Source of the DNA: Thalassospira profundimaris
Lineage (GTDB): Bacteria; Pseudomonadota; Alphaproteobacteria; Rhodospirillales; Thalassospiraceae
DNA: 64,000 nt
Reading direction: 5' to 3'
Assembly (NCBI RefSeq): GCF_003326675.1
Contig: NZ_JPWF01000001.1
Span: 62,001 to 126,000, forward strand
Shown: positions 1 to 64,000 of the stretch, piece by piece
How positions within the stretch are numbered: the first letter of the stretch is position 1
Layout: the number at the start of each line of letters is the position of its first letter
The notes under the pieces: generated by a model
Database searches by the model: none
What the model saw: the letters and a program-made list of their open reading frames with translations, nothing else
Told to the model about the DNA's origin: nothing
Made by a program: the position numbers and the translations under genes

Positions 1-18
1 CCCGTTGGCACGGAACAC

Positions 19-1077
19 ATGGCGTATTTTGACGATACATTGCTGGGCGATATGAATGCGCGGTCACGTGAAGTGTTCCGCCAGATTGTCGATGCCTATG
101 TCGAAACCGGCGAGCCGATCGGTTCGCGCTCTATCGCGCGCCGCATGTCCGAAAGCCTTTCGGCGGCAACCATCCGCAATGTCATGTCCGATCTTGAAGA
201 TATGGGTCTTCTGGTCGCACCGCATATTTCCGCCGGACGCCTGCCCAGTGAAAAGGGATTGCGGCTGTTTGTGAATGCATTGATGGAGGTCGGCGACCTT
301 CCCAACGCCGAACGCGATCAACTAACCAAGAATTGTGAACAGGCGGGCTATTCGCTTGATCAGATGCTGGGCGAAGCCACCACCATGCTTTCGGGTCTGT
401 CGCGCTGTGCCGGATTGGTGGTTGCGCCGAAAACCGATGGCATCCGTCTTAAACAGATCGAATTTGTCGCACTTTCGCCGGGCAAGGTGCTGGCGGTTCT
501 GGTGTCGCAGAACGGCAGTGTTGAAAACCGAATCCTTGATGTTCCGGTCGATTTGCCCGCCTCGGCATTGACAGAAGCGGCGAATTATCTAAATACCCGG
601 TTGGCTGGAAAGACTCTTGATGACGCAAGAATTCTGATCACGCAGGAACGCGATCAGATCAAGCAGGAACTTGATGATCTTTCCGCCAATCTGATTGATG
701 CGGGCCTTGCAACATGGGCCGGCGGGGTCAAGGGATCGTCCCTGATTGTTAAGGGACAATCCCAGCTGCTTGAAAATATCGACACGATAGAACAGCTTGA
801 GACCGTTCGCCGCCTGTTTAACGTGCTTGAGGCCCGTGATCAGACGATTGAGTTGCTCGATGTGACCACGGATGCCCAAGGCGTTCAGATTTTCATCGGG
901 TCCGAGAACAAACTGTTTGGCGGATCGGGTCTTTCGATGGTGATTTCGCCCTATCAGAATGCTGAAGGCAGCATTGTGGGTGCAATCGGGGTTGTCGGAC
1001 CGACCCGGATCAATTATGCCCGGATCATTCCGCTGGTCGATTACACCGCCAAACTGGTCGGTCGACTGATTGGATAA
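19..1077 (+). CDS. hrcA: Heat-inducible transcription repressor HrcA
   Basis: HrcA is the winged-helix repressor of the class I heat-shock regulon; it binds CIRCE inverted repeats in front of groESL/dnaK-type operons and needs GroEL for activity. The 352-residue protein shows the N-terminal helix-turn-helix (about residues 17-70, with GSRSIARR and ATIRNVMSDLEDMG), the conserved SAGRLPSEKGLRLFV segment, and a GAF-like effector half ending in VVGPTRINYARIIPLV. The ATG gives the usual family length. grpE follows 50 bp downstream, the standard hrcA-grpE pairing. Its promoter lies outside the window, and no CIRCE element can be seen in the 18 bases available. Confidence 0.97.
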   Translation: MAYFDDTLLGDMNARSREVFRQIVDAYVETGEPIGSRSIARRMSESLSAATIRNVMSDLEDMGLLVAPHISAGRLPSEKGLRLFVNALMEVGDLPNAERDQLTKNCEQAGYSLDQMLGEATTMLSGLSRCAGLVVAPKTDGIRLKQIEFVALSPGKVLAVLVSQNGSVENRILDVPVDLPASALTEAANYLNTRLAGKTLDDARILITQERDQIKQELDDLSANLIDAGLATWAGGVKGSSLIVKGQSQLLENIDTIEQLETVRRLFNVLEARDQTIELLDVTTDAQGVQIFIGSENKLFGGSGLSMVISPYQNAEGSIVGAIGVVGPTRINYARIIPLVDYTAKLVGRLIG

Positions 1078-1127
1078 ATCGCGGCGCTGCGTGTCAGGCC
1101 GCATAACGTGAAAGTACAAGGTTAGCC

Positions 1128-1769
1128 ATGTCGGAAACCGCAAAGAACACCCCGGAAGATCTGCAGGACGTTAACGCCGCAGAAGAAACCGCCGCTGAAG
1201 AGGTCGCAGCAGAGGCGACCGCAGAAGCAGAAGAAATCATCATCGAAGACCCGGTCGCAGCCCTTGAGGCCGAAGTCGCCGAGCTGAAAGACCGTCTGTT
1301 GCGTCAGGCCGCCGAGGTGGAAAACACCCGCCGCCGCGCAAAAAAAGACGTCGAGGATGCCGGGAATTATGCGATCACCAAATTTGCCCGTGATCTTCTT
1401 GATGTTGGTGACAACCTGCGCCGCGCGCTTGATGCTGCAGGTGACACTTCCAATGCCGATCCGGCAATGAAGACCCTGTTTGACGGCGTTGAGATGACCG
1501 AAAAGGCGCTTCTCAAGGCGATGGAACAGAACGGCATCGAAAAGCTGGAGCCGCTTGGTGAAAAGCTTGACCCCAACATGCATCAGGCGGTGTTTGAAAT
1601 GCCGAACCCGGCATACCCGGACGGTCATGTTGCCCAGGTCATGCAGGCCGGCTACGTCCTTAAGGGTCGCTTGCTGCGCCCGGCAATGGTCGGTGTCACC
1701 AAGAACCCGGCGGGCGACCCCCCTGCCAAGGAAGAAGGTCCGGGCAGCAACGTTGATACCTCGGCCTAA
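1128..1769 (+). CDS. grpE: Nucleotide exchange factor GrpE
   Basis: GrpE releases ADP from DnaK and so drives the chaperone cycle in the cytoplasm. The 213-residue protein has an acidic, Ala/Glu-rich N-terminal tail (about residues 1-45), a long coiled-coil helix (about 45-95, LEAEVAELKDRLLRQAAEVENTRRR), and the beta domain carrying the family signature GYVLKGRLLRPAMVGV near residue 180. It is the second gene of the hrcA operon and is followed by a strong intrinsic terminator. The short C-terminal tail (DPPAKEEGPG) is variable in the family. Confidence 0.97.
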   Translation: MSETAKNTPEDLQDVNAAEETAAEEVAAEATAEAEEIIIEDPVAALEAEVAELKDRLLRQAAEVENTRRRAKKDVEDAGNYAITKFARDLLDVGDNLRRALDAAGDTSNADPAMKTLFDGVEMTEKALLKAMEQNGIEKLEPLGEKLDPNMHQAVFEMPNPAYPDGHVAQVMQAGYVLKGRLLRPAMVGVTKNPAGDPPAKEEGPGSNVDTSA

Positions 1770-1819
1770 GCCAGACAAAACAGAGATAAACCGGTTTTAG
1801 CGGATCGGGTTTATGAAAG

Positions 1820-1853
1820 CGGCCCTGCCAGACATACTTGGCGGGGCCGTTTT
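1820..1853 (+). terminator. Intrinsic terminator after grpE
   Basis: An 11-bp stem (1820-1830 with 1839-1849, one G-T pair) with an 8-base loop is followed by TTTTATTT. It ends the hrcA-grpE transcript and rules out the upstream in-frame ATG at 1813 as the start of the next gene. Confidence 0.85.
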
Positions 1854-1911
1854 ATTTGCATTAGGCTATCTGATACGCGACGACCCAACCCGTTATCAAA
1901 GGATGCCCGAT

Positions 1912-2658
1912 ATGCCGCTTCGCCCTGATCTGATTGAAATCCTGCGCAATGAATGTGCGCCGATTGTCATTCTGACAGGTGCAGGCATTTCAAAAGAAAG
2001 CGGTCTTCATACATTTCGCGATCCTGACGGCATCTGGGCGCAATACGATATTTCCGAGGTCGCGACGCCCGAGGCCTTCATCAACAATCCCGATCTGGTG
2101 CATTACTTTTATAATGACCGGCGCGCCGGATTGCTGGACCCGGCAGTACAACCCAATGCAGCGCACATTGCCCTTGCCCGGCTGGAAGCGGAATGGACGG
2201 GCCCGGTTTTGCTGGTCACCCAGAATGTCGATGATTTGCATGACCGGGCCGGGTCAAAGAACCTGATCCATATGCATGGCGAGTTATTGAAAATTCGCTG
2301 CAATCACTGTGATCTTCTTAGCCGCTGGTCGGATGATCTTGCCAAGGAAACCACCTGCCCGTCCTGTGGCAAAGCAGGTGGTCTTCGCCCGCATATCGTG
2401 TGGTTTGGTGAAATGCCCCTTCAGATGGAACGCATATACGAGGCCCTTGGTCAGTGCGGCCTTTTTATCTCTATCGGAACGTCGGGCAATGTTTATCCGG
2501 CAGCCGGATTTGTTCAGATCGCCCACGAAGAAGCAGGTGCCGAAACCGTCGAGCTTAATCTGGAGCCAAGTACAGGCGCGACGCTTTTTGAACATAGTGC
2601 CTATGGGACGGCAACCGATCTGGTGCCGACCTTTGTTGCCGCATTGCTTGGCGACTAG
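1912..2658 (+). CDS. cobB: NAD-dependent protein deacylase, Sir2/CobB type
   Basis: Removes acyl groups from lysines using NAD+. In about 248 residues the class III sirtuin motifs are in order: GAGISKESGLHTFRD (NAD binding), YFYNDRR (a Tyr and an Arg three residues later, the pair linked in E. coli CobB to succinyl/malonyl-lysine preference), TQNVDDLHDRAG, catalytic HMHGE, two Cys pairs (CNHC and CPSC, zinc ribbon), and GTSGNVYPAAG. Start: ATG 1912 has AAAGGA 8 bases upstream; ATG 1903 lies too close to it, and the in-frame ATG at 1813 sits inside the grpE terminator. The stop overlaps that of the convergent ArsR gene. Confidence 0.93.
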   Translation: MPLRPDLIEILRNECAPIVILTGAGISKESGLHTFRDPDGIWAQYDISEVATPEAFINNPDLVHYFYNDRRAGLLDPAVQPNAAHIALARLEAEWTGPVLLVTQNVDDLHDRAGSKNLIHMHGELLKIRCNHCDLLSRWSDDLAKETTCPSCGKAGGLRPHIVWFGEMPLQMERIYEALGQCGLFISIGTSGNVYPAAGFVQIAHEEAGAETVELNLEPSTGATLFEHSAYGTATDLVPTFVAALLGD

Positions 2659-3335
2659 AATGTTACCAGATCGCGAAACTTCTTCTCGCCATCGCGGCTG
2701 AACCGGACAATGCGCGACTCGCGCACCCGGCTGGCCCAGCCCAGATCATAAAAACGATCCAGCAAGGCCGCGCCAAACGATCCGGCCAAATGTGATTGCC
2801 GGGCACTCCAATCCAGACATTCCCGACACAAAGGTCTTCGTTTGCTGCGCAAACCGTCCAGATCAATGCCAAATTCAGTGGCAAAGCTGATCCCGGCCGA
2901 AGTCAGAACAACGCCATTCAGATCACTTATGATGAGCTTGCGTTTGGTCAGCCCGTCAAACAGGGCAACGCCCATATCACCCGCCAAATGATCATAACAG
3001 ACGCGGGCGTGACGCAATTCCGGGTCCTTTGGCCCGGTCCGTACCCGGTTATGACCAACCCGGTTGGCAATCCCCATCAGGACTTCAAGTGCCTCGACAA
3101 TATCGGGTCCCGACAGGGTGAAATAGCGATGGCGCCCCTGCTTGCGCGGGGTGACGATCAGGCCAGCTTCAAGCTTTGCCAGATGCGAGCTTGCGGTTTG
3201 TGGCGTAACACCGGCTTCTTGCGCCAATTCGGTTGCGGTCAATGCCCGACCGCTCATTAAAGCGGTCAGCATATTTGCGCGGGCCGGATCACCAAGCAAT
3301 GCAGCCACGTGGGCAATATCGGGTCCTTCTTTCAT
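2655..3335 (-). CDS. ArsR-family transcriptional regulator with long C-terminal domain
   Basis: A 226-residue regulator with an ArsR-type winged helix at residues 7-90 (LGDPARANMLTALM, LAQEAGVTPQTASSHLAKLEAG, KQGRHRYFTL). A C-terminal half of about 120 residues carries the segment CRECLDWSARQSHLAGSFGA, typical of the long ArsR-like subgroup. The ELCVC-type metal site of SmtB/ArsR sensors is absent, so metal sensing is not supported. It lies downstream of aztD on the same strand, but a terminator separates the two. Its stop shares a CTAG with the stop of the convergent sirtuin gene. Target unknown. Confidence 0.88.
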   Translation of the reverse strand: MKEGPDIAHVAALLGDPARANMLTALMSGRALTATELAQEAGVTPQTASSHLAKLEAGLIVTPRKQGRHRYFTLSGPDIVEALEVLMGIANRVGHNRVRTGPKDPELRHARVCYDHLAGDMGVALFDGLTKRKLIISDLNGVVLTSAGISFATEFGIDLDGLRSKRRPLCRECLDWSARQSHLAGSFGAALLDRFYDLGWASRVRESRIVRFSRDGEKKFRDLVTF

Positions 3336-3383
3336 CCTTCGATAATAATCGAAATGTCATCGCCAAACAACGGCCCGCAAAGC

Positions 3384-3409
3384 AAAAGGCGGGCAGAAAC
3401 CTGCCCGCC
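3384..3409 (-). terminator. Intrinsic terminator after aztD
   Basis: Perfect 9-bp stem GGCGGGCAG/CTGCCCGCC (3388-3409) with an AAAC loop. Reading the minus strand it is followed by TTTTGCTTT. It separates aztD from the ArsR gene. Confidence 0.85.
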
Positions 3410-3445
3410 TGCGTCATCATCGCTTGCAATGATTTTTGTCGCTGA

Positions 3446-4681
3446 TCAGTGGGACAGGCCCGAACCACCCACCGCAACAATATTGAATGGCAGCCCGTCG
3501 ACCGGGATTTCACCATTGCCTGCAAAAGTTTCGGTATCAACAAGTCGGACAAGATGTTCGCGCGGATCAGTCACGCTAATCACGTCACCGGCAACTGCAA
3601 TGCGCGGACGCGGATCACGCCAATGGCCATCCTTGCTATAGGGTTTGGTGATTTGGACGGACCGGACAATCTTGCCATCCAGCAAATCCACTGCATGAAG
3701 ATAGCCATCCTCGGTGAAGACATAGGCAATGGTCACACGCGCCGGATCAAGGATGAAATGCACATACCGGACCGGCAGGTTGATCAGATGAAACGGGTTC
3801 TGTTCGGCATGATCGATAAAGACCAGCTTGTCTGAACCGTAATCACCAAGGAAGAACTGCATCGCCTTGCCACCGGCCAGATGCCCGACACGCCCCTCGG
3901 GCATGTCCTTGCCATAGGGCAGCATTTCAACTGTCGGCGCATCATCACCGTTCTGATAAGCGATGATCACCCCTTCCTCACAGCCAAAGGCCGTTACACC
4001 GGCAGACGATGCTTCGCCATGCAAACCTGTGCAGGTATGAACAGGACCAACCTGTTTTCCGTCCTGATCAAGAACCTTAAGGCCCAGCCGCGGCGGCAAA
4101 CTTCCCGGCTTGGTTTCAACAGCAAGATTTGGCTCGGAGATCAGATGATAGTTCCCCTTTGGCACAACAACGCCATGATGCGGCGCGCTGCCCGTAACGG
4201 TTTTATGCCCGGGCTTTCCGGCAATCAGATCGCCTTCATCAAAGACCTTTGCCGCACCCTCGCCGTCAAAGAACATATAGAATGCGCCATGATCGGGCAC
4301 CGCGTGGACCGGGCGTTTGCCCGCAATGGTTATGGGCAGCAATGCCGGATCATGAATTTCAAGATCGCTGTGATCCCCGTGCGAGGACAACTCAATACCG
4401 CTATCGATCATATGGACAACATCATGATCCATCTGGACAGCGGCCAGGGTTCTGCCGCTTTGGCTTGGTACAAGATGCGTGACATAGCCCGTGGTGGCAA
4501 ACCGGTCGATCACCGATTTCTGTTCCAGATCAAGGACCGTTACCCTGCCTTCTTCCTGATCGGTGACGAAAAGACGCCATGCCTGTTTGGTTTCATCATC
4601 GGCCCGGGCAACAGAGACACCCAATACCGGCATCAGAACCGCACCACTTATGATCGCGGCCTGTACCATATGTTTGAACAA
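3446..4681 (-). CDS. aztD: Zinc metallochaperone AztD, periplasmic beta-propeller
   Basis: AztD binds zinc in the periplasm and hands it to the solute-binding protein AztC of the AztABC importer. The 411-residue protein begins with a signal peptide (about 1-27, ending VSVARA-DDE) followed by YncE-like propeller repeats. From memory it closely tracks Paracoccus AztD: AWRLFVTDQE, the His/Asp-rich SSHGDHSDLEIHDP (probable zinc ligands), GKRPVHAVPDHG, CTGLHGEASSAG, TKPYSKDGHWRDPRPRIAVA and the C-terminal VDGLPFNIVAVGGSG. Start: TTG 4681 has AGGAG (4688-4692) at 6-base spacing; ATG 4669 is too far from it. No aztA/B/C genes are adjacent. A Zur-like palindrome overlaps its ribosome binding site. 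Confidence 0.88.
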   Translation of the reverse strand: MFKHMVQAAIISGAVLMPVLGVSVARADDETKQAWRLFVTDQEEGRVTVLDLEQKSVIDRFATTGYVTHLVPSQSGRTLAAVQMDHDVVHMIDSGIELSSHGDHSDLEIHDPALLPITIAGKRPVHAVPDHGAFYMFFDGEGAAKVFDEGDLIAGKPGHKTVTGSAPHHGVVVPKGNYHLISEPNLAVETKPGSLPPRLGLKVLDQDGKQVGPVHTCTGLHGEASSAGVTAFGCEEGVIIAYQNGDDAPTVEMLPYGKDMPEGRVGHLAGGKAMQFFLGDYGSDKLVFIDHAEQNPFHLINLPVRYVHFILDPARVTIAYVFTEDGYLHAVDLLDGKIVRSVQITKPYSKDGHWRDPRPRIAVAGDVISVTDPREHLVRLVDTETFAGNGEIPVDGLPFNIVAVGGSGLSH

Positions 4682-4690
4682 CGAACGCTC

Positions 4691-4726
4691 CTATTAAATG
4701 TTATGTTATAACGTAACATTTAATAG
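4691..4726. promoter_or_regulatory. Zur-type operator palindrome in front of aztD
   Basis: A 36-bp inverted repeat centred on GTTATAAC with only one mismatched pair between its arms (ATGTTATGTTATAACGTAAC at its core). It resembles the alphaproteobacterial Zur box (GTTATAATATAAC-like) and overlaps the aztD Shine-Dalgarno. It sits between aztD (minus) and the NIPSNAP gene (plus), so it could control either or both. Zur assignment is inferred from motif plus the zinc function of aztD. Confidence 0.75.
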
Positions 4727-4892
4727 CGTCCTTTTTCACACCTGTCCATGCCCGTCACGTTCTTTGCTGTCGCTTCTTGTTAATTGCTCATAGTTCGATC
4801 CGCATCGAAGCAACAGGGCGATCATTTGCGCTATCTCCGACAAATACCGGGCCATTACCGGTTTCGTCGCCATTTGCACAAGGAAGTCCGCC

Positions 4893-5222
4893 ATGATCAC
4901 CTGCTTTATCCGTTACGAGATTGATCCTTATAAAAAGGACGCCTTTGTCCAATATGCCGGCAACTGGGGACAGGCCATTCCGCGGTGCGGGGCGGATCTT
5001 GTCGGCTATTTCGCCCCGCATGAAGGATCGGTCTCAACCGCCTATGGCATCTATCATTTGCCCGATCTGGCATCATATGAAGCCTATCGTGCCCGGTTAA
5101 AGGATGATCCGCTGGGCCGGGAAAATTATGAATTTTCACAGCGAGAGAAATTCATCCTGCGCGAAGAACGCCAGTTTCTCAAAATTGCCTCCACCCCGCA
5201 TACGGAGCTGATCAAGCCATGA
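4893..5222 (+). CDS. NIPSNAP-family protein
   Basis: A 109-residue dimeric alpha+beta barrel protein. [25 protein letters not shown] and the later [23 protein letters not shown] are the usual NIPSNAP core; biochemical role in bacteria is not established. ATG 4893 is preceded by AAGGAAG at good spacing. It overlaps the next gene by ATGA, so the two are co-translated. It is divergent from aztD across the Zur-like palindrome. Confidence 0.85.
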
Positions 5223-5566
5223 TCGCGGTCATTTTCGAAGTCACACCAAAGAAGACGCACTATGACGACTATCTTGCCATTGCTGCCAATCTCAAACCCG
5301 CGCTTGAAAAGATGGACGGCTTTATCTCGGTGGAGCGTTTTCAAAGCCTGACCACACCGGACAAGGTGCTGTCACTGTCTTTCTGGCGTGACGAGGATGC
5401 AATCAAGGCTTGGCGCAGTTTGGGCGACCACCGTGCGGCCCAGTCCAAAGGCCGGGCTAAAATCTTTGAAGATTACCGTCTTCGGGTTGCCGGGGTGATC
5501 CGTGATTACGGCATGAATGACCGTGATCAGGCCCCGGACGATTCCCGACAGCAGCATGATCTGTGA
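5219..5566 (+). CDS. Antibiotic biosynthesis monooxygenase (ABM) domain protein
   Basis: A 115-residue protein of the ABM dimeric ferredoxin-like fold: [50 protein letters not shown], and the helix [19 protein letters not shown] with a His typical of the fold. Family members act on quinones, heme or small aromatics; no substrate can be assigned. It starts inside the stop of the NIPSNAP gene (ATGA overlap). The hydrophilic C-terminal tail ([16 protein letters not shown]) is variable. Confidence 0.83.
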
Positions 5567-5586
5567 CGATTGATTAAAAAGCCTGC

Positions 5587-6540
5587 TTATGCCTTGGCCG
5601 GTTTCGGGGATGTTTCGTCATCCCCGATTTCTTCGGCATCGGCCACCTGTTGCGGCTTTGCCCCGCCTTTGTAATCCAGAAGCATCACCGCCAGAATGAC
5701 GATCCCTGCCCCGATAAAGATGACGGGCACCGGCAACATGTCAAAGAAGATCAAATCCATCGCGACCGAGAATGGCAGGGCGGTATAAGCCGCTGGCGAA
5801 ACAACGCTGGCATCAGCCACGCGCACTGCACGCAAAACCATATAATTGGTCATCATCGCAAAGAAACCGGCCCCTGATGAATAGGCCCAATCGGCAAAGG
5901 ATGCGGGCTGCCAGGAGATCAAGGCAATCGGCACCCAGATCACGACCGCAATGATTTGCGGCCAGAACAGCATGGAAAAATTGGTTTCGGTGCGCGTCAT
6001 CACCTTGGCAAACAGGGTCTGTGCCGAAAAACAGAAAGCCCCGAACAAGGCCGCAGCAACACCAAGCGGCACCCCGAACCCGTCCATACGTGGTGCGCAC
6101 ATCACCCAAACCCCGACCAAACCAAGCAGGGTGGCAATCATCTTACGGGCCGTCAGCTTTTCACCCAGAATGACAACCGCCAGCAAGACGGTCAGCAAGG
6201 CTTCGATAAACAGATAGGCATTAACCTCGGCGATGCTCATCTGACGCAGCGCAAAGAACACGAAAAACAGCGATCCGTACCACAGAACACCACGTGCGAT
6301 ATGGGCCATCGGCCGCCGGGTACGGATCGGGCGTGTGCCGACAAACATCAGAATGATCAGAAACACCGCAACCGTGGTCAATGCGCGCATGGCAAGGATT
6401 TGGGCAGTCGGAACGTCATGGGATACCAGCTTGGCGCAGACATCGACAAAAACGCCCGATGCCATCGCAGCAGTCATCCATAAAACGCCGCGGACATTTC
6501 CGCTCAGGCGCATCAACGTCCCGGTCATGATCGTTTCCAT
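5587..6540 (-). CDS. DMT-superfamily (EamA) inner-membrane transporter
   Basis: A 317-residue protein with two EamA repeats and about ten hydrophobic segments (first at about 17-37), including AEVNAYLFIEALLTVLLAVVILGEKL, the pattern that ends the first EamA repeat. It probably exports a small metabolite; substrate unknown. The C-terminal tail is hydrophilic and cytoplasmic. Start: ATG 6540 has no clear ribosome site; ATG 6528 (GGAAA five bases upstream) is a good alternative, giving 313 residues. It is divergent from the LysR gene. Confidence 0.85.
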   Translation of the reverse strand: METIMTGTLMRLSGNVRGVLWMTAAMASGVFVDVCAKLVSHDVPTAQILAMRALTTVAVFLIILMFVGTRPIRTRRPMAHIARGVLWYGSLFFVFFALRQMSIAEVNAYLFIEALLTVLLAVVILGEKLTARKMIATLLGLVGVWVMCAPRMDGFGVPLGVAAALFGAFCFSAQTLFAKVMTRTETNFSMLFWPQIIAVVIWVPIALISWQPASFADWAYSSGAGFFAMMTNYMVLRAVRVADASVVSPAAYTALPFSVAMDLIFFDMLPVPVIFIGAGIVILAVMLLDYKGGAKPQQVADAEEIGDDETSPKPAKA

Positions 6541-6774
6541 GTTCAGAGGTTATTTGGGGGTTTCCGGCAGTCAGGGAGACTGGCTTACGGGGTGGCGCAA
6601 GGAGACATCGGAAAATCTTCGGCCGGAAACCCTTTATTCAAATGATACTGCCCGGCAAATTGGAAAAATACGAATGAAGAGTTTTCAGCCATTGTTGAGT
6701 TTTTTTTGCCCCTTTTTGGGGCCAGTCCTGATAGACAATAAACACGAAGGAAACTGTTCGTATGGAAACACAAA

Positions 6775-7713
6775 ATGCGCCGGAAACTGCCCCCCTTACG
6801 CGCACTTGTCGCTTTTGAAGCCACCGCCCGCCACCAAAGCGTGAAAGGTGCAGCCGAAGAATTGCACGTCACGCAAAGCGCCATCAGTCATCAGCTGCGC
6901 CAGCTTGAAGAAAATCTTGGCGTGGTGCTGTTTACCCGCAAAGGCCGCGGTCTGAGCACCACCAAATCGGCCGAGCTTCTTTTGCCGCGTCTGACCGAGG
7001 CACTGGACGGCATTGCCGATATCACCAGTGAAGTCGGCCCGGACAAGGGCAAGGCAATCCGTATTGGCGCACTTGCAACCCCGGCCTTGACCGTGTTGCT
7101 ATATGAACTTGATAACCTGCGCGACCGCTTGCCATCCGATATTCCCGTGCAGTTTCGCAAGATCGAATTTGATGACGGACTGGATCCGCTTGAAATCGAT
7201 CTGGCCCTGCAAATCGCGCCCAAGGACCTGCCCGGCCCGGAAGACTGGGTAACCGAACTTCTGACGCCCGAAGTCTATACGGCCTTTGCCGCCCCGGAAT
7301 GGCTTGGTAAACGGGGATTTGATGCCTGCAACATCAATGTTTCGGAACTTGGCCCGCGGGACATCCTGCTGATTGACAGCGACAGCGAGCAATTTGCCCA
7401 GATCGAACAATGGTTCAAGGATGCCAGTTTCTCGCTTAGTGATTGCTGGACCTTCAGCCATCATATCTGGGCGCTTGAAGCAGCCCGCGCCGGACAGGGC
7501 ATTGTCGCCAGCACCGATGTGGTTGCGCGCAACTATGTCGAACGTGGCGAACTGGTGCCGCTGAATTTCCCGAATTTCACATCGCACTGGTGGTATCGCC
7601 TGCTAATCCGGCCGGCACGTCAGAAAGACCCGGTCGTGATCGAAGCAGCAAAATGGATCAGGGAACTGATCAATCCGAAAACCGCATCCCTTGCGCGCAA
7701 GATGGTGCTGTAA
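6775..7713 (+). CDS. LysR-family regulator, GcvA-like
   Basis: A 312-residue LysR regulator. The winged helix occupies residues 1-65 with KLPPLRALVAFEATARHQSV, LHVTQSAISHQLRQLEE and FTRKGRGL, the signature of the GcvA subgroup. The rest is the periplasmic-binding-protein-like effector domain. It is divergently placed to the DMT exporter, the classic arrangement for a LysR regulator and its target. ATG 6775 has GGAA seven bases upstream. Effector unknown; GcvA-like proteins often respond to amino acids, but that is family knowledge only. Confidence 0.9.
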   Translation: MRRKLPPLRALVAFEATARHQSVKGAAEELHVTQSAISHQLRQLEENLGVVLFTRKGRGLSTTKSAELLLPRLTEALDGIADITSEVGPDKGKAIRIGALATPALTVLLYELDNLRDRLPSDIPVQFRKIEFDDGLDPLEIDLALQIAPKDLPGPEDWVTELLTPEVYTAFAAPEWLGKRGFDACNINVSELGPRDILLIDSDSEQFAQIEQWFKDASFSLSDCWTFSHHIWALEAARAGQGIVASTDVVARNYVERGELVPLNFPNFTSHWWYRLLIRPARQKDPVVIEAAKWIRELINPKTASLARKMVL

Positions 7714-7805
7714 GCGAATTGTCAATTGCCCTTAAGGTTTCGTAAGGGTAGGCTCGGTTAATAAGGGCGGGCAAAGCTGCATAAAAACGGGGTACTTTGG
7801 GGAAG

Positions 7806-8690
7806 ATGACATCCTTGGTGTCGGTCGTTGTCACGACCTATAACTGGCCGGAAGCATTGTCGCTGGTTCTGAACTCGCTTGCGGATCAGAATGACCGCAA
7901 TTTCGAGATCATTATTGCCGATGACGGATCCGCCGGTCCGACCACCCGCGTGATTGAAAATTTCGCGGCAACCTGCCCTGTTCCAGTCAAACATTACTGG
8001 CACGAAGATAACGGTTTTCGTGTAGCCAAGGCCCGTAATGGCGCCATTGCCATGGCCGAAGGCGATCTTGTCATCTTCATTGATGGCGATTGCTGTGTGA
8101 TGCCCGATTTCATTACCCGTCATCGCAAAGCCGCCGAAACCGGATGCCTGGTATCTGGCAAGCGCGTTTTCATCAAGGAACGCCTGACCAAAACCCTTCT
8201 GAAGCGCAAATGGTCCTTCCATAAATGGTCGCGTCCGGCCTTGTTTGCGGTTTCGTTGTTCGGTTTTTGCAATCGTCCGTTTCAGTTCATCCGCCTGCCC
8301 CATAAAGGCCCCTGGCTTTGGGAGCATGAAAATTGCTGGCGCAAGGCACAGACCTGCAACCTTGCCGTCTTCAAATCCGATATTGATCGTGTTCACGGAT
8401 TTGACGAGGCCTATGAAGGCCATGGCTGGGAAGATTCGGACTTTGTCCTTCGCTTGCTGCGTTCCGGCCTGAAACGCAAGAATGTCGAATATTGTTCACC
8501 GGTCCTGCATCTGTTCCATGAACGGAAAATTCCGGAACGTCACCACAGCAAGAATGACGTCTCGAACTGGCATCTTTTCAATGAAGACCTGCTGAACGAT
8601 CACGAACGGTATGTACCATCCGCCTTGAAAAAGCAGGCAGATGTCCCTGAAACGCTTGGATCATTCGCAACTGCAAAAGAGATTGCGTGA
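7806..8690 (+). CDS. Family 2 glycosyltransferase, probable LPS or capsule sugar transferase
   Basis: A cytoplasmic GT-A enzyme of about 294 residues. The N-terminal domain has VSVVVTTYNWPEALSLVL, the nucleotide-sugar site DDGS and the metal-binding FIDGDCCVMPDF. The C-terminal half carries HGFDEAYEGHGWEDSDFVLRLL, the galactosyltransferase-like acceptor/catalytic motif. A possible second start is TTG 7797, three codons upstream. Neither start has a strong ribosome site. It stands alone, so the acceptor is unknown. Confidence 0.87.
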   Translation: MTSLVSVVVTTYNWPEALSLVLNSLADQNDRNFEIIIADDGSAGPTTRVIENFAATCPVPVKHYWHEDNGFRVAKARNGAIAMAEGDLVIFIDGDCCVMPDFITRHRKAAETGCLVSGKRVFIKERLTKTLLKRKWSFHKWSRPALFAVSLFGFCNRPFQFIRLPHKGPWLWEHENCWRKAQTCNLAVFKSDIDRVHGFDEAYEGHGWEDSDFVLRLLRSGLKRKNVEYCSPVLHLFHERKIPERHHSKNDVSNWHLFNEDLLNDHERYVPSALKKQADVPETLGSFATAKEIA

Positions 8691-8852
8691 TTTTCGACCA
8701 AGGATGCATGTGCACCCCCTTGGAAGCTGCGGCAATTCGCGATAAAAGGGCGGCATCATTCTCCTTCGGGTGCGTTTTACGTCTCCGAAGCCGATAACAG
8801 CCGTCCCGGTCCCCGGGACATGCCTTTATAGAAGCGAAAGGGATTTTCCCAG

Positions 8853-9377
8853 ATGGATCTTAGCAAGATTGCCGTCGGCAAAGATGTTCCGTGGGACGTA
8901 AATGTCGTCATCGAAATTCCGCAGGGCGGACCGGTCAAGTACGAAGTAGACAAGGACTCCGGTGCAGTCTTTGTTGACCGCTTCCTGCATACCTCGATGT
9001 ATTACCCGGTCAATTACGGCTTCATCCCCAACACCCTTGGCGAAGATGGCGACCCGGTTGATGCGATGGTCATGTTCCGCGAGCCGGTCGTTGCCGGTTC
9101 GGTTATCCGTGCACGTCCGATCGGTGTTCTGATCATGGAAGACGAAGCCGGTCAGGACGAAAAACTGATCTGCGTTCCGCACGACAAGATCGATCCGTAC
9201 TACACCGACATCAAATCGCATGAAGACCTGCCGCAGATTCTGCGTGACCAGATCCAGCATTTCTTCGAGCGTTATAAAGATCTCGAAAAAGGCAAATGGG
9301 TAAAGGTCACCGGTTGGGAAGGCGCTGAGAAAGCCGCCAGCCTGATCGAAGAAGGCGTTGCCCGCCTCGCCAAGTAA
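8853..9377 (+). CDS. ppa: Inorganic pyrophosphatase, family I
   Basis: Hydrolyses pyrophosphate to two phosphates and so pulls biosynthetic reactions forward. The 174-residue protein matches the bacterial hexameric type: [32 protein letters not shown], the signature DGDPVDAMV with its metal-binding Asp residues, and [16 protein letters not shown]. It is monocistronic, followed by a very strong terminator. A GTCCCGG/CCGGGAC hairpin lies in its leader at 8802-8818; no function is assigned. Confidence 0.97.
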
Positions 9378-9420
9378 ATCTGGCACCGTAATCGGCCGCG
9401 TCCGGTTACACTGATTTTTC

Positions 9421-9457
9421 ACAACGCCCTGTCATTCCGACAGGGCGTTGTTTTTTT
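9421..9457 (+). terminator. Intrinsic terminator after ppa
   Basis: Perfect 13-bp stem (9421-9433 with 9439-9451), loop ATTCC, followed by seven T residues. Confidence 0.95.
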
Positions 9458-9525
9458 GACTTTCGGGCAAAATAGCCGACAATAAAACAATGCTTGGGCC
9501 ATCACACCGTCGCGGGAGTCGATCC

Positions 9526-10074
9526 GTGCCCACCAGAAACAACCCGCTTACCGGTATCCTTGAAATCATCAGCGCCGACATTACGACGCTTGATACCGAC
9601 GCCATCGTAAATGCCGCCAATGTGCAATTGCGTCCCGGCGGCGGGGTTTGTGGTGCCATTCACGGCGCTGCAGGACCGGAACTTGCACTTGCCTGTCAGC
9701 CGCTTGCCCCCTGCCCGGCTGGAGAAGCGCGTATCACACCAGGCTTTGGCCTGCGCGCACGCTATGTCATTCACACGGTTGGCCCAGTCTGGCAGGGTGG
9801 CACAAATAACGAAGCGGAAATGCTTGCCGCCTGTTATCGAAATTCCATCACCCTTGCCCAAAACAACAATCTGAACTCCATCGCCTTCCCGGCAATCTCG
9901 ACCGGCATTTTTGGTTACCCCGAAGATCAGGCCGCCGGGATTGCGATTGCAACCATTGCCGATATGGCCGCCCGGTTTGATGCAATGCCACAAATTTACC
10001 TTTGTTGTTTTTCACCCTCTATGCGCAGCTATCTTGAAGAAGCTCTGCATAAAGCATGCAAAGGCACCAACTGA
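9526..10074 (+). CDS. Macrodomain protein (ADP-ribose-binding, OAADPr-deacetylase-like)
   Basis: A single macrodomain of about 182 residues that should bind ADP-ribose or O-acetyl-ADP-ribose. It shows DAIVNAANVQLRPGGGVCGA, RARYVIHTVGPVW and AFPAISTGIFGYPEDQAA, the YmdB/MacroD layout. The catalytic Asp of YmdB-type enzymes (the D of GGGGVDGAIH) is Cys here (residue 42 from the GTG start). Start: GTG 9526 has GGGAG at seven-base spacing; ATG 9490 has none. The next gene begins on the base after the stop, so the two are co-transcribed. Confidence 0.87.
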   Translation: MPTRNNPLTGILEIISADITTLDTDAIVNAANVQLRPGGGVCGAIHGAAGPELALACQPLAPCPAGEARITPGFGLRARYVIHTVGPVWQGGTNNEAEMLAACYRNSITLAQNNNLNSIAFPAISTGIFGYPEDQAAGIAIATIADMAARFDAMPQIYLCCFSPSMRSYLEEALHKACKGTN

Positions 10075-10617
10075 ATGCGCAGTGACACTATCGTACCGTC
10101 GACCACCCAACCGCTCGAGATTTGCGTTTCCGCGGATGGAAAACTGCATGTCGGCGACCGGGAATTTCGCTGTGCGCTTGGGGTTAATGGCATCATTGAT
10201 GCCAATGACAAGTGCGAGGGTGACGGCAAGACACCTGCGGGGCGCTGGAAGCTTCGCTATGTGATGTATCGGTCCGATCGCAGGCCCAGCCCCAAAACCA
10301 GACTGCCGGTCACAACCATTTCGTTCTCTGATGGCTGGTGCGACGATCCACGCCATCCGTCCTATAACTGCCCGGTCAGATTGCCTTTTGATGCCAGCCA
10401 CGAAAAACTTTGGCGGGATGACGGGATCTATAACATTGTTGTCGTACTTGGCCACAATGATGCGCCGCCGGTCCCGGGCAAAGGTTCGGCAATCTTCATG
10501 CATATTGCCCGCCCCGACTATCGCGGGACCGAAGGATGCATTGCCTTATCCGAGCCCGATCTGGAAACCCTTCTGGGTTTGGCGCAAAATGAAACCTTCA
10601 TCCGCATCACTCAGTGA
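10075..10617 (+). CDS. L,D-transpeptidase (YkuD-fold) family protein
   Basis: A 180-residue YkuD-fold protein. EGDGKTPAGRW lines the usual substrate cleft, and the catalytic motif is FMHIARPDYRGTEGCIAL with His143 and nucleophile Cys155. Family members crosslink meso-diaminopimelate residues in peptidoglycan or attach proteins to it. There is no signal peptide or membrane segment, which is common in this alphaproteobacterial subgroup but leaves export unexplained. The ATG directly abuts the macrodomain stop. Substrate not determinable from sequence. Confidence 0.86.
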   Translation: MRSDTIVPSTTQPLEICVSADGKLHVGDREFRCALGVNGIIDANDKCEGDGKTPAGRWKLRYVMYRSDRRPSPKTRLPVTTISFSDGWCDDPRHPSYNCPVRLPFDASHEKLWRDDGIYNIVVVLGHNDAPPVPGKGSAIFMHIARPDYRGTEGCIALSEPDLETLLGLAQNETFIRITQ

Positions 10618-10686
10618 AATCATGCACTTGCCGTTTGGGCACCGACACCCTAGGTTCAAGTGCTGAATTAATTCACAGGACAAGTC

Positions 10687-11661
10687 ATGATTGAAGACGA
10701 TTATCTGTATAAAAAAGGTGGAATTTCGGGTTTTGGGTCGCGTCTGAAACGGGTTTTCGGATCGCGTAAATTCTGGATTCGCAGCCTTGCCGTAATCGTC
10801 CTGATCGCCGTGATCTATTATCCGGCGGGCATGGCACTTGTGCATCGCATTGATGATAATCCCGACTTTACCGGCAATTATCATGGCGGCAGCCACGCGG
10901 TCAGCACCGCAGCCGGTCTCATTGACCGCGAGGTTAATCAGAACCGTTGGACCGCCAACGATCCGTTCTTCCTGCCAAGTGCGGCACTCGACAATATGCC
11001 GAACTTCCAGACCGGCATCATTTATGCCCTGTCGCGTTTCTCTATCGAATTGTCTGATCAGATCGGCCGGACCCGTGGTTCCAGCCAGGTTGACCCCGAT
11101 CTTGATGATGCTGCCGGTCTGTTGAAATTCCGTGGCGATAAATGGGTATTTGATCCGAGTGTCTCGTTGCTGCCCGGCGTCACATCCGAACAGCAATATC
11201 GTCAGGCCATCCGGGCGCTTGAAAATTACAACAAGCGCCTGACCAACGGCGAAGCCGTATTTGAACGCCGCGCGGACAATCTTCTGGAAACGCTCAACCG
11301 CTTTGCCAATGATCTTGGATCGGCTTCGGCCCTGATTGATGACAAGGTTGATGCACCGTCCCTGTTTGATCGCACCGCCGATGACGTGTTCTATGCGACC
11401 AAGGGGCGCCTTTATGCCTATAGCCTGATCCTGCGCGACCTTGGCACCGACTTCGAACAGGTGATCAACGAACGTCAGGTTGCCCCGGCATGGGCAGAAA
11501 TGATCGGTTCCCTGCAATCAGCCGCCGCGCTTGAGCCACTGGTGGTGGTTAACGGGTCGGCCGACGGGATCATTTTCCCCAACCATTTGGCAGGATTGGG
11601 CTTCTATCTGTTGCGCGCCCGTACCCAGATGCGCGAGATCAGCAATATCCTGCAACGTTAA
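10687..11661 (+). CDS. DUF2333 family membrane-anchored protein
   Basis: A 324-residue protein with a cytoplasmic N-terminus, one membrane helix at about 35-52 (WIRSLAVIVLIAVIYYPAGM) and a large periplasmic domain. HAVSTAAGLIDREVNQNRW and NDPFFLPSAALDNMPNFQTG are the conserved DUF2333 core. No function is established for the family. It follows the L,D-transpeptidase gene by 69 bp, so a cell-envelope role is a reasonable but unproven guess. ATG 10687 is preceded by an ACAGGACA segment. Confidence 0.85.
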   Translation: MIEDDYLYKKGGISGFGSRLKRVFGSRKFWIRSLAVIVLIAVIYYPAGMALVHRIDDNPDFTGNYHGGSHAVSTAAGLIDREVNQNRWTANDPFFLPSAALDNMPNFQTGIIYALSRFSIELSDQIGRTRGSSQVDPDLDDAAGLLKFRGDKWVFDPSVSLLPGVTSEQQYRQAIRALENYNKRLTNGEAVFERRADNLLETLNRFANDLGSASALIDDKVDAPSLFDRTADDVFYATKGRLYAYSLILRDLGTDFEQVINERQVAPAWAEMIGSLQSAAALEPLVVVNGSADGIIFPNHLAGLGFYLLRARTQMREISNILQR

Positions 11662-11825
11662 AAGTCACTTTGATCACATATACGCCTGCGCGGAATACCT
11701 GACTTGCGCGCTGCGACTTGATCTTTTGTGTTTTTTGCCCCATTTAGGGCCTAACCAAATGAAATGCAGATTGTTGAGCGGGCAGCATAAGCCCCGACAA
11801 TCAAGAGTGAGAGGACTAGCCGACC

Positions 11826-12395
11826 ATGTTCATTCAGACCGAACCGACCCCGAACCCGGCGACACTCAAATTCCTGCCGGGCGAAGAAGTGATGGGCCGT
11901 CAGGGCACCGCAAACTTCATCAAGGGTGACGAAACCGTCAAATCACCGCTTGCACGCAAGCTGTTTGAAGTTGATGGCATTGCCGGTGTCTTCCTTGGCG
12001 GTGATTTCATCACCATCACCAAAGATGACTCCAAAGACTGGCAGACCCTGAAGCCGCAGATTCTTGGCGGCATCATGGAACATTACACCTCGGGCCAGCC
12101 GGTTCTGGATCAGAACTCCGATGCGGCCACCGGTGCCAGCACCGCGGCCGAAGGCGACAACGAACTGGTCAGCCAGATCAAGGAACTTCTGGACACCCGT
12201 GTCCGTCCGGCCGTTGCACAGGATGGTGGCGATATCGTCTTCCACAAGTTTGAAGACGGCGTTGTCTATCTCGAAATGCACGGCGCATGTTCGGGCTGCC
12301 CAAGCAGCACCGCGACCCTGAAAATGGGTATCGAAAACATGCTGCGCTATTACGTGCCTGAAGTTCAGGCCGTTGAGCCGGTCATGGCAGACTAG
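11826..12395 (+). CDS. NifU-like Fe-S scaffold/carrier protein (Nfu type)
   Basis: Delivers Fe-S clusters to target enzymes. The 189-residue protein has the N-terminal Nfu scaffold domain (MFIQTEPTPNPATLKFLPG, FLGGDFITITK) and the C-terminal NifU domain with RPAVAQDGGDIVF and the cluster ligands CSGC in GACSGCPSSTATLKMGIENM. A short low-complexity linker (about 100-118) joins them. It is monocistronic between clear boundaries. The name nfuA is avoided because the E. coli protein has a different N-terminal domain. Confidence 0.93.
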   Translation: MFIQTEPTPNPATLKFLPGEEVMGRQGTANFIKGDETVKSPLARKLFEVDGIAGVFLGGDFITITKDDSKDWQTLKPQILGGIMEHYTSGQPVLDQNSDAATGASTAAEGDNELVSQIKELLDTRVRPAVAQDGGDIVFHKFEDGVVYLEMHGACSGCPSSTATLKMGIENMLRYYVPEVQAVEPVMAD

Positions 12396-12467
12396 GGACC
12401 TTTCGGTCCCGTCAGCCCCTGATCCCCTCACAGACCCCGATCTTTCGAGTCGTGAAAAAAATCTTAA

Positions 12468-12508
12468 GCCCGGCGCAAACTTTTGCCTGCGCCGGGCGTT
12501 GTTATTTT
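12468..12508 (+). terminator. Intrinsic terminator after the nfu gene
   Basis: Ten-bp stem GCCCGGCGCA/TGCGCCGGGC (12468-12477 with 12488-12497) followed by GTTGTTATTTT. Confidence 0.85.
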
Positions 12509-12649
12509 GCGCAAAACGAAAAGGTTTGCGCGGTGTTTTCAACCCTTGGAAATATTGCCCGTTGCGATCCATGGCTGCGGCAGGCATAGATAACGTCCTT
12601 TTGGGGCGGACAGTGAATCAACAATGATTCAGATCCTGGAGAGAGAGTA

Positions 12650-13648
12650 ATGGCTAGCGCAAAAGCAGGAAATTACCGGAAAGTTGCGCTTGCTTCGGTC
12701 ACCGGAGCAATCGGATTACTGTATTTTGGCATTATTTCCGGAATTGATGTTTCGCCCAAACCGGTTGGATTGGGTACGGAAATCATTCCTGAAACCGTTG
12801 AAAACACGGACGGTACTGTTCCTAAAAAGCCAAAACCTGTCTATCGGCGCGGCCCGGAAGTGGCTGCACTGAACCAGTATTTCAAAAGCATCGGTTATGA
12901 TCTGAGCGACGTTACCGAAGTCCCGCGCGTTTATATCAAACGTGTTCCCAAGGGGCTTGGCGAACTGGCGTCGGTCGATGAACGCAAGATGCTTTTCCTG
13001 CGCATCATGTTGCCGCTCGCCATGCGCGTAAACGAAGAAATCATCACCCGTCGCGACCGTCTGATGGCCATTCAGGCCAAGGGCATTTCCGGGACCCCGG
13101 TCAGTGCCGCGGATCAGCAATGGGTTGAACAGCTGATGAAACGCTATCGCGTAACCGATGGCGGGATGACGGCCCTGCTTGAACGGATCGATGTTATTCC
13201 GGCCTCGCTTATTCTGGCGCAATCCGCAGAAGAAAGTGGCTGGGGCACATCGCGCTTTGTGCGCACCGGAAACGCCCTGTTTGGTCAATGGGCCTGGGGT
13301 GACGATGAGGGCATCGTTCCCGAAGATCGCGAAGAAGGCAAAACCCACGTCATCAAGGCATTTGGCAGCCTGATGGACAGTGTGCGGGCCTATGCGCGCA
13401 ACATCAATTCCCATCCGGCCTATCAGGATTTGCGTCAGCGCCGTGCAAGCATGCGCACCGAGGGTCAGCTTATCAATGGCTGGGACCTTGCCGAGACCCT
13501 GACCAAATATTCCGAACGCGGCCCGGAATATGTCGACAGTCTGCATGCCATCATGCGGGCCAATGGCCTGAACGAGCTTGATGGCCTGACCTTTGCAATT
13601 GGCGACGTACCGCCCCCGCCACAGGTTCTGGCATCGCTGGAAGACTGA
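12650..13648 (+). CDS. Bax-like glucosaminidase-domain protein
   Basis: A 332-residue membrane-anchored protein with one N-terminal hydrophobic helix (about 10-30) and a C-terminal FlgJ/Bax-type glucosaminidase domain. Visible motifs are PASLILAQSAEESGWGTSRF (putative catalytic Glu), ALFGQWAW and YARNINSHPAYQDLRQRR. It likely cleaves peptidoglycan glycan strands in the periplasm. The start has GGAGAGAG just upstream. A bidirectional terminator follows. Confidence 0.88.
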   Translation: MASAKAGNYRKVALASVTGAIGLLYFGIISGIDVSPKPVGLGTEIIPETVENTDGTVPKKPKPVYRRGPEVAALNQYFKSIGYDLSDVTEVPRVYIKRVPKGLGELASVDERKMLFLRIMLPLAMRVNEEIITRRDRLMAIQAKGISGTPVSAADQQWVEQLMKRYRVTDGGMTALLERIDVIPASLILAQSAEESGWGTSRFVRTGNALFGQWAWGDDEGIVPEDREEGKTHVIKAFGSLMDSVRAYARNINSHPAYQDLRQRRASMRTEGQLINGWDLAETLTKYSERGPEYVDSLHAIMRANGLNELDGLTFAIGDVPPPPQVLASLED

Positions 13649-13674
13649 TCAGGATCACGAATATCCGCACACGC

Positions 13675-13705
13675 AAAAAAAAGGGACCCGTTGGGTCCCT
13701 TTTTC
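13675..13705. terminator. Bidirectional terminator between convergent genes
   Basis: Nine-bp stem AAGGGACCC/GGGTCCCTT with loop GTT. Runs of A before and T after it give a T tract in both directions. It serves the glucosaminidase gene (plus) and the lipoprotein gene (minus). Confidence 0.9.
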
Positions 13706-13760
13706 ATTCAAAGAAGATGATCTCGCCTTTACCGTCAGCTTCCGGTTCACAGCCCGGGAT

Positions 13761-14219
13761 TTAATGATCGCCGCGATAAATCCAGCCTTTTTCAGATTTC
13801 AGCAGCCTGATTTCATTTTCCATGGCGCGGCGGTCACCGGCCTTGAAGTCACCTTCCTTCATTGCCAGCATTTTGGTTTTGACCAGATCAATTGCGTCAC
13901 TGACCGTATTGCCAACATCATCCATGGTGCCGGCCGCCTTGCCCTTTTCCGTCACATCATCGGCAAAATCGGCAATCGAGCGATCAAACACCAGATCATA
14001 GCGCACCATGACAATCACTTCGTCATCGCCCTTGGCAATGCTGTTGGTCTTGGTGACATTTTCGACATGCCCGACCTTAGCATAGGGATCGTCACGGAAA
14101 CGTTCGATCACGGCGGTGGTGATTTCATCGGCACTCGGCCCACTTGCCTCTTCATCCTGGCACGCAGCAAGGAGCGGGAAGAACATAAAAACAGCGAGAA
14201 ATCGGGTCAACTGGCCCAT
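13761..14219 (-). CDS. Small putative lipoprotein, function unknown
   Basis: A 152-residue protein with a lipoprotein signal peptide: hydrophobic segment about residues 5-18, then lipobox LLAAC with lipidation at Cys20. The mature part is acidic and has a folded-looking core (VIVMVRYDLVFDRSIADFADDV). The end, LLKSEKGWIYRGDH, looks like the close of a small alpha/beta domain. I do not recognise the family. AGGAAAGA precedes the ATG. It ends at the terminator shared with the convergent glucosaminidase gene. Confidence 0.75.
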   Translation of the reverse strand: MGQLTRFLAVFMFFPLLAACQDEEASGPSADEITTAVIERFRDDPYAKVGHVENVTKTNSIAKGDDEVIVMVRYDLVFDRSIADFADDVTEKGKAAGTMDDVGNTVSDAIDLVKTKMLAMKEGDFKAGDRRAMENEIRLLKSEKGWIYRGDH

Positions 14220-14468
14220 AGGGTCTTTCCTATATTCTTTGCGTTAAAAGCATAACATACCGGTGCTATGACCTGATCATGTGGCAGAAATCGGGTCAGT
14301 ATACCATCGGCTTTATATGGTATCTGAAATGCCGCCCTCCAATTGCCCTGATGAATGACAAAACTGTCATTTGGAAAGCCAGATTTCCACCTCTGAAACA
14401 GACTATATTTGGTCCAATTCATCCTTTATGAATCAAGGCCCTAAGAATGCAGCACCCGGATTGGCATT

Positions 14469-15674
14469 GTGAAATTTGATCTGATTATCGCCCTTGCAAC
14501 CGTTAGCGTTGCCATTGTTCTGTCCATGCGATCTGTGGCCCGTTTCGCACTTTGGCGGGCAGTTGTCACACCGCTGGCCTCCATCATTGGCAGCGGTTTT
14601 TTGCTTTTGGGCCCGATCCTGAATATCGGATATGGCGGCTATGCCCCGCTGATCATGCTGGTGCTGTGCCTGGCGGCCTTTCTGTTTGGCGGTGTCATCC
14701 GCTTCAATATCGCGGCAGGCGAGAAATCCGTCCAAAACGGTGATTACGGCCGGGCTGCCATCCGGATTGAAACGATCGCATCCTGGACACTGGCCTTTGC
14801 CTATATCATTTCGGTTTCCTATTACCTCAATCTTCTGGGGGCCTTTGCGCTTAGTCTGACGCCGTTCAATTCCGGGTTTGATGCCAAACTCCTGACCACC
14901 GGGGTTTTCATCATCATTGTTCTGGTCGGCTGGTCCCGCGGGTTCAAAAGCCTTGAGAAGATGGAATATGTTTCGGTCAGTCTGAAACTGGCGATCATAG
15001 CCGGGCTGCTGGTTGGATTGATGGGCCATTTCGGACATCAGGCACTTAATGATGGCCTGATCTTCAACCCGCAAAAGGTCAGCGGATGGTCCGCCATAAC
15101 ACTGGCATTCGGGCTTTTGATCACGGTTCAGGGCTTCGAAACATCGCGCTATCTCGGATCGGAATATGATGCCAAGACGCGGATCAAATCCATGCGCCTT
15201 GCCCAGTGGCTATCGACTGCGATCTATCTGGTCTACATCCTTCTGATTTCCTATGTCTTTCGACCTGATCAGATGTCGTCATCAGAAACCGGCATCATCA
15301 ACATGATGCAGATCGTTGCCCCCATTCTGCCCTTCTTGCTGGTGGCTGCGGCACTGGCATCACAATTCAGTGCCGCTGTTGCCGATACAAGCGGTTCGGG
15401 CGGGCTGTTTTCCGAATTGTCGCGCAACAGGATCAGTGAACGGCATGCCTATCTGCTGCTTGCCATCATCGGCATTGCCCTGACCTGGTCGGCCGATATC
15501 TATGCCATCGTCAGTTATGCGTCGCGCTGCTTTGCCATCTATTATGGATTACAGGCCGCACTTGGTGCGGTTATTGCCACCAAACGCGATGCAGGCGGTC
15601 TTCGGGTCGGGTTTTACGCCGCACTGGCAGTGTTTGGCGCGATCATCGCGATCTTTGGGCAGCCTGTCGAATAA
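14469..15674 (+). CDS. Polytopic membrane protein, APC-superfamily permease-like
   Basis: A 401-residue inner-membrane protein with about eleven hydrophobic helices and little soluble sequence. The segment LASIIGSGFLLLGPI resembles the broken first helix of APC-type amino-acid permeases, and GFETSRYLGSEYDAKTRIKSMRLA resembles their loop after helix 6. Substrate unknown. The GTG start lacks an obvious ribosome site, so the exact N-terminus is uncertain. It is convergent with maeB. I rate APC membership as likely rather than certain. Confidence 0.72.
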   Translation: MKFDLIIALATVSVAIVLSMRSVARFALWRAVVTPLASIIGSGFLLLGPILNIGYGGYAPLIMLVLCLAAFLFGGVIRFNIAAGEKSVQNGDYGRAAIRIETIASWTLAFAYIISVSYYLNLLGAFALSLTPFNSGFDAKLLTTGVFIIIVLVGWSRGFKSLEKMEYVSVSLKLAIIAGLLVGLMGHFGHQALNDGLIFNPQKVSGWSAITLAFGLLITVQGFETSRYLGSEYDAKTRIKSMRLAQWLSTAIYLVYILLISYVFRPDQMSSSETGIINMMQIVAPILPFLLVAAALASQFSAAVADTSGSGGLFSELSRNRISERHAYLLLAIIGIALTWSADIYAIVSYASRCFAIYYGLQAALGAVIATKRDAGGLRVGFYAALAVFGAIIAIFGQPVE

Positions 15675-15714
15675 ACGCAATTCGCCCGTTTTCGGCAATG
15701 ATCCCCTCACAAAC

Positions 15715-15747
15715 AAAAATGGCGGAGCCTGTTACCAGCTCCGCCAT
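15715..15747 (-). terminator. Intrinsic terminator after maeB
   Basis: Ten-bp stem ATGGCGGAGC/GCTCCGCCAT (15719-15728 with 15738-15747). On the minus strand it is followed by TTTTTG. It may also stop the convergent permease transcript. Confidence 0.85.
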
Positions 15748-15783
15748 CTTCAATTCAGATCAGATCAAACGCTTTGACCCGAC

Positions 15784-18051
15784 TTAACCGTGTTCTGCCT
15801 CGTGGGCAGCAAGAGCAGCCAGGTTGACCAGATCGTTCACGGTCGAGCCCATCTGCGCGATCTGGGCCGGTTTTTCCAGGCCAATCATGACCGGACCAAC
15901 CACCGTGCCACCGCCAAGCTTGTCAAGCAGCTTGGACGCGGTGGTCGCCGCATGAAGGGCCGGCATCACCAGAACGTTGGCCGGGCCGGACAGACGGCAG
16001 AACGGATAAAGTTTCAGCAAGGATGTATCAAGTGCGACATCAACGGCCATATCGCCGTCGAATTCGAAATCGACATTGCTGCGTTCAAGGATACCCACCG
16101 CTTCGCGGATACGGTCGGTATCTGCGCTATAGGGGTTGCCAAAGGTCGAATGCGAAACCATCGCCACACGCGGCTCGTGACCAAGCTGACGGGCCTTTTC
16201 GGCCGCCTGAATGGCGATCTCGGCCAGTTCTTCGGCATTGGGTAGGTTATGCACACGGGTATCGGCGATAAACACCGTACGCCCCTTGGTAATCGCAATC
16301 GAAAGACCCATCGGGATTTCGCCCGGCTTGGCATCAATCACGCCAGCCACATCGGTAAAGCTGCGATTGAAGTTACGGGTCAGGCCCGTGATCAGACCAT
16401 CTGCATGACCCTTTGCCACCATGACAGATGCAAAGACGTTACGCTTCTGATTGACCATGCGCTGGCAATCACGCCACAGATATCCTTTACGCTGCAGGCG
16501 TCCATACAGGAATTCTGCATATTCCGTATTGTGCTTGGACAGCGCTGCGTTGCTGATCTCGACACCATCGAGGCTTTCGATACCAAGCTTCTTGGCACTT
16601 TCATGAATACGGTCTTCGCGGCCGATCAGGATCGGCGTGCCATAACCGGAGTTGCGATACGCAACGGCTGCACGGATCACGGTTTCTTCTTCGCCCTCGG
16701 CAAAGGCGATCCGTTTCGGATGCGCACGAACGTAATCGGAAATCAGCTGAAGATGCGCTGCGGTCGGATCAAGGCGCCCGCGCAGCTGGTTTTCATATTC
16801 GTCCATATCAATGATCGGACGACGGGCAACACCACTATCCATTGCGGCCTGTGCCACGGCCTTGGGCACAGCAATGATCAAGCGCGGATCAAACGGTGCC
16901 GGGATGATGTATTCCGGGCCATATTGCAAACGGCGACCCGAATAGGCAGCCGCCACTTCATCCGGCACATCTTCACGTGCAAGCGATGCCACCGCATGGG
17001 CGGCTGCAATTTTCATTTCCTCGTTGATCGTTGATGCCTGGACATCAAGCGCACCACGGAAAATGTAAGGGAAGCCAAGCACGTTGTTGATCTGGTTCGG
17101 ATAATCCGAACGCCCGGTCGCGCAAATCGCATCATCGCGAATTTCGGCAACTTCTTCCGGGCTGATTTCCGGGTCCGGGTTGGCCATCGCAAAGATGATC
17201 GGCTGCTTGGCCATGCTCTGGACCATTTTCGGGGTCACTGCACCTTTGACCGACAGACCAAAGAACGCATCGGCACCGTTCATGGCTTCTTCAAGGGTGC
17301 GGGCATCGGTATCGGCGGCATGGGCCGATTTCCACTGGTTCATGCCATCTTCACGGCCCTTGTAGATCACCCCGCGCGAGTCACACATGATGACATTATC
17401 GGGCGATACACCCATGCTTTTGACCAATTCCGAGCAGGCAATTGCCGCCGCACCGGCACCATTGATCACCAGCTTGATGTCTTTCAGCTTGCGCCCGGTC
17501 AGGTCGCAGGCATTGATCAGGCCCGATGCCGCAATGATTGCCGTGCCATGCTGGTCATCATGGAAAACCGGAATATCCATGATTTCGCGCAGGCGCTGCT
17601 CGATGATGAAGCATTCCGGTGCCTTGATGTCTTCAAGGTTAATGCCGCCAAACGATGCGCCAAGGAAACGCACGCAATTGACGAATTCATCGACATCTTC
17701 GGTCGAAACTTCAAGGTCAAAGCCGTCAACATCGGCAAAACGTTTGAAAAGGACGGCCTTGCCTTCCATTACCGGCTTGGAGGCCAAAGCCCCAAGATTG
17801 CCAAGACCCAGAACGGCCGTACCGTTGGAAATAACAGCAACGATATTGCCCTTCGAGGTGTAGTCATAAGCGGTGGCAGGATTCTTGGCGATTTCAAGAC
17901 ACGGCACCGCAACACCCGGCGAATAAGCCAGGGAAAGGTCGCGCTGGGTGGTCAGCGGCTTGGATGCGGTGATTTCGATTTTGCCCGGGCGGCCGCTGGA
18001 ATGAAACAGCAGCGCTTCGCGGTCACGAACCTTGATTTCTTTATCTGACAT
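15784..18051 (-). CDS. maeB: NADP-dependent malic enzyme with phosphotransacetylase-like C-terminal domain
   Basis: Oxidatively decarboxylates malate to pyruvate, supplying NADPH and pyruvate for growth on organic acids. The 755-residue protein has the malic N-terminal domain (PLTTQRDLSLAYSPGVA, TYR/LYS catalytic region around SKGNIVAVISNGTAVLGLG), the NAD(P)-binding domain (LVINGAGAAAIACSELV) and a C-terminal PTA-like domain from about residue 430 (LSGPANVLVMPALHAATTA). That three-part architecture defines MaeB; the PTA part is regulatory in known members. Start: MSDKEIKVRDREALLFHSSG matches family N-termini. The longer in-frame reading to 18285 has no support. Confidence 0.95.
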   Translation of the reverse strand: MSDKEIKVRDREALLFHSSGRPGKIEITASKPLTTQRDLSLAYSPGVAVPCLEIAKNPATAYDYTSKGNIVAVISNGTAVLGLGNLGALASKPVMEGKAVLFKRFADVDGFDLEVSTEDVDEFVNCVRFLGASFGGINLEDIKAPECFIIEQRLREIMDIPVFHDDQHGTAIIAASGLINACDLTGRKLKDIKLVINGAGAAAIACSELVKSMGVSPDNVIMCDSRGVIYKGREDGMNQWKSAHAADTDARTLEEAMNGADAFFGLSVKGAVTPKMVQSMAKQPIIFAMANPDPEISPEEVAEIRDDAICATGRSDYPNQINNVLGFPYIFRGALDVQASTINEEMKIAAAHAVASLAREDVPDEVAAAYSGRRLQYGPEYIIPAPFDPRLIIAVPKAVAQAAMDSGVARRPIIDMDEYENQLRGRLDPTAAHLQLISDYVRAHPKRIAFAEGEEETVIRAAVAYRNSGYGTPILIGREDRIHESAKKLGIESLDGVEISNAALSKHNTEYAEFLYGRLQRKGYLWRDCQRMVNQKRNVFASVMVAKGHADGLITGLTRNFNRSFTDVAGVIDAKPGEIPMGLSIAITKGRTVFIADTRVHNLPNAEELAEIAIQAAEKARQLGHEPRVAMVSHSTFGNPYSADTDRIREAVGILERSNVDFEFDGDMAVDVALDTSLLKLYPFCRLSGPANVLVMPALHAATTASKLLDKLGGGTVVGPVMIGLEKPAQIAQMGSTVNDLVNLAALAAHEAEHG

Positions 18052-18598
18052 TATGTTTTCACTGACGCTTGCGTGGTGGGTTGGAAAGCAAAGTGCATTA
18101 CGTGTGTAGATTATCCTGATCGACATAAAATCGGTGTGGGACCGCCATGTCGGACCGCCCAATAAATCAGGCTTCGTGCCCCGGGTCAAAGGCGACGTTA
18201 ACGGCAACCGCAAAATTACGTAGCGTTTTCTGTATGTTGCGACGCAGCAATCCCGACCGTTTTCGGCACCTGGTCTGGCGATCATTTTCCCGGCCCATCC
18301 GTCGACCAGCCTGAAACGAGACCATTTTTGGCAAGGATGTTTGATTTTTCAGAACCGTAATCGCGGCCATCATTCTCCACCCTCCCGGAAAATGCCACGC
18401 TGCACCGCGCAAAATTAGCATGCCGTCGGCCCCAAAAGGGTCTTTCCACGATCCGAAAAAAGCAAGGGGACGCCAACTGGCATCCCCGTTTTTCATGTTT
18501 TCGACAGTATTTACCGGCGATCAAACGACGCGGTTTTCAGAAACCGTACCGCGCGTCGCAAGATCTAGCGGCCGAAAGCTGTATCCACCAGATGGTAG
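18052..18598. other. Intergenic region upstream of maeB
   Basis: About 550 bases between the maeB start and the stop of the next minus-strand gene, with no convincing gene. It holds one terminator (18466-18487) and an imperfect inverted repeat around 18528-18560 (CGACGCGGTTT ... AAACCG ... CGCGTCG). The maeB promoter must lie here; no clear -35/-10 pair stands out. Confidence 0.6.
18466..18495. terminator. Terminator hairpin between the stress-type protein gene and maeB
   Basis: GGGGACGCC/GGCATCCCC (18466-18474 with 18479-18487, one mismatch), loop AACT. It is followed by GTTTTT on the plus strand and CTTTTTTC on the minus. Position suggests it ends the minus-strand gene at 18599-19099. Confidence 0.7.
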
Positions 18599-19099
18599 TT
18601 ACTTTCCGTAGTGCAGATGGATATTCGTCGCACCATTCTTTTGCAGGATTTCGGTGGCGCGTGCTTCGGCACCGTCATTGTCGCCGGAAATGCGAACCCA
18701 AAGAATGACCGAACCGGCATCAACAGCGCGGGCAAAATCATCGGTATGCGGGGTCGATGTCACTTCATCGATGAACTCGCGCAAGGCAACGGCACCAACC
18801 CCCGCACCAACCGCAATTGCCGCAGGCGCGGTTGCTGCGCCACCGAACAGCGCAATCGCACCAGATGCAACCAAAGGCACTTCATATTTCACTTCACCAA
18901 CCAGTGCCGTCAGCACATCAGACCATGACCGGCCATCCGATCCCGCAACATCAATTGATTCATGCGAGCTCAGCACTGACAGGTCCGTGCGGGAAAATCC
19001 GTTATCGCGCAGTTCGCGCACGGCGGCGTCGAAACGGTCCTTTGTGTCGAACAAGCCAACCAGTTCAGGGGCCTGCGAGGTGGTCTGTTCTGCTGCCAT
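18599..19099 (-). CDS. Glycine-zipper protein, general-stress (YflT-like) type, function unknown
   Basis: A 166-residue soluble-plus-helix protein. The N-terminal part (PELVGLFDTKDRFDAAVRELRDNGFSRTDLSVL, about 11-43) resembles the alpha/beta module of general stress protein 17M/YflT. A central Gly/Ala-rich hydrophobic segment (about 77-107, SGAIALFGGAATAPAAIAVG) looks like a glycine zipper. The C-terminal VILWVRISGDNDGAEARATEILQKNGATNIHLH repeats the same ferredoxin-like pattern. AAGGAGA precedes the ATG. No function is known to me. Confidence 0.7.
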   Translation of the reverse strand: MAAEQTTSQAPELVGLFDTKDRFDAAVRELRDNGFSRTDLSVLSSHESIDVAGSDGRSWSDVLTALVGEVKYEVPLVASGAIALFGGAATAPAAIAVGAGVGAVALREFIDEVTSTPHTDDFARAVDAGSVILWVRISGDNDGAEARATEILQKNGATNIHLHYGK

Positions 19100-19253
19100 T
19101 TTGCGCTCTCCTTGGGGGCTGATTTAAGCTACAAGATCAGGCGGTCATCACACCGCGTCTGACCAGCATTATGTTTATATATTTTGCAGAAATTCAGGCG
19201 TTGCAATGGCATAGATCAAGTTTTATCACCGCCCGGCTTTCCACCTCTCGTCA

Positions 19254-22007
19254 ATGGCTTCAGGGTTTGCTATCACAGTCGTCATGAACAAAATCGCTGA
19301 TACATCCGACACCACACCGACCGCACCATCCTTTTCACTGGAAGGTGCAACACCCATGATGATTCAGTTCCTTGAGATCAAGGAACAGTATCAGGACTGC
19401 CTGCTGTTTTACCGGATGGGCGATTTTTACGAGCTGTTCTTTGACGATGCCGTCAAAGCCGCCGAGGCCCTTGATATCGCCCTGACAAAACGCGGCAAGC
19501 ATCAGGGTAACGAAATTCCCATGGCCGGTGTTCCCGTCCATAGCCACGAAACCTATCTTCAGCGTCTTATTCGCAAAGGCTTCCGTGTTGCCGTTTGCGA
19601 ACAGATGGAAGACCCGGCCGAAGCCAAGAAACGTGGTGCCAAATCCGTCGTTAAGCGCGGTGTTGTTCGCCTGATCACACCGGGCACCCTGACCGAAGAC
19701 AGTCTTCTGGATGCGCGGCGCCATAACTATCTGGCTGCCGTATCGGAAGTACGCGGCAAGGTCGGTCTGGCCTGGCTTGATATGTCGACCGGCGACTTCT
19801 TTGTTCAGCCCTGTGAAATGGCGGGCCTGCCTGCGGCCTTGGCCCGGCTTGATCCGGGTGAAATCCTGTTTTCGGAAAAGATGCTGAACCGCTCGGACGT
19901 CTTTGACATCTATGCCGAATATAAAAACATCATCACCCCGCAGCCGACCGCACGCTTTGATGCCGAAAATGCGCAACTGCGTCTGAAAAAACTGTATCAG
20001 GTCGAGGCCCTTGATGCCTTTGGCGGGTTCGAAATTGCCGAATTGTCCGCCGCCGGGGCGCTGATTGATTATGTCGATCTGACTCAAAAAGGTCAGATGC
20101 CGCGCCTGTCGCCTCCGACCCGTGTGGCCGAGGGCGCAGCGATGGAAATTGATGCCGCCACCCGCCGGTCGCTGGAACTGATCCAGACCCAGTCGGGCGA
20201 GCGGAAGGGCTCGCTTCTGTCCGTCATTGACCGCACCCGTACAGGCGCCGGCGCACGATTGCTTGCCGCCCGTCTTTCGGCACCGCTGACCAATGCCGAC
20301 GAAGTCAACAAACGCCTTGATCTGGTAGAATATTTCCATGATCGCGATGCGCTTCGTTCCGATCTGCGTTCGGCCCTGGGTGAATGCCCCGATATTGAAC
20401 GTGCCTTGTCGCGTTTGTCCGTTGGTCGTGGTGGTCCGCGTGATCTGGCCGCGATGCGCGATGGTCTGTCCTGTTCCTTTGCCATTGGCAATTTGTTGGC
20501 CAAACCCGATGGCGGCAATGATGGCCTGACAACCCAGCCAGAGGCCCTTGGCGATCATTTGACCGCGATGGGTCATCATGGCGATCTGATTGATCTTTTG
20601 CGCCGGGCGATTTCGGAAAACCTGCCGCTTCTGGCCCGTGATGGCGGCTTTATTGCCGGGGGATATCACCCGCCGCTTGATGATTTGCGCATGCTATCAA
20701 GCGAAAGCAAAAAGCTGATCGCCAATCTTCAGGCTCGCTATACCGAACAGACCGGGATCACCAACCTTAAGGTCAAACACAACAACGTTCTGGGCTATTT
20801 CATCGAAGTATCGGCCAAAACCGCCGACAAGATGATGGAAGAAGACGAGTTCATCCATCGTCAGACCATGGCAAATGCCGTGCGCTTTACGACCGTGGAG
20901 CTGTCCGAACTTGAAAGCAAGGTTTCCAAGGCCGGTGATCAGGCGTTGGCCCTTGAACTTGAACTGTTTGAAGAACTGGTTTCTGCGGTTCTGGCCAAGG
21001 CAGATGACATTGCCAAATGTGCCCAGGCCCTTGCCGGACTTGACGTTTCCGCCGCCCTTTCGGAACTGGCACGCGATCAGGGATGTGTACGCCCGAACAT
21101 CGACACCAGTCTTGCCTTTGACATTCAGGGCGGACGCCACCCGGTGGTCGAAGCGGCCCTTCGTGAAAATGGTGATGCACCATTTGTCGCCAATGATTGC
21201 CGCCTTGAAGATGCGCAAAGCTTGTGGCTGATCACCGGTCCGAACATGGCTGGTAAATCGACCTTCCTGCGCCAGAATGCCCTGATTGCAGTATTGGCCC
21301 AGATCGGTGCCTTTGTTCCGGCTGCCAAGGCCCATATCGGCGTGATCGACCGTCTGTTTTCGCGCGTCGGTGCGGCCGATGACCTTGCACGCGGGCGATC
21401 TACCTTCATGGTCGAAATGGTTGAAACCGCATCGATCCTTAATCAGGCCACCGCAAGATCACTGGTGATCCTTGATGAAATCGGGCGCGGCACGGCAACC
21501 TTTGACGGTCTGTCGATTGCTTGGGCCGTGGTTGAAAACCTGCACGAAATCAATCAGTGCCGTGGTCTGTTTGCCACCCACTATCATGAACTGACGGCCC
21601 TTGCTGCCAAGCTTGAACACCTGTCCTGCCACACCATGCTGATCAAGGAATGGCAGGGCGAGGTCGTATTCCTGCACGAGGTCGGTGCAGGCAGTGCAGA
21701 CCGATCATACGGTATTCACGTCGCCCAGCTTGCCGGTCTGCCAAAGCCGGTCATCAAACGCGCCGAACAGGTTCTCAAGACCCTTGAAAAGGGCGAACAG
21801 GGAGGTGCGGTTTCCAAACTGGCCGATGACCTTCCGCTGTTTGCCGTTGCCATCGAACAGGCCGCCAAGGAAGAACGCGCAAGCACCCCTGCCCTGTCCG
21901 ATAGTCAAAAGGCCCTTCTGGATGCGGTCGCCGATCTTGATCCGGATAATATGACCCCGCGCGAAGCCCTTGATGCGCTGTATCGTTTGCGATCCTTGAA
22001 GGACTAG
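19254..22007 (+). CDS. mutS: DNA mismatch repair protein MutS
   Basis: Recognises mismatches and recruits MutL. The protein has 917 residues from ATG 19254 (ATG 19284, ten codons in, is an alternative; neither has a strong ribosome site). Visible: mismatch-reading Phe58-Tyr-Glu60 in [11 protein letters not shown], connector and core domains, clamp, then the ABC-type ATPase with Walker [10 protein letters not shown] at 662-670, [12 protein letters not shown], Walker [16 protein letters not shown], and [10 protein letters not shown]. The C-terminal helix-turn-helix end ([18 protein letters not shown]) is complete. A terminator follows. Confidence 0.97.
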
Positions 22008-22037
22008 AACATCAAAGCAAAATCCGGCGCATGAAAA

Positions 22038-22080
22038 ACAGGCACCTTGCCCTTATATGAGGCAGGTGCCTGTTGTGTTT
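22038..22080 (+). terminator. Intrinsic terminator after mutS
   Basis: Stem of 13 bp with one bulged T (22038-22051 with 22061-22073), 9-base loop, followed by TGTGTTT. The in-frame ATG at 22057 lies inside this hairpin, which argues against it as the glnD start. Confidence 0.8.
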
Positions 22081-22221
22081 CGGGCGATGGGCCGCACGTT
22101 CCAAGAACCCCAAATTCGGCACAGCACATGCATAGGGTGCGGTCGCAAGAAATTGTCGTTACTATATATTCGCTTTAATCGGCACATAGACCGCATACCA
22201 GCGCCAAGGAAACTGACCAAC

Positions 22222-24963
22222 GTGACCTACAAGATCAAGAAACAGCGCGAAATCATTGACCGGAAAAATGTCTTTGCCGAGCTCGAAGCGATCGCAAATG
22301 ACCCGGACCTGAAAAGTTTCAAACAGCGCACCGCTGTCTTGAACAAGTTGAAATCGGTCATGGAGGCCGGTCGCAACGTCATTCGCACACGTTTCGAAGA
22401 AAGCAATTCCGGTCAGGAAACCGTGTTTTCCAACAGCTTCCTGATGGATCAGCTTGTCCGTCTGATCCATGATTTCGCGATCAGTTTCGTCTATCCCCTG
22501 CATAACCCGACCAATGAACAGCGCATGTCCGTTGTGGCCGTCGGCGGCTATGGCCGTGGCGATATGGCCCCGCATTCCGACGTCGATATCCTGTTCCTGT
22601 TCCCCTACAAGCAAACAGCACATGGCGAACAGGTAGTTGAATTTATCCTCTATATGCTGTGGGATCTGGGCCTGAAAGTTGGTCATGCCACCCGTTCGGT
22701 TGATGATTGCCTGCGTATGGGCAAACAGGACATCACCATTCGCACCAACCTGCTTGAAAGCCGGTTCGTCTGGGGCGACGAGGACACCTATAATATTTTC
22801 CGTGCCCGTTTCATGGATGAACTGGTCAAGGGCAGCGGTCTTGAATTCATCGAAAAGAAACTGAATGAACGTGACGACCGCCATGTGCGGATGGGCGATT
22901 CGCGCTATGTGGTTGAACCCAACGTCAAGGACGGCAAAGGCGGCCTGCGCGATCTTCACACCCTGTTCTGGATCGGCAAATATCTGTATCGCGTCAATTC
23001 ACCGATGGAACTGGTCGATCTCAAAGTCCTGACCCGCAAGGAAGCGCAAGGGTTCCTTAAGGCCCAGAACTTCCTGTGGGCGGTGCGTTGCTGGTTGCAT
23101 TACCTGTCAGATCGCGAAGAAGATCGCCTGACCTTTGACATGCAGCGCGAAATCGCGTCGCGCCTTGGCTATACCGATCATGCAGGGGCATCAGGCGTTG
23201 AACGCTTCATGAAGCACTATTACCTGATGGTCAAACATGTCGGGAACCTGACGCGTATCTTCTGTGCCGCCCTAGAAGAACGCCATCAGCGCCGCCCGTT
23301 GATCCGTTTCCCCGGCAAGCTTTTTGGCACCAAGGAAATTGACGGGTTCGAGTTGCGCAATGACCGCCTGACCGTTGAAAATCTTGGCGTCTTTGAAGAA
23401 GACCCGATCAAGATTTTGCGCCTGTTTCTGGTTGCGCATCAGAACGGTGTGGGCATTCACCCCGAAACGCTGCGCTGGGTGACCCAAAGCCTGAAATTTG
23501 TGGATCACAAACTGCAAAATGATCCGGTCGCCAACGAGGTCTTCCTTGAAATCCTGACCCATCGCAACAGCCCGGATGTCGCGCTTCGTAAAATGAATGA
23601 AGCCGGTGTTCTTGGCCGCTTTATCCCCGATTTCGGTCGTGTCGTCGCCCAGATGCAATATGACATGTACCACACCTATACCGTGGACGAGCACACCATC
23701 CGCGCCATTGGTATCCTCAACCAGATTGAAAATGGCGAACTGGCCGAAGATGCCCCGGTCGCCACACGGATCATGGGCAAGGTGATTTCGCGCCGGGTTC
23801 TTTATGTTGCGGTTCTTCTGCATGACATTGCCAAGGGACGCGGCGGCGATCATTCCGAACTGGGCGCCGAAGTCGCCGAAAAGCTGTGCCCGCGTCTTGG
23901 TCTGTCACCTGCCGATACCGAAACCGTGGCCTGGCTGGTCAAGGCGCATTTGTGGATGAGCCTGACCGCGTTCAAACGTGATCTGAATGATCCAACCACG
24001 ATCAAGGCATTTGGTGATCTGGTGCAATCCCAGGAACGTTTGCGCCTGTTGCTGATCCTGACCGTGGCCGATATCCGTGCTGTGGGTCCGAATGTCTGGA
24101 ATGGCTGGAAGGCAACGCTTCTGCGCGAACTTTACTTTGCCACCGATGATCTTCTTTCGGGCGGTTTGAATGCCGACAGCCGCGATTCGCGTGTGGCCTC
24201 CGCACAGATGGCGCTGCGCGAAGCCCTGATTGACTGGCCAACCGATGATATCGAAGATTTCATTGATCGCGGCTATCCGTCCTATTGGCTGAGTTTCGAT
24301 ACCGATGTACATGTCCATCACGCCCATCTGACCCGCGAGGCCAAAAAAACCGGCGCAGAAATTACGGTTGATGTCCGTATTGATACCGAAATCGATGCCA
24401 CCGAAATCACTGTTCATACCACCGACCATCCGGGGCTGTTTTCCCAGATTGCCGGATCTATGGCTCTGTGCGGTGCCAACGTTGTTGATGCCAAGATTCT
24501 GACCCTTGCCGACGGGATGGCACTGGATACCTTCTTTGTTCAGGACACCAATGGCGAGGCCTTTAACGATACAGCCAAGCTTGAAAAACTGCGTGAAACC
24601 CTTGAACAGGTGATTTCCGGGCGGCTGCGCCCCAGCCATGAAATCGAACGTCGCCAGACCAAGGATAACAAACATCGCACGGCGGTTTTCAAGGTCGAAC
24701 CCAATGTCATTATCGACAACAAGGCCAGTCGCACCCATACGGTAATTGAAATCACCGCACGTGATCGCCTTGGACTGCTTTATGACATCACGCGCGCATT
24801 GCGCGATCTGTCATTGCAAATCGCATCTGCCCGCATTTCGACCTTTGGCGAACGCGCAGTTGACGTTTTCTATGTGAAGGATGTGTTTGGCCTGAAAATC
24901 GACAGCCGGACCAAATTTGTCCAGGTCAAGGAAACCCTGACGCAGGCAATCCAGAACAATTAG
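22222..24963 (+). CDS. glnD: [Protein-PII] uridylyltransferase/uridylyl-removing enzyme GlnD
   Basis: The nitrogen sensor that uridylylates PII proteins under nitrogen limitation and removes UMP when glutamine is high. About 913 residues: nucleotidyltransferase domain with VGGYGRGDMAPHSDVDILF (GGYGRG near 108-113, Asp pair near 120-122), central HD hydrolase domain (LLHDIAKGRGGDHSELG), and two C-terminal glutamine-sensing ACT domains (EITVHTTDHPGLFSQIAGSM; IEITARDRLGLLYDITRAL). Start: GTG 22222 follows AAGGA by 11 bases and begins where family homology starts; the longer reading from 22057 starts inside the mutS terminator. Confidence 0.93.
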   Translation: MTYKIKKQREIIDRKNVFAELEAIANDPDLKSFKQRTAVLNKLKSVMEAGRNVIRTRFEESNSGQETVFSNSFLMDQLVRLIHDFAISFVYPLHNPTNEQRMSVVAVGGYGRGDMAPHSDVDILFLFPYKQTAHGEQVVEFILYMLWDLGLKVGHATRSVDDCLRMGKQDITIRTNLLESRFVWGDEDTYNIFRARFMDELVKGSGLEFIEKKLNERDDRHVRMGDSRYVVEPNVKDGKGGLRDLHTLFWIGKYLYRVNSPMELVDLKVLTRKEAQGFLKAQNFLWAVRCWLHYLSDREEDRLTFDMQREIASRLGYTDHAGASGVERFMKHYYLMVKHVGNLTRIFCAALEERHQRRPLIRFPGKLFGTKEIDGFELRNDRLTVENLGVFEEDPIKILRLFLVAHQNGVGIHPETLRWVTQSLKFVDHKLQNDPVANEVFLEILTHRNSPDVALRKMNEAGVLGRFIPDFGRVVAQMQYDMYHTYTVDEHTIRAIGILNQIENGELAEDAPVATRIMGKVISRRVLYVAVLLHDIAKGRGGDHSELGAEVAEKLCPRLGLSPADTETVAWLVKAHLWMSLTAFKRDLNDPTTIKAFGDLVQSQERLRLLLILTVADIRAVGPNVWNGWKATLLRELYFATDDLLSGGLNADSRDSRVASAQMALREALIDWPTDDIEDFIDRGYPSYWLSFDTDVHVHHAHLTREAKKTGAEITVDVRIDTEIDATEITVHTTDHPGLFSQIAGSMALCGANVVDAKILTLADGMALDTFFVQDTNGEAFNDTAKLEKLRETLEQVISGRLRPSHEIERRQTKDNKHRTAVFKVEPNVIIDNKASRTHTVIEITARDRLGLLYDITRALRDLSLQIASARISTFGERAVDVFYVKDVFGLKIDSRTKFVQVKETLTQAIQNN

Positions 24964-25482
24964 ACCAAACAGAAAGACAAACCGGATTGATCCATAACCC
25001 ATGTGGCATCCTTGATACCACCACGGTACGGATCAATCCGGTAGTTCCAATCTTTTTGATCAGAACGCATTCTTTGTCTTTTTGGAAAATTGTAACGGAC
25101 GAGGAAGGGTAGAAACCAAACCCGACAATCGTGACCTGTTATTCGCGATGTCGTAATCCTCGGAGTGCAGCAGGTTGAGGTGGATCCCCTTGTGCCCTCG
25201 TCCGTTCAATAATGAGGCTCGCGTCCCAACGAATCCTCAGCGAGTTGGAATTTAGTCTTTTCGCATGTCCGCTTCTGTGACGACTGTCACAACCGGAAAA
25301 AGAATCCCGCCAATCAACAACTTTTTGGTTTTTCTGATATAAGAAATCCCGGGTTCGCAACCTCAGTCATTACGACTTCTTCACCTTCACCTGTCAGATT
25401 TCTGGCCACGTAACTTGATAATTGCCTTAATTGGCAATCATCACAGCACAACCAGACGCCCCCTTGTACGGAACGCTTTCGA
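24964..25482. other. Intergenic region glnD-murJ
   Basis: About 520 bases without a credible gene. Just after glnD lies a long hairpin (24981-25042) followed by CTTTTTG, which probably ends the glnD transcript. The rest has short inverted repeats only (for example ATTGCC-TTAATT-GGCAAT near 25419). The murJ promoter must be here but I cannot pick it out. Confidence 0.6.
24981..25042. repeat. Long-arm inverted repeat downstream of glnD
   Basis: Perfect 13-bp arms ACCGGATTGATCC (24981-24993) and GGATCAATCCGGT (25030-25042) enclose 36 bases, which contain a smaller GTGG/CCAC pairing. A T-rich stretch (CTTTTTG) follows at about 25051-25057. It could be a large terminator, a structured 3-prime RNA element or a protein-binding site. 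Confidence 0.6.
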
Positions 25483-27033
25483 ATGTCGCTTGTACGCTCC
25501 ATTGCTACGGTTAGTGGTTTTACCCTGTTGTCCAGATTGCTGGGCTTTTGCCGCGACATTCTGATTGCAGGGATGCTGGGTGCCGGGGGGATGGCAGACG
25601 CATTCTTTGTCGCCTTCAAGTTCCCCAATCTTTTCCGCCGTCTGTTTGGCGAAGGGGCCTTTTCCGCGGCCTTCATACCGCTTCTGGCCGGTGACATCGA
25701 AAAACGTGGCATGGATGCCGCGCGCGAATTTGCGGCACGCGCCATGTCGATGCTGGTTCTGATCACCGGTTTTCTGGTTGCGATCATTGAAATCATCATG
25801 CCGTGGGCGATGTATGTGTTTGCACCCGGCTTTGCCCAGGATCCGGAAAAATTTGCGCTGGCGGTCGAACTTTCACGCATCACCTTCCCGTATCTTGCTT
25901 TTATTTCTGCCGTCGCATTGATGTCGGGTGTCCTGAACACTCTGCATCGCTATGCCGCGGCGGCCGGCGCACCGATTATTCTTAATATCTGTCTGATTGC
26001 CGCCCTGCTTGGTCTGACGCCTATGACCGAAACCCCCGCCCATGCACTGGCATGGGGGGTGGCCGCGGCCGGTGTGGCACAATTTATCTGCCTGGTGATT
26101 GCCTGCAAACGCGCCGGATTTGCCATCAAATGGCAACTCCCCAAAGTTGATGAACGGGTCAAACTGCTGGGCAAACGCATGATCCCCGGCATGATTGGTG
26201 CAGGTGTCTATCAGCTTAACCTTCTGATCGATACGATGCTGGCATCGCTTGTTTCTGATGGGGCGGTTTCCTGGCTTTATTATGCCGATCGCGTGCAACA
26301 GCTGCCACTTGGTGTGATCGGCATTGCCATTGGCACCGCCCTGTTGCCGACACTTTCGCGCCAGCTACAAGGCGGCGATCCCAAAACCGCGATGTATAGC
26401 CAGAATCGCGGGATTGAAATTGCCCTTTTGCTGACCCTTCCGGCCGCGGTTGCGTTGGGCGTCATGGGGCTTCCGGTGATCAATGTGTTGTTTGAGCGCG
26501 GTGCGTTTGGCGCAGAAGAAACCCGGATGACCGGTCTTGCCCTGATTGTCTTTGCCTTTGGACTGCCTGCCTCGGTTCTGGTCAAGGTGCTGGCACCGGG
26601 CTTCTTTGCCCGTGAGGACACCAAAACCCCGATCCGCATTGGCATTTCCTGCATGATCCTGAACATCGTTCTGATCGTGGTGCTGATGCCATGGTTCGGG
26701 CATCTGGGGATTGCCGCGGCAACGTCGGTTTCGGTCTGGGTCAATGCCACATCGCTTGGTTTCCTGCTTCATCGTCGCGGTGATCTGGTTTTTGACGGAC
26801 GTTTGCGTGGTCGCTTGCCACGCATCCTGCTGGCATCGGTTCTGATGGGCACAGCACTTTGGTTTGCCATTGATGTCTTTTGGGACAATGACGCACTTTC
26901 CATCATGCGGGCCACGATCATGACAGTCTGTGTAATCGGGGGTCTGGCGGTCTATGGGATATCGGCCCAACTGCTTGGTGCGACCAGCATTTCCGAGCTC
27001 AAAGCCACCTTCAAACGTGGAAAATCTGCCTGA
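25483..27033 (+). CDS. murJ: Lipid II flippase MurJ
   Basis: Moves the peptidoglycan precursor lipid II across the inner membrane. The 516-residue protein has the 14-helix MOP-superfamily layout. Its N-terminal signature is TLLSRLLGFCRDILIAGMLG, ADAFFVAFKFPNLFRRLFGE (the conserved Arg-rich cavity loop) and GAFSAAFIPLL. Later LNLLIDTMLASLVSDGAVSW and YYADRVQQLPLGVIGIAIGT are typical MurJ/MviN blocks. It is followed by trpS. The ATG has only a weak ribosome site. Confidence 0.96.
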   Translation: MSLVRSIATVSGFTLLSRLLGFCRDILIAGMLGAGGMADAFFVAFKFPNLFRRLFGEGAFSAAFIPLLAGDIEKRGMDAAREFAARAMSMLVLITGFLVAIIEIIMPWAMYVFAPGFAQDPEKFALAVELSRITFPYLAFISAVALMSGVLNTLHRYAAAAGAPIILNICLIAALLGLTPMTETPAHALAWGVAAAGVAQFICLVIACKRAGFAIKWQLPKVDERVKLLGKRMIPGMIGAGVYQLNLLIDTMLASLVSDGAVSWLYYADRVQQLPLGVIGIAIGTALLPTLSRQLQGGDPKTAMYSQNRGIEIALLLTLPAAVALGVMGLPVINVLFERGAFGAEETRMTGLALIVFAFGLPASVLVKVLAPGFFAREDTKTPIRIGISCMILNIVLIVVLMPWFGHLGIAAATSVSVWVNATSLGFLLHRRGDLVFDGRLRGRLPRILLASVLMGTALWFAIDVFWDNDALSIMRATIMTVCVIGGLAVYGISAQLLGATSISELKATFKRGKSA

Positions 27034-27107
27034 GAACAATAAATCCGGCCATTTGCTGACAAGCTGCTTGACCTGAAAGGATCAGGGGGATTAACTCCGC
27101 GCTGCTT

Positions 27108-27164
27108 GCTTGCATGCTCGTCCGCCGGCGGGTGTCCAAAACCTGGCGGAGTATGCAGGCTTTA
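27108..27164 (+). promoter_or_regulatory. Strong leader hairpin directly upstream of trpS
   Basis: A stem of about 16 bp (27108-27126 with 27145-27160, two G-T pairs and a 2-base bulge) with an 18-base loop, followed by TTTATTG. It ends 20 bases before the trpS ATG. It could be the murJ terminator or an attenuator in the trpS leader. The hairpin is seen directly; function is inferred. Confidence 0.6.
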
Positions 27165-27180
27165 TTGATCATCATTTGAA

Positions 27181-28197
27181 ATGGACGACAACGTTATGGA
27201 ACGTGTGTTTTCGGGCGCTCAGCCCACCGGTAACCTTCACCTTGGCAACTATCTTGGCGCAATCCGTAACTGGGTTGCTTTGCAGAAGCAGTATGAATGC
27301 ATCTTCTGCGTCGTCGATATGCATGCCATCACGGTCTGGCAAGACCCCAAAGAACTGCGTTCCAACATTCGCGAACTGGCTGCCAGCATGATTGCCGCCG
27401 GTATTGACCCGGAAAAACATGTTCTGTTTAACCAGAGTCAGGTTTCCGCCCATGCCGAACTGGCCTGGATCTTTAACTGTGTCGCGCGCATCGGCTGGAT
27501 GAACCGCATGACCCAGTTCAAGGAAAAGGCTGGCAAGCACCGCGAAAATGCGTCCCTTGGCCTTTACGCCTATCCGAGCCTGATGGCAGCTGACATTCTG
27601 ACCTATAAAGCCACCCACGTTCCGGTTGGCGAAGATCAGAAACAGCACCTCGAGCTGGCGCGTGATATCGCCCTGAAATTCAACAACGACTATGGCGTTG
27701 AAGATTTCTTCCCGCAGCCGGAACCGCTTATTCTCGGCCCGGCGACGCGCGTGATGTCGCTGCGTGACGGTGCGAAAAAGATGTCGAAATCCGATGCGTC
27801 GGATATGGCACGCATCAACATGACCGACGATGCCGATACGCTTTCCAAAAAAATCCGCAAGGCCAAAACCGACCCGGAACCACTGCCGAGCGAAGCAGCC
27901 GGTCTTGAAGGCCGCCCGGAAGCCAAGAACCTGATCACCATCTATGCCGCCCTGACCGACAGCACGGTGGAAGCAGTTCTTGCTGAACACGGCGGTACGC
28001 AGTTCTCGGGCTTCAAACAGTCCCTGACAGACGTTGTTGTTGATAAACTGGCGCCGATCACCGGCGAAATGGCAAAGCTTAAAGCCGATCCGGCTTATAT
28101 CGACAGCGTTCTGGCCAAAGGTGCCCAGCGTGCCAATTCCATCGCCCAGCCGATCCTGCGCGAGGTCAAGGAAATCGTCGGCTTCCTCAATAGCTGA
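27181..28197 (+). CDS. trpS: Tryptophanyl-tRNA synthetase
   Basis: Charges tRNA-Trp. The 338-residue class Ic synthetase has the HIGH-equivalent in [18 protein letters not shown], the tryptophan/ATP pocket around [33 protein letters not shown], and the KMSKS motif in [12 protein letters not shown]. The C-terminal helical domain is complete. Start: ATG 27181 is used; ATG 27196 (five codons in) is possible because neither has a good ribosome site. A terminator follows. Confidence 0.96.
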
Positions 28198-28218
28198 TTG
28201 GCGCTGCCATTAAATAAC

Positions 28219-28252
28219 AAAGCCCGCTCGTCGCTGACAGGCGGGCTTTTTC
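28219..28252 (+). terminator. Intrinsic terminator after trpS
   Basis: Nine-bp stem AAAGCCCGC/GCGGGCTTT (28219-28227 with 28241-28249) followed by TTTTTCG. It lies just outside the stop of the convergent minus-strand gene. Confidence 0.9.
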
Positions 28253-28269
28253 GTGATCAGGAAGCGCGA

Positions 28270-29685
28270 TCAGATAGAATTTCCACTCGACTGGGACTGA
28301 TTTTGCTTTTGCATTGCCTGATATTTCTTAAGCCCATCCATCATTGTCTGGCTAAACCAGGCACCAACCGGTTCTTCAGTACCGATATGGCTTGATGCGC
28401 GCTGCATCAGCGGATGGGTTTCAGGCTCGGAATCGGCATTGGTCACACTGTTGGTACTGCGATCATCATTCAGGCTGGCCTGACGTGTCGTCATCCGACC
28501 CTGATCGGCAACGGCATTGCTGCTGGCAACGGCCTCTGCTGCCATGGTTTGGGCTTTGTCGCGACCCAGTGCGGCATTAAATCGCGCTGCCATTTCGGCT
28601 GCTGAAAGCGGGCCATTACCGGCAATGGACGGATTAACCGATTTCGAATTTTCGGCTTCTTCTTTGGCCTGATTGAGCTTGGCAGCGCGTGCTTCACGCG
28701 CTGCAATCTCGGGGGAAATTGCAAAATTGTTTTCCTGCCGGCTCAAACGACCACCACTTTGTGCACGTGCCCAGACCGTATTGCCACCTTCGCTACTCAA
28801 ACTCGCCCGACGCATTGTTTCTGCATTTTGCGAACTTGCTGAAATTGTCTGAGCCACCGTCGAAGCAGGATTTGTTGTTCCCGCCGAGGCCATCGCAACA
28901 GTCAGTTCTGCCGGATCGGTTTCAAGCTGTGCGATTTCGGTTTCCGGGGTTTGTTTCTGGGCGCTTAATTGCGCCTGCAACAATGGATTGGTAACTGCTT
29001 GTGCCGGTGACTTTGCTGGTGCTGTGGTTTGTCCCCATGGAACATTCAAGTCACTGGCATTGACACCCGTTGATGCCAACATCGCCTGATCAACCGGACT
29101 GGTCGGAGCGGATTGGACGATGGTTGCCTGCTCTTCCGGTGATGCTGAAACTGATACCGGCTGCGTTCCGACCATCCAGGGCAGGACAAGTTCCCCCTGA
29201 TATATTCCATCAAAGCTGGCGGATTCGGCCGGGGTAGCAGCAGGATTGGAGGCATCGGCAACCGCAGTGCCCTGATCGATGCTACCACCACCAAAGCCTT
29301 CCTCGACAAAGGCCATTACGTGGGCACCGGTATCTTCGCCGGTCACAGCATCGACAACTGCATCAATTGCCGCGCCGGCAAGGCCAAATACCCCGCCAAA
29401 AAGTCCGCCACCAACAACGCGGGCACCATTGCCCAATTCGTCACCGGTAAGCGATCGGTAAATCATTCCGACGCCAGGAATATGTTGCAGGGGATTAATC
29501 ACATCAAGAACATCGGTGAAATCGAACCCGTCCTTTCCAAACATATATTCGGAAAAGCTGCGACCCTCCGATGCATCGGAAAGCTGGTCAGCCGCGTTGG
29601 ACTGGGCAAACTTGTTGCCTGTCGCATCGCTTGCTCCCGGGACTGCACCGGGCGAAATTTGCCGCCAATTTGCACCAATCGACAT
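28270..29685 (-). CDS. Ala/Ser/Gln-rich protein with glycine-rich hydrophobic hairpin, function unknown
   Basis: A 471-residue protein I do not recognise. Residues about 42-120 look folded: FSEYMFGKDGFDFTDVLDVI, NPLQHIPGVGMIYRSLTGDE and a glycine-rich hydrophobic stretch GGGLFGGVFGLAGAAIDAVV. The remaining 350 residues are low-complexity, rich in Ala, Ser, Thr, Gln and Asn, with no Cys and no signal peptide. The end (GAWFSQTMMDGLKKYQAMQKQ) may form a helix. AGGAG lies seven bases before the ATG, so it is translated. It could be secreted by a non-Sec route or be a scaffold. Confidence 0.7.
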   Translation of the reverse strand: MSIGANWRQISPGAVPGASDATGNKFAQSNAADQLSDASEGRSFSEYMFGKDGFDFTDVLDVINPLQHIPGVGMIYRSLTGDELGNGARVVGGGLFGGVFGLAGAAIDAVVDAVTGEDTGAHVMAFVEEGFGGGSIDQGTAVADASNPAATPAESASFDGIYQGELVLPWMVGTQPVSVSASPEEQATIVQSAPTSPVDQAMLASTGVNASDLNVPWGQTTAPAKSPAQAVTNPLLQAQLSAQKQTPETEIAQLETDPAELTVAMASAGTTNPASTVAQTISASSQNAETMRRASLSSEGGNTVWARAQSGGRLSRQENNFAISPEIAAREARAAKLNQAKEEAENSKSVNPSIAGNGPLSAAEMAARFNAALGRDKAQTMAAEAVASSNAVADQGRMTTRQASLNDDRSTNSVTNADSEPETHPLMQRASSHIGTEEPVGAWFSQTMMDGLKKYQAMQKQNQSQSSGNSI

Positions 29686-29830
29686 AATTGTTCTCCTCTT
29701 GCCACCTAATTTGCAAAAGGAGTGCCAACTTTCGAATCACATAATTCATTGGAAAATAACGATATTATTGAAGTTCCGGATAAGGCAAAGCTGCCTGTCG
29801 GAATCTTCTGCCGGGTAGCTTACTGGTATC

Positions 29831-30988
29831 CTAGAACAGATGCCCGGCACGATCTTTCTTGGTCTGCAAGTAAAACTCGTTGTGCCCGTTCGATGGGAAT
29901 TTGTGTGGCACGCGCTCGGAAACTTTGACGCCCCAGCTTTCCAGACCGGTCATTTTTTCCGGATTGTTGGTCAGCAAGCGCACGCTTTCAAAGCCCAGCT
30001 GGCGGAGCATTTCGGCAGCCGGTCGATAAACACGTTCGTCCGCATCAAAACCAAGTTCCTCATTGGCATCAAGCGTATCAAAACCGCGATCCTGCAAAGC
30101 ATAGGCACGCAGCTTGTTGACCAATCCGATGCCACGCCCTTCCTGACGCAGATACAGAACGATACCGCCCTGCCCGTTACGGGCAATTTCGGAAATCGCG
30201 CCGCGCAATTGCGGCCCGCAATCGCAGCGCAGCGACCCGATCAGATCACCGGTAAAACATTCAGAATGCAACCGGATCAGGACCGGTTTGTCCTTGGCAG
30301 GTTCATCAATCACGATGGCAAGATGTTCCTGACCGCCATCTTCGGGGCGGAAAGCAATCACAGTTGCATTTTCAGCATCTTCAAGCGGCACGCGGGCTTC
30401 GCTGACCTGGCGCAAGCTTGCTGCCGAGGCATTTTCATAGCCATTGATGCTTTCCGACTGAAGAACCAGCAAATTCTGAACACGTACCAAACTTTCAAGC
30501 TGATCTGCGGCAACCGCCACCGTCACGACAGCGGGCAAAAGACGGGCAAGCTTGGCCAAGCGAATGGCAGCACTCTCGGCCACCGAAACCGGGCGCCAGT
30601 CACCTTTAGGCAATGCATCGAGATCAAGGAGCGGATTGGCAATCTGTCCCAACCGATCGGCATCAATCGCGGTGCGGTCTTCACTGACAAAGGCGATAAA
30701 CGGATCATTCTTGCAGGCCTGCCCCAATGACTTGGCCCGGACGCGCGGGATTACAATTGCCGGCGAGACACCGTCAGAAGCGATATCACACAAACGATCA
30801 AACCCGATCCGGGACAGGGGCTCTGCGGCAATCACGGCCACGTTATGGGCTTCGCCATTTTCATGACCCTGCACCAGAACAATCTCGCCACGTCGCAGAT
30901 CGGCGACAGCACGCGATACCGTCACGAGATCGGTAGCCGGGGTCAGATTGGCGTTATTTCGGGCCGGGGCAGCAGAACTTTGGGTCAT
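29831..30988 (-). CDS. ribA: GTP cyclohydrolase II with degenerate DHBP-synthase-like N-terminal half
   Basis: Opens GTP to the first pyrimidine intermediate of riboflavin synthesis. The C-terminal half has the zinc ligands in HSECFTGDLIGSLRCDCGPQ (Cys244, 255, 257) and the catalytic region YLRQEGRGIGLVNKLRAYAL. The N-terminal 190 residues resemble the RibB half of RibBA proteins but lack the acidic RENEGD metal/substrate motif; HENGEAHN stands there instead, so this half is probably not a DHBP synthase. Start: ATG 30988, the family-like N-terminus; the TTG at 31057 is unsupported. Confidence 0.9.
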   Translation of the reverse strand: MTQSSAAPARNNANLTPATDLVTVSRAVADLRRGEIVLVQGHENGEAHNVAVIAAEPLSRIGFDRLCDIASDGVSPAIVIPRVRAKSLGQACKNDPFIAFVSEDRTAIDADRLGQIANPLLDLDALPKGDWRPVSVAESAAIRLAKLARLLPAVVTVAVAADQLESLVRVQNLLVLQSESINGYENASAASLRQVSEARVPLEDAENATVIAFRPEDGGQEHLAIVIDEPAKDKPVLIRLHSECFTGDLIGSLRCDCGPQLRGAISEIARNGQGGIVLYLRQEGRGIGLVNKLRAYALQDRGFDTLDANEELGFDADERVYRPAAEMLRQLGFESVRLLTNNPEKMTGLESWGVKVSERVPHKFPSNGHNEFYLQTKKDRAGHLF

Positions 30989-31230
30989 CGTTATCTTGTC
31001 TTTGTGATCACAACATCGCGATCCGGTGGGTATGGGGCTGGATAAGGTATAGGTCAATGGGTTAAAGCGAAAACAGTTTGTTCTTGAAAATGCACTTTAA
31101 GGCGCTGATCCTAGATTACGTACCTTATATATGGCAGGCAGGATCGGAAGTTCCAGAAAACGGGAAAACATCCGATCCGCAAAGTCGCCCAATATATAGA
31201 CCGGATCGCGCAAGCAGCAAGGGATGGTGA

Positions 31231-31920
31231 ATGTCGACAGGTAAACAGGTTCTTGTGGTCGAAGACGACGCGGCATTAAGCCAGTCATTGACCGAACAAC
31301 TTCGACTGCATGAAGAATTTGAATGCGTGGTCGCGAAAAGTGGCACGGACGGGCTTGAGGCCGCCAAGGAATCCTATTTTGATGTGATCTTGCTCGATGT
31401 CGGCTTACCCGACATGGATGGCCGCGATGTTTGCAAACTGATGCGCCGTGCCGGGGTCAAATCACCGATTATCATGCTGACCGGTGCCAATAGCGATTCC
31501 GATACCATTTTGGGTCTGGAATCCGGTGCCAATGACTATGTCACCAAACCGTTCCGCCTTAATGTGCTTTTGGCCCGCATTCGTGCCCATATTCGCCAGC
31601 ACGAACAAAGCGAGGATGCTGTGTTTGTCATCGGTCCATACAGCTTCCAGCCAAGCGCCAAGATCCTGATTGAGACCGCGACCGAGAAGAAAGTCCGCCT
31701 GACGGAAAAGGAAACCTCGATCCTGAAATTCCTGTTCCGTGCTGGCGACAAGCCGGTAACCCGGGAAACCCTTTTGGACGAGGTTTGGGGTTATAACGCG
31801 GGTGTCACCACGCATACACTTGAAACCCACGTCTACCGACTGCGTCAGAAAATCGAAAAAGACCCGTCAAATGCGGCGATTTTGATTACCGAACCCGGCG
31901 GTTACAAATTAATCCCTTAG
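31231..31920 (+). CDS. OmpR-family response regulator (orphan)
   Basis: A 229-residue DNA-binding response regulator. The receiver domain (about 1-120) has the acidic pocket VVEDDAA, phosphoacceptor Asp56 in LLDVGLPDMDG, and the conserved Lys in DYVTKPFRLNVL. The C-terminal winged helix shows LTEKETSILKFLFRAG and TLETHVYRLRQKIE. No histidine kinase gene is adjacent. AAGGG precedes the ATG. It resembles the PetR-like single regulators of alphaproteobacteria, but its partner and targets are not shown here. Confidence 0.92.
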   Translation: MSTGKQVLVVEDDAALSQSLTEQLRLHEEFECVVAKSGTDGLEAAKESYFDVILLDVGLPDMDGRDVCKLMRRAGVKSPIIMLTGANSDSDTILGLESGANDYVTKPFRLNVLLARIRAHIRQHEQSEDAVFVIGPYSFQPSAKILIETATEKKVRLTEKETSILKFLFRAGDKPVTRETLLDEVWGYNAGVTTHTLETHVYRLRQKIEKDPSNAAILITEPGGYKLIP

Positions 31921-31940
31921 GCGATTTTTAGGCCTGAATA

Positions 31941-31970
31941 AAAAAATCCCGCTTTTTGCGGGATTTTTTG
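31941..31970 (+). terminator. Intrinsic terminator after the response regulator
   Basis: Twelve-bp stem AAAAAATCCCGC/GCGGGATTTTTT (31941-31952 with 31958-31969), loop TTTTT. Confidence 0.93.
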
Positions 31971-32140
31971 TCACAGACTTGGCTTGAAACCGTCTTTGAA
32001 CTTGGCCCGGTTATCCACAGAAACCGGAAATTCTCGGAATTCCGTTATAGAACACAAAATTTGCAGATAAACAGGTCTATTTTACCGAATTTTGCACCCA
32101 ACAAAGATATTTAGGCTCAAAAAATACCCTCTAATGATCT

Positions 32141-32836
32141 CTAGTAGCCTCTTGAGCCGAAAATTGCCGTTCCAACCCGCACATGAGTGGCTCCAAGTCG
32201 TATTGCAGCCTCATAATCACCGCTCATTCCCATGCTTTTGATTTTCAGTCCGTGCCGTTCGGCAATTTTCCCAAGCAGGGCAAAATGCGGTGCCGGTTCT
32301 TCATCAACCGGGGGAATGCACATCAATCCCTTGACCGGCAATTTAAGTTCATCCCGGCACATCTTGATAAAATCATCCGCATCTTTTGGGGCGATGCCAG
32401 CTTTCTGATCTTCCTCACCAGTATTAATCTGAATGAACAGATCCGGGCACTGCCCGGTACTGTCACGATGTTTGGCCAAAGCATTGGCAAGTTTCGGACG
32501 ATCAACGGTTTCGATCACGTCAAACAGGGCAACCGCATCCTTGAGCTTGTTGGTTTGAAGCGGACCAATAAGGTGCAGTTCAATATCGGGAAATTCTTCG
32601 CGCAATCCCGGCCATTTCCCTGCTGCTTCCTGAACCCGGTTTTCGCCAAATACTCGCCTGCCATCAACCAGTGCCTTGCGTACATGGTCTGCTTCGTGAT
32701 TTTTGCTGACACAGACAAGAGTTACATCCGCGGTATTACGACCAGCAGCGGCACAGGCACTGTTGATATTGCGCTGAATTTCGGCGAGGTTTGCGGCAAC
32801 GTCATTTTCGGTGGATGACGGATCAGACTGGCTCAT
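32141..32836 (-). CDS. YggS-family PLP homeostasis protein
   Basis: A 231-residue pyridoxal-phosphate-binding TIM-barrel protein. It has the PLP lysine (Lys45) in VTLVCVSKNHEAD, FGENRVQEAAGKW, HLIGPLQTNKLKDAV, FIQINTGEEDQKAG, GLMCIPP and the phosphate-binding SMGMSGDYEAAIRLGATHVR with the C-terminal VGTAIFGSR. YggS/PLPBP proteins buffer PLP and amino-acid pools and have no demonstrated catalytic activity. It is divergent from a thiamine-phosphate-synthase-like gene; the starts are about 50 bases apart, so they share a control region. Confidence 0.93.
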   Translation of the reverse strand: MSQSDPSSTENDVAANLAEIQRNINSACAAAGRNTADVTLVCVSKNHEADHVRKALVDGRRVFGENRVQEAAGKWPGLREEFPDIELHLIGPLQTNKLKDAVALFDVIETVDRPKLANALAKHRDSTGQCPDLFIQINTGEEDQKAGIAPKDADDFIKMCRDELKLPVKGLMCIPPVDEEPAPHFALLGKIAERHGLKIKSMGMSGDYEAAIRLGATHVRVGTAIFGSRGY

Positions 32837-32884
32837 GGATGATTGGCCTTTAAACGGTGGCAGACGAAGATCAGGATCATATCA

Positions 32885-33535
32885 ATGGATGACACCCTGT
32901 TAAAGCAGGCGCGCCCACTCAATTTGCGAAATGGTGGACAGACATGTGCCATTCCACCGATTGTTTTGATGACAGATGATCTGCGTTTGCCCGATCCGCA
33001 CACTGCAATCAAGCAATTACCGCGTGACAGCATGGTTGTGTTTCGTCATTACATTCACCCGGACCGTTACCAGTTTGCCCAATCACTTCGGCAATTATGC
33101 AAGGCACGTCATATCCCGTTTCTGGTGGCCAATGATCTTGCACTTGCGCTTCAAATTTCCGCAGATGGCATACATCTCCCCGAATATCGCATTCTTCAAA
33201 CACCGGGGATTTATCGCCAGTTACCGCGGAAGATGTTGGTGACATCGGCCTGCCACAGCTTGACCACCTTGCGTCATCTCGGCCTTTTACATCCGCTTGA
33301 TCGTCCAGACGGCGTGATGATTTCTCCGCTCTTTGCAACCCAAAGCCATCCGGGTGCAAGCAGCTTGCCCCTCGCCCGGATGCGCCAAATGGCATCGCAA
33401 TGCCATCAACTGGGTATTGTCCCGATCGGACTTGGCGGGATTAACCACAAAACCTGCAGATTTCTGCGGTCTTCGACCCTTGCTTCTTTGGCCGGGATAG
33501 GCTTTTCTTCTGAGCAATCCGCACCACTGCGGTAA
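32885..33535 (+). CDS. Thiamine phosphate synthase-like (ThiE/TenI) protein
   Basis: A TIM-barrel protein of about 216 residues in the ThiE/TenI family. It shows PFLVANDLALALQISADGIHLPE, SACHSLTTLRHLG, the phosphate loop SPLFATQSHPGASSLPLARM and GIVPIGLGGIN. The usual HLGQxD segment after ADG(V/I)H is changed to HLPEYR, so authentic ThiE activity is uncertain. Start: ATG 32885 has AGGA eight bases upstream; the longer TTG reading is not needed. The next gene begins 18 bases after its stop. Confidence 0.8.
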   Translation: MDDTLLKQARPLNLRNGGQTCAIPPIVLMTDDLRLPDPHTAIKQLPRDSMVVFRHYIHPDRYQFAQSLRQLCKARHIPFLVANDLALALQISADGIHLPEYRILQTPGIYRQLPRKMLVTSACHSLTTLRHLGLLHPLDRPDGVMISPLFATQSHPGASSLPLARMRQMASQCHQLGIVPIGLGGINHKTCRFLRSSTLASLAGIGFSSEQSAPLR

Positions 33536-33553
33536 TTGGAGAAACGCCCCAAA

Positions 33554-34774
33554 ATGCCCCGCCATCTGCATCCTTCGCGCAAGACATTTAGCCGTTTTGC
33601 ATCCAGACAGCCTTTTCAGTTTGGCTTGCCGAATGTTGGTCCTGCACTTGGTCAGAAATCCGATGAAAGTCCGGTTTATTTTACCCGGACAAATTCGCTT
33701 CTGCGCCAACAGGTCCTGGGCAGCGCAAAGGGTGTCACCATAAAATCCGATGGCTTCCGGTTTCAGGTTTTACCGCGGAACAAATGGTCCGAGACCAATT
33801 TTTCCAAAAGCTCGATCCTGTTTCTGATCCCGGATGATGCCCTTGGTGATTGCGTTGGCATGACCCTGTTCCTGCGGGCTTTCAGGCTTCGCTATCCTGA
33901 TGCAAAGCTGGGTGTTTTAAACAGTGCTGCAGCCTCGGATATTTTTGCGCTAATCCCTGATCTTGTGATTTTTCAGTTGTTCATTTCGGCGCGGGACCTT
34001 GCGCAGTTTGACCAGGTGATTGATCTGAGCGAAATGGAAGGCTGGAAAGATATCGCAACGATGCCAGTCAACCCGGAAGAGTCCCTTTGCGAGGCTTTTG
34101 ATATCGCTCTGGCGCCACTTCCTGCACGCAAGGTCTTGGTTCGATCAGAAATGCAAATCGGTATTGTCCCGATGGCATCGTCACCGTTGCGCACCCTGCC
34201 AACCGATCTTGTCCGCGACCTTACATCATATCTTCAAACGCAAAACGCCCGCATCACAATCGTGCTCAATGCCTATCAAGGCGTGATGAAGGCCTATAAG
34301 GCAGCACTGGGTCAATTCGAAACGAATAACATTCGGATCATCGACGGCTTTAAAACCATCGGCGATCTGGTGCAGTTCATGTCGCAACAGGATTATATGG
34401 TCGTTGCCGACAGCGGACCTGCGCATATCACCAAGCTTTTCCAGACGCCCGGGCTCGGGATTTATAGCTCTGCCTCGGCCCAAGTTCTTCAAGGAAGGCA
34501 TCAGAATTTGCGCAACTGGCAAAGCCGGTTCATCGGACCACATTGCCAAGCCCCATGTGGTCTTGCCAAGGTCCGCGCGACCACGGATGGGCGAATTGGC
34601 TGTATGGGCAGCCTTAACCTAGCTTCAGGTGAATTAAGCCAGTTACCGCAAAAAAGCGATCCGGCGCTGGCAATTGCGATGGTGACGAGTGCGCCGGTTC
34701 CCTGCGTTGCGGAATTGAGCCAAGACATGCAGGAAATTCGGAATTTTCTGGCAGAAGACTTCCTAGCGAATTAG
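33554..34774 (+). CDS. GT9-like (heptosyltransferase-fold) protein
   Basis: A protein of about 406 residues resembling GT-B glycosyltransferases of family 9. SSILFLIPDDALGDCVGMTLFLRAFRLRYP is the N-terminal phosphate-loop-like region. QDYMVVADSGPAHITKLFQTPGLGIYS is the C-terminal donor-binding motif (usually D(S/T)GPxH). The sequence WQSRFIGPHCQAPCGLAKV follows. LPS core or other glycan acceptors are typical of the family. Start: ATG 33554 with GGAG 12 bases upstream; TTG 33536 is an alternative. It is co-directional with, and immediately behind, the ThiE-like gene. Confidence 0.72.
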   Translation: MPRHLHPSRKTFSRFASRQPFQFGLPNVGPALGQKSDESPVYFTRTNSLLRQQVLGSAKGVTIKSDGFRFQVLPRNKWSETNFSKSSILFLIPDDALGDCVGMTLFLRAFRLRYPDAKLGVLNSAAASDIFALIPDLVIFQLFISARDLAQFDQVIDLSEMEGWKDIATMPVNPEESLCEAFDIALAPLPARKVLVRSEMQIGIVPMASSPLRTLPTDLVRDLTSYLQTQNARITIVLNAYQGVMKAYKAALGQFETNNIRIIDGFKTIGDLVQFMSQQDYMVVADSGPAHITKLFQTPGLGIYSSASAQVLQGRHQNLRNWQSRFIGPHCQAPCGLAKVRATTDGRIGCMGSLNLASGELSQLPQKSDPALAIAMVTSAPVPCVAELSQDMQEIRNFLAEDFLAN

Positions 34775-34805
34775 GGAGAACGTTCTGTTTTTCCACGAAA
34801 AACAC

Positions 34806-34833
34806 AAAAAAGGGGTGGCCGTAGCCACCCCTT
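34806..34833 (-). terminator. Intrinsic terminator after the first porin gene
   Basis: Ten-bp stem AAGGGGTGGC/GCCACCCCTT (34810-34819 with 34824-34833), loop CGTA, with a T run on the minus strand. Confidence 0.9.
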
Positions 34834-34859
34834 CGTCGTCTGTATCCAATTCCGAAGAA

Positions 34860-35900
34860 TTAGAAGTTCAGAACCAGACCGGTTACAGCGCCGTAACCGT
34901 CGTTGTCTGCGATGCTGGTGCTATCAGCTTCGTCGTCGAACCAGAAGATCGAGGACTTCCAGGTCACGCCTGCGCCGAGGGTGTAAGCAAGGCCAAGATC
35001 AACGGTGCTGATTTCGCCGGTGCTGGTTGCCGAGGTCGAACCAACTTTACGGTTGCCGTATTCAGCATAACCATAGGTCAGGGAAACTTTGGCTGCGTCC
35101 ATTGCGTAGGAAACGCCGATGTCATAAGCGTCGGTGTCGCCAGCGGTTTTGGAGTTTTCGCCCTGTGCGTAATCGTCTTCGATGTGACCCCAGGAGGAAC
35201 CAACTACGAAGTTACCAAAGCCAACGTTTGCACCAACGCCGTACCAGTTACCTTCGCCCCAGTTTTCACCGGTTGCGGAAACGCCGAAGGAAATGCCATC
35301 GAAGTCACCCTGGTAGCTAACACCAGCGGAAACAATGTTGTCGCCGGTACCATCGGTGTCGTTGTAGCTGCTTGCGCCGTTGCGCTGGCTGTCGTCAGCA
35401 TAGGAAACGCCAGCCTGGAAACCACCGAGGTTCGGGGTGAAGTAAGTCAGGCGGTTCTGGTCGCCGCTCGACGGAACGGTGTCGATCAGGTATGCGTCAA
35501 CCCAGTTGGTCAGGTCGCCATCGTTCACGCCTACCGGGCCAACAGACGGTGCGGTGATTGCGAGCGAGTCAGCAGCCGAATCGTCTTTACCCAGTTTAAC
35601 CTGGCCAAAGCCACCGTTTACGAACAGGTACTGTTCGTCGATCTGGTCAGAAGAGGTTTCGCCTTCGAGTTCGATGACTGCGCCAACTTCGATACCGTTA
35701 TCAAGGGTGGTTTTACCTTTGAAGTGAACTTCGGTGTCGGACTGGAATGCGTTTTTGGATTCGCCGACGTCCTGATCTGCTACACCAGCCCACTGCTCCA
35801 TGTAACCACCAACTTCAAGCTGGATTTTTTCAGAAGCGTGCGCGGAACCTGCAACTGCTACAGCGACGAGTGCGCTGGAAGCAAAAAGAATCTTTTTCAT
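34860..35900 (-). CDS. Outer-membrane porin (Gram-negative porin family), copy 1
   Basis: A 346-residue beta-barrel porin. The signal peptide MKKILFASSALVAVAVAGSAHA is cleaved before SEK. Alternating beta strands follow, including DTEVHFKGKTTLDNGIEVGA, EQYLFVNGGFGQVKLG (a conserved porin turn) and the final strand AVTGLVLNF ending in the C-terminal Phe used for BAM assembly. GAGGG lies just upstream of the ATG. It is a tandem paralogue of the porin at 36558-37547. The AT-rich region upstream is full of candidate operators. Confidence 0.92.
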   Translation of the reverse strand: MKKILFASSALVAVAVAGSAHASEKIQLEVGGYMEQWAGVADQDVGESKNAFQSDTEVHFKGKTTLDNGIEVGAVIELEGETSSDQIDEQYLFVNGGFGQVKLGKDDSAADSLAITAPSVGPVGVNDGDLTNWVDAYLIDTVPSSGDQNRLTYFTPNLGGFQAGVSYADDSQRNGASSYNDTDGTGDNIVSAGVSYQGDFDGISFGVSATGENWGEGNWYGVGANVGFGNFVVGSSWGHIEDDYAQGENSKTAGDTDAYDIGVSYAMDAAKVSLTYGYAEYGNRKVGSTSATSTGEISTVDLGLAYTLGAGVTWKSSIFWFDDEADSTSIADNDGYGAVTGLVLNF

Positions 35901-35969
35901 CTTTAACCCTCAAAGAATGACGTTTTGGGAATGAAGGGGTTTGAACCGAGCGGCCCTTCAATCTGCGAA

Positions 35970-36181
35970 GGTCATAAAGCCACCCTAATGACCCTTGGTC
36001 AATAATGATAAACGACCACTGGTCATTTAAATATCGTAGTGTGATTTTTTTGACACACATTACTGTCATTTATTTATATATATACCGGAACATTTCCAAC
36101 CATCCTGTGACAACTAGGTCATTAATCTTTGTATGTAGATATGACTTAAGCCACCACCACATATTATATGTCCATTGGTCA
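35970..36181. promoter_or_regulatory. Cluster of five GGTCA half-sites upstream of porin copy 1
   Basis: GGTCA occurs at 35970, 35997, 36021, 36117 and 36177, mostly as GGTCATtTAA-like words. Two sit in inverted repeats: TGACCCTTGGTCA (35989-36001) and GACCACTGGTC (36014-36024). The first lies close to the porin start and would overlap any -35 there (TTGACC on the minus strand). The regulator is unknown. Confidence 0.55.
36040..36055. promoter_or_regulatory. CRP/FNR-like box upstream of porin copy 1
   Basis: TGTGA-N6-TGACA, one base from the classic CRP consensus TGTGA-N6-TCACA, with flanking GT/AC symmetry. It is about 140 bases before the porin ATG. CRP-type control is inferred from the motif only. 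Confidence 0.45.
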
Positions 36182-36500
36182 TTTAATAAGTTCGAAGCAT
36201 AACCGTACCTAAACAACTGCCGGGCGGGATCCTGCGTGATCAATCCGTCGTCACAGATACAATTATCCAACACTTGGTTTGCAATCCAAGCCAAGCCGAG
36301 ACGACAATTTGCTAGCGGATGTATTTTCAAACGGGGAAGTTGCTCTGTATCACGCAACGTGTGGGGTAATACCGAGCGTACAAGAAAGTACTAACTGGCG
36401 TCTCGCCCTAGGTAGCCCCTAGGTAACTACGACTTCCAACAAACGGCGCTCAATGTCTCGCGCCAACTTCAACAGTACCAAATATCAGTCCATTTAGACA

Positions 36501-36533
36501 AAAAAGAAGGAGGCGGAAAATCCGCCTCCTTCA
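36501..36533 (-). terminator. Intrinsic terminator after the second porin gene
   Basis: Perfect 12-bp stem GAAGGAGGCGGA/TCCGCCTCCTTC (36507-36518 with 36522-36533), loop AAA, followed by six T residues on the minus strand. Confidence 0.95.
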
Positions 36534-36557
36534 ATTCTTCAGCTAATCCGGTAAGGA

Positions 36558-37547
36558 TTAGAAGGAGAGAGCAAGACCACTAACAACGCCGAAACCGTCG
36601 TTGTCGTTGGTGTTGGTGTCTGCATCGTCTTCGAACCAGAAGACAGAAGACTTCCAAACAACGCCAGCGCCGAGGGTGTAAGCAAGACCGAGGTCAGCAG
36701 CAGCAACTTCGCCATTGCCGTAGTCAGAGAAAGCGTAGGTTGCAGAAACGGTAGCAGCATCCATTGCATAGGAAACGCCGAAGTCGTAACCATCAACATC
36801 ATAGGTGCCGGTGGTGGAACCGAACTCTTTGTCTTTCTCGCCGTAGGATGCGCCAACTACGAAGTTAGCGAAGCCAACGTTGGCACCAATGTTGTACCAT
36901 TCACCTTCGTTTTTGCTTTCGCCGGTGGCAGCAACAGAAACGGAAACTGCGTCAAAATCACCGTTGTATTCTACACCAGCAGAGAAGACTTCACGACCAT
37001 TGGTGGTCTGATCGTTAGCTTCTGCATCAGCAGAGTCGGTGTAAGAAACACCAGCGCGGAAACCGCCAAATACCGGGGTGTAGTAGGTGATTTTCTGATC
37101 GTCACCGTCATCCCAGCTGTTGTTCGGCAGGTTCGAGGTGCTGATCCACTTGGTCAGGTCACCGTCGTTTGCACCAACCGGGCCAACTGCCGGAGCAGAA
37201 ATGGTCATATCACCAGCAGCGCCGTCTTCGGAACCAAGTTTAACCTGACCGAAACCGCCATTGACGTACAGGTACTGTTCATCGGTGGTGTTGTCGCCAC
37301 CTTCGATGCCGAATTCAATGGCTACACCAACTTCGATACCGTTATCGAGGGTGGTTGAACCTTTGAAGTGAACTTCGGTGTCGGACTGGAATTTGTTTTT
37401 GCCTTCAGCGTTGTTATCTTCGTCAGCGATACCAACCCACTGTTCCATGAAACCGCCAAGCGACAGGGCGATCTTTTCAGAAGCCTGTGCCTGACCTGCG
37501 AAAGCAACAGCGACGAGTGCGCTGGAAGCTACCAGAATCTTTTTCAT
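36558..37547 (-). CDS. Outer-membrane porin (Gram-negative porin family), copy 2
   Basis: A 329-residue porin. Signal peptide MKKILVASSALVAVAFAGQAQA, then barrel strands with DTEVHFKGSTTLDNGIEVGV, EQYLYVNGGFGQVKLGSEDG and the C-terminal VVSGLALSF with terminal Phe. Long stretches match porin copy 1, so the pair is a tandem duplication; the loops differ, as expected for diffusion or phage-exposed parts. Start: ATG 37547 with GAGGGA four bases upstream; the in-frame extension to 37919 is not coding. A palindrome TGCGG-TTGA-CCGCA sits in its leader at 37572-37585. Confidence 0.92.
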   Translation of the reverse strand: MKKILVASSALVAVAFAGQAQASEKIALSLGGFMEQWVGIADEDNNAEGKNKFQSDTEVHFKGSTTLDNGIEVGVAIEFGIEGGDNTTDEQYLYVNGGFGQVKLGSEDGAAGDMTISAPAVGPVGANDGDLTKWISTSNLPNNSWDDGDDQKITYYTPVFGGFRAGVSYTDSADAEANDQTTNGREVFSAGVEYNGDFDAVSVSVAATGESKNEGEWYNIGANVGFANFVVGASYGEKDKEFGSTTGTYDVDGYDFGVSYAMDAATVSATYAFSDYGNGEVAAADLGLAYTLGAGVVWKSSVFWFEDDADTNTNDNDGFGVVSGLALSF

Positions 37548-37802
37548 CTTTTCCCTCAACGTCTTTGCAAATGCGGTTGACCGCACAACAAAATTTAGGT
37601 GAGCAGCTATTTTGTTTTTTACCGCTCGGTTCGACGCTATGGAGCCAGTATTTTTCCGCGCAGTCAACGATACTGTGATTAAAATGCGACATTTTTCACA
37701 GCATGTTGCACAAAAACCACACATGTTTTTATTTGCCCGCTGCACTATCCGCCTTATAGTGCGGGCAACAGCTGACCGACATTCGTGATCAAGGGCTATA
37801 TT

Positions 37803-38366
37803 GTGAACAGTTCTTTCGCCAAATTCCTTACCATTGCTTCTGTTTCTGCATTTCTGGCAGGCTGCGCTGGCACCGAAGCCGATTATGACAGCTTTCCAGG
37901 CTCTGCCCCGGGCGACCAAAAAGTGAATGGTCGAAAAGCAACGCGCGCCGACATGAAAGAACAGGGGTCACTGTTTGGAGACGGAGGCCTGAACATATTT
38001 GGTGGCGAAGAAGGCCAAAAAGGGACTAGTGGTTCGGGCATTGGTGTTAACAGCTTCTTGTGGCGGGCAACGCTTGATACCTTGTCGTTTATGCCGTTGA
38101 ACTCCGCTGATCCGTTTGGCGGCGTCATTATTACCGACTGGTATGCACCCGCCGAAACCCCCAATGAACGCTTCAAACTGACGGCCTATATTCTCGGGAC
38201 GGCGCTGCGTTCTGATGCGATCAAGGTCTCGGTCTTCCGTCAGGTCAATATTGGCCCGAACCAGTGGCAGGATGCCGTGGTCGAGGAAGGAACAGTGACG
38301 TCTCTCGAAGATGCGATCCTGACCCGCGCCCGCCAGCTGCGCATTGACAGCGCAAATGCCCAGTAA
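37803..38366 (+). CDS. DUF3576 family lipoprotein
   Basis: A protein of about 187 residues conserved in Rhodospirillales-type alphaproteobacteria. It has a lipoprotein signal peptide with lipobox LAGC, then the DUF3576 core: IGVNSFLWRATLDTLSFMPL, DPFGGVIITDWYAP and ERFKLTAYILGTALRSDAIKVSVFRQ. Function unknown; an envelope role is implied by lipidation and by the linked lptE. Start: GTG 37803 has AGGG at seven-base spacing; GTG 37785 is an alternative. It opens a compact run with the LeuRS-like ORF and lptE. Confidence 0.87.
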   Translation: MNSSFAKFLTIASVSAFLAGCAGTEADYDSFPGSAPGDQKVNGRKATRADMKEQGSLFGDGGLNIFGGEEGQKGTSGSGIGVNSFLWRATLDTLSFMPLNSADPFGGVIITDWYAPAETPNERFKLTAYILGTALRSDAIKVSVFRQVNIGPNQWQDAVVEEGTVTSLEDAILTRARQLRIDSANAQ

Positions 38367-38372
38367 GGGCTA

Positions 38373-39044
38373 ATGACAGACTACACCTTATATATATCAC
38401 CCGAATACAACCCCCATTCGCTGGCACGTGACTGGGGGTTCTTCGTGCGCGAGAAAAATCCGAAAATCCAAGCGATTCTGACACCGCACGGGAACCTTGG
38501 CGCGTTGCGACAAGTGTTGTTCGAGCACGCAAAGGCTTGCGTAGCAACGAGTCGAAACCAGAAAAATCCCGCCACAATACGTCTCGGTAATAAACCAGCA
38601 AAGGTGTCAACCGATACCGTTTCCGATGACCCGGAACAATTATACCGGGAAGTCGGGCTTGATACGCTGTCGCTGGCACTTCTGGCAGATGTGCCAATTC
38701 ATCGACCTCTGCATCTCACTCACAATAACCTCGTCGGGCATTGGCGCTGGTTACGGCAGGTTTGGAGGCTTTGCTCAACTGTACCGCTATTGACCGCTGA
38801 ACCAATGGCATCGGAAGTACAGTTCGATGTTATTGAAGAAGTCTGGCAAGGGCGAAATAATACCGCTATCGCCCTGTTAAGATCGAGCTTTCAACAACTC
38901 ATATCGAGCACGGGCGCACCTCAGCCAAATGACTATCAAACTTTCCTTGCCAATCTAACTGTGTTTTGCCCTTTTATCGGAACCGAACTATTGTGGCGAC
39001 AAGGCATGGTCACGGCATCAAAAGACAAAGGCATGATTGAATGA
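38373..39044 (+). CDS. LeuRS-derived relic protein at the leuS locus (non-catalytic)
   Basis: A 223-residue ORF that lines up with the end of the catalytic core and the anticodon-binding domain of leucyl-tRNA synthetase. LARDWGFF and ILTPHGNL correspond to the segment before the KMSKS loop. The KMSKS loop itself has decayed to AKVSTDT (76-82), followed by DDPEQLYREVGLDTLSLALL (usually DPxxxxExYGADTxRLF), VGHWRWLRQVWRLC (VEGAxRFLxRVWRL), NNTAIALL (162-169) and VFCPFIGTELLWR (PFxPHIxEELW). The HIGH half, editing domain and C-terminal domain are absent. It starts 6 bases after DUF3576 and overlaps lptE by ATGA, the slot leuS occupies in relatives. Not a functional synthetase; role unknown. Confidence 0.75.
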   Translation: MTDYTLYISPEYNPHSLARDWGFFVREKNPKIQAILTPHGNLGALRQVLFEHAKACVATSRNQKNPATIRLGNKPAKVSTDTVSDDPEQLYREVGLDTLSLALLADVPIHRPLHLTHNNLVGHWRWLRQVWRLCSTVPLLTAEPMASEVQFDVIEEVWQGRNNTAIALLRSSFQQLISSTGAPQPNDYQTFLANLTVFCPFIGTELLWRQGMVTASKDKGMIE

Positions 39045-39547
39045 AATTGCGCGCGGTTTTTCCGATTATCGCACTCGTTGCCCTGACAACACTGAGTGCC
39101 TGCGGTTTTCGTCCGCTTTATGCGACCAAAGGCGATAACTATAATACCGCATCAAACATGGCACTTGTTAACGTGGCCGTCATCAATGACCGCGTTGGCC
39201 AGCTTACGCGCAATGCCCTTCTCGAGACCCTGACACCGCGTGGCCAAAGTGCCACACCGCTTTATGACCTGTCTGTCACGCTGAGCGAGTCGACCAGTGA
39301 ACAGGGTTTCACAAAAGATAACGAAGCAACCATTGCAGATTATCTGATTACTGCGACGTATCAGCTGACACGCCGACAGGACTCGAAAGTCCTGCGTAAA
39401 GGCAATGTAAGAACACGTACCAGTTACAATATTGTCGATTCTGATTTTGCCAGCATCGAAGCGGAGAATGCCGCCCAGGCAGATGCAGCACGCAACCTTG
39501 CCCAGCAATTGGCAAATCAGGTCGCGATCGGTCTGCGCGCACAGTAA
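39041..39547 (+). CDS. lptE: LPS-assembly lipoprotein LptE
   Basis: Partners with LptD in the outer membrane to insert lipopolysaccharide. The 168-residue protein has a lipoprotein signal peptide with lipobox LSAC directly followed by GFRPLYA, the hallmark of LptE. Next come a beta/alpha domain with VNVAVINDRVGQLTRNALLE and a C-terminal helix NAAQADAARNLAQQLANQVA. It overlaps the LeuRS-like ORF by ATGA and precedes holA, the usual alphaproteobacterial order. Confidence 0.93.
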   Translation: MKLRAVFPIIALVALTTLSACGFRPLYATKGDNYNTASNMALVNVAVINDRVGQLTRNALLETLTPRGQSATPLYDLSVTLSESTSEQGFTKDNEATIADYLITATYQLTRRQDSKVLRKGNVRTRTSYNIVDSDFASIEAENAAQADAARNLAQQLANQVAIGLRAQ

Positions 39548-39604
39548 ATCTGTCTTCAATCACCGACCTACTTGCAATCACGATAATCAAGATCAAGGCG
39601 CTCC

Positions 39605-40636
39605 ATGAAGCTTAAGGCAGCCCAAGTTGAAAACTTTTTGCGCGCTCCTGATGCCAAGGCACAGCTGGTCCTGATTTATGGTGAGGACGAAGGTTTGGTG
39701 CGCGAACGCGCCGTCCGTCTGGCTAAGACCGTAATCGAGGACCTCAAGGATCCCTTCCGCGTAATCGAGCTTGGCATTCCCCAGCTTAAGGAAGATGCCG
39801 GTCGATTGCGTGACGAAGCCGCCGCCATCAGCTTTGGTGGCGGGCGCAGGGTTATCCGAATCCGCGATATCGGTGAAGCACAGGCGCCGTTGATTGCAGA
39901 TTTTCTTGCCGATCCGGCAGGCGATGCTTTGATTGTCATCGAGGCCGGAAGCCTTGCGTCAAAGTCCAAATTACGCCAAGCGGTCGAGAAGGCAGGCAAT
40001 GGCATGGCCCTGCCCTGCTATGCCGATAGCAGCCGGGATATCGAGGGCCTGATCCAGTCGATCATGGAAGAACATAAATTGCGGATCGACCGCGATGCGA
40101 CACGCTATCTGGTCGCCAATCTTGGATCTGATCGCATGATTTCGCGAAGCGAGCTTGAAAAGCTTGCACTTTATGCGCTTAAGGAAGGTCAGGTTACGCT
40201 TGCCGACGCCATGGCCTGTGTCGGCGACAGTTCGGCACGTCATTATGATGATGTCATTCAGGCTGTGTCACAGGGCAATGTCGTCAATCTTGATGCTGCC
40301 CTGACCCGTCTTGTTGAAGAAGGCCTTAACCCGGTCGGCGCACTTCGCATGATGCTTGGCTATTTCCAGAAGCTGCATCTGGTCAAGGGACAGGTTGCCC
40401 AAGGTGTAAGTGCTGATCAGGCAATGAAATCACTTCGCCCGCCCCTGTTTTTCAAGGCAGCAGATCAGTTCCGGGCCAATCTGAACAACTGGGCTGTAAA
40501 CAACCTACAGCGTGCTCTGCAAATCCTGCTGGAGGCAGAGAAGGATTGCAAAAGTGGTTTGGCCATCCCGGAAACCATTGCACATCGCGCCATGATCAAA
40601 GTTGCAGTTGCTCGCCAGAAACAAGGTCGTCGCTGA
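39605..40636 (+). CDS. holA: DNA polymerase III delta subunit HolA
   Basis: The clamp-loader subunit that opens the beta sliding clamp. The 343-residue protein has the AAA+-like N-terminal domain (AQLVLIYGEDEGLVRERAVRLAK; IRIRDIGEAQAPLIADFLADP), the middle domain (ISRSELEKLALYALKEGQVTLADAMACVGD) and the C-terminal collar domain (NPVGALRMMLGYFQKLHLVK). Length and motif order fit HolA. It follows lptE by 57 bp as in related genomes. Confidence 0.94.
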   Translation: MKLKAAQVENFLRAPDAKAQLVLIYGEDEGLVRERAVRLAKTVIEDLKDPFRVIELGIPQLKEDAGRLRDEAAAISFGGGRRVIRIRDIGEAQAPLIADFLADPAGDALIVIEAGSLASKSKLRQAVEKAGNGMALPCYADSSRDIEGLIQSIMEEHKLRIDRDATRYLVANLGSDRMISRSELEKLALYALKEGQVTLADAMACVGDSSARHYDDVIQAVSQGNVVNLDAALTRLVEEGLNPVGALRMMLGYFQKLHLVKGQVAQGVSADQAMKSLRPPLFFKAADQFRANLNNWAVNNLQRALQILLEAEKDCKSGLAIPETIAHRAMIKVAVARQKQGRR

Positions 40637-40893
40637 AAACCAACGACTCGGCATCTTATTTTCCAATGTTGCATCGCAATATTAGAGAATCAAAAATCAA
40701 GCACATCGATGATACACACGTTTCATGTGCTCCCCATTCCGGATAGTCCTTCTATTCAAGCACGACCGGCGTCCCCATCTTCAACCCTACTGATATTTGG
40801 TCATCCGTGACGTTCGCAATCCAAGCGCGGGCAGACCGGAGATATTTGGGGACACATCTGCATATTCAGATCTGGTGAGAGAGGGACATCATA

Positions 40894-42378
40894 ATGAAGA
40901 GTGCATTCCATCGCGTGCTTACCGCCGGTATCCTGTCCGGTGCCGCCTTGGCCGCGTCTGTATCGGCCTCGGCACAAACTTCCATCCTGCCGTCGGATGC
41001 GTATAACGCCTGTCCGCTCGATAAGGCGGAAATGGCAACATGGTTCCACGGCACTGAAATCACGCTCAATGGCAGCGTCATGGCCGCCAACAGCGCCAAA
41101 TTCCCGACGAACAATACCAATTGCGATTTCTTTAAGTGGTCAGCGCAGATGTTTCTCTGGCTGACATCACCGGCAGAGCTCAAAGCGACCGGTGATATGA
41201 GCTACATCTTCGATGCAGATGGCTTCTATGACGTTTCACCGGAAAACGACAAAGGCGTTCGCAAGTTCCTGAAGAACGACACACCGATCAACAAATTCCT
41301 GGTCCGCGTCAACAAACAGGACCAGGACGTTCCAACAACAATCGGTGAAACCGGCCAAGCCGGTGGCGGCGGTATCCTGATCTCCCAGGCCGGATCAATT
41401 GTCTATTACGGGATCCATACCAACACGTTCTATGGCGCCTTTTTAACCGGACAGAAAGCCGGCAAAATCAAACTTGGGACCTTCCCCACCACAGAAGCCG
41501 ACAAGGAGGAAGTCGTTGCCTATGCCAAGGCAAATGGCCTTGATGCATCTGCACCCATGGCGCTTGCGATCGAGTTGAAGACATCCTGGATCGATGCAAG
41601 TACCGTTTCAAATCCGGAAAGCTACGTTCAGGTAAAGGCAGAAGTCCCTAAATACGACAAAAGGGCAGCAACCGAATGGAAGCTTATCGGAACGGAAACT
41701 AAAACACTTGCTTTAACCGGCATGCATATTGTTGGTTCGGTTCAGGGACATCCCGAAATGATCTGGGCGACCTTTGAACATTCAAACAACACTCCCAATG
41801 GCACATTCTATTATCAAAGTGCCGCAAACGCGGTGACCGAGTCGGACTTTGATAAATCTGTGACCGGCTATACTTTCTATGCACCAAATACACCGGGTAA
41901 TGGCGTGAATGTCGAAAGTGCCCATATCGACAAAAGCGGCAATATCGTTCTGACCGCGCCAGCAACCCGAATTGTGCCGACCTCGGTTGTCCGCACCAAT
42001 CCGTGGGGAACACCGGGCGCGGATGCCAACAGCGCGACGGTCAATGCGCAAATCATCTCGATGAACAACAACGTGCTCGGCAATCTTGTACCGGGCGATC
42101 TTCGGGCCAATTATGTGCAGATCGGCTCGGTCTGGACATCAAACGGAATCATTCCACAAAGCCCGCTTCCCGACCAAAGCAACGAAGATATCGCCCTGCT
42201 TGCCCCGGAGGTCGGTTCATCGCGTTTGGCCAACACGACGATGGAAACCTATTTCCAGGGAACACAAATGGGCAATTGTTTCCTCTGCCATAATGCTGGC
42301 GGATCCCCTGCCCCAAAAGCCAGCTTCGGGGATGAAGAACTCAGTCACGTCTTCTTTGACCTAGCTCCGCTGAAATAA
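40894..42378 (+). CDS. Secreted protein with one C-terminal c-type heme motif, function unknown
   Basis: A 494-residue protein with a Sec signal peptide (about 1-27, cleaved after SASA). A long beta-rich region follows with few Cys, then a single heme-binding motif Cys462-Phe-Leu-Cys465-His466 close to the C-terminus, in the segment TTMETYFQGTQMGNCFLCHN. AGAGGGA precedes the ATG. I do not recognise a named family; the FLANKING pattern TTMETY...NCFxCH suggests a family of periplasmic electron-transfer or oxidase-like proteins. It stands alone between holA and the convergent parB operon. Confidence 0.75.
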   Translation: MKSAFHRVLTAGILSGAALAASVSASAQTSILPSDAYNACPLDKAEMATWFHGTEITLNGSVMAANSAKFPTNNTNCDFFKWSAQMFLWLTSPAELKATGDMSYIFDADGFYDVSPENDKGVRKFLKNDTPINKFLVRVNKQDQDVPTTIGETGQAGGGGILISQAGSIVYYGIHTNTFYGAFLTGQKAGKIKLGTFPTTEADKEEVVAYAKANGLDASAPMALAIELKTSWIDASTVSNPESYVQVKAEVPKYDKRAATEWKLIGTETKTLALTGMHIVGSVQGHPEMIWATFEHSNNTPNGTFYYQSAANAVTESDFDKSVTGYTFYAPNTPGNGVNVESAHIDKSGNIVLTAPATRIVPTSVVRTNPWGTPGADANSATVNAQIISMNNNVLGNLVPGDLRANYVQIGSVWTSNGIIPQSPLPDQSNEDIALLAPEVGSSRLANTTMETYFQGTQMGNCFLCHNAGGSPAPKASFGDEELSHVFFDLAPLK

Positions 42379-42413
42379 GGCGGAATAACTGCTTCTTCCG
42401 ACCTCAAATGAAA

Positions 42414-42444
42414 AGAAGCGGGTGACAATCAATCACCCGCTTCT
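42414..42444. terminator. Terminator hairpin between parB and the heme-protein gene
   Basis: Perfect 12-bp stem (42414-42425 with 42433-42444), 7-base loop. The T-rich side (CTTTTCATTTG) is on the minus strand, so it ends the mnmG-to-parB side; it may also stop the convergent plus-strand transcript. Confidence 0.8.
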
Positions 42445-42447
42445 CAA

Positions 42448-42463
42448 TGTTTCACGTGGAACA
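42448..42463. promoter_or_regulatory. parS-like site, one mismatch
   Basis: TGTTTCACGTGGAACA, one base from the consensus TGTTTCACGTGAAACA. It lies just beyond the parB stop codon, inside the parB 3-prime untranslated region. Confidence 0.75.
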
Positions 42464-42477
42464 ATTTTCCGATCAGA

Positions 42478-43668
42478 TCACTTGATCAGTTCATCAAGCT
42501 CGTCTTCATCGACTTCATCACTTTCGATCGGATCATCGCCTTCCGGGCCTTCAAGAACAAAATCGTCCTCGTCATCTGCATCCGATTCGGGCAACGCGAT
42601 CTCCGCCACATTTTCAAGTTCGGCGGTCAGATCATCATCCGTATCGGAATCACCAGCATCCTCATCTTCGATAAACATTGAATCGAACTCGTTGTCATCC
42701 GAATCGGATGAAGTATCGATCTCATCTTCAACATTCAGATCAGTGGTTTTACCGTGGGTAAGACGCTGCAGAATATCGTCGAGCTGTTCAAGCGTCTCAT
42801 AGCGGATCGAGATTTTCCCGGATGCACCGTCAAAATCAATATTAACCGCCAACCCCAACATGTTGCTAAGATCGCGCTCCAATGCCACTGTATCTGGGTC
42901 TTTGTTCGAAGATGCACCACCAGATGTCTTTTTCGGGCGAGATGCCTTGCCACCGTCGGTTTTCACCAGTTTTTCGGTCTGACGAACGTTCAGGCCCTTT
43001 TTAACGATTTGCCCGGCCAGTTCGACAGCGTTTTCAGCCCCAAGCAAAGCACGTGCATGACCGGAACTCAGAACCTTGTCCGAAAGCATCTGCTTGATCG
43101 GTGCCGGCAAAGCCAGAAGACGCAGGCTATTGGCGATGTGACTGCGGCTTTTTCCAAGTGCCTGCCCAAGCGCTTCCTGTGTATGGGAGAACTCGTTCAT
43201 CAGGCGGTTATAGCCTTCGGCTTCTTCCAACGGCGAAAGATCCTGACGCTGCAGGTTTTCGATCAGAGCAATTTCGGCCGTCTCGCGATCATCGAAATCG
43301 CGGACCAGCACTGGCACTTCATGCAATTGGGCCCGCTGGGCCGCACGCCAGCGACGTTCACCAGCAATGATTTCGTATCGGGTTTCGCCCGTCGAAGAAG
43401 CACGCACCAGAATCGGTTGAATGATCCCCTTCTCGCGAATCGACGCGGCAAGATCATCAATTGCTTCATCGTCAAAGTTGCTGCGCGGCTGAAACGGTGA
43501 TGGCTTAAGGTCGGTAATAGCAATCAGCTGCGTCGTACCGCCAGGCCCCGGATGACCACCGGCATTGCTGTCCGGGCTGCCAGAAACGGCAACACCGACA
43601 TCCTCGTCATCTTCACCCAGAAGTGCAGACAGTCCTCTCCCCAAGCCGCGTTTCTTTGCGTCGCTCAT
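42478..43668 (-). CDS. parB: Chromosome-partitioning protein ParB with acidic C-terminal extension
   Basis: CTP-dependent clamp that loads at parS and organises the origin region for segregation by ParA. The 396-residue protein has the ParA-contacting N-terminus (MSDAKKRGLGRGLSALLG), the CTPase/ParB motifs (PSPFQPRSNFDD, IAGERRWRAAQRA, ALIENLQRQDLSPLEEA), the HTH (TQEALGQALGKSRSHIANSL) and the dimerisation domain ending KISIRYETLEQLDDILQRL at about residue 303. Family members normally stop there. Here a further 93 residues follow, of which 42 are Asp/Glu. ATGA overlap with parA. Confidence 0.96.
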   Translation of the reverse strand: MSDAKKRGLGRGLSALLGEDDEDVGVAVSGSPDSNAGGHPGPGGTTQLIAITDLKPSPFQPRSNFDDEAIDDLAASIREKGIIQPILVRASSTGETRYEIIAGERRWRAAQRAQLHEVPVLVRDFDDRETAEIALIENLQRQDLSPLEEAEGYNRLMNEFSHTQEALGQALGKSRSHIANSLRLLALPAPIKQMLSDKVLSSGHARALLGAENAVELAGQIVKKGLNVRQTEKLVKTDGGKASRPKKTSGGASSNKDPDTVALERDLSNMLGLAVNIDFDGASGKISIRYETLEQLDDILQRLTHGKTTDLNVEDEIDTSSDSDDNEFDSMFIEDEDAGDSDTDDDLTAELENVAEIALPESDADDEDDFVLEGPEGDDPIESDEVDEDELDELIK

Positions 43669-44492
43669 GCTTTAACCCCTTCGCGTTTCAGAACCTCGCT
43701 TGCCAAGTTCAGATAGGCGCGCGATCCCGGACATTTCATGTCATAGACAAGTACCGGCGTACCGTGACTTGGTGCCTCGGATACCCGGACATTGCGTGGA
43801 ATGACGGTGCGATAAACCACATCCCCGAAATAGTCACGTACATCATTGGCAACCTGTGCCGACAGGTTATTGCGCTTGTCATACATGGTCAGGACGATGC
43901 CCTGAATCTCAAGTTCCGGGTTGAATGCCTTTTTGACGCGCTTGATGGTGCGGACCAGATGGCTGATACCTTCCAGTGCAAAGAACTCGCATTGCAGCGG
44001 AACCAGAACCGCATCCGATGCCACCAATGCATTCAAGGTCAAAAGACCAAGCGACGGCGGACAGTCGATCAGGACGTAATCAACATCCTGCGGCAACTTG
44101 CCCAATGATTCTTTAAGCTGCATCTCGCGGCGATCAAAATCGACCAGCTCGATCTCGGCACCGGACAAATCCATGCCCGATGGCACGATGGTCAGACGCG
44201 GAATTGCCGTTGGCTGACGGGCTTCTTCCAAAGAATTGCCGTTGATCAGCACGTCATAGGAACTGATCTGACGGTCGGATGATCGCAAACCAAGGCCGGT
44301 GCTGGCATTGCCCTGCGGATCAAGATCAACGATCAGAACCCGTTGATTGACTGCGGCCAACGCGGTTGCCAGATTGATGGTCGTGGTTGTTTTGCCAACC
44401 CCGCCCTTCTGGTTGGCGACAGCGATAATACGCGGGCGATGACCCGTGCCTTGAGCTTGGGTCGAAAGTGGCAAGTCAATAACGTCCGTCAC
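43665..44492 (-). CDS. parA: Chromosome-partitioning ATPase ParA
   Basis: A P-loop ATPase that forms nucleoid gradients to move ParB-parS complexes. The 275-residue protein has the deviant Walker A KGGVGKTTT in RIIAVANQKGGVGKTTTTIN, the switch region VDLDPQGNASTGLG, DYVLIDCPPSLGLLTLNAL, and LVRTIKRVKKAFNPELEIQG. Start: GTG 44492 has AGGAG at seven-base spacing and overlaps the rsmG stop as GTGA; the longer in-frame reading has no such support. It is co-translated with parB. Confidence 0.96.
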   Translation of the reverse strand: MTDVIDLPLSTQAQGTGHRPRIIAVANQKGGVGKTTTTINLATALAAVNQRVLIVDLDPQGNASTGLGLRSSDRQISSYDVLINGNSLEEARQPTAIPRLTIVPSGMDLSGAEIELVDFDRREMQLKESLGKLPQDVDYVLIDCPPSLGLLTLNALVASDAVLVPLQCEFFALEGISHLVRTIKRVKKAFNPELEIQGIVLTMYDKRNNLSAQVANDVRDYFGDVVYRTVIPRNVRVSEAPSHGTPVLVYDMKCPGSRAYLNLASEVLKREGVKA

Positions 44493-45124
44493 CGGCCAAC
44501 TCCTTTTAAGATCATCACGACACCATCCGGATCCACCAGGCTGGCATGTGTGGTTACATCGAATGACCAACCGGCGTTGCGTGCATCCGCCAGTTCTTCT
44601 TCAAAGGCACGTCCCTTAAGCAGCACATAATGGCCGCCGTCTTTAAGATGTCGCTGTCCCAGTTCCAAAAGCTTTGGCAATGGGGCAAAGGCCCGGGCTG
44701 TAATCACATCGGCCTGACGCGGTGCGGCAGCTTCGATACGTTCCCGGGCAATTTCTGTCTGACCCAACACACCACATACCCGTGCAGCTTCCATCAGAAA
44801 CACAGTTTTCTTGGTGTTGGATTCCATCATGGTGACGTTTCCGGCGCCGAGAATGGCCAAAACGATACCAGGGAAGCCCGCGCCAGAGCCAAAATCGACA
44901 ATTTTACCCTCTGCAGCAACATCCTGCAGATAAGGCCAAAGCTGGGCAGAATCCTGTAAATGACGTCCCCAAACGTCTTCTGCCGTGCTGGCGCCGACGA
45001 TATTAATACGTGGCTGCCACTTAACGACAAGATCTGCATAGTCGCTCAAACGGTCCAATGTTTCACGTGAAACATTCAAATCGCGTTCAAACCACGTTTT
45101 TACGGGTGCTGAAATGGATTGCAT
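44489..45124 (-). CDS. rsmG: 16S rRNA (guanine527-N7)-methyltransferase RsmG
   Basis: Methylates G527 of 16S rRNA using S-adenosylmethionine. The 211-residue protein shows the SAM site GKIVDFGSGAGFPGIVLAIL and MMESNTKKTVFL, then ADVITARAFAPLPKLL and HYVLLKGRAFEEEL. Residues 16-22 (LNVSRET) are encoded by a perfect parS site, so the DNA element constrains the protein. It overlaps parA by GTGA. The gene order with mnmG and mnmE is the standard one. Confidence 0.95.
   Translation of the reverse strand: MQSISAPVKTWFERDLNVSRETLDRLSDYADLVVKWQPRINIVGASTAEDVWGRHLQDSAQLWPYLQDVAAEGKIVDFGSGAGFPGIVLAILGAGNVTMMESNTKKTVFLMEAARVCGVLGQTEIARERIEAAAPRQADVITARAFAPLPKLLELGQRHLKDGGHYVLLKGRAFEEELADARNAGWSFDVTTHASLVDPDGVVMILKGVGR
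45059..45074. promoter_or_regulatory. parS site inside rsmG
   Basis: Perfect palindrome TGTTTCACGTGAAACA lying inside the rsmG coding region, where it encodes part of LNVSRET. Binding site for ParB. Confidence 0.93.
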
Positions 45125-45227
45125 AAATGATTTATACGTCCAGTTTCAAAAACACACCAGACTTGATTTTTATACATTTGGCATTTCGTCGCGTCGCGAC
45201 ATCCAAAAAACGAAAATTTGCACAAAA

Positions 45228-45243
45228 TGTTTCACGTGAAACA
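45228..45243. promoter_or_regulatory. parS site upstream of rsmG
   Basis: Perfect palindrome TGTTTCACGTGAAACA, 104 bases upstream of the rsmG start. Confidence 0.95.
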
Positions 45244-45362
45244 CTCGGCGCTGGATACAGACAGAATAAGATCTGCCCCATCAGTGATTCCCAATGATCT
45301 GGTTACCCCGCCTCCTGCACCGCATTCTTGCCCCGATACAGACTCACCTCACGTACCTTGAT

Positions 45363-45378
45363 TGTTTCACGTGAAACA
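45363..45378. promoter_or_regulatory. parS site in the rsmG-mnmG interval
   Basis: Perfect palindrome TGTTTCACGTGAAACA, 135 bases from the preceding parS site. Confidence 0.95.
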
Positions 45379-45676
45379 TCAGATTCCGAAGATAAAGGGA
45401 TACACAGCATATTGCCGAGCACACCCACCTTTTCCTTTACAAGTGGTGGAAGGCAGATACCGACCGCGATCACTCTAGGCGTCGCCAGGTTTCTGACAGA
45501 TGACGGTCGATCTATGCGACAGCACTCCGTCAATAGCTCTCTACCGCCAAAAGCTGCGGATCATAAAAATACTGACGGTAGGAAGTAATGTTGTGCGTGC
45601 GCGGAAAAGCCACTGCTTGCACCCCTTGCCAAACAGCCCCTCGTCCGAAATCGAGATTGCCAAGACCATGAAATGA

Positions 45677-45711
45677 AAAAACCCGGCTGCGTTTGTGGCA
45701 ACCGGGTTTTG
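45677..45711 (-). terminator. Intrinsic terminator after mnmG
   Basis: Nine-bp outer stem AAAACCCGG/CCGGGTTTT with partial inner pairing, followed on the minus strand by a T run (TTTTTTCAT). Confidence 0.8.
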
Positions 45712-45760
45712 GAAGATCAGTTAAAATTGGCGGACAACGATTGACGGCCTGATCGGGTAA

Positions 45761-47665
45761 TCAGGCGCTTTTGGCCGCCTTTCCGTCATTCATATGTTTA
45801 TGACTTTTAATGTGCCCCAGAAGTGCTGTAACGGCAGCCGGTGTAATGCCCGGGATACGCGATGCAGCACCAATGGTCTCGGGCTGGATTTCTTTCAGCT
45901 TCAGCCGGATTTCTGCAGACAGGCTTCCGACCGCATCAAAATCAAGGCCACGCGGCAAGCGCAATTCTTCGTCACGCCGGAAGGCTGCAATGTCCGCCGT
46001 TTGACGATCAAGATAACCTTTATACTGGGCATCAATCGCCACCTGCTCCTTGATCGCCGGATCAAGATCACCAAGCTGCGGCCAGACTTTGGTCAGGGTA
46101 TCGAAATCAATATTCGGATAGGCCAAAAGGTCATAGGCCGAGCGGCGCACACCATCCTGATTGATCTTGATATCAAATTTGGCAAGACCATTTGGCGTTT
46201 CCGTCAAGGTCGAGACCTTGTCCTTTGCAGACTGAAGAGCAGCCTTCTTCGATCCCCAAACCTGTTCACGGGTCGATGCAATGCAACCGATATCAAGACC
46301 ACGATCGGTCAGACGCTGATCAGCATTATCCGCACGCAACATCAGGCGATATTCCGCACGCGACGTAAACATACGATACGGTTCGCGGGTGCCAAGCGTC
46401 ACCAGATCATCGATCATCACGCCGATATAGGCATCAGCACGATCCAGCACGAATTCGCGTTCGCCACCATCTGCCACCAGTGCCGCATTGACACCGGCAA
46501 TCAAGCCCTGCCCGGCTGCTTCTTCATAGCCGGTCGTACCATTGATCTGACCGGCAAAGAATAGACCAGCGACCTTCTTGGTTTCCAGCGTATGGCGCAG
46601 TTCGCGTGGATCAACGAAGTCATATTCAACGGCATAACCGGGACGGAAAATCTCGACCTTCTCAAGACCGGGAATGGTCGCCAACATGGCAAGCTGCACT
46701 TCTTCTGGGAGCGAGGTCGAAATGCCGTTCGGATATACGGTCGGATCGTCGAGCCCTTCCGGCTCCAGGAATATCTGGTGCTGGTTTTTCTCGGCAAAGC
46801 GGACGACCTTGTCTTCAATCGACGGGCAATAGCGCGGGCCGCTGCTTTTGATCTGGCCGCTATACATCGGGGCACGATGCAGGTTGGCGCGAATGATTTC
46901 GTGGGTTGCCTCGGTGGTCCAGGTCATATGACACGGGATCTGCGGCACCGCGATTTCCTTGGTCAGGAAGGAAAATGGATCGGGCGGATTGTCACCTGGC
47001 TGTTCCTGCAAACTTGCCCAATCAATGGTACGTCCATCCAGACGCGCCGGTGTACCGGTCTTTAATCGGCCCAGTTTGAAATCATATTTTTCAAGCGTCT
47101 CGGAAAGACCCATCGCCGGGGCATCGCCAATGCGTCCGGCCGGGGTGGTTTTTTCGCCAATGTGAATCAAACCGCGCAAGAATGTCCCTGTGGTCAGAAC
47201 CACCGCACCGGCCCGATATTCGGTGCCCTCGCCCGTGATCACACCGGCAACGCGATTGTTCTCATCAATGATCAGGTCTTCGACGCCACCTTCAAGGATC
47301 GTCAGGTTCTCCTGATTGGCCAGAATGTCCTGAACAGCTTCGCGATAAAGTTTGCGATCCGCCTGCGCACGCGGCCCGCGTACCGCCGGTCCCTTGGAAC
47401 GATTGAGCATACGGAACTGGATACCGGCACGGTCAATGGCACGTCCCATCACACCGTCAAGCGCATCAACTTCGCGCACCATATGCCCCTTGCCCAAACC
47501 ACCGATGGCCGGGTTACAGGACATTTCACCGATGCGATCCGCACGATGGGTCACCAGGGCGGTTGCAGCCCCCATGCGTGCAGCCGCAGCCGCAGCCTCA
47601 CAGCCAGCATGACCACCGCCAACAACAATCACATCAAAACGGTTGTGCGACATATTCTGTGACAT
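45761..47665 (-). CDS. mnmG: tRNA uridine-5-carboxymethylaminomethyl(34) synthesis enzyme MnmG
   Basis: With MnmE it installs the cmnm5 modification on wobble U34 of certain tRNAs. The 634-residue flavoprotein has the FAD-binding [30 protein letters not shown]-type segment [32 protein letters not shown]-like [31 protein letters not shown] and [20 protein letters not shown]. The C-terminal helical domain is complete. Start: ATG 47665, with GAGGAA just upstream; GTG 47677 would consume that site. Confidence 0.96.
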
Positions 47666-47757
47666 CCAATTCCTCACTCAATCCCCGCACGGTTCAGACC
47701 GCGGGTTTGAACCTAGTCCGGTTCGAATACGCTTATTCAGTCCACTTAAGGGACCAA

Positions 47758-47773
47758 TGTTTCACGTGAAACA
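47758..47773. promoter_or_regulatory. parS site between mnmE and mnmG
   Basis: Perfect palindrome TGTTTCACGTGAAACA in the interval between the mnmE stop and the mnmG start. Confidence 0.95.
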
Positions 47774-47810
47774 TTCACAGGTCAGAAACTCTAAAGACTC
47801 TTTCCTGATC

Positions 47811-49184
47811 TTATTTGCCGATACAGAAATCCCCGAAAATAATATCGAGCAAATCTTCCACATCGACACGTCCGGTAATCTTGCCGATCTCGCGCACCGC
47901 CAGGCGAACATCCTCGGCGGCAAGCTCTGCGATTTCGGTCTGCAATCCGCGATCAAGATGATCGCTGGCACTTTCAAGTGCGCGCCGGTGACGAAGCCTT
48001 GTCAAAGGCACAGGCCCGGCAAAATCGAGCCCCTCTTTTACGCGAGTTTCCAGCAGTTGCAAGAGGCTTTCGATCCCCTGACCAGTCATGGCCGATATGG
48101 CCAAAACGGGAAGCTCCAACCGATCCCCTTCAACCGAAGCACCCTGCCAGATGCTTGGAATGCTATCCCCGTCCGGGTCATCGACCTTGTTGATCGCGAT
48201 GATGGTCTTGCCATCAATCAGGCGGGCGGCTTCGGGATCGATATGGGGCCAGTCAGCGCGATCCACAACCACAAGCCTGAGATCGGCATTTTCGGCTCGC
48301 TCGGTCGCACGACGCACGCCTTCGCTTTCGATCACATCACCGCTTTCGCGCAGGCCCGCCGTATCGACCATGGTGACCGGAAAACCACCAAGATCAAGAT
48401 GAACCTCGATCATATCGCGCGTGGTCCCGGCAATCTCGGAAACAATCGCCGCATCGCGCCGGGCCAGCCGGTTCAGAAGGCTCGACTTCCCGGCATTCGG
48501 CGCACCAAGAATGACAATCTGAAACCCTTCGCGCAGGCGTTCGCCGCGGCGGTTATCGGCCAGGTGACGTTTGACCTCGTCATTCACTGCACGCAAATCG
48601 CCATGCACCACCGGCACAATCCCGTCGGGCAAATCTTCGTCGGGGAAGTCAATATCGGCCTCGATATGGGCCAATGCCTTCATCAGGCGCGCCCGCCAAC
48701 CTTCATAAAGCGTTCCAAGCTCACCGGCCATCTGACGCACGGCCTGACGGCGCTGGGCGGCAGTTTCGGCATCAATAAGATCGGCAATCCCCTCGGCCGA
48801 GGTCAGGTCCATCTTGCCGTTTTCAAAAGCACGTCTGGTATATTCACCCGGTTCGGCAATGCGCAGACCGCTTTGACGCGACAGACAATCAAGCACACCT
48901 TCTATCACCGCCCGTCCGCCATGGACATGCAGCTCGACCACATCTTCACCGGTAAAGCTTGCCGGACCGGCGAAATAGATCGCCACCGCATCATCAAGAC
49001 GTTCGCCCGATTGCGGATCTCGGATCGGCGCGTAAACCGCATGGCGCGGCTTGGGAAGCGCATCACGTCCCAAAAGCGCACAAAGCGTCTGCCCCGATAA
49101 CGGCCCGGAAAGGCGGATCACGGCCACACCGGCACGCCCGGCCCCGGATGACAGGGCAAAGATGGTTTCTCGGCTTGCAATCAT
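47811..49184 (-). CDS. mnmE: tRNA modification GTPase MnmE
   Basis: The GTPase partner of MnmG. The 457-residue protein has the tetrahydrofolate-binding N-terminal domain (IFALSSGAGRAGVAVIRLSG), the helical domain, an inserted G domain with P-loop GAPNAGKSSLLNRL, GTTRD, DTAGLRES and NKVD, and the C-terminal FCIGK with the conserved Cys. The start ATG gives the usual length. It is upstream of mnmG on the same strand; the interval holds a parS site. Confidence 0.96.
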   Translation of the reverse strand: MIASRETIFALSSGAGRAGVAVIRLSGPLSGQTLCALLGRDALPKPRHAVYAPIRDPQSGERLDDAVAIYFAGPASFTGEDVVELHVHGGRAVIEGVLDCLSRQSGLRIAEPGEYTRRAFENGKMDLTSAEGIADLIDAETAAQRRQAVRQMAGELGTLYEGWRARLMKALAHIEADIDFPDEDLPDGIVPVVHGDLRAVNDEVKRHLADNRRGERLREGFQIVILGAPNAGKSSLLNRLARRDAAIVSEIAGTTRDMIEVHLDLGGFPVTMVDTAGLRESGDVIESEGVRRATERAENADLRLVVVDRADWPHIDPEAARLIDGKTIIAINKVDDPDGDSIPSIWQGASVEGDRLELPVLAISAMTGQGIESLLQLLETRVKEGLDFAGPVPLTRLRHRRALESASDHLDRGLQTEIAELAAEDVRLAVREIGKITGRVDVEDLLDIIFGDFCIGK

Positions 49185-49295
49185 GATGGATCGTTCAATC
49201 TTGTGGTTTCGGTTCGTGCTGTCGATATCGTTCAGTCGCGCGCAAAGGTCAACTATAGCGCAGTCTTCACCAACAGGGTTTTAACAGTGCAAAAG

Positions 49296-49324
49296 AAAAC
49301 GGCCCCGACAAAGGGACCGTTTGA
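49296..49324 (-). terminator. Intrinsic terminator after the ferredoxin-like gene
   Basis: Stem AAACGG-CCC/GGG-CCGTTT with one mismatch at about 49298-49323, followed on the minus strand by TTTTCTTTT. Confidence 0.7.
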
Positions 49325-49328
49325 ATTC

Positions 49329-49652
49329 TTATTGATCCGGCGAAAGCTGCAATCTTTCGACCACCTGCCCACCGACCAGGTGATCATCAAGAATGGCGTC
49401 GATATCTTCCATCGTCTCGTACCGATACCAGGTCCCTTCGGGATAGATCACCATCACCGGGCCCAGTTCGCACCGGTCAAGACATCCGGCGGTATTGATC
49501 CGGGTCATCGGAATTCCGAGTTCCTTGGCGCGGACTTTCATGTAATTGCGAAGTTTGGTCGCGCCCTTGGAATTGCAACAGCCCCGCTCATGGCCGGCCG
49601 GGCGTTCGTTCTGGCACACAAAAACATGTGCCTGATAGTAGTGGTCACTCAC
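49329..49652 (-). CDS. Thioredoxin-like [2Fe-2S] ferredoxin
   Basis: A 107-residue protein of the thioredoxin-fold ferredoxin type, similar to HoxE/NuoE C-terminal domains. Likely cluster ligands are Cys13 (HVFVCQN), Cys25/26 (GCCNSKG), Cys57 and Cys61 (AGCLDRCELGPVMVIYPEGTWY). It probably transfers electrons; partner unknown. GTG 49652 has AAGGA nine bases upstream. It follows the DUF6489 gene by five bases, so the two form one transcription unit. Confidence 0.88.
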   Translation of the reverse strand: MSDHYYQAHVFVCQNERPAGHERGCCNSKGATKLRNYMKVRAKELGIPMTRINTAGCLDRCELGPVMVIYPEGTWYRYETMEDIDAILDDHLVGGQVVERLQLSPDQ

Positions 49653-49657
49653 TTGGT

Positions 49658-49912
49658 TCAGTCCTTGTTACCGCTTCCGCCCGGTGTTCCGTTAAACTGG
49701 CCCCAGAATACCTTTTGCAGCTGTTCCCAGTTCTGGATACCCTGCGGCAGCCAGGTATTAAGCATGGTTTCCGGATCCATTGCCGCCAGATTGGCTTTCA
49801 TGCGGTCTTCGACTTCTTGCATCATGGCCTTTTGCATCGGCTGGACATCTGGCAAACCGAAAAAGGTGCGGGCCTCTTCGGGGGTGCAATCAATGTTTAC
49901 CGTTACTTTCAT
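49658..49912 (-). CDS. DUF6489 family small protein
   Basis: An 84-residue protein beginning MKVTVNIDCTPEEARTFFGL, followed by DVQPMQKAMMQEVEDRMKANL, the conserved pattern of DUF6489, then MLNTWLPQGIQNWEQLQKVFWGQF. A short, mostly helical, soluble protein of unknown function. GGAGA lies upstream of the ATG. It is the first gene of the pair with the ferredoxin; the linkage suggests a shared, still undefined task. Confidence 0.83.
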   Translation of the reverse strand: MKVTVNIDCTPEEARTFFGLPDVQPMQKAMMQEVEDRMKANLAAMDPETMLNTWLPQGIQNWEQLQKVFWGQFNGTPGGSGNKD

Positions 49913-50169
49913 TGCCCTGATCTCCTTTTGTTTTCCGCCGCTTTGTTTGCATCATTATGGCGTGTGCGCCTGTCAGCTCAATCACAATAACCATATTGGC
50001 GACATATTGGATCATTTCCCGCCAATATCACGAATTTGAGACAAATATTACAGGCATTTGTCTTTATGAATGATGTCGTTACCCTTAGAGTCGCTCTAAC
50101 TAATTTGACAAGCCACAACAAAAACGTCACCTGACCTTTCCCGGTCAAACCGGTGGCACAGGACACGAC

Positions 50170-52209
50170 ATGGAACACGCACGGAACAATCTTGGGTCGG
50201 AAACCAGCCCCTATCTTTTGCAACACCGCGACAATCCGGTGCATTGGCAACCCTGGAGCACCGAGGTCCTGGCATATGCCAAGGCCGTCAATAAACCGAT
50301 CCTGTTGTCTGTTGGCTATGCCGCGTGCCACTGGTGCCATGTTATGGCCCATGAAAGCTTCGAGGACGCCGAAATGGCGGCCCTGATGAATGAGTTGTTC
50401 ATCAATATCAAGCTCGACCGCGAAGAACGCCCCGATCTCGATGCGATCTATCAGAATGCGCTGGCCCTGCTTGGCCAACAGGGCGGCTGGCCACTGACCA
50501 TGTTCCTGACCCCGGACGGGGAACCTTTCTGGGGCGGGACCTATTTCCCGAAAGAAGCGCGCTATGGCCGCCCGGGATTTGATGATGTTCTGAAAACCGT
50601 ATCAAGGATCTATACCGACAAGCCCGACGATGTACGCCACAATGTCAGCCAGATTTCCGAGGCCCTTGTGCGGATGAATAGCGGTGCGACCGGCTCTGTC
50701 CCAAGTCTTGAGATGATTGACCGTTGTGGTCATGGCTGTTTGCAGATCATGGACGGGGAAAATGGCGGTACTGGTGGTGCGCCAAAATTCCCGCAACCCA
50801 GTTTGCTGTCACTGATCTGGCGCACGGGTGTACGTACCGGTGACATCGACCTTCAACGCATCGTCAAACACAGCCTTGATCGAATGTGCCAGGGTGGCAT
50901 TTATGACCATCTGGGCGGCGGTTTTGCCCGCTATGCGGTTGATGACCAGTGGCTGGTGCCGCATTTCGAAAAGATGCTTTATGACAACGCCCAGCTGATT
51001 GATCTTCTGTGCGATGTCTGGCGGGTCGATCCCAATCCGCTTTATGCCAAACGGGTTGAGGAAACCATTGCCTGGATTTTGTGTGAAATGCGCATTCCCG
51101 GCGGCGCCTTTACCGCAAGCCTTGATGCCGATAGCGAAGGGGTCGAAGGCAAATTCTATGTCTGGTCCGAAGCCGAGATTGACGATCTTCTTGGCAATGA
51201 CGCCGCCCTTTTCAAGAAATTCTATGACGTTTCCGCCCATGGCAACTGGGAACATACCAACATCCTGAACCGAACCACGTCGGGACTTGGACTTGCCGAC
51301 AACCCGACCGAGGAAAAGCTTTGTGAACTGCGCGAAAAGCTGCTTGTCGCGCGGGCCAAACGCATCCGTCCGGGCTGGGATGACAAGGCACTGACCGACT
51401 GGAATGCCATGACCATTGCCGCCTTTGCCGAGGCGTCATTGACCTTCCACCGCGCTGACTGGCTTGATTATGCCAAGCTTGCCTTTAACTTCGTTACCAG
51501 CAGCCTGATGAAGGATGGTCGCTTCCTGCACAGTTACCGCGAAGGCAAGGCACAGCACGCCGGTATGCTCGAAGATTACGCCCATATGATCCGGGCTGCC
51601 CTGCGTCTGTTTGAATGCTTTGGCGAGGATACCTATCTCCACGAAGCCATGACCTGGTCGGAAACGGTTGAAACCCTGTTTGCCGATGCCAAGGGCGGCT
51701 ATTTCCAGTCGGCATCGGATGCCAGCGATCTGGTGATCCGTCAGAAACCGTTCATGGACAATGCCGTACCATCGGGCAACGCGATCATGGCGCAAAATCT
51801 GGCAAAGCTTTTTGCCCTGACCGGGGACGCCAAATATCGCGACCGTACCGAAATCACCCTGTCGGCATTTGGTGGACGGATGTCCGAACAATTCCCCAAT
51901 ATGCCGGGATTGCTTCTGGCCGCAGAAATACTGCAAAACCCGGTACAGATTGTGCTGATCGCCAAGGAACGCAGTCAGACCTATCTTGATATGCGCCGGG
52001 CAATTTTTGGCCAATATTTGCCCAACCGGGCCATTACCATCCTTGGCGATGGTGATCGCCTGCCCGACGGGCATCCGGCACAGGGTAAAACTGCAATTGA
52101 TGGCCGGGAAACCGCCTATGTGTGTCAGGGTCCGGTGTGTTCGGCCCCGGTGACCAATGCCGATGATCTTGCCAAACTGCTTGCCGATCTGCCTGCCAAC
52201 GCGGCATAA
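50170..52209 (+). CDS. Thioredoxin domain-containing protein, YyaL/SPATA20 type (DUF255)
   Basis: A 679-residue cytoplasmic protein. The N-terminal thioredoxin-like DUF255 domain shows [25 protein letters not shown] with Cxx[31 protein letters not shown] and GGTYFP. The long C-terminal part is an (alpha/alpha)6 barrel like N-acylglucosamine epimerases ([28 protein letters not shown]). Enzymatic role is not established for the family. It starts divergent from DUF6489. GGCACAGGACACGAC upstream gives a weak ribosome site. Confidence 0.92.
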
Positions 52210-52281
52210 GCAGCCCGACAAGCACATTACCATCGCCCAAGCATCTCGGCCCAAAGCCTTAAGAACCGGAAAGCAGCGACC

Positions 52282-52770
52282 ATGCCCCAGATTTCGATCA
52301 ACAGTCCCGTCGGCGCCATCACGATTTTCGAATTTGATGGCGAAATCGTTGCCCTGGACTGGGGCTTTGTCGATGACATGGAAACAAGCCCGGTTCTGGA
52401 AGAGGCCAAAAAGCAGCTTAATGCCTATTTCGCCGGGACGCTGGATGCCTTTGATCTGCCCTTGGCGCCGGACGGAACCGACTTCCAGAAGGCCGTCTGG
52501 AAGGCCATGTGCGACATCCCCAAGGGCAAAACCGCAACCTATAAGGATCTGGCAACTGCTGCCGGATCGCCCAAGGCCTTCCAGTCGGTCGGAACAGCCT
52601 GTGGTTTGAACCCGATCCCGATCATCATTCCCTGTCACCGTGTGCTGGCAAGCGGCGATAAACCGGGCGGCTATTCCGGTCAGGGCGGACTGGAAACCAA
52701 GCGTGATCTCCTCAAGATCGAGGGTGTTGATCTTCTCATCGGTGACGATCAGGGCAGCTTTGATCTCTAG
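52282..52770 (+). CDS. ogt: Methylated-DNA-[protein]-cysteine S-methyltransferase (Ogt type)
   Basis: Suicide repair of O6-alkylguanine. The 162-residue protein has the HTH region (FQKAVWKAMCDIPKGKTATYKDLA) and the active-site PCHRV with Cys118 in NPIPIIIPCHRVLASG, then GGYSGQGGLETKRDLL. The Arg finger normally found in A(V/A)RAVG is Gln here (AFQSVGTACG), which may weaken nucleotide flipping. It is 72 bases downstream of the DUF255 gene and co-directional. Confidence 0.92.
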   Translation: MPQISINSPVGAITIFEFDGEIVALDWGFVDDMETSPVLEEAKKQLNAYFAGTLDAFDLPLAPDGTDFQKAVWKAMCDIPKGKTATYKDLATAAGSPKAFQSVGTACGLNPIPIIIPCHRVLASGDKPGGYSGQGGLETKRDLLKIEGVDLLIGDDQGSFDL

Positions 52771-52921
52771 GCTGCCTGATCGGTTCGAATACCGAATTTG
52801 ACCCAGCATTTTCACCCTGCGAAATACATAACTCGCCTGCTGCAAATCCCGATTTTCTGACCTAAACTCACCCCATTGACGAAACAGACGTTCAAAAGAA
52901 CGTAGAAATGGGAGGTCACAT

Positions 52922-53896
52922 ATGACCAAAGCATTCCGCTTTTACGAAACAGGCGGCAGCGATGTGCTGCGCTTTGAAGATGTAGAAGTTGGCGCACCGG
53001 GTGCCGGTGAAGTCCGCCTCGCACAAAAGGCCATTGGCCTGAACTATATCGATATCTATTTCCGTTCCGGTGTTTACCCGGCACCCGCTATGCCGTCGGG
53101 TCTTGGTCTTGAAGGCGCTGGCGTGATCGAAGCCATTGGCGAAGGTGTTACCGATCTGGCAGTTGGCGATCGCGTTGCCTATGCTGCACAACCGCTTGGT
53201 GCCTATGCCGAAACCCGCGTGATGCCGGCCAAGGGACTGGTCAAAATCCCGGACGACGTAAGCTTTGAACTTGCTGCTGCTGCCATGCTCCAGGGCATGA
53301 CCGCACAGTATCTTTTGCGCCGGACCTATAAGGTGCAAAAGGGCGATACCATCCTGATCCACGCCGCGGCTGGTGGTGTTGGTCAGATCGTCTGCCAGTG
53401 GGCCAAACATATTGGCGCAACCGTGATCGGTACAGTCGGGTCCAAGGAAAAGGCCGAAATTGCCAAGGCCAAGGGTTGCGACTATCCGATCCTTTATCGC
53501 GACGAGGTGGTTTCCGACCGTGTTATGGAAATCACCAACGGCCAAGGTGTTGAAGTTGTTTATGATTCCGTTGGCAAAGACACGTTCGAAGATTCACTTA
53601 AATGCCTGAAACGTCTGGGTATGATGGTCAGCTTTGGCCAATCATCGGGTAAAGTACCACCAGTCACCCTGGCACAGCTTGCACCGGGTGCATATTTCCT
53701 GACCCGTCCAAGCATCTTCACCTATAACGCCACCCGTGAAGAACTTCTGGCAAGTGCCGGTGAACTATTCGATGTCCTGAAATCGGGCATCGTCAAAATC
53801 GACATCACCGCGACCTACCCGCTTGCCGATGCGGCAAAGGCTCATGACGACCTTGAAGGTCGCAAAACCAACGGATCGATTGTCTTTACGGTCTGA
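52922..53896 (+). CDS. NADPH:quinone oxidoreductase, zeta-crystallin type
   Basis: A 324-residue medium-chain dehydrogenase/reductase without zinc. It has the N-terminal GroES-like domain (RFYETGGSDVLRFEDVEVG, GLNYIDIYFRSGVYP), the quinone oxidoreductase signature around AAAAMLQGMTAQYLLRRT, and the Rossmann motif HAAAGGVGQIVCQWAKHIGA. It reduces quinones with NADPH. GGAGG is followed closely by the ATG. A terminator follows. Confidence 0.93.
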   Translation: MTKAFRFYETGGSDVLRFEDVEVGAPGAGEVRLAQKAIGLNYIDIYFRSGVYPAPAMPSGLGLEGAGVIEAIGEGVTDLAVGDRVAYAAQPLGAYAETRVMPAKGLVKIPDDVSFELAAAAMLQGMTAQYLLRRTYKVQKGDTILIHAAAGGVGQIVCQWAKHIGATVIGTVGSKEKAEIAKAKGCDYPILYRDEVVSDRVMEITNGQGVEVVYDSVGKDTFEDSLKCLKRLGMMVSFGQSSGKVPPVTLAQLAPGAYFLTRPSIFTYNATREELLASAGELFDVLKSGIVKIDITATYPLADAAKAHDDLEGRKTNGSIVFTV

Positions 53897-53934
53897 TCTG
53901 ACAGATTGCGAATTGATAAAATCGGATTTTTTGG

Positions 53935-53968
53935 CAAAGGCAGGGTGCATTCCCTGCCTTTGTTCTTT
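53935..53968 (+). terminator. Intrinsic terminator after the quinone oxidoreductase gene
   Basis: Eleven-bp stem CAAAGGCAGGG/CCCTGCCTTTG (53935-53945 with 53952-53962), loop TGCATT, followed by TTCTTTCG. Confidence 0.85.
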
Positions 53969-53992
53969 CGACCTGTCGTGCAACGGGGCGGG

Positions 53993-54544
53993 TTATTTTC
54001 CTGCCACAGCCTTTTCATCGTGAAATGCACGGACATCACGCGCGATGGCGTCAAAGCGATCTGACAGCCCGTTACTGACCTCTCGGCACGGCGCAACCAC
54101 TGCCTCTGCCCAGTCAACATAGGCCAATATCTGCTTTTCATCCCAGCCAATCGGAGTATCAGTCAGCATTGCTCCGACATTGGCAACCTTGTCTGCCAGT
54201 CGCACCAGCTTGGCACCGGGTGTCAGATTGGGGGCATTTTCAACCTGCTTTGCCTTGCGTTCGTCGCGTGGCAACCCTTTGTCATCACTGACTTCAAGAA
54301 CGATATCGGCAATGACTTCATTAAAGCAGGCGGCGATTTCATCACGGGTCGCGCCGCAATCCTCGATCACATCATGCAAAACAGCCGCACAAAGAATATC
54401 TTCGCCGGCATGAGGTTCGCATTCGACAATCAGGCGGGAAACCTCGATCGGATGATTGATATAGGGTTCCTCGGCCGGGCCCTTGCGCCGCTGGTCACGA
54501 TGGGCGCGGGCGGCAAAATCAACGGATTTGAGTAAAAGTTGCAT
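53993..54544 (-). CDS. HD-domain phosphohydrolase, SpoT-hydrolase/Mesh1-like
   Basis: A protein of about 183 residues that is essentially a single SpoT-type HD hydrolase domain: ARAHRDQRRKGPAEEPYINH (metal and substrate ligands), ILCAAVLHDVIEDC (HD pair), and KLVRLADKVANVGAM. There is no synthetase, TGS or ACT domain, so it fits a small alarmone hydrolase that would cleave (p)ppGpp. That is inferred from motifs. ATG 54544 is chosen; TTG 54553 is possible. No strong ribosome site is visible. Confidence 0.85.
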   Translation of the reverse strand: MQLLLKSVDFAARAHRDQRRKGPAEEPYINHPIEVSRLIVECEPHAGEDILCAAVLHDVIEDCGATRDEIAACFNEVIADIVLEVSDDKGLPRDERKAKQVENAPNLTPGAKLVRLADKVANVGAMLTDTPIGWDEKQILAYVDWAEAVVAPCREVSNGLSDRFDAIARDVRAFHDEKAVAGK

Positions 54545-54685
54545 CAAGCGCAATATGGTGGTGAACGAAGATTCCCAGATTCACACGCCTTTTGCCCGGT
54601 TTCAAGCTTTCATCCCCTGTCGGGATCGAAAAACCGTCCCCACATAAAAATCAGAAATGATTCCGGATGCAGGAGGACACAGAAT

Positions 54686-54991
54686 TTGTCACAGGACATG
54701 CGACTTAAACTGACCTTGCGCAATGAAAGCAGCCAAAGCCCGCTTCATCTGACCAGTCTGGCACCCCAGACCGGATGGCAGTCGCCCCCACCCCATCATC
54801 TTGATACCGATGAAGCTGCAACCTGCGAAATCACCACCGCCAGCGAACTTGCCATCACCATGCGTTATGGCACGCACCATATCGGCATTCATATGGGCCA
54901 TGGAAATCTCAGTGTTGAACCTGGCGATGCCAAGCTCGAACAACAGAAACTTGATGGCGCAATTGCCGAACTGACGCTTGTCCTGCCCTAA
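54686..54991 (+). CDS. Small hypothetical protein, beta-rich
   Basis: About 101 residues from TTG 54686, which has a full AGGAGG nine bases upstream; ATG 54698 (MRLKLTLRNES) is the alternative. The sequence looks like one beta-sandwich domain: MRLKLTLRNESSQSPLHLTS, TASELAITMRYGTHHIGIHMG and DGAIAELTLVLP. No signal peptide, no family recognised. The stop overlaps that of the convergent acetyltransferase gene. The perfect ribosome site makes translation likely. Confidence 0.6.
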   Translation: MSQDMRLKLTLRNESSQSPLHLTSLAPQTGWQSPPPHHLDTDEAATCEITTASELAITMRYGTHHIGIHMGHGNLSVEPGDAKLEQQKLDGAIAELTLVLP

Positions 54992-55566
54992 ACGGACGAT
55001 ACCCCTGCTTTTGATTGCCATTCCGAAGAGAGCTGGGCGTAAATATATTCGTCGCCCCAATTCCCGTTAAAACAATCATTTTCGATTAGATGGGCCTCTC
55101 GTCGGAATCCAAGCCGTTCAACGACAGCGGATGAGGCGACATTAAGTGTATCAAGTCGGGCAAAAATCCGATGAAAACCGAAATGTGCAAAGCCCAGATC
55201 GACGATCGCCCTAACCGCTTCGGTCGCATAACCCCGCCCGGCAAAATCAGGATTGAAGATATATCCAACCTCGCCTTGTGAGGCATTGATACTGGCAAGC
55301 TTCAAAAGAACTTCACCCAGAATCGCATCATCATCGCGACGAATAACCGCAAGGGTCAAAACATCGCCATCCTGCGTGAATCGTGCGTTCAACAAACCGG
55401 AAAACTGTTGTTTCAATGCATCGCCCGCAAGCGGATTACAATAAAGATATCGATAAACCGCAGGCAATGAGTGATAGGTGGCATAGCCGTCAAAATCAGA
55501 AGACACAAATGGGCGCAGGAAGAGACGGTTGGTCTCAACCGGTAGAGGTGCCGACGATAAATTCAT
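54988..55566 (-). CDS. GNAT-family N-acetyltransferase, RimJ/RimL-like
   Basis: A 192-residue acetyltransferase: ETNRLFLRPFVSSDFDGYATYHSLP (N-terminal RimJ/L signature), GEVGYIFNPDFAGRGYATEAVRAIVDLGF (acetyl-CoA pyrophosphate loop with RGYAT), ARLDTLNVASSAVVERLGFRREAH and the C-terminal strand. It acetylates an amino group of a protein or small molecule; target unknown. It lies between a convergent small gene and rho. Confidence 0.9.
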   Translation of the reverse strand: MNLSSAPLPVETNRLFLRPFVSSDFDGYATYHSLPAVYRYLYCNPLAGDALKQQFSGLLNARFTQDGDVLTLAVIRRDDDAILGEVLLKLASINASQGEVGYIFNPDFAGRGYATEAVRAIVDLGFAHFGFHRIFARLDTLNVASSAVVERLGFRREAHLIENDCFNGNWGDEYIYAQLSSEWQSKAGVSSV

Positions 55567-55679
55567 TTTAAGAACAGGCTGTTATTGATTGGCCACCCTA
55601 TCTAGGCAGCTTGTTTATGTGCTGCAAGACCGTACTGTGACCTTGATCATGTCCGCACTTTCCCAATCATCAGACAATA

Positions 55680-55706
55680 AAAAACGGGGCCCACCGGACC
55701 CCGTTT
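55680..55706 (-). terminator. Intrinsic terminator after rho
   Basis: Eight-bp stem AAACGGGG/CCCCGTTT (55682-55689 with 55699-55706), with T-rich sequence on the minus-strand side. Confidence 0.85.
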
Positions 55707-55753
55707 AATCATCAGACAATTACCTGTATCCGGCCATTTTCGCCGGATTTCGA

Positions 55754-57016
55754 TTATCCGTTCATGGAATCGAAGAAATCGTCGTTGTTCTTGGTCGATT
55801 TGAGTTTGCCCAGAAGGAACTCCATCGCGTCCTGCGGACCCATCGGGTTGAGGATACGGCGCAGGACCCACATTTTGGACAGGACGCTTTTATCGACAAG
55901 CAGCTCTTCCTTACGGGTACCCGATTTAAGGATATCAATCGCCGGGAAGATACGCTTGTCAGACAGTTTGCGGTCCAGAACCAGTTCGGAGTTACCCGTA
56001 CCTTTGAATTCTTCAAAGATAACCTCGTCCATACGCGAACCGGTATCGATCAGGGCCGTTGCGATGATGGTAAGCGAACCACCCTCTTCGATGTTACGTG
56101 CCGCACCAAAGAAGCGTTTCGGACGCTGCAGCGCATTAGCATCAACACCACCGGTCAGGACCTTGCCCGAGCTTGGAACGACGGTGTTGTATGCACGGGC
56201 AAGACGGGTGATGGAATCAAGCAGAATAACAACATCATGCTTGTGTTCGACCAGACGTTTTGCCTTTTCCAGCACCATTTCGGTGACCTGAACGTGACGC
56301 TGGGCCGGTTCATCGAAGGTGGAGCTGATCACTTCGCCCTTCACCGAACGGTCCATGTCGGTCACTTCTTCCGGACGTTCATCAATCAGAAGAACGATCA
56401 GGTAAGCTTCCGGATGGTTTTCCTCGATCGCGTGCGCAATGTTTTGCAGCATCACGGTTTTACCGGTGCGCGGCGGTGCGACGATCAGGGCACGCTGACC
56501 TTTACCAAGCGGCGAAACCAGTTCGATCACGCGATTGGTGGTGTCCTTGTTGCCTTCCTGATCCGATTCACGTTCCATGCGCAACGGCTGATCAGGATAA
56601 AGCGGGGTCAGGTTGTCAAAGTTGATGCGGTGACGGACTTTTTCCGGTGCATCAAAGTTGACCTTGTCGACCTTAAGCAACGCGAAATACCGTTCGCCTT
56701 CCTTGGGCGAGCGGATCTGGCCTTCTACCGTATCGCCGGTCCGCAAACCAAAACGCCGTACCTGGCTCGGGCTGACATAAATGTCATCGGGCCCGGCAAG
56801 ATAGTTTGCCTCCGGGCTGCGCAAGAAGCCGAAACCATCGGGCAGCACTTCGAGAACCCCTTCGCCAAAGATGGCATGGTCGTTCTCGGCCAACTGTTTG
56901 AGAATGGCAAACATCAACTCCTGTTTACGGAGCGTGCTGGCATTTTCGATTTCGAGTTCCTCAGACAGGGCAAGCAGCTCGGTCGGAGATTTCTTTTTGA
57001 GTTCCTGAAGATGCAT
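55754..57016 (-). CDS. rho: Transcription termination factor Rho
   Basis: Hexameric RNA-dependent ATPase that ends transcription. The 420-residue protein has the N-terminal helix bundle ([20 protein letters not shown]), the RNA-binding cold-shock domain ([20 protein letters not shown]), Walker A APPRTGKT at 180-187, [12 protein letters not shown], Walker [17 protein letters not shown], and the Q-loop/R-loop regions [20 protein letters not shown]. Standard length. It is monocistronic with its own terminator. Rho in many bacteria autoregulates through its leader; the 366-base upstream region would hold it. Confidence 0.97.
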
Positions 57017-57383
57017 ATGTGCGTTTAATGATCTGTGGTTGCCAGATAAGCGAAGATTTTTTTGGGATAGGATAAGAAGTGCGGTTGACCGTCAGGCAAG
57101 GCGCGCAAGCGATGCTGTGGCGTGCGGACAGTCCAAACCTTGTAGTTGCAAGAAAGGCAGGGCTTTTCATGTTTCTGGATCGAAACACCCCCGATTGATA
57201 CAATTGAAAACAGCAATAGTCAAACCGTGTTTCACGCAATGCAGCTATTTTGCAGGCGATGTGGTGCAAAAAGCACGATTATGTTGCCAGAGCACGGATA
57301 TATGGGCACAAAACCTGCGATATGCAGGGCCAGAAAACAGTTTCACTGCCCTTGACCCTGCATAAATCGTGGTTCCGTCAAAT
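57017..57383. other. Intergenic region between rho and the chemoreceptor gene
   Basis: About 370 bases, no credible gene. An inverted repeat ATGCAGGG/CCCTGCAT (57322-57329 with 57356-57363) about 20-60 bases beyond the chemoreceptor stop may be a weak terminator, but no T run follows. The remainder is the rho leader and promoter region; no clear promoter is picked. Confidence 0.55.
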
Positions 57384-59441
57384 TCAGCTAGCCTGGACTT
57401 TGTGGACAGAATTCAGGAATTCCTCAACCTCCTTGCGCAGATCAAGGGCAACACCTGTCACACTTTCACAAGCAACAATCACTTCCTGGGTTGCCCGTCC
57501 TGCCTGATCGGTTGCGACCCGGATTTCATCAATATCACCAGATACTTCGCTGGTGCCGTTTGAAGCACGTTCGATATTGCTGGCAATTTCCGATGTTGCA
57601 GCCTGTTGCTGATTGACCGCCGCAGACAAGGAGGCGGATGTCGTGTCGATATCACTGATCCGCTTGCCGATCCGGCCAAAGGCCGTCACGGCCTGTTCGG
57701 TTGCATCCTGAAGATTGCCCATTTGTCCGGTGATTTCGTCGGTCGCCCGTGATGTCTGGGTCGCAAGGTTTTTGACCTCGTTGGCAACCACCGCAAACCC
57801 TTTGCCCGCCTCGCCTGCGCGGGCGGCTTCGATCGTTGCGTTAAGGGCAAGCAAATTGGTCTGTTCGGCAATATCGCGAATAAGTCCGATTACTTCGCCA
57901 ATTTTTGCAGCCCCGTTTTGCAAGGATTCCGCAATTTTATCAGCTTCGCGCGCATCAGCAGCAGCCTCGGACGCGATATCAGCAGCACCGGAAATCTGGC
58001 GCGAGATTTCCAGAATTGAATTTGCCAGCTCCTCGGTTGCCGAAGAAACCGCTGCGACATTTTCGGATGCGGTCTGGGCATTGTGTGCGACCTTGCCCGC
58101 ACGTTCGCGGCTGCTGCCAATTGCCTTGGTCATGGTCGATGATGTCGCACGCAGGTCACTGGTTGATTGCCCGATATTACCAAGCAATGTGTCAATCGTG
58201 CCCTGGAAATCACGGGCAAGTTGTTCAATTTGTTCACTTTGCGCGACCCGCTTGGCCTGATCGGCTTCGCGCTGTTTGCTCATTTCCCGGTTCTGTTCAA
58301 GATTTTGCCGGAAAATTTCAACGGCCCGGGCCATATCCCCGACCTCGTCACCGCGATTTTGACCGGTAATTCTGGTTTCAAGATTCCCGGCGGCAAGATC
58401 ACTCATACTGTCTGTCATTTTTCCGATTGGCCGGGTGATGCTGCGCCCGACAGCCAGCACCAACACGCAGGCAAGAACGACAACAATCACAAGCCCGCCC
58501 AATGTCGCATAGAAATAAGTCGTTGCCGTCACCAGCTTGTTCTGTGCCAGGGTGTTAAGGCTTTGGGCTATATGGTCCTCAACCGCCTTATAGAGATTGA
58601 TTTTGACCGTAATCTTGGCAAACCAGTCATCTCCGCGGATATCCTTTGTTGTTCCTGTTTCCGGATAATCCAGTGCAATGGCGCGAAGGCCTTCGACTTC
58701 CTTGATCGCTGGATCTGACATGGATTTATCAAAGAATGTCAGGATTTCATCAGATGCGAATTCCCGAAACACCGAAAGATAGGCCGTCTGCATGGTAATC
58801 AGTTCGACAAAACGTCGATAAAGTCCGGCTTCAAATTTGCCGGTGCCAAATCCCACCGCCCCGGTTGCCCGTTCAAGCCCCGCACGTTCCTTGGCCTGCA
58901 TGAAATTGTTATAGGCGGCAATTACCCGCAAAATTTCAGGATCATGGCTCAGTGCACCCATCACATTCACGGTCGAAAGCATGCGTGCAATGATCGAACT
59001 GTAAAACCCGACGGCCTCGCCCAGCTTGATTTGCTGTGTGTCGACCTTGCCCCGCGTTGCATCGACCTGGTCAAGGAGGCTTGTGAATTTACTGATATCA
59101 CTGGCAAGGGACGGGTCATGATCCGAAAGATCAAAGGATGCAATCACCCCGCGCAGTTCTGTGATTTTCTGATCGGATAATTCGCGCTGCTTGGCCAATT
59201 GCGGGCCAAATTGTGCCCCGGCTGATCCGATAAAGCCCGCAGACGTTCCGCGTTCTTTTTGCAACTCATGAACAGTTGCGCCGATATATCCGGCAACCTC
59301 TGTCAGGCCCCGAATTTTGCCAAGCTCGTCCATCTGCGCAAAGCGGCCACTGACAATGACAATTGCCAGAATGACCAAACCGATCACAGGCGGAACAAGC
59401 GATAATATGATTTTTGGTCCAATCCGGATGGAACTGAACAT
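57384..59441 (-). CDS. Methyl-accepting chemotaxis protein with NIT sensor domain
   Basis: A 685-residue chemoreceptor. First membrane helix about 10-31, periplasmic NIT (nitrate/nitrite-sensing) domain about 35-310 ([14 protein letters not shown] is its typical start), second membrane helix about 317-337, HAMP ([21 protein letters not shown]), then the signalling domain with the hairpin tip [20 protein letters not shown] and [20 protein letters not shown]. Ligand not known; NIT domains are proposed to sense nitrate or nitrite. GGGGGTC lies before the ATG. No CheA/CheW genes are near. Confidence 0.93.
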
Positions 59442-59675
59442 GTTTGACCCCCGAAAGCACTGGTTTCGACGGCCGCCAGAAATTGCCCACTCCGGACAAG
59501 TTGGATGTTTTTCCGATCTGAATATCTGACCGGTTTTTTATTCCACAGGAAATTTGAAGGGTAATGCTGTCACATCCCTTCGTTGATATTGGGATGTCAA
59601 AGGGGAATTCAAGATTTAATAATATACGGTGCAAAACCGCAAATTAACCGTGACCCAACCCCAACAATTCATCGA

Positions 59676-59693
59676 AAAACCGGGAAACCGGTT
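59676..59693 (-). terminator. Terminator overlapping the XRE gene stop
   Basis: Six-bp stem AACCGG/CCGGTT with loop GAAA (59678-59693). On the minus strand it is followed by TTTTTCG. It partly overlaps the stop codon. Confidence 0.6.
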
Positions 59694-60051
59694 AAGGATG
59701 ACGTTCACGGATAATTTCCAGCATCCGGCCAAGCTGATCGTCACTAAGCCCCGCAATCCGTTCAGACAGAAGATTGGCAAGCTCGGTCGCTTCGGGTTCA
59801 AGTCCCGCGGTATCAACGGTGATTTTCGGATGCGATAGCTGGGCCAGGCGTTTGATATCGTCAACTTCGTCCCAGACCAGATTGAAATATCCGCAAATCT
59901 GCTGCACCAGACCGGGGCTTGGACGGCCGCGATGCCCATGTTCAAGGGCCGAAAGATAGGCCGGTGACAGCTGAAGCGCGCTTGCCATATCGGTCAGTGT
60001 CACATTGTTGCGGGCCCGTAATTCCCGAATGCGATTGCCAAAAGGTGTCAC
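59692..60051 (-). CDS. XRE-family helix-turn-helix regulator
   Basis: A regulator of about 119 residues. The Cro/CI HTH occupies residues 3-60: TPFGNRIRELRARNNVTLTD, MASALQLSPAYLSALEHGHRGRPS. A C-terminal part (TELANLLSERIAGLSDDQLGRMLEII) probably dimerises. Start: GTG 60051 with GGAG six bases upstream; it overlaps the Smr stop as GTGA, so the two genes are co-translated. Target unknown. A short terminator overlaps its stop. Confidence 0.85.
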   Translation of the reverse strand: MTPFGNRIRELRARNNVTLTDMASALQLSPAYLSALEHGHRGRPSPGLVQQICGYFNLVWDEVDDIKRLAQLSHPKITVDTAGLEPEATELANLLSERIAGLSDDQLGRMLEIIRERHP

Positions 60052-60695
60052 GGGCGTCTCCGTTTCAACAAAACATAAAAGGCCCCGGCACCACCATGCT
60101 GGATCTGGGCCTGATTGATGGCAAGAATACGATTGCGCAGGCGCGGCGCACTCAGCCATTGGGGGGTGCGCTGGCGCAACAATCCGGTACGACCATATTC
60201 ATCGGCCCGCGATCCTTTACCGGTAATCACCAAAACACAGCGCTTTCCGGCCTGCCAACTTTCTTCGATGAAGGCATTCAACGCATTATGGGCAACATCC
60301 TGGGTCATCCCGTGCAGGTCAATGCGACCATCAATGATCATCTTGCCTTTCTGGAACTTGTTGGCGGTTGACCGGTCAATACCATCGGTCACACCGGGTT
60401 TCAGGTCTGCCAATGTCTGCTTTTTAACCTGTGGTCCACGATCCGCATTGCGGGCTGAGGGCAAATTGCGGGCCGCGCGGTTTTCTTCGGATCGTTCAAG
60501 ATTTTCGGCCAGATTATCCGGTAACGGAATGGCGGTATCACTGGTGTGGATGTCATCATCGGGTGCAAATACGGCATCGCCGCCCTTACGCCTTTTGCTG
60601 CGCAAGGGTTTGATGTCACGGGTAAAGACCTCCCACAGGGTCTTTTCCTCGTCACTGACGGTACGGCGTCGCTTATTTGGTTTCTTTTGTGTCAT
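60048..60695 (-). CDS. Smr/MutS2-C domain protein
   Basis: About 215 residues: a charged N-terminal region (MTQKKPNKRRRTVSDEEKTL, WEVFTRDIKPL) and a C-terminal Smr domain with DGRIDLHGMTQDVAHNALNA, VLVITGKGSR and AGAFYVLLKRRR. Smr domains nick DNA or bind RNA; a role in DNA or RNA processing is inferred. ATG 60695 matches family N-termini; ATG 60728 is a longer option. It overlaps the XRE gene (GTGA). Confidence 0.88.
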   Translation of the reverse strand: MTQKKPNKRRRTVSDEEKTLWEVFTRDIKPLRSKRRKGGDAVFAPDDDIHTSDTAIPLPDNLAENLERSEENRAARNLPSARNADRGPQVKKQTLADLKPGVTDGIDRSTANKFQKGKMIIDGRIDLHGMTQDVAHNALNAFIEESWQAGKRCVLVITGKGSRADEYGRTGLLRQRTPQWLSAPRLRNRILAINQAQIQHGGAGAFYVLLKRRRP

Positions 60696-60864
60696 CCACC
60701 AGAACGATTTGCAGTCGGCGCGGTCCATATGCGCCAAGCTGTATCGTCTGTTCGATATCGCCCGTCCGCGAAGGCCCGGTCACCCGAAGGAATATTTCGC
60801 GGCATATTGCCGCGTCCTTCCTTTTCGCGCAACCACGCCGGCGTTTCTTCATACATTTCACCAT
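60673..60864 (-). CDS. Possible small basic protein upstream of smr (uncertain)
   Basis: A 63-codon open frame with AAAAGG eight bases before its ATG. The predicted protein is Arg/Lys-rich at the N-terminus (MKKRRRGCAKRK) and ends EQTIQLGAYGPRRLQIVLVD-DTKETK. It overlaps the start of the Smr gene by 23 bases. No family is recognised. It could equally be leader sequence. Confidence 0.25.
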   Translation of the reverse strand: MVKCMKKRRRGCAKRKDAAICREIFLRVTGPSRTGDIEQTIQLGAYGPRRLQIVLVDDTKETK

Positions 60865-60930
60865 CTCATCGGCCTTTTCAAAGACGTTATAAGGTGGTGA
60901 ATATCGTCATCCGGATGAATTTGGCGGGTT

Positions 60931-61878
60931 CTAGTTGTCGACGCCGGCAAGGTCGATACAGCTGACACCATTATTGCCAAGATTAAGCATCGCCCGGATA
61001 AAGCCGCTTCCAGGATTGGTCGAAAGTCCGTGTGACTGGCGGTTTTCAAGGAAAAATCCGTCTGTCTTGAACTGATCAAGCTGTGCCTGAAGACGTGACA
61101 CATCGTCATCAGGCACATCGCCACTGATTGCGATGTAAAGATAACAGCTGCGATAGGGCACCACGCCGTCAATATCGGCAATTTCCGCACCATTTGCCTT
61201 GGTGTTGGCCTCTTCGACATAGTGATTAAGGATATTGCCGCCAATCGCGATCAAATCGATGCGTCCTGCCTGCATCATTGGCAAAAGAAGTTCTTCGCGC
61301 GGTACGACAACCAGTCTTTCTGCCCCGCGTTCGCGCAAATAGGCTTCGCGGGCGGATGCCATCAAAACCCCGATGCGGGCATTAACAAGAAGGGATTCAA
61401 AGCCCTGATCTGCCCAGCCATCCTTTGCAAACCCGTACAGATTCCACAAAGTGCGACTAACCGGCCCGACCCATTTGAATTTGTTCTCACGTTCTTCCGA
61501 ACGGGTGGTGGGATAAAGAACGTGCCCGCTGCCATGTGCAGCCTGCTCAAGCAGTCGTTTCCAGGGCATCTGTTCGACAATTCTGGCATCAAGACCGGCC
61601 TTGTCGAAAAGTTCGATGGCAAGACTGTCAAAATAACCGGGTTCCGGACGACCGGATTCGCGAACACGGCTATTTTCCGACAAATGAATGATGTATTGCC
61701 CGTCAAATGGTGCCCGGGTAACCGGCATCTCGGGGTTTGCCGCCGTTTCATCGGCATGTGACGCCAACGGATTTGTAATCAGAACAATTAAAAATAAGAA
61801 CACCCGGGTAAAAGACGCAAAACGTCTGGCGACCTGCCAATCAAAAAAACGGAATATCGGGCAATTCCGTTTTTCCAT
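60931..61878 (-). CDS. Periplasmic solute-binding protein (transporter substrate-binding fold)
   Basis: A 315-residue protein with an N-terminal signal region (about 1-43, hydrophobic VFLFLIVLITNPLASHA). The rest matches a type-2 periplasmic binding fold of the SBP_bac_3 kind: PGYFDSLAIELFDKAGLDARIVEQMPWKRLLEQ, FKWVGPVSRTLWNLYGFA, ARIGVLMASAREAYLRER and AGRIDLIAIGG. It may bind an amino acid or act as a sensor input. Only one base separates its ATG from the dnaQ stop, so it is the last gene of the aroE-coaE-dnaQ unit. No permease gene is near. Confidence 0.8.
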   Translation of the reverse strand: MEKRNCPIFRFFDWQVARRFASFTRVFLFLIVLITNPLASHADETAANPEMPVTRAPFDGQYIIHLSENSRVRESGRPEPGYFDSLAIELFDKAGLDARIVEQMPWKRLLEQAAHGSGHVLYPTTRSEERENKFKWVGPVSRTLWNLYGFAKDGWADQGFESLLVNARIGVLMASAREAYLRERGAERLVVVPREELLLPMMQAGRIDLIAIGGNILNHYVEEANTKANGAEIADIDGVVPYRSCYLYIAISGDVPDDDVSRLQAQLDQFKTDGFFLENRQSHGLSTNPGSGFIRAMLNLGNNGVSCIDLAGVDN

Positions 61879-61879
61879 C

Positions 61880-62593
61880 TTATGCCTCTTGCTTCTTTAG
61901 CCAGAGGGCGTCTTTGACCTTGCTTTCGATATAGGCCTGATGGGCGGAAAGTTCCTGTTCACTGATCGCATGCGGGCGCGGTTCAAGCCGATTGGATTTC
62001 GGTCCAAGCACCCGCTTGCCGACAACACCTTGCCCACCGCCTGTATCCTGGGCGTTGGGATCAAGTGACAGGCCATGCTGGCGCCCGCCAAGAAGTTCAA
62101 GATAGACCTGTGCAAGAAGGTCGGAGTCAAGCAGCGCCCCGTGCAGGGTACGGTTGGAGTTATCGATCTTGAAACGACGGCACAGCGCATCAAGGCTTAC
62201 CGGTGATCCCGGAAACTTTTTGCGCGCCATCTGCACGGTATCAAGGGCGCGATCCATGGCAATGCGTGGCTTGTTAAGCCATTCAAGTTCCGCATTCAGG
62301 AACTTCATATCAAAGGCAGCATTGTGGATGACCAGGACCGAATCATCACCAATGAACTCGATGAAATCATCGGCAACTTCGGCAAAGACCGGCTGATCTT
62401 TCAGGAAATCATCACCCAGTCCGTGAACGTCAAAGGCCTCTTTGGGCATCGGACGTTCCGGGTTGATATATTGGTGATACTGCCGCCCGGTCGGCATGTG
62501 GTTGACCAGTTCGATACAGCCAATTTCCACCAGACGATGGTCGGCATAGGGATCAAGGCCGGTGGTCTCGGTATCAAGCACAATCTCGCGCAT
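61880..62593 (-). CDS. dnaQ: DNA polymerase III epsilon subunit (3-prime to 5-prime exonuclease)
   Basis: Proofreading exonuclease of the replicase. The 237-residue protein has Exo I DTETTGLDP (Asp7, Glu9), Exo II around VIHNAAFDMKFLNAEL, and Exo III-epsilon RTLHGALLDSDLLAQVYLEL with the catalytic His and Asp. The C-terminal 60 residues are a linker plus polymerase-binding segment. It follows coaE, and the stop lies next to the solute-binding protein ATG. Confidence 0.95.
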   Translation of the reverse strand: MREIVLDTETTGLDPYADHRLVEIGCIELVNHMPTGRQYHQYINPERPMPKEAFDVHGLGDDFLKDQPVFAEVADDFIEFIGDDSVLVIHNAAFDMKFLNAELEWLNKPRIAMDRALDTVQMARKKFPGSPVSLDALCRRFKIDNSNRTLHGALLDSDLLAQVYLELLGGRQHGLSLDPNAQDTGGGQGVVGKRVLGPKSNRLEPRPHAISEQELSAHQAYIESKVKDALWLKKQEA

Positions 62594-62622
62594 ATATTCC
62601 AGTATCCGGTGGCAGTTTTCAG

Positions 62623-63207
62623 TCAGCTCAATTCGTCAACAATGCCTTGAATATACTGAAAAGTCACGGCCCGACCCAATCCGGTTGGAATGACGTAATC
62701 GGCCCGCTTGCGCTTTTCGATATCCGGCATCTGTTTGGACAGAATGGCGGAAAATTTTTCATCCGTCATCCCTTCTCGCGCAAGAACACGCTGGCGTTGA
62801 ACAAATCCCGGTGCGGAAACAACCGAAACGACATCACAGCGTTTCTCACCACCCGTTTCGTATAAAAGCGGAATATCAAGCACCACCAGTTTACGTCCAA
62901 GCATCTGCTGGTTTCGCAAAAACCGGATTTCTGCCGCACGGATCAGGGGATGCAAGATCGCTTCAAGCCGTTTAAGGGCCTTGGCATCGCCAAATACGAT
63001 TTTACCCAACGCCTGCCGATCAATCCGGCCATCGCGGATCACATCAGGAAAGAGTTCCGCAACACGATCAAAGGCCGCACCACCCGGCGCCATCAGGCGA
63101 TGATTGGTTGCATCGGCATCATGAACCGGCACCCCAAGCCAGCGAAACATTGCCGCCGCCGTCGATTTACCCATTCCAATTGAACCGGTAAGTCCCATTA
63201 TCACCAT
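62623..63207 (-). CDS. coaE: Dephospho-CoA kinase
   Basis: Last step of coenzyme A synthesis: phosphorylates the 3-prime hydroxyl of dephospho-CoA. The 194-residue protein has the P-loop [12 protein letters not shown] (about 5-16), [11 protein letters not shown], the lid region and [21 protein letters not shown]. Position between aroE and dnaQ is conserved in alphaproteobacteria. ATG 63207; a second ATG three codons in is possible. Confidence 0.95.
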
Positions 63208-63228
63208 AATAAGATTACCTTTGTATAC

Positions 63229-64000
63229 TTAATCTGGCGAAAGAACAAAATCACGCAGTTCCTGCGTCACTTCCGGGTCAATCCCGAACCAGCGATGAAA
63301 ACCCGGCCGGGCCTGATGCAACAACATGCCAAGGCCATCGACAACCGGATTACCCCGTGCCTTTGCCTGTGCCAGAAGGTCGGTAATCAGCGGGGCATAG
63401 ACAATATCGGTCACAAGCGCCGATTTGGGCAGGCCATCAAGATTGATCTCAAGTTTGGGCTGACCAACCATGCCAAGGCTTGTTGTATTGACCACAAGTG
63501 CCACATCGGAAAGCGACTTGGGATCAAGTGGCCAATCGACAACTTTCAAACGCGGGTCATTGAATTCCTTGGCCAGATCCTCGGCGCGCTTGCGGGTCCG
63601 GTTGGCAATGCGGATTTCAGGGCTTCCTTCATCCAAAAGCGCAACCAGAACAGCCCGTGATGCGCCCCCCGCCCCCAGAACCACCGCCGGACCGGACGTA
63701 AAATCGATATTGGCTGCTTCCTGACGCAGGTTTTCAATAAAGCCGAACCCGTCGGTATTATCGCCCCAAAGACGACCATCCTTGGAAAATGTCACGGTAT
63801 TGACCGCGCCGATGCGCCGCGCACGATCAGAAAGCTCGTCACATTCAGGCATGGCCATTTCTTTTTGCGGCACGGTCACATTGACCCCGGAAAAACCAAG
63901 ATTTCGCAGGGAAATCAAAGCAGCCTGAAAGTTTTCCGGCTCGACCGGCAAGGGCATATAACTGCCATCAATCCCGTATTTCGCAAGCCAATAGCCATGC
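63229..64000 (-). CDS. aroE: Shikimate dehydrogenase, N-terminus cut by the window end
   Basis: Reduces 3-dehydroshikimate to shikimate with NADPH in aromatic amino-acid synthesis. Visible from HGYWLAKYGIDGSY onward; the first 20 or so residues (with the SPVVHG start of the substrate domain) lie beyond base 64000. Motifs: GFSGVNVTVPQKEMAM (catalytic Lys), GAVNTV, WGDNTDGFGF, the Rossmann loop VVLGAGGASRAVLVAL, NRTRKRAEDLA, VVNTTSLGM and the C-terminal DGLGMLLHQARPGFHRWFG. First visible gene of the aroE-coaE-dnaQ unit. Confidence 0.95.
   Translation of the reverse strand, partial: HGYWLAKYGIDGSYMPLPVEPENFQAALISLRNLGFSGVNVTVPQKEMAMPECDELSDRARRIGAVNTVTFSKDGRLWGDNTDGFGFIENLRQEAANIDFTSGPAVVLGAGGASRAVLVALLDEGSPEIRIANRTRKRAEDLAKEFNDPRLKVVDWPLDPKSLSDVALVVNTTSLGMVGQPKLEINLDGLPKSALVTDIVYAPLITDLLAQAKARGNPVVDGLGMLLHQARPGFHRWFGIDPEVTQELRDFVLSPD

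Follow-up and report, generated by a model that had tools for sequence, protein, structure and literature searches.

Horizontal replacement of aminoacyl-tRNA synthetases (aaRSs) is common. What becomes of the replaced gene can seldom be seen, and the locus described here is a case in which the gene can apparently be traced through 29 genomes, in its old place, non-catalytic and under selection. Synthetase-derived proteins with other jobs are a known kind: HisZ, Glu-Q-RS/YadB and PoxA are all used beyond ordinary charging, and in the excerpted review text such aaRS-like proteins are presented as functions that arose from the catalytic sites of aaRSs, with Glu-Q-RS said to be without an anticodon-binding domain (PMC9437257, PMC7373986). 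Comparable, too, are LeuRS-I of Sulfolobaceae and LeuRS2 of Halobacteria, which still bind tRNA-Leu but charge it weakly or not at all; since LeuRS-I makes leucyl-adenylate and LeuRS2 charges weakly, both retain an active site (PMC9437257). In the part of that review available, the table lists no paralog function for leucyl-tRNA synthetase (LeuRS) (PMC9437257). LeuRS itself has alternative tRNA recognition and can aid intron splicing in fungi (PMC7373986).

The Thalassospira gene resembles LeuRS-I and LeuRS2 in being an extra LeuRS-derived protein next to a working LeuRS, with charging lost or much reduced, but differs in consisting of the non-catalytic part only. Judged by the same excerpts, it is also the reverse of HisZ, Glu-Q-RS and PoxA: the recruited synthetase relatives described there rest on catalytic sites, whereas this one rests on an anticodon-binding domain and has no catalytic motifs. 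It shares the traits of aaRS-like proteins, since it is synthetase-derived, stands beside an intact synthetase and appears to be selected as a protein after the loss of its charging motifs. The literature searched contained no report of a LeuRS remnant in Thalassospira, nor of any displaced LeuRS that survives throughout a genus, at its native site, as a derivative of the anticodon-binding domain. The locus thus poses a directly testable question, namely what a cell can do with a synthetase that has lost its enzymatic part.

The ORF lies at 38373..39044 (+) of the window, that is, of the whole 64,000-nucleotide stretch of DNA that was analysed, and runs from ATG to TGA without internal stops, encoding a LeuRS-derived mini-protein of 223 aa (hereafter the remnant). 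The DUF3576 gene (37785..38366, +; PF12100 at 8.8e-43, above the Pfam cut-off, and synteny) ends 6 bases before it. Downstream lie lptE (39041..39547, +; PF04390 at 1.6e-5, above the cut-off, and synteny) and holA (39605..40636, +), the latter named from synteny and from matches of its 343-aa product to DNA polymerase III delta models that fall below the Pfam cut-offs (best 2.7e-4). The lptE start codon begins at 39041, within the stop codon of the remnant, to form a 4-base ATGA overlap (39041..39044, +). When the locus was compared across the genus, as the first-pass annotation had proposed, the order DUF3576-remnant-lptE-holA was preserved in all 29 Thalassospira genomes (our own and 28 others). 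That annotation had also taken the site for the leuS slot of the order. Indeed, among 27 order genomes of other families with leuS, from which 11 were taken, one per family, every one has a full leuS between these flanking genes.

At the remnant/lptE junction, 21 of the 29 genomes have a 4-base overlap, two have none and one overlaps by a single base; the remaining five, the members L033-L037, have a gap of 4 bases. Outside the genus, nine of the 11 families (loci L079-L089) have an ATG in frame with lptE located 14 bases upstream of the end of the leuS stop codon, a conserved overlap between an LPS-assembly gene and a synthetase gene, and on this sequence comparison the leuS-lptE overlap looks ancestral. 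A Shine-Dalgarno-like motif precedes the remnant in only 13 of the 29 genomes, which we counted against reading it as a functional protein. In one divergent MAG (L032/L056) no ATG lies close to where the remnant usually begins, the nearest start codon being GTG.

We then investigated the descent of the remnant from LeuRS. The NCBIfam model leuS_bact (TIGR00396) matched the window protein P0001 at 2.8e-5 over profile positions 603-675, with 22.5 bits against a model cut-off of 548.4, and matched 22 of 23 members of the remnant family at E up to 0.1, the best at 4.7e-7. A profile of the remnant family in turn met Thermus LeuRS among the PDB sequences at 6.2e-8, over LeuRS residues 651-791, and hhalign paired the family with native LeuRS (probability 95.8, E 7.7e-9) over the post-KMSKS and anticodon-binding part. 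The single 223-aa protein was far less informative: a Pfam search with it found no family, and phmmer ranked Neisseria LeuRS (E 0.52) after unrelated proteins at 0.50-0.51. As to the fold, the comparison with LeuRS proposed at the outset was run with two AlphaFold2 models, one built from 23 sequences (pLDDT 86.9, pTM 0.86) and one in which a divergent-clade member was placed first (pLDDT 86.2, pTM 0.85). For each model all 50 Foldseek matches listed from the PDB were LeuRS, the best at E 2.6e-4; the TM scores by query length (0.39-0.52) and the rmsd values (4.3 to 11.0) mean that the agreement covers only part of the model. The anticodon-binding domain of LeuRS is thus recognizable in the remnant by both sequence and predicted fold, and on these comparisons the ORF is a real gene derived from LeuRS, as had been claimed from the letters alone.

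Along its length, we read the remnant as an internally deleted LeuRS, about a quarter as long as the parent enzyme. Codons 86-213 (38628..39011, +) carry the post-KMSKS segment and the anticodon-binding domain, recognized by NCBIfam, the PDB profile, hhalign and AlphaFold/Foldseek, and the profile matches are confined to this part. Codons 76-82 (38598..38618, +) read AKVSTDT and, by their position beside the aligned post-KMSKS segment, are the ruined KMSKS loop; this reading of the loop had been given before, and a KMSKS-like motif is absent from all 29 remnant sequences. The HIGH-like (HxGH) motif is equally absent from all 29, the length of 205-258 aa in all 29 leaves no room for the CP1 editing domain, and the C-terminal domain is also missing, in agreement with the parts first listed as lost. 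Codons 29-75 (38457..38597, +) form a variable stretch of about 50 residues, with a predicted helix at 42-58, which replaces some 600 residues of LeuRS. Codons 10-28 (38400..38456, +) are probably the LeuRS N-terminal helix (YNPHxL...W): they align colinearly with residues 2-20 of Thermus LeuRS with YNPH identical, a match not significant alone (4.2 bits, i-Evalue 320), and Y12, N13 and W21 pair with the Y, N and W of native LeuRS at equal spacing. In ungapped scans, in which all scores were negative, residues 10-24 placed the LeuRS N-terminus first in three and among the top three in eight of 11 native LeuRS, and residues 7-28 placed it among the top three in one of 11. The first-pass annotation, with its single contiguous LeuRS stretch from the KMSKS loop through the anticodon-binding domain, missed that the N-terminus is also LeuRS-like, if weakly on its own. 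Compared with bacterial LeuRS (leuS_bact), the remnant shares the post-KMSKS segment, the anticodon-binding domain, the operon position and probably the N-terminal helix, and lacks HIGH, KMSKS, space for CP1 editing and the C-terminal domain.

A copy of leuS elsewhere in the genome had been anticipated, and every one of the 29 genus genomes proved to carry a second-type leuS (partial in G022), located either on a different contig or at a great distance on the same contig. The encoded LeuRS is full length (1000 aa), and nine of the 29 were used in a tree, all nine with HIGH-like and KMSKS-like motifs. In this tree, which completed another of the proposed checks, they grouped with the Actinomycetota Tsukamurella and Nocardia at 100/99, apart from native alphaproteobacterial LeuRS; one row, G353, proved to be a wrong reading frame and was dropped from a later 83-column tree. 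The best matches in a plasmid collection were likewise Tsukamurella and Nocardia, at 48%. Among the matches listed from 398 phylum genomes, four genus members gave at least about 2084 bits at 89-100% identity, the next best after the genus gave 371 bits and 41% over 776 positions, and shorter pieces elsewhere reached 52% identity. The donor was found in neither the plasmid collection nor the 398 phylum genomes, and the branch is long. Judged from gene content and this tree, leucine charging in Thalassospira is now done by a foreign, actinobacterial-type LeuRS. Rhizobiaceae plasmids carry LeuRS (L111 and matches H3, H4, H7 and H10) that are 42-46% identical to the Thalassospira second type; the Sinorhizobium copy, the only one of them in the tree, fell outside native alphaproteobacterial LeuRS, which points to another xenologous leuS.

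We also looked for the stand-alone remnant beyond Thalassospira. A scan of the contig collection with two conserved remnant motifs gave 22 loci, all in the genus genomes G001-G028. Of 289 class genomes 52 were matched, two of them Thalassospira, and 47 of the 50 matches outside the genus lie in frames of at least 739 aa; the three shorter frames are 178 aa (G200, cut by a contig end), 546 aa (G108) and 424 aa (G333). Among 199 order genomes, 71 were matched by the family profile, comprising 23 genus genomes with the short ORF and 48 others, all in frames of at least 467 aa; 128 gave no match. With G108 and G333 judged by frame length alone, no stand-alone relative outside the genus was found by the motif scan or in these 289 class and 199 order genomes. 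Since the remnant and the second-type leuS both occur in all 29 genomes, the displacement should predate the common ancestor of the genus members, and the "very recent displacement" first offered as one explanation was rejected.

We next examined selection on the remnant, including the dN/dS analysis that had been proposed. The codon model gave omega 0.329 (lnL -13865.4), and fixing omega at 1 (kappa fixed) lowered lnL to -14189.4, 324 log units worse; by part, omega was 0.324 for the N-terminal, 0.359 for the middle and 0.271 for the anticodon-binding part. On the same topology lptE gave 0.094 and DUF3576 0.096, and the value for the remnant, 3.5 times that of lptE, was counted against a functional protein. 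Pairwise dN/dS medians, taken from 52 of 406 pairs after those with saturated or tiny dS were dropped, were 0.30 for the remnant, 0.086 for lptE and 0.075 for DUF3576. Also counted against a functional protein were the three closest pairs (L029-L031), at 0.83-1.05 with few changes. Across all 29 remnants, 31 of 211 codon columns hold an invariant residue, with synonymous variation at 23 of the 27 that are not M or W, and none of 50 neutral simulations along the same tree, in which stops were forbidden and all sites evolved at equal rates, gave a single invariant column. All 29 genomes keep the frame open, as expected for the intact ORF of the first-pass annotation, and none of them has any of the other five frames open. 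The conserved residues include old LeuRS ones (G95, D97, D106, P108, R111, R125 and W131) and ones peculiar to the remnant family (V107, P112, W126, R128 and C199), a mixture expected from new constraint on an old fold; R46, in the variable stretch, is also invariant. On these models the remnant is held by purifying selection as a protein and is not simply decaying. The term "degraded" therefore applies to the catalytic parts, which are gone, but not to the rest. A pure pseudogene was rejected by the open frame, the omega of 0.33 and the equal-rates simulation, the three closest pairs near 1 being the exception.

Taken together, we consider it probable that the displaced native leuS was turned into a non-catalytic protein with its own job, kept genus-wide in its old slot. 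The lineage would have acquired a LeuRS gene, closest to those of the actinobacterial type, before the Thalassospira examined diverged from one another, and the incoming enzyme would have taken over leucine charging. The native leuS in DUF3576-leuS-lptE-holA would then have lost its catalytic, editing and C-terminal parts, its frame at first being kept open, plausibly through the overlap with lptE translation, and the anticodon-binding domain and probably the N-terminal helix would have gained a job of their own under purifying selection. Both the native parent and this order of events are a reconstruction. Since the remaining part is under purifying selection (omega 0.33, 31 invariant columns), recruitment to a new role, the second explanation first offered, is favoured over recent displacement. 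Aminoacylation of tRNA-Leu is not expected of the remnant, given that the catalytic motifs are gone. By analogy with the role of LeuRS in intron splicing and with the tRNA-Leu binding of the archaeal duplicates, it would be a putative binding protein, its LeuRS-derived surface most likely contacting tRNA or some other RNA, the alternative being a protein ligand; its median pI of 6.7 and net charge of -1 are not typical of an RNA binder.

A more specific possibility, which we regard as worth keeping though unlikely, is that the remnant assists the foreign LeuRS or tRNA-Leu as an accessory factor, helping the incoming enzyme in trans with the host tRNA-Leu set. Its occurrence with the second leuS in all 29 genus genomes agrees with this, as does the example of LeuRS-I and LeuRS2, which retain tRNA-Leu binding with little or no charging (PMC9437257); the foreign LeuRS, however, is already full length at 1000 aa, and the near-neutral charge of the remnant also speaks against it. 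We consider it improbable that the free-standing anticodon-binding domain acts as a sensor of tRNA-Leu, or of how far it is charged, and adjusts the translation of the overlapping lptE; such control, if true, would couple LPS assembly to leucine supply.

Equally doubtful is that the ORF is a translational spacer, kept open only for ribosomes to reach lptE, with an idle protein. The ATGA overlap in 21 of 29 genomes, the apparently ancestral leuS-lptE overlap (nine of 11 families) and the closest pairs near a dN/dS of 1 fit a spacer, but an open frame alone yields neither an omega of 0.33 nor 31 invariant residues, two models fold with confidence, and L033-L037 show a 4-base gap and no overlap. 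A pure spacer was thus rejected by the codon models and the equal-rates simulation. Under our preferred reading, a recruited protein, the lptE overlap may explain why the gene was not deleted initially, but leaves the selected residues unexplained.

We also compared the remnant with both LeuRS types as possible parents, and it is most likely the displaced native leuS itself. The earlier term "paralogue" is better replaced by this reading, which the slot and the diagnostic residues favour: over 27 diagnostic columns, 251 cells are native-like and 86 foreign-like, nine of the 11 foreign rows being closely related. That the remnant instead arose from the incoming actinobacterial-type LeuRS, inserted where the native leuS was lost, appears very unlikely, given these counts, the native-type D106 and N13 in 29 of 29 remnants, the hhalign scores (native 70.5 and foreign 49.4, the foreign alignment being less diverse) and the occupation of the native slot. 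V130 (28/29) and G203 (24/29), however, are of the foreign type, and although a native profile of 11 rows outscores the actinobacterial-type profile in 22 of 29 remnants, one cut to six rows, of equal size to the latter, does so in only 18; the actinobacterial-type profile is higher in the other 11, including all five of the clade L033-L037. The family profile finds leuS of other families at 1.6e-12 to 7.0e-7; with E from 2.8e-10 to 2.9e-9 it also picks up the second leuS of the genus itself, in 16 of the 23 genus genomes. With the second leuS matched at strengths like the native ones and the profile scores mixed, sequence alone does not decide for the native parent, and neither does the 83-column tree, in which the branch to the remnant clade is 1.80. 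An unrelated inserted gene resembling LeuRS by chance has next to no probability and was rejected: the single protein gave no LeuRS domain by Pfam and only E 0.52 by phmmer, and many of the 128 order genomes unmatched by the family profile must hold leuS, but the family-level leuS_bact and PDB-profile matches, the fold and the colinearity to LeuRS stand against it.

Inspected by eye, an ORF of 494 aa elsewhere in the window, at 40894-42378 (+), starts like a signal peptide and has a heme-type motif, CFLCH, close to its end; a Pfam search with it found no family at E up to 1. On the opposite strand, two adjacent similar ORFs at 34860-35900 (-) and 36558-37919 (-) look porin-like by eye and are apparently tandem paralogues.
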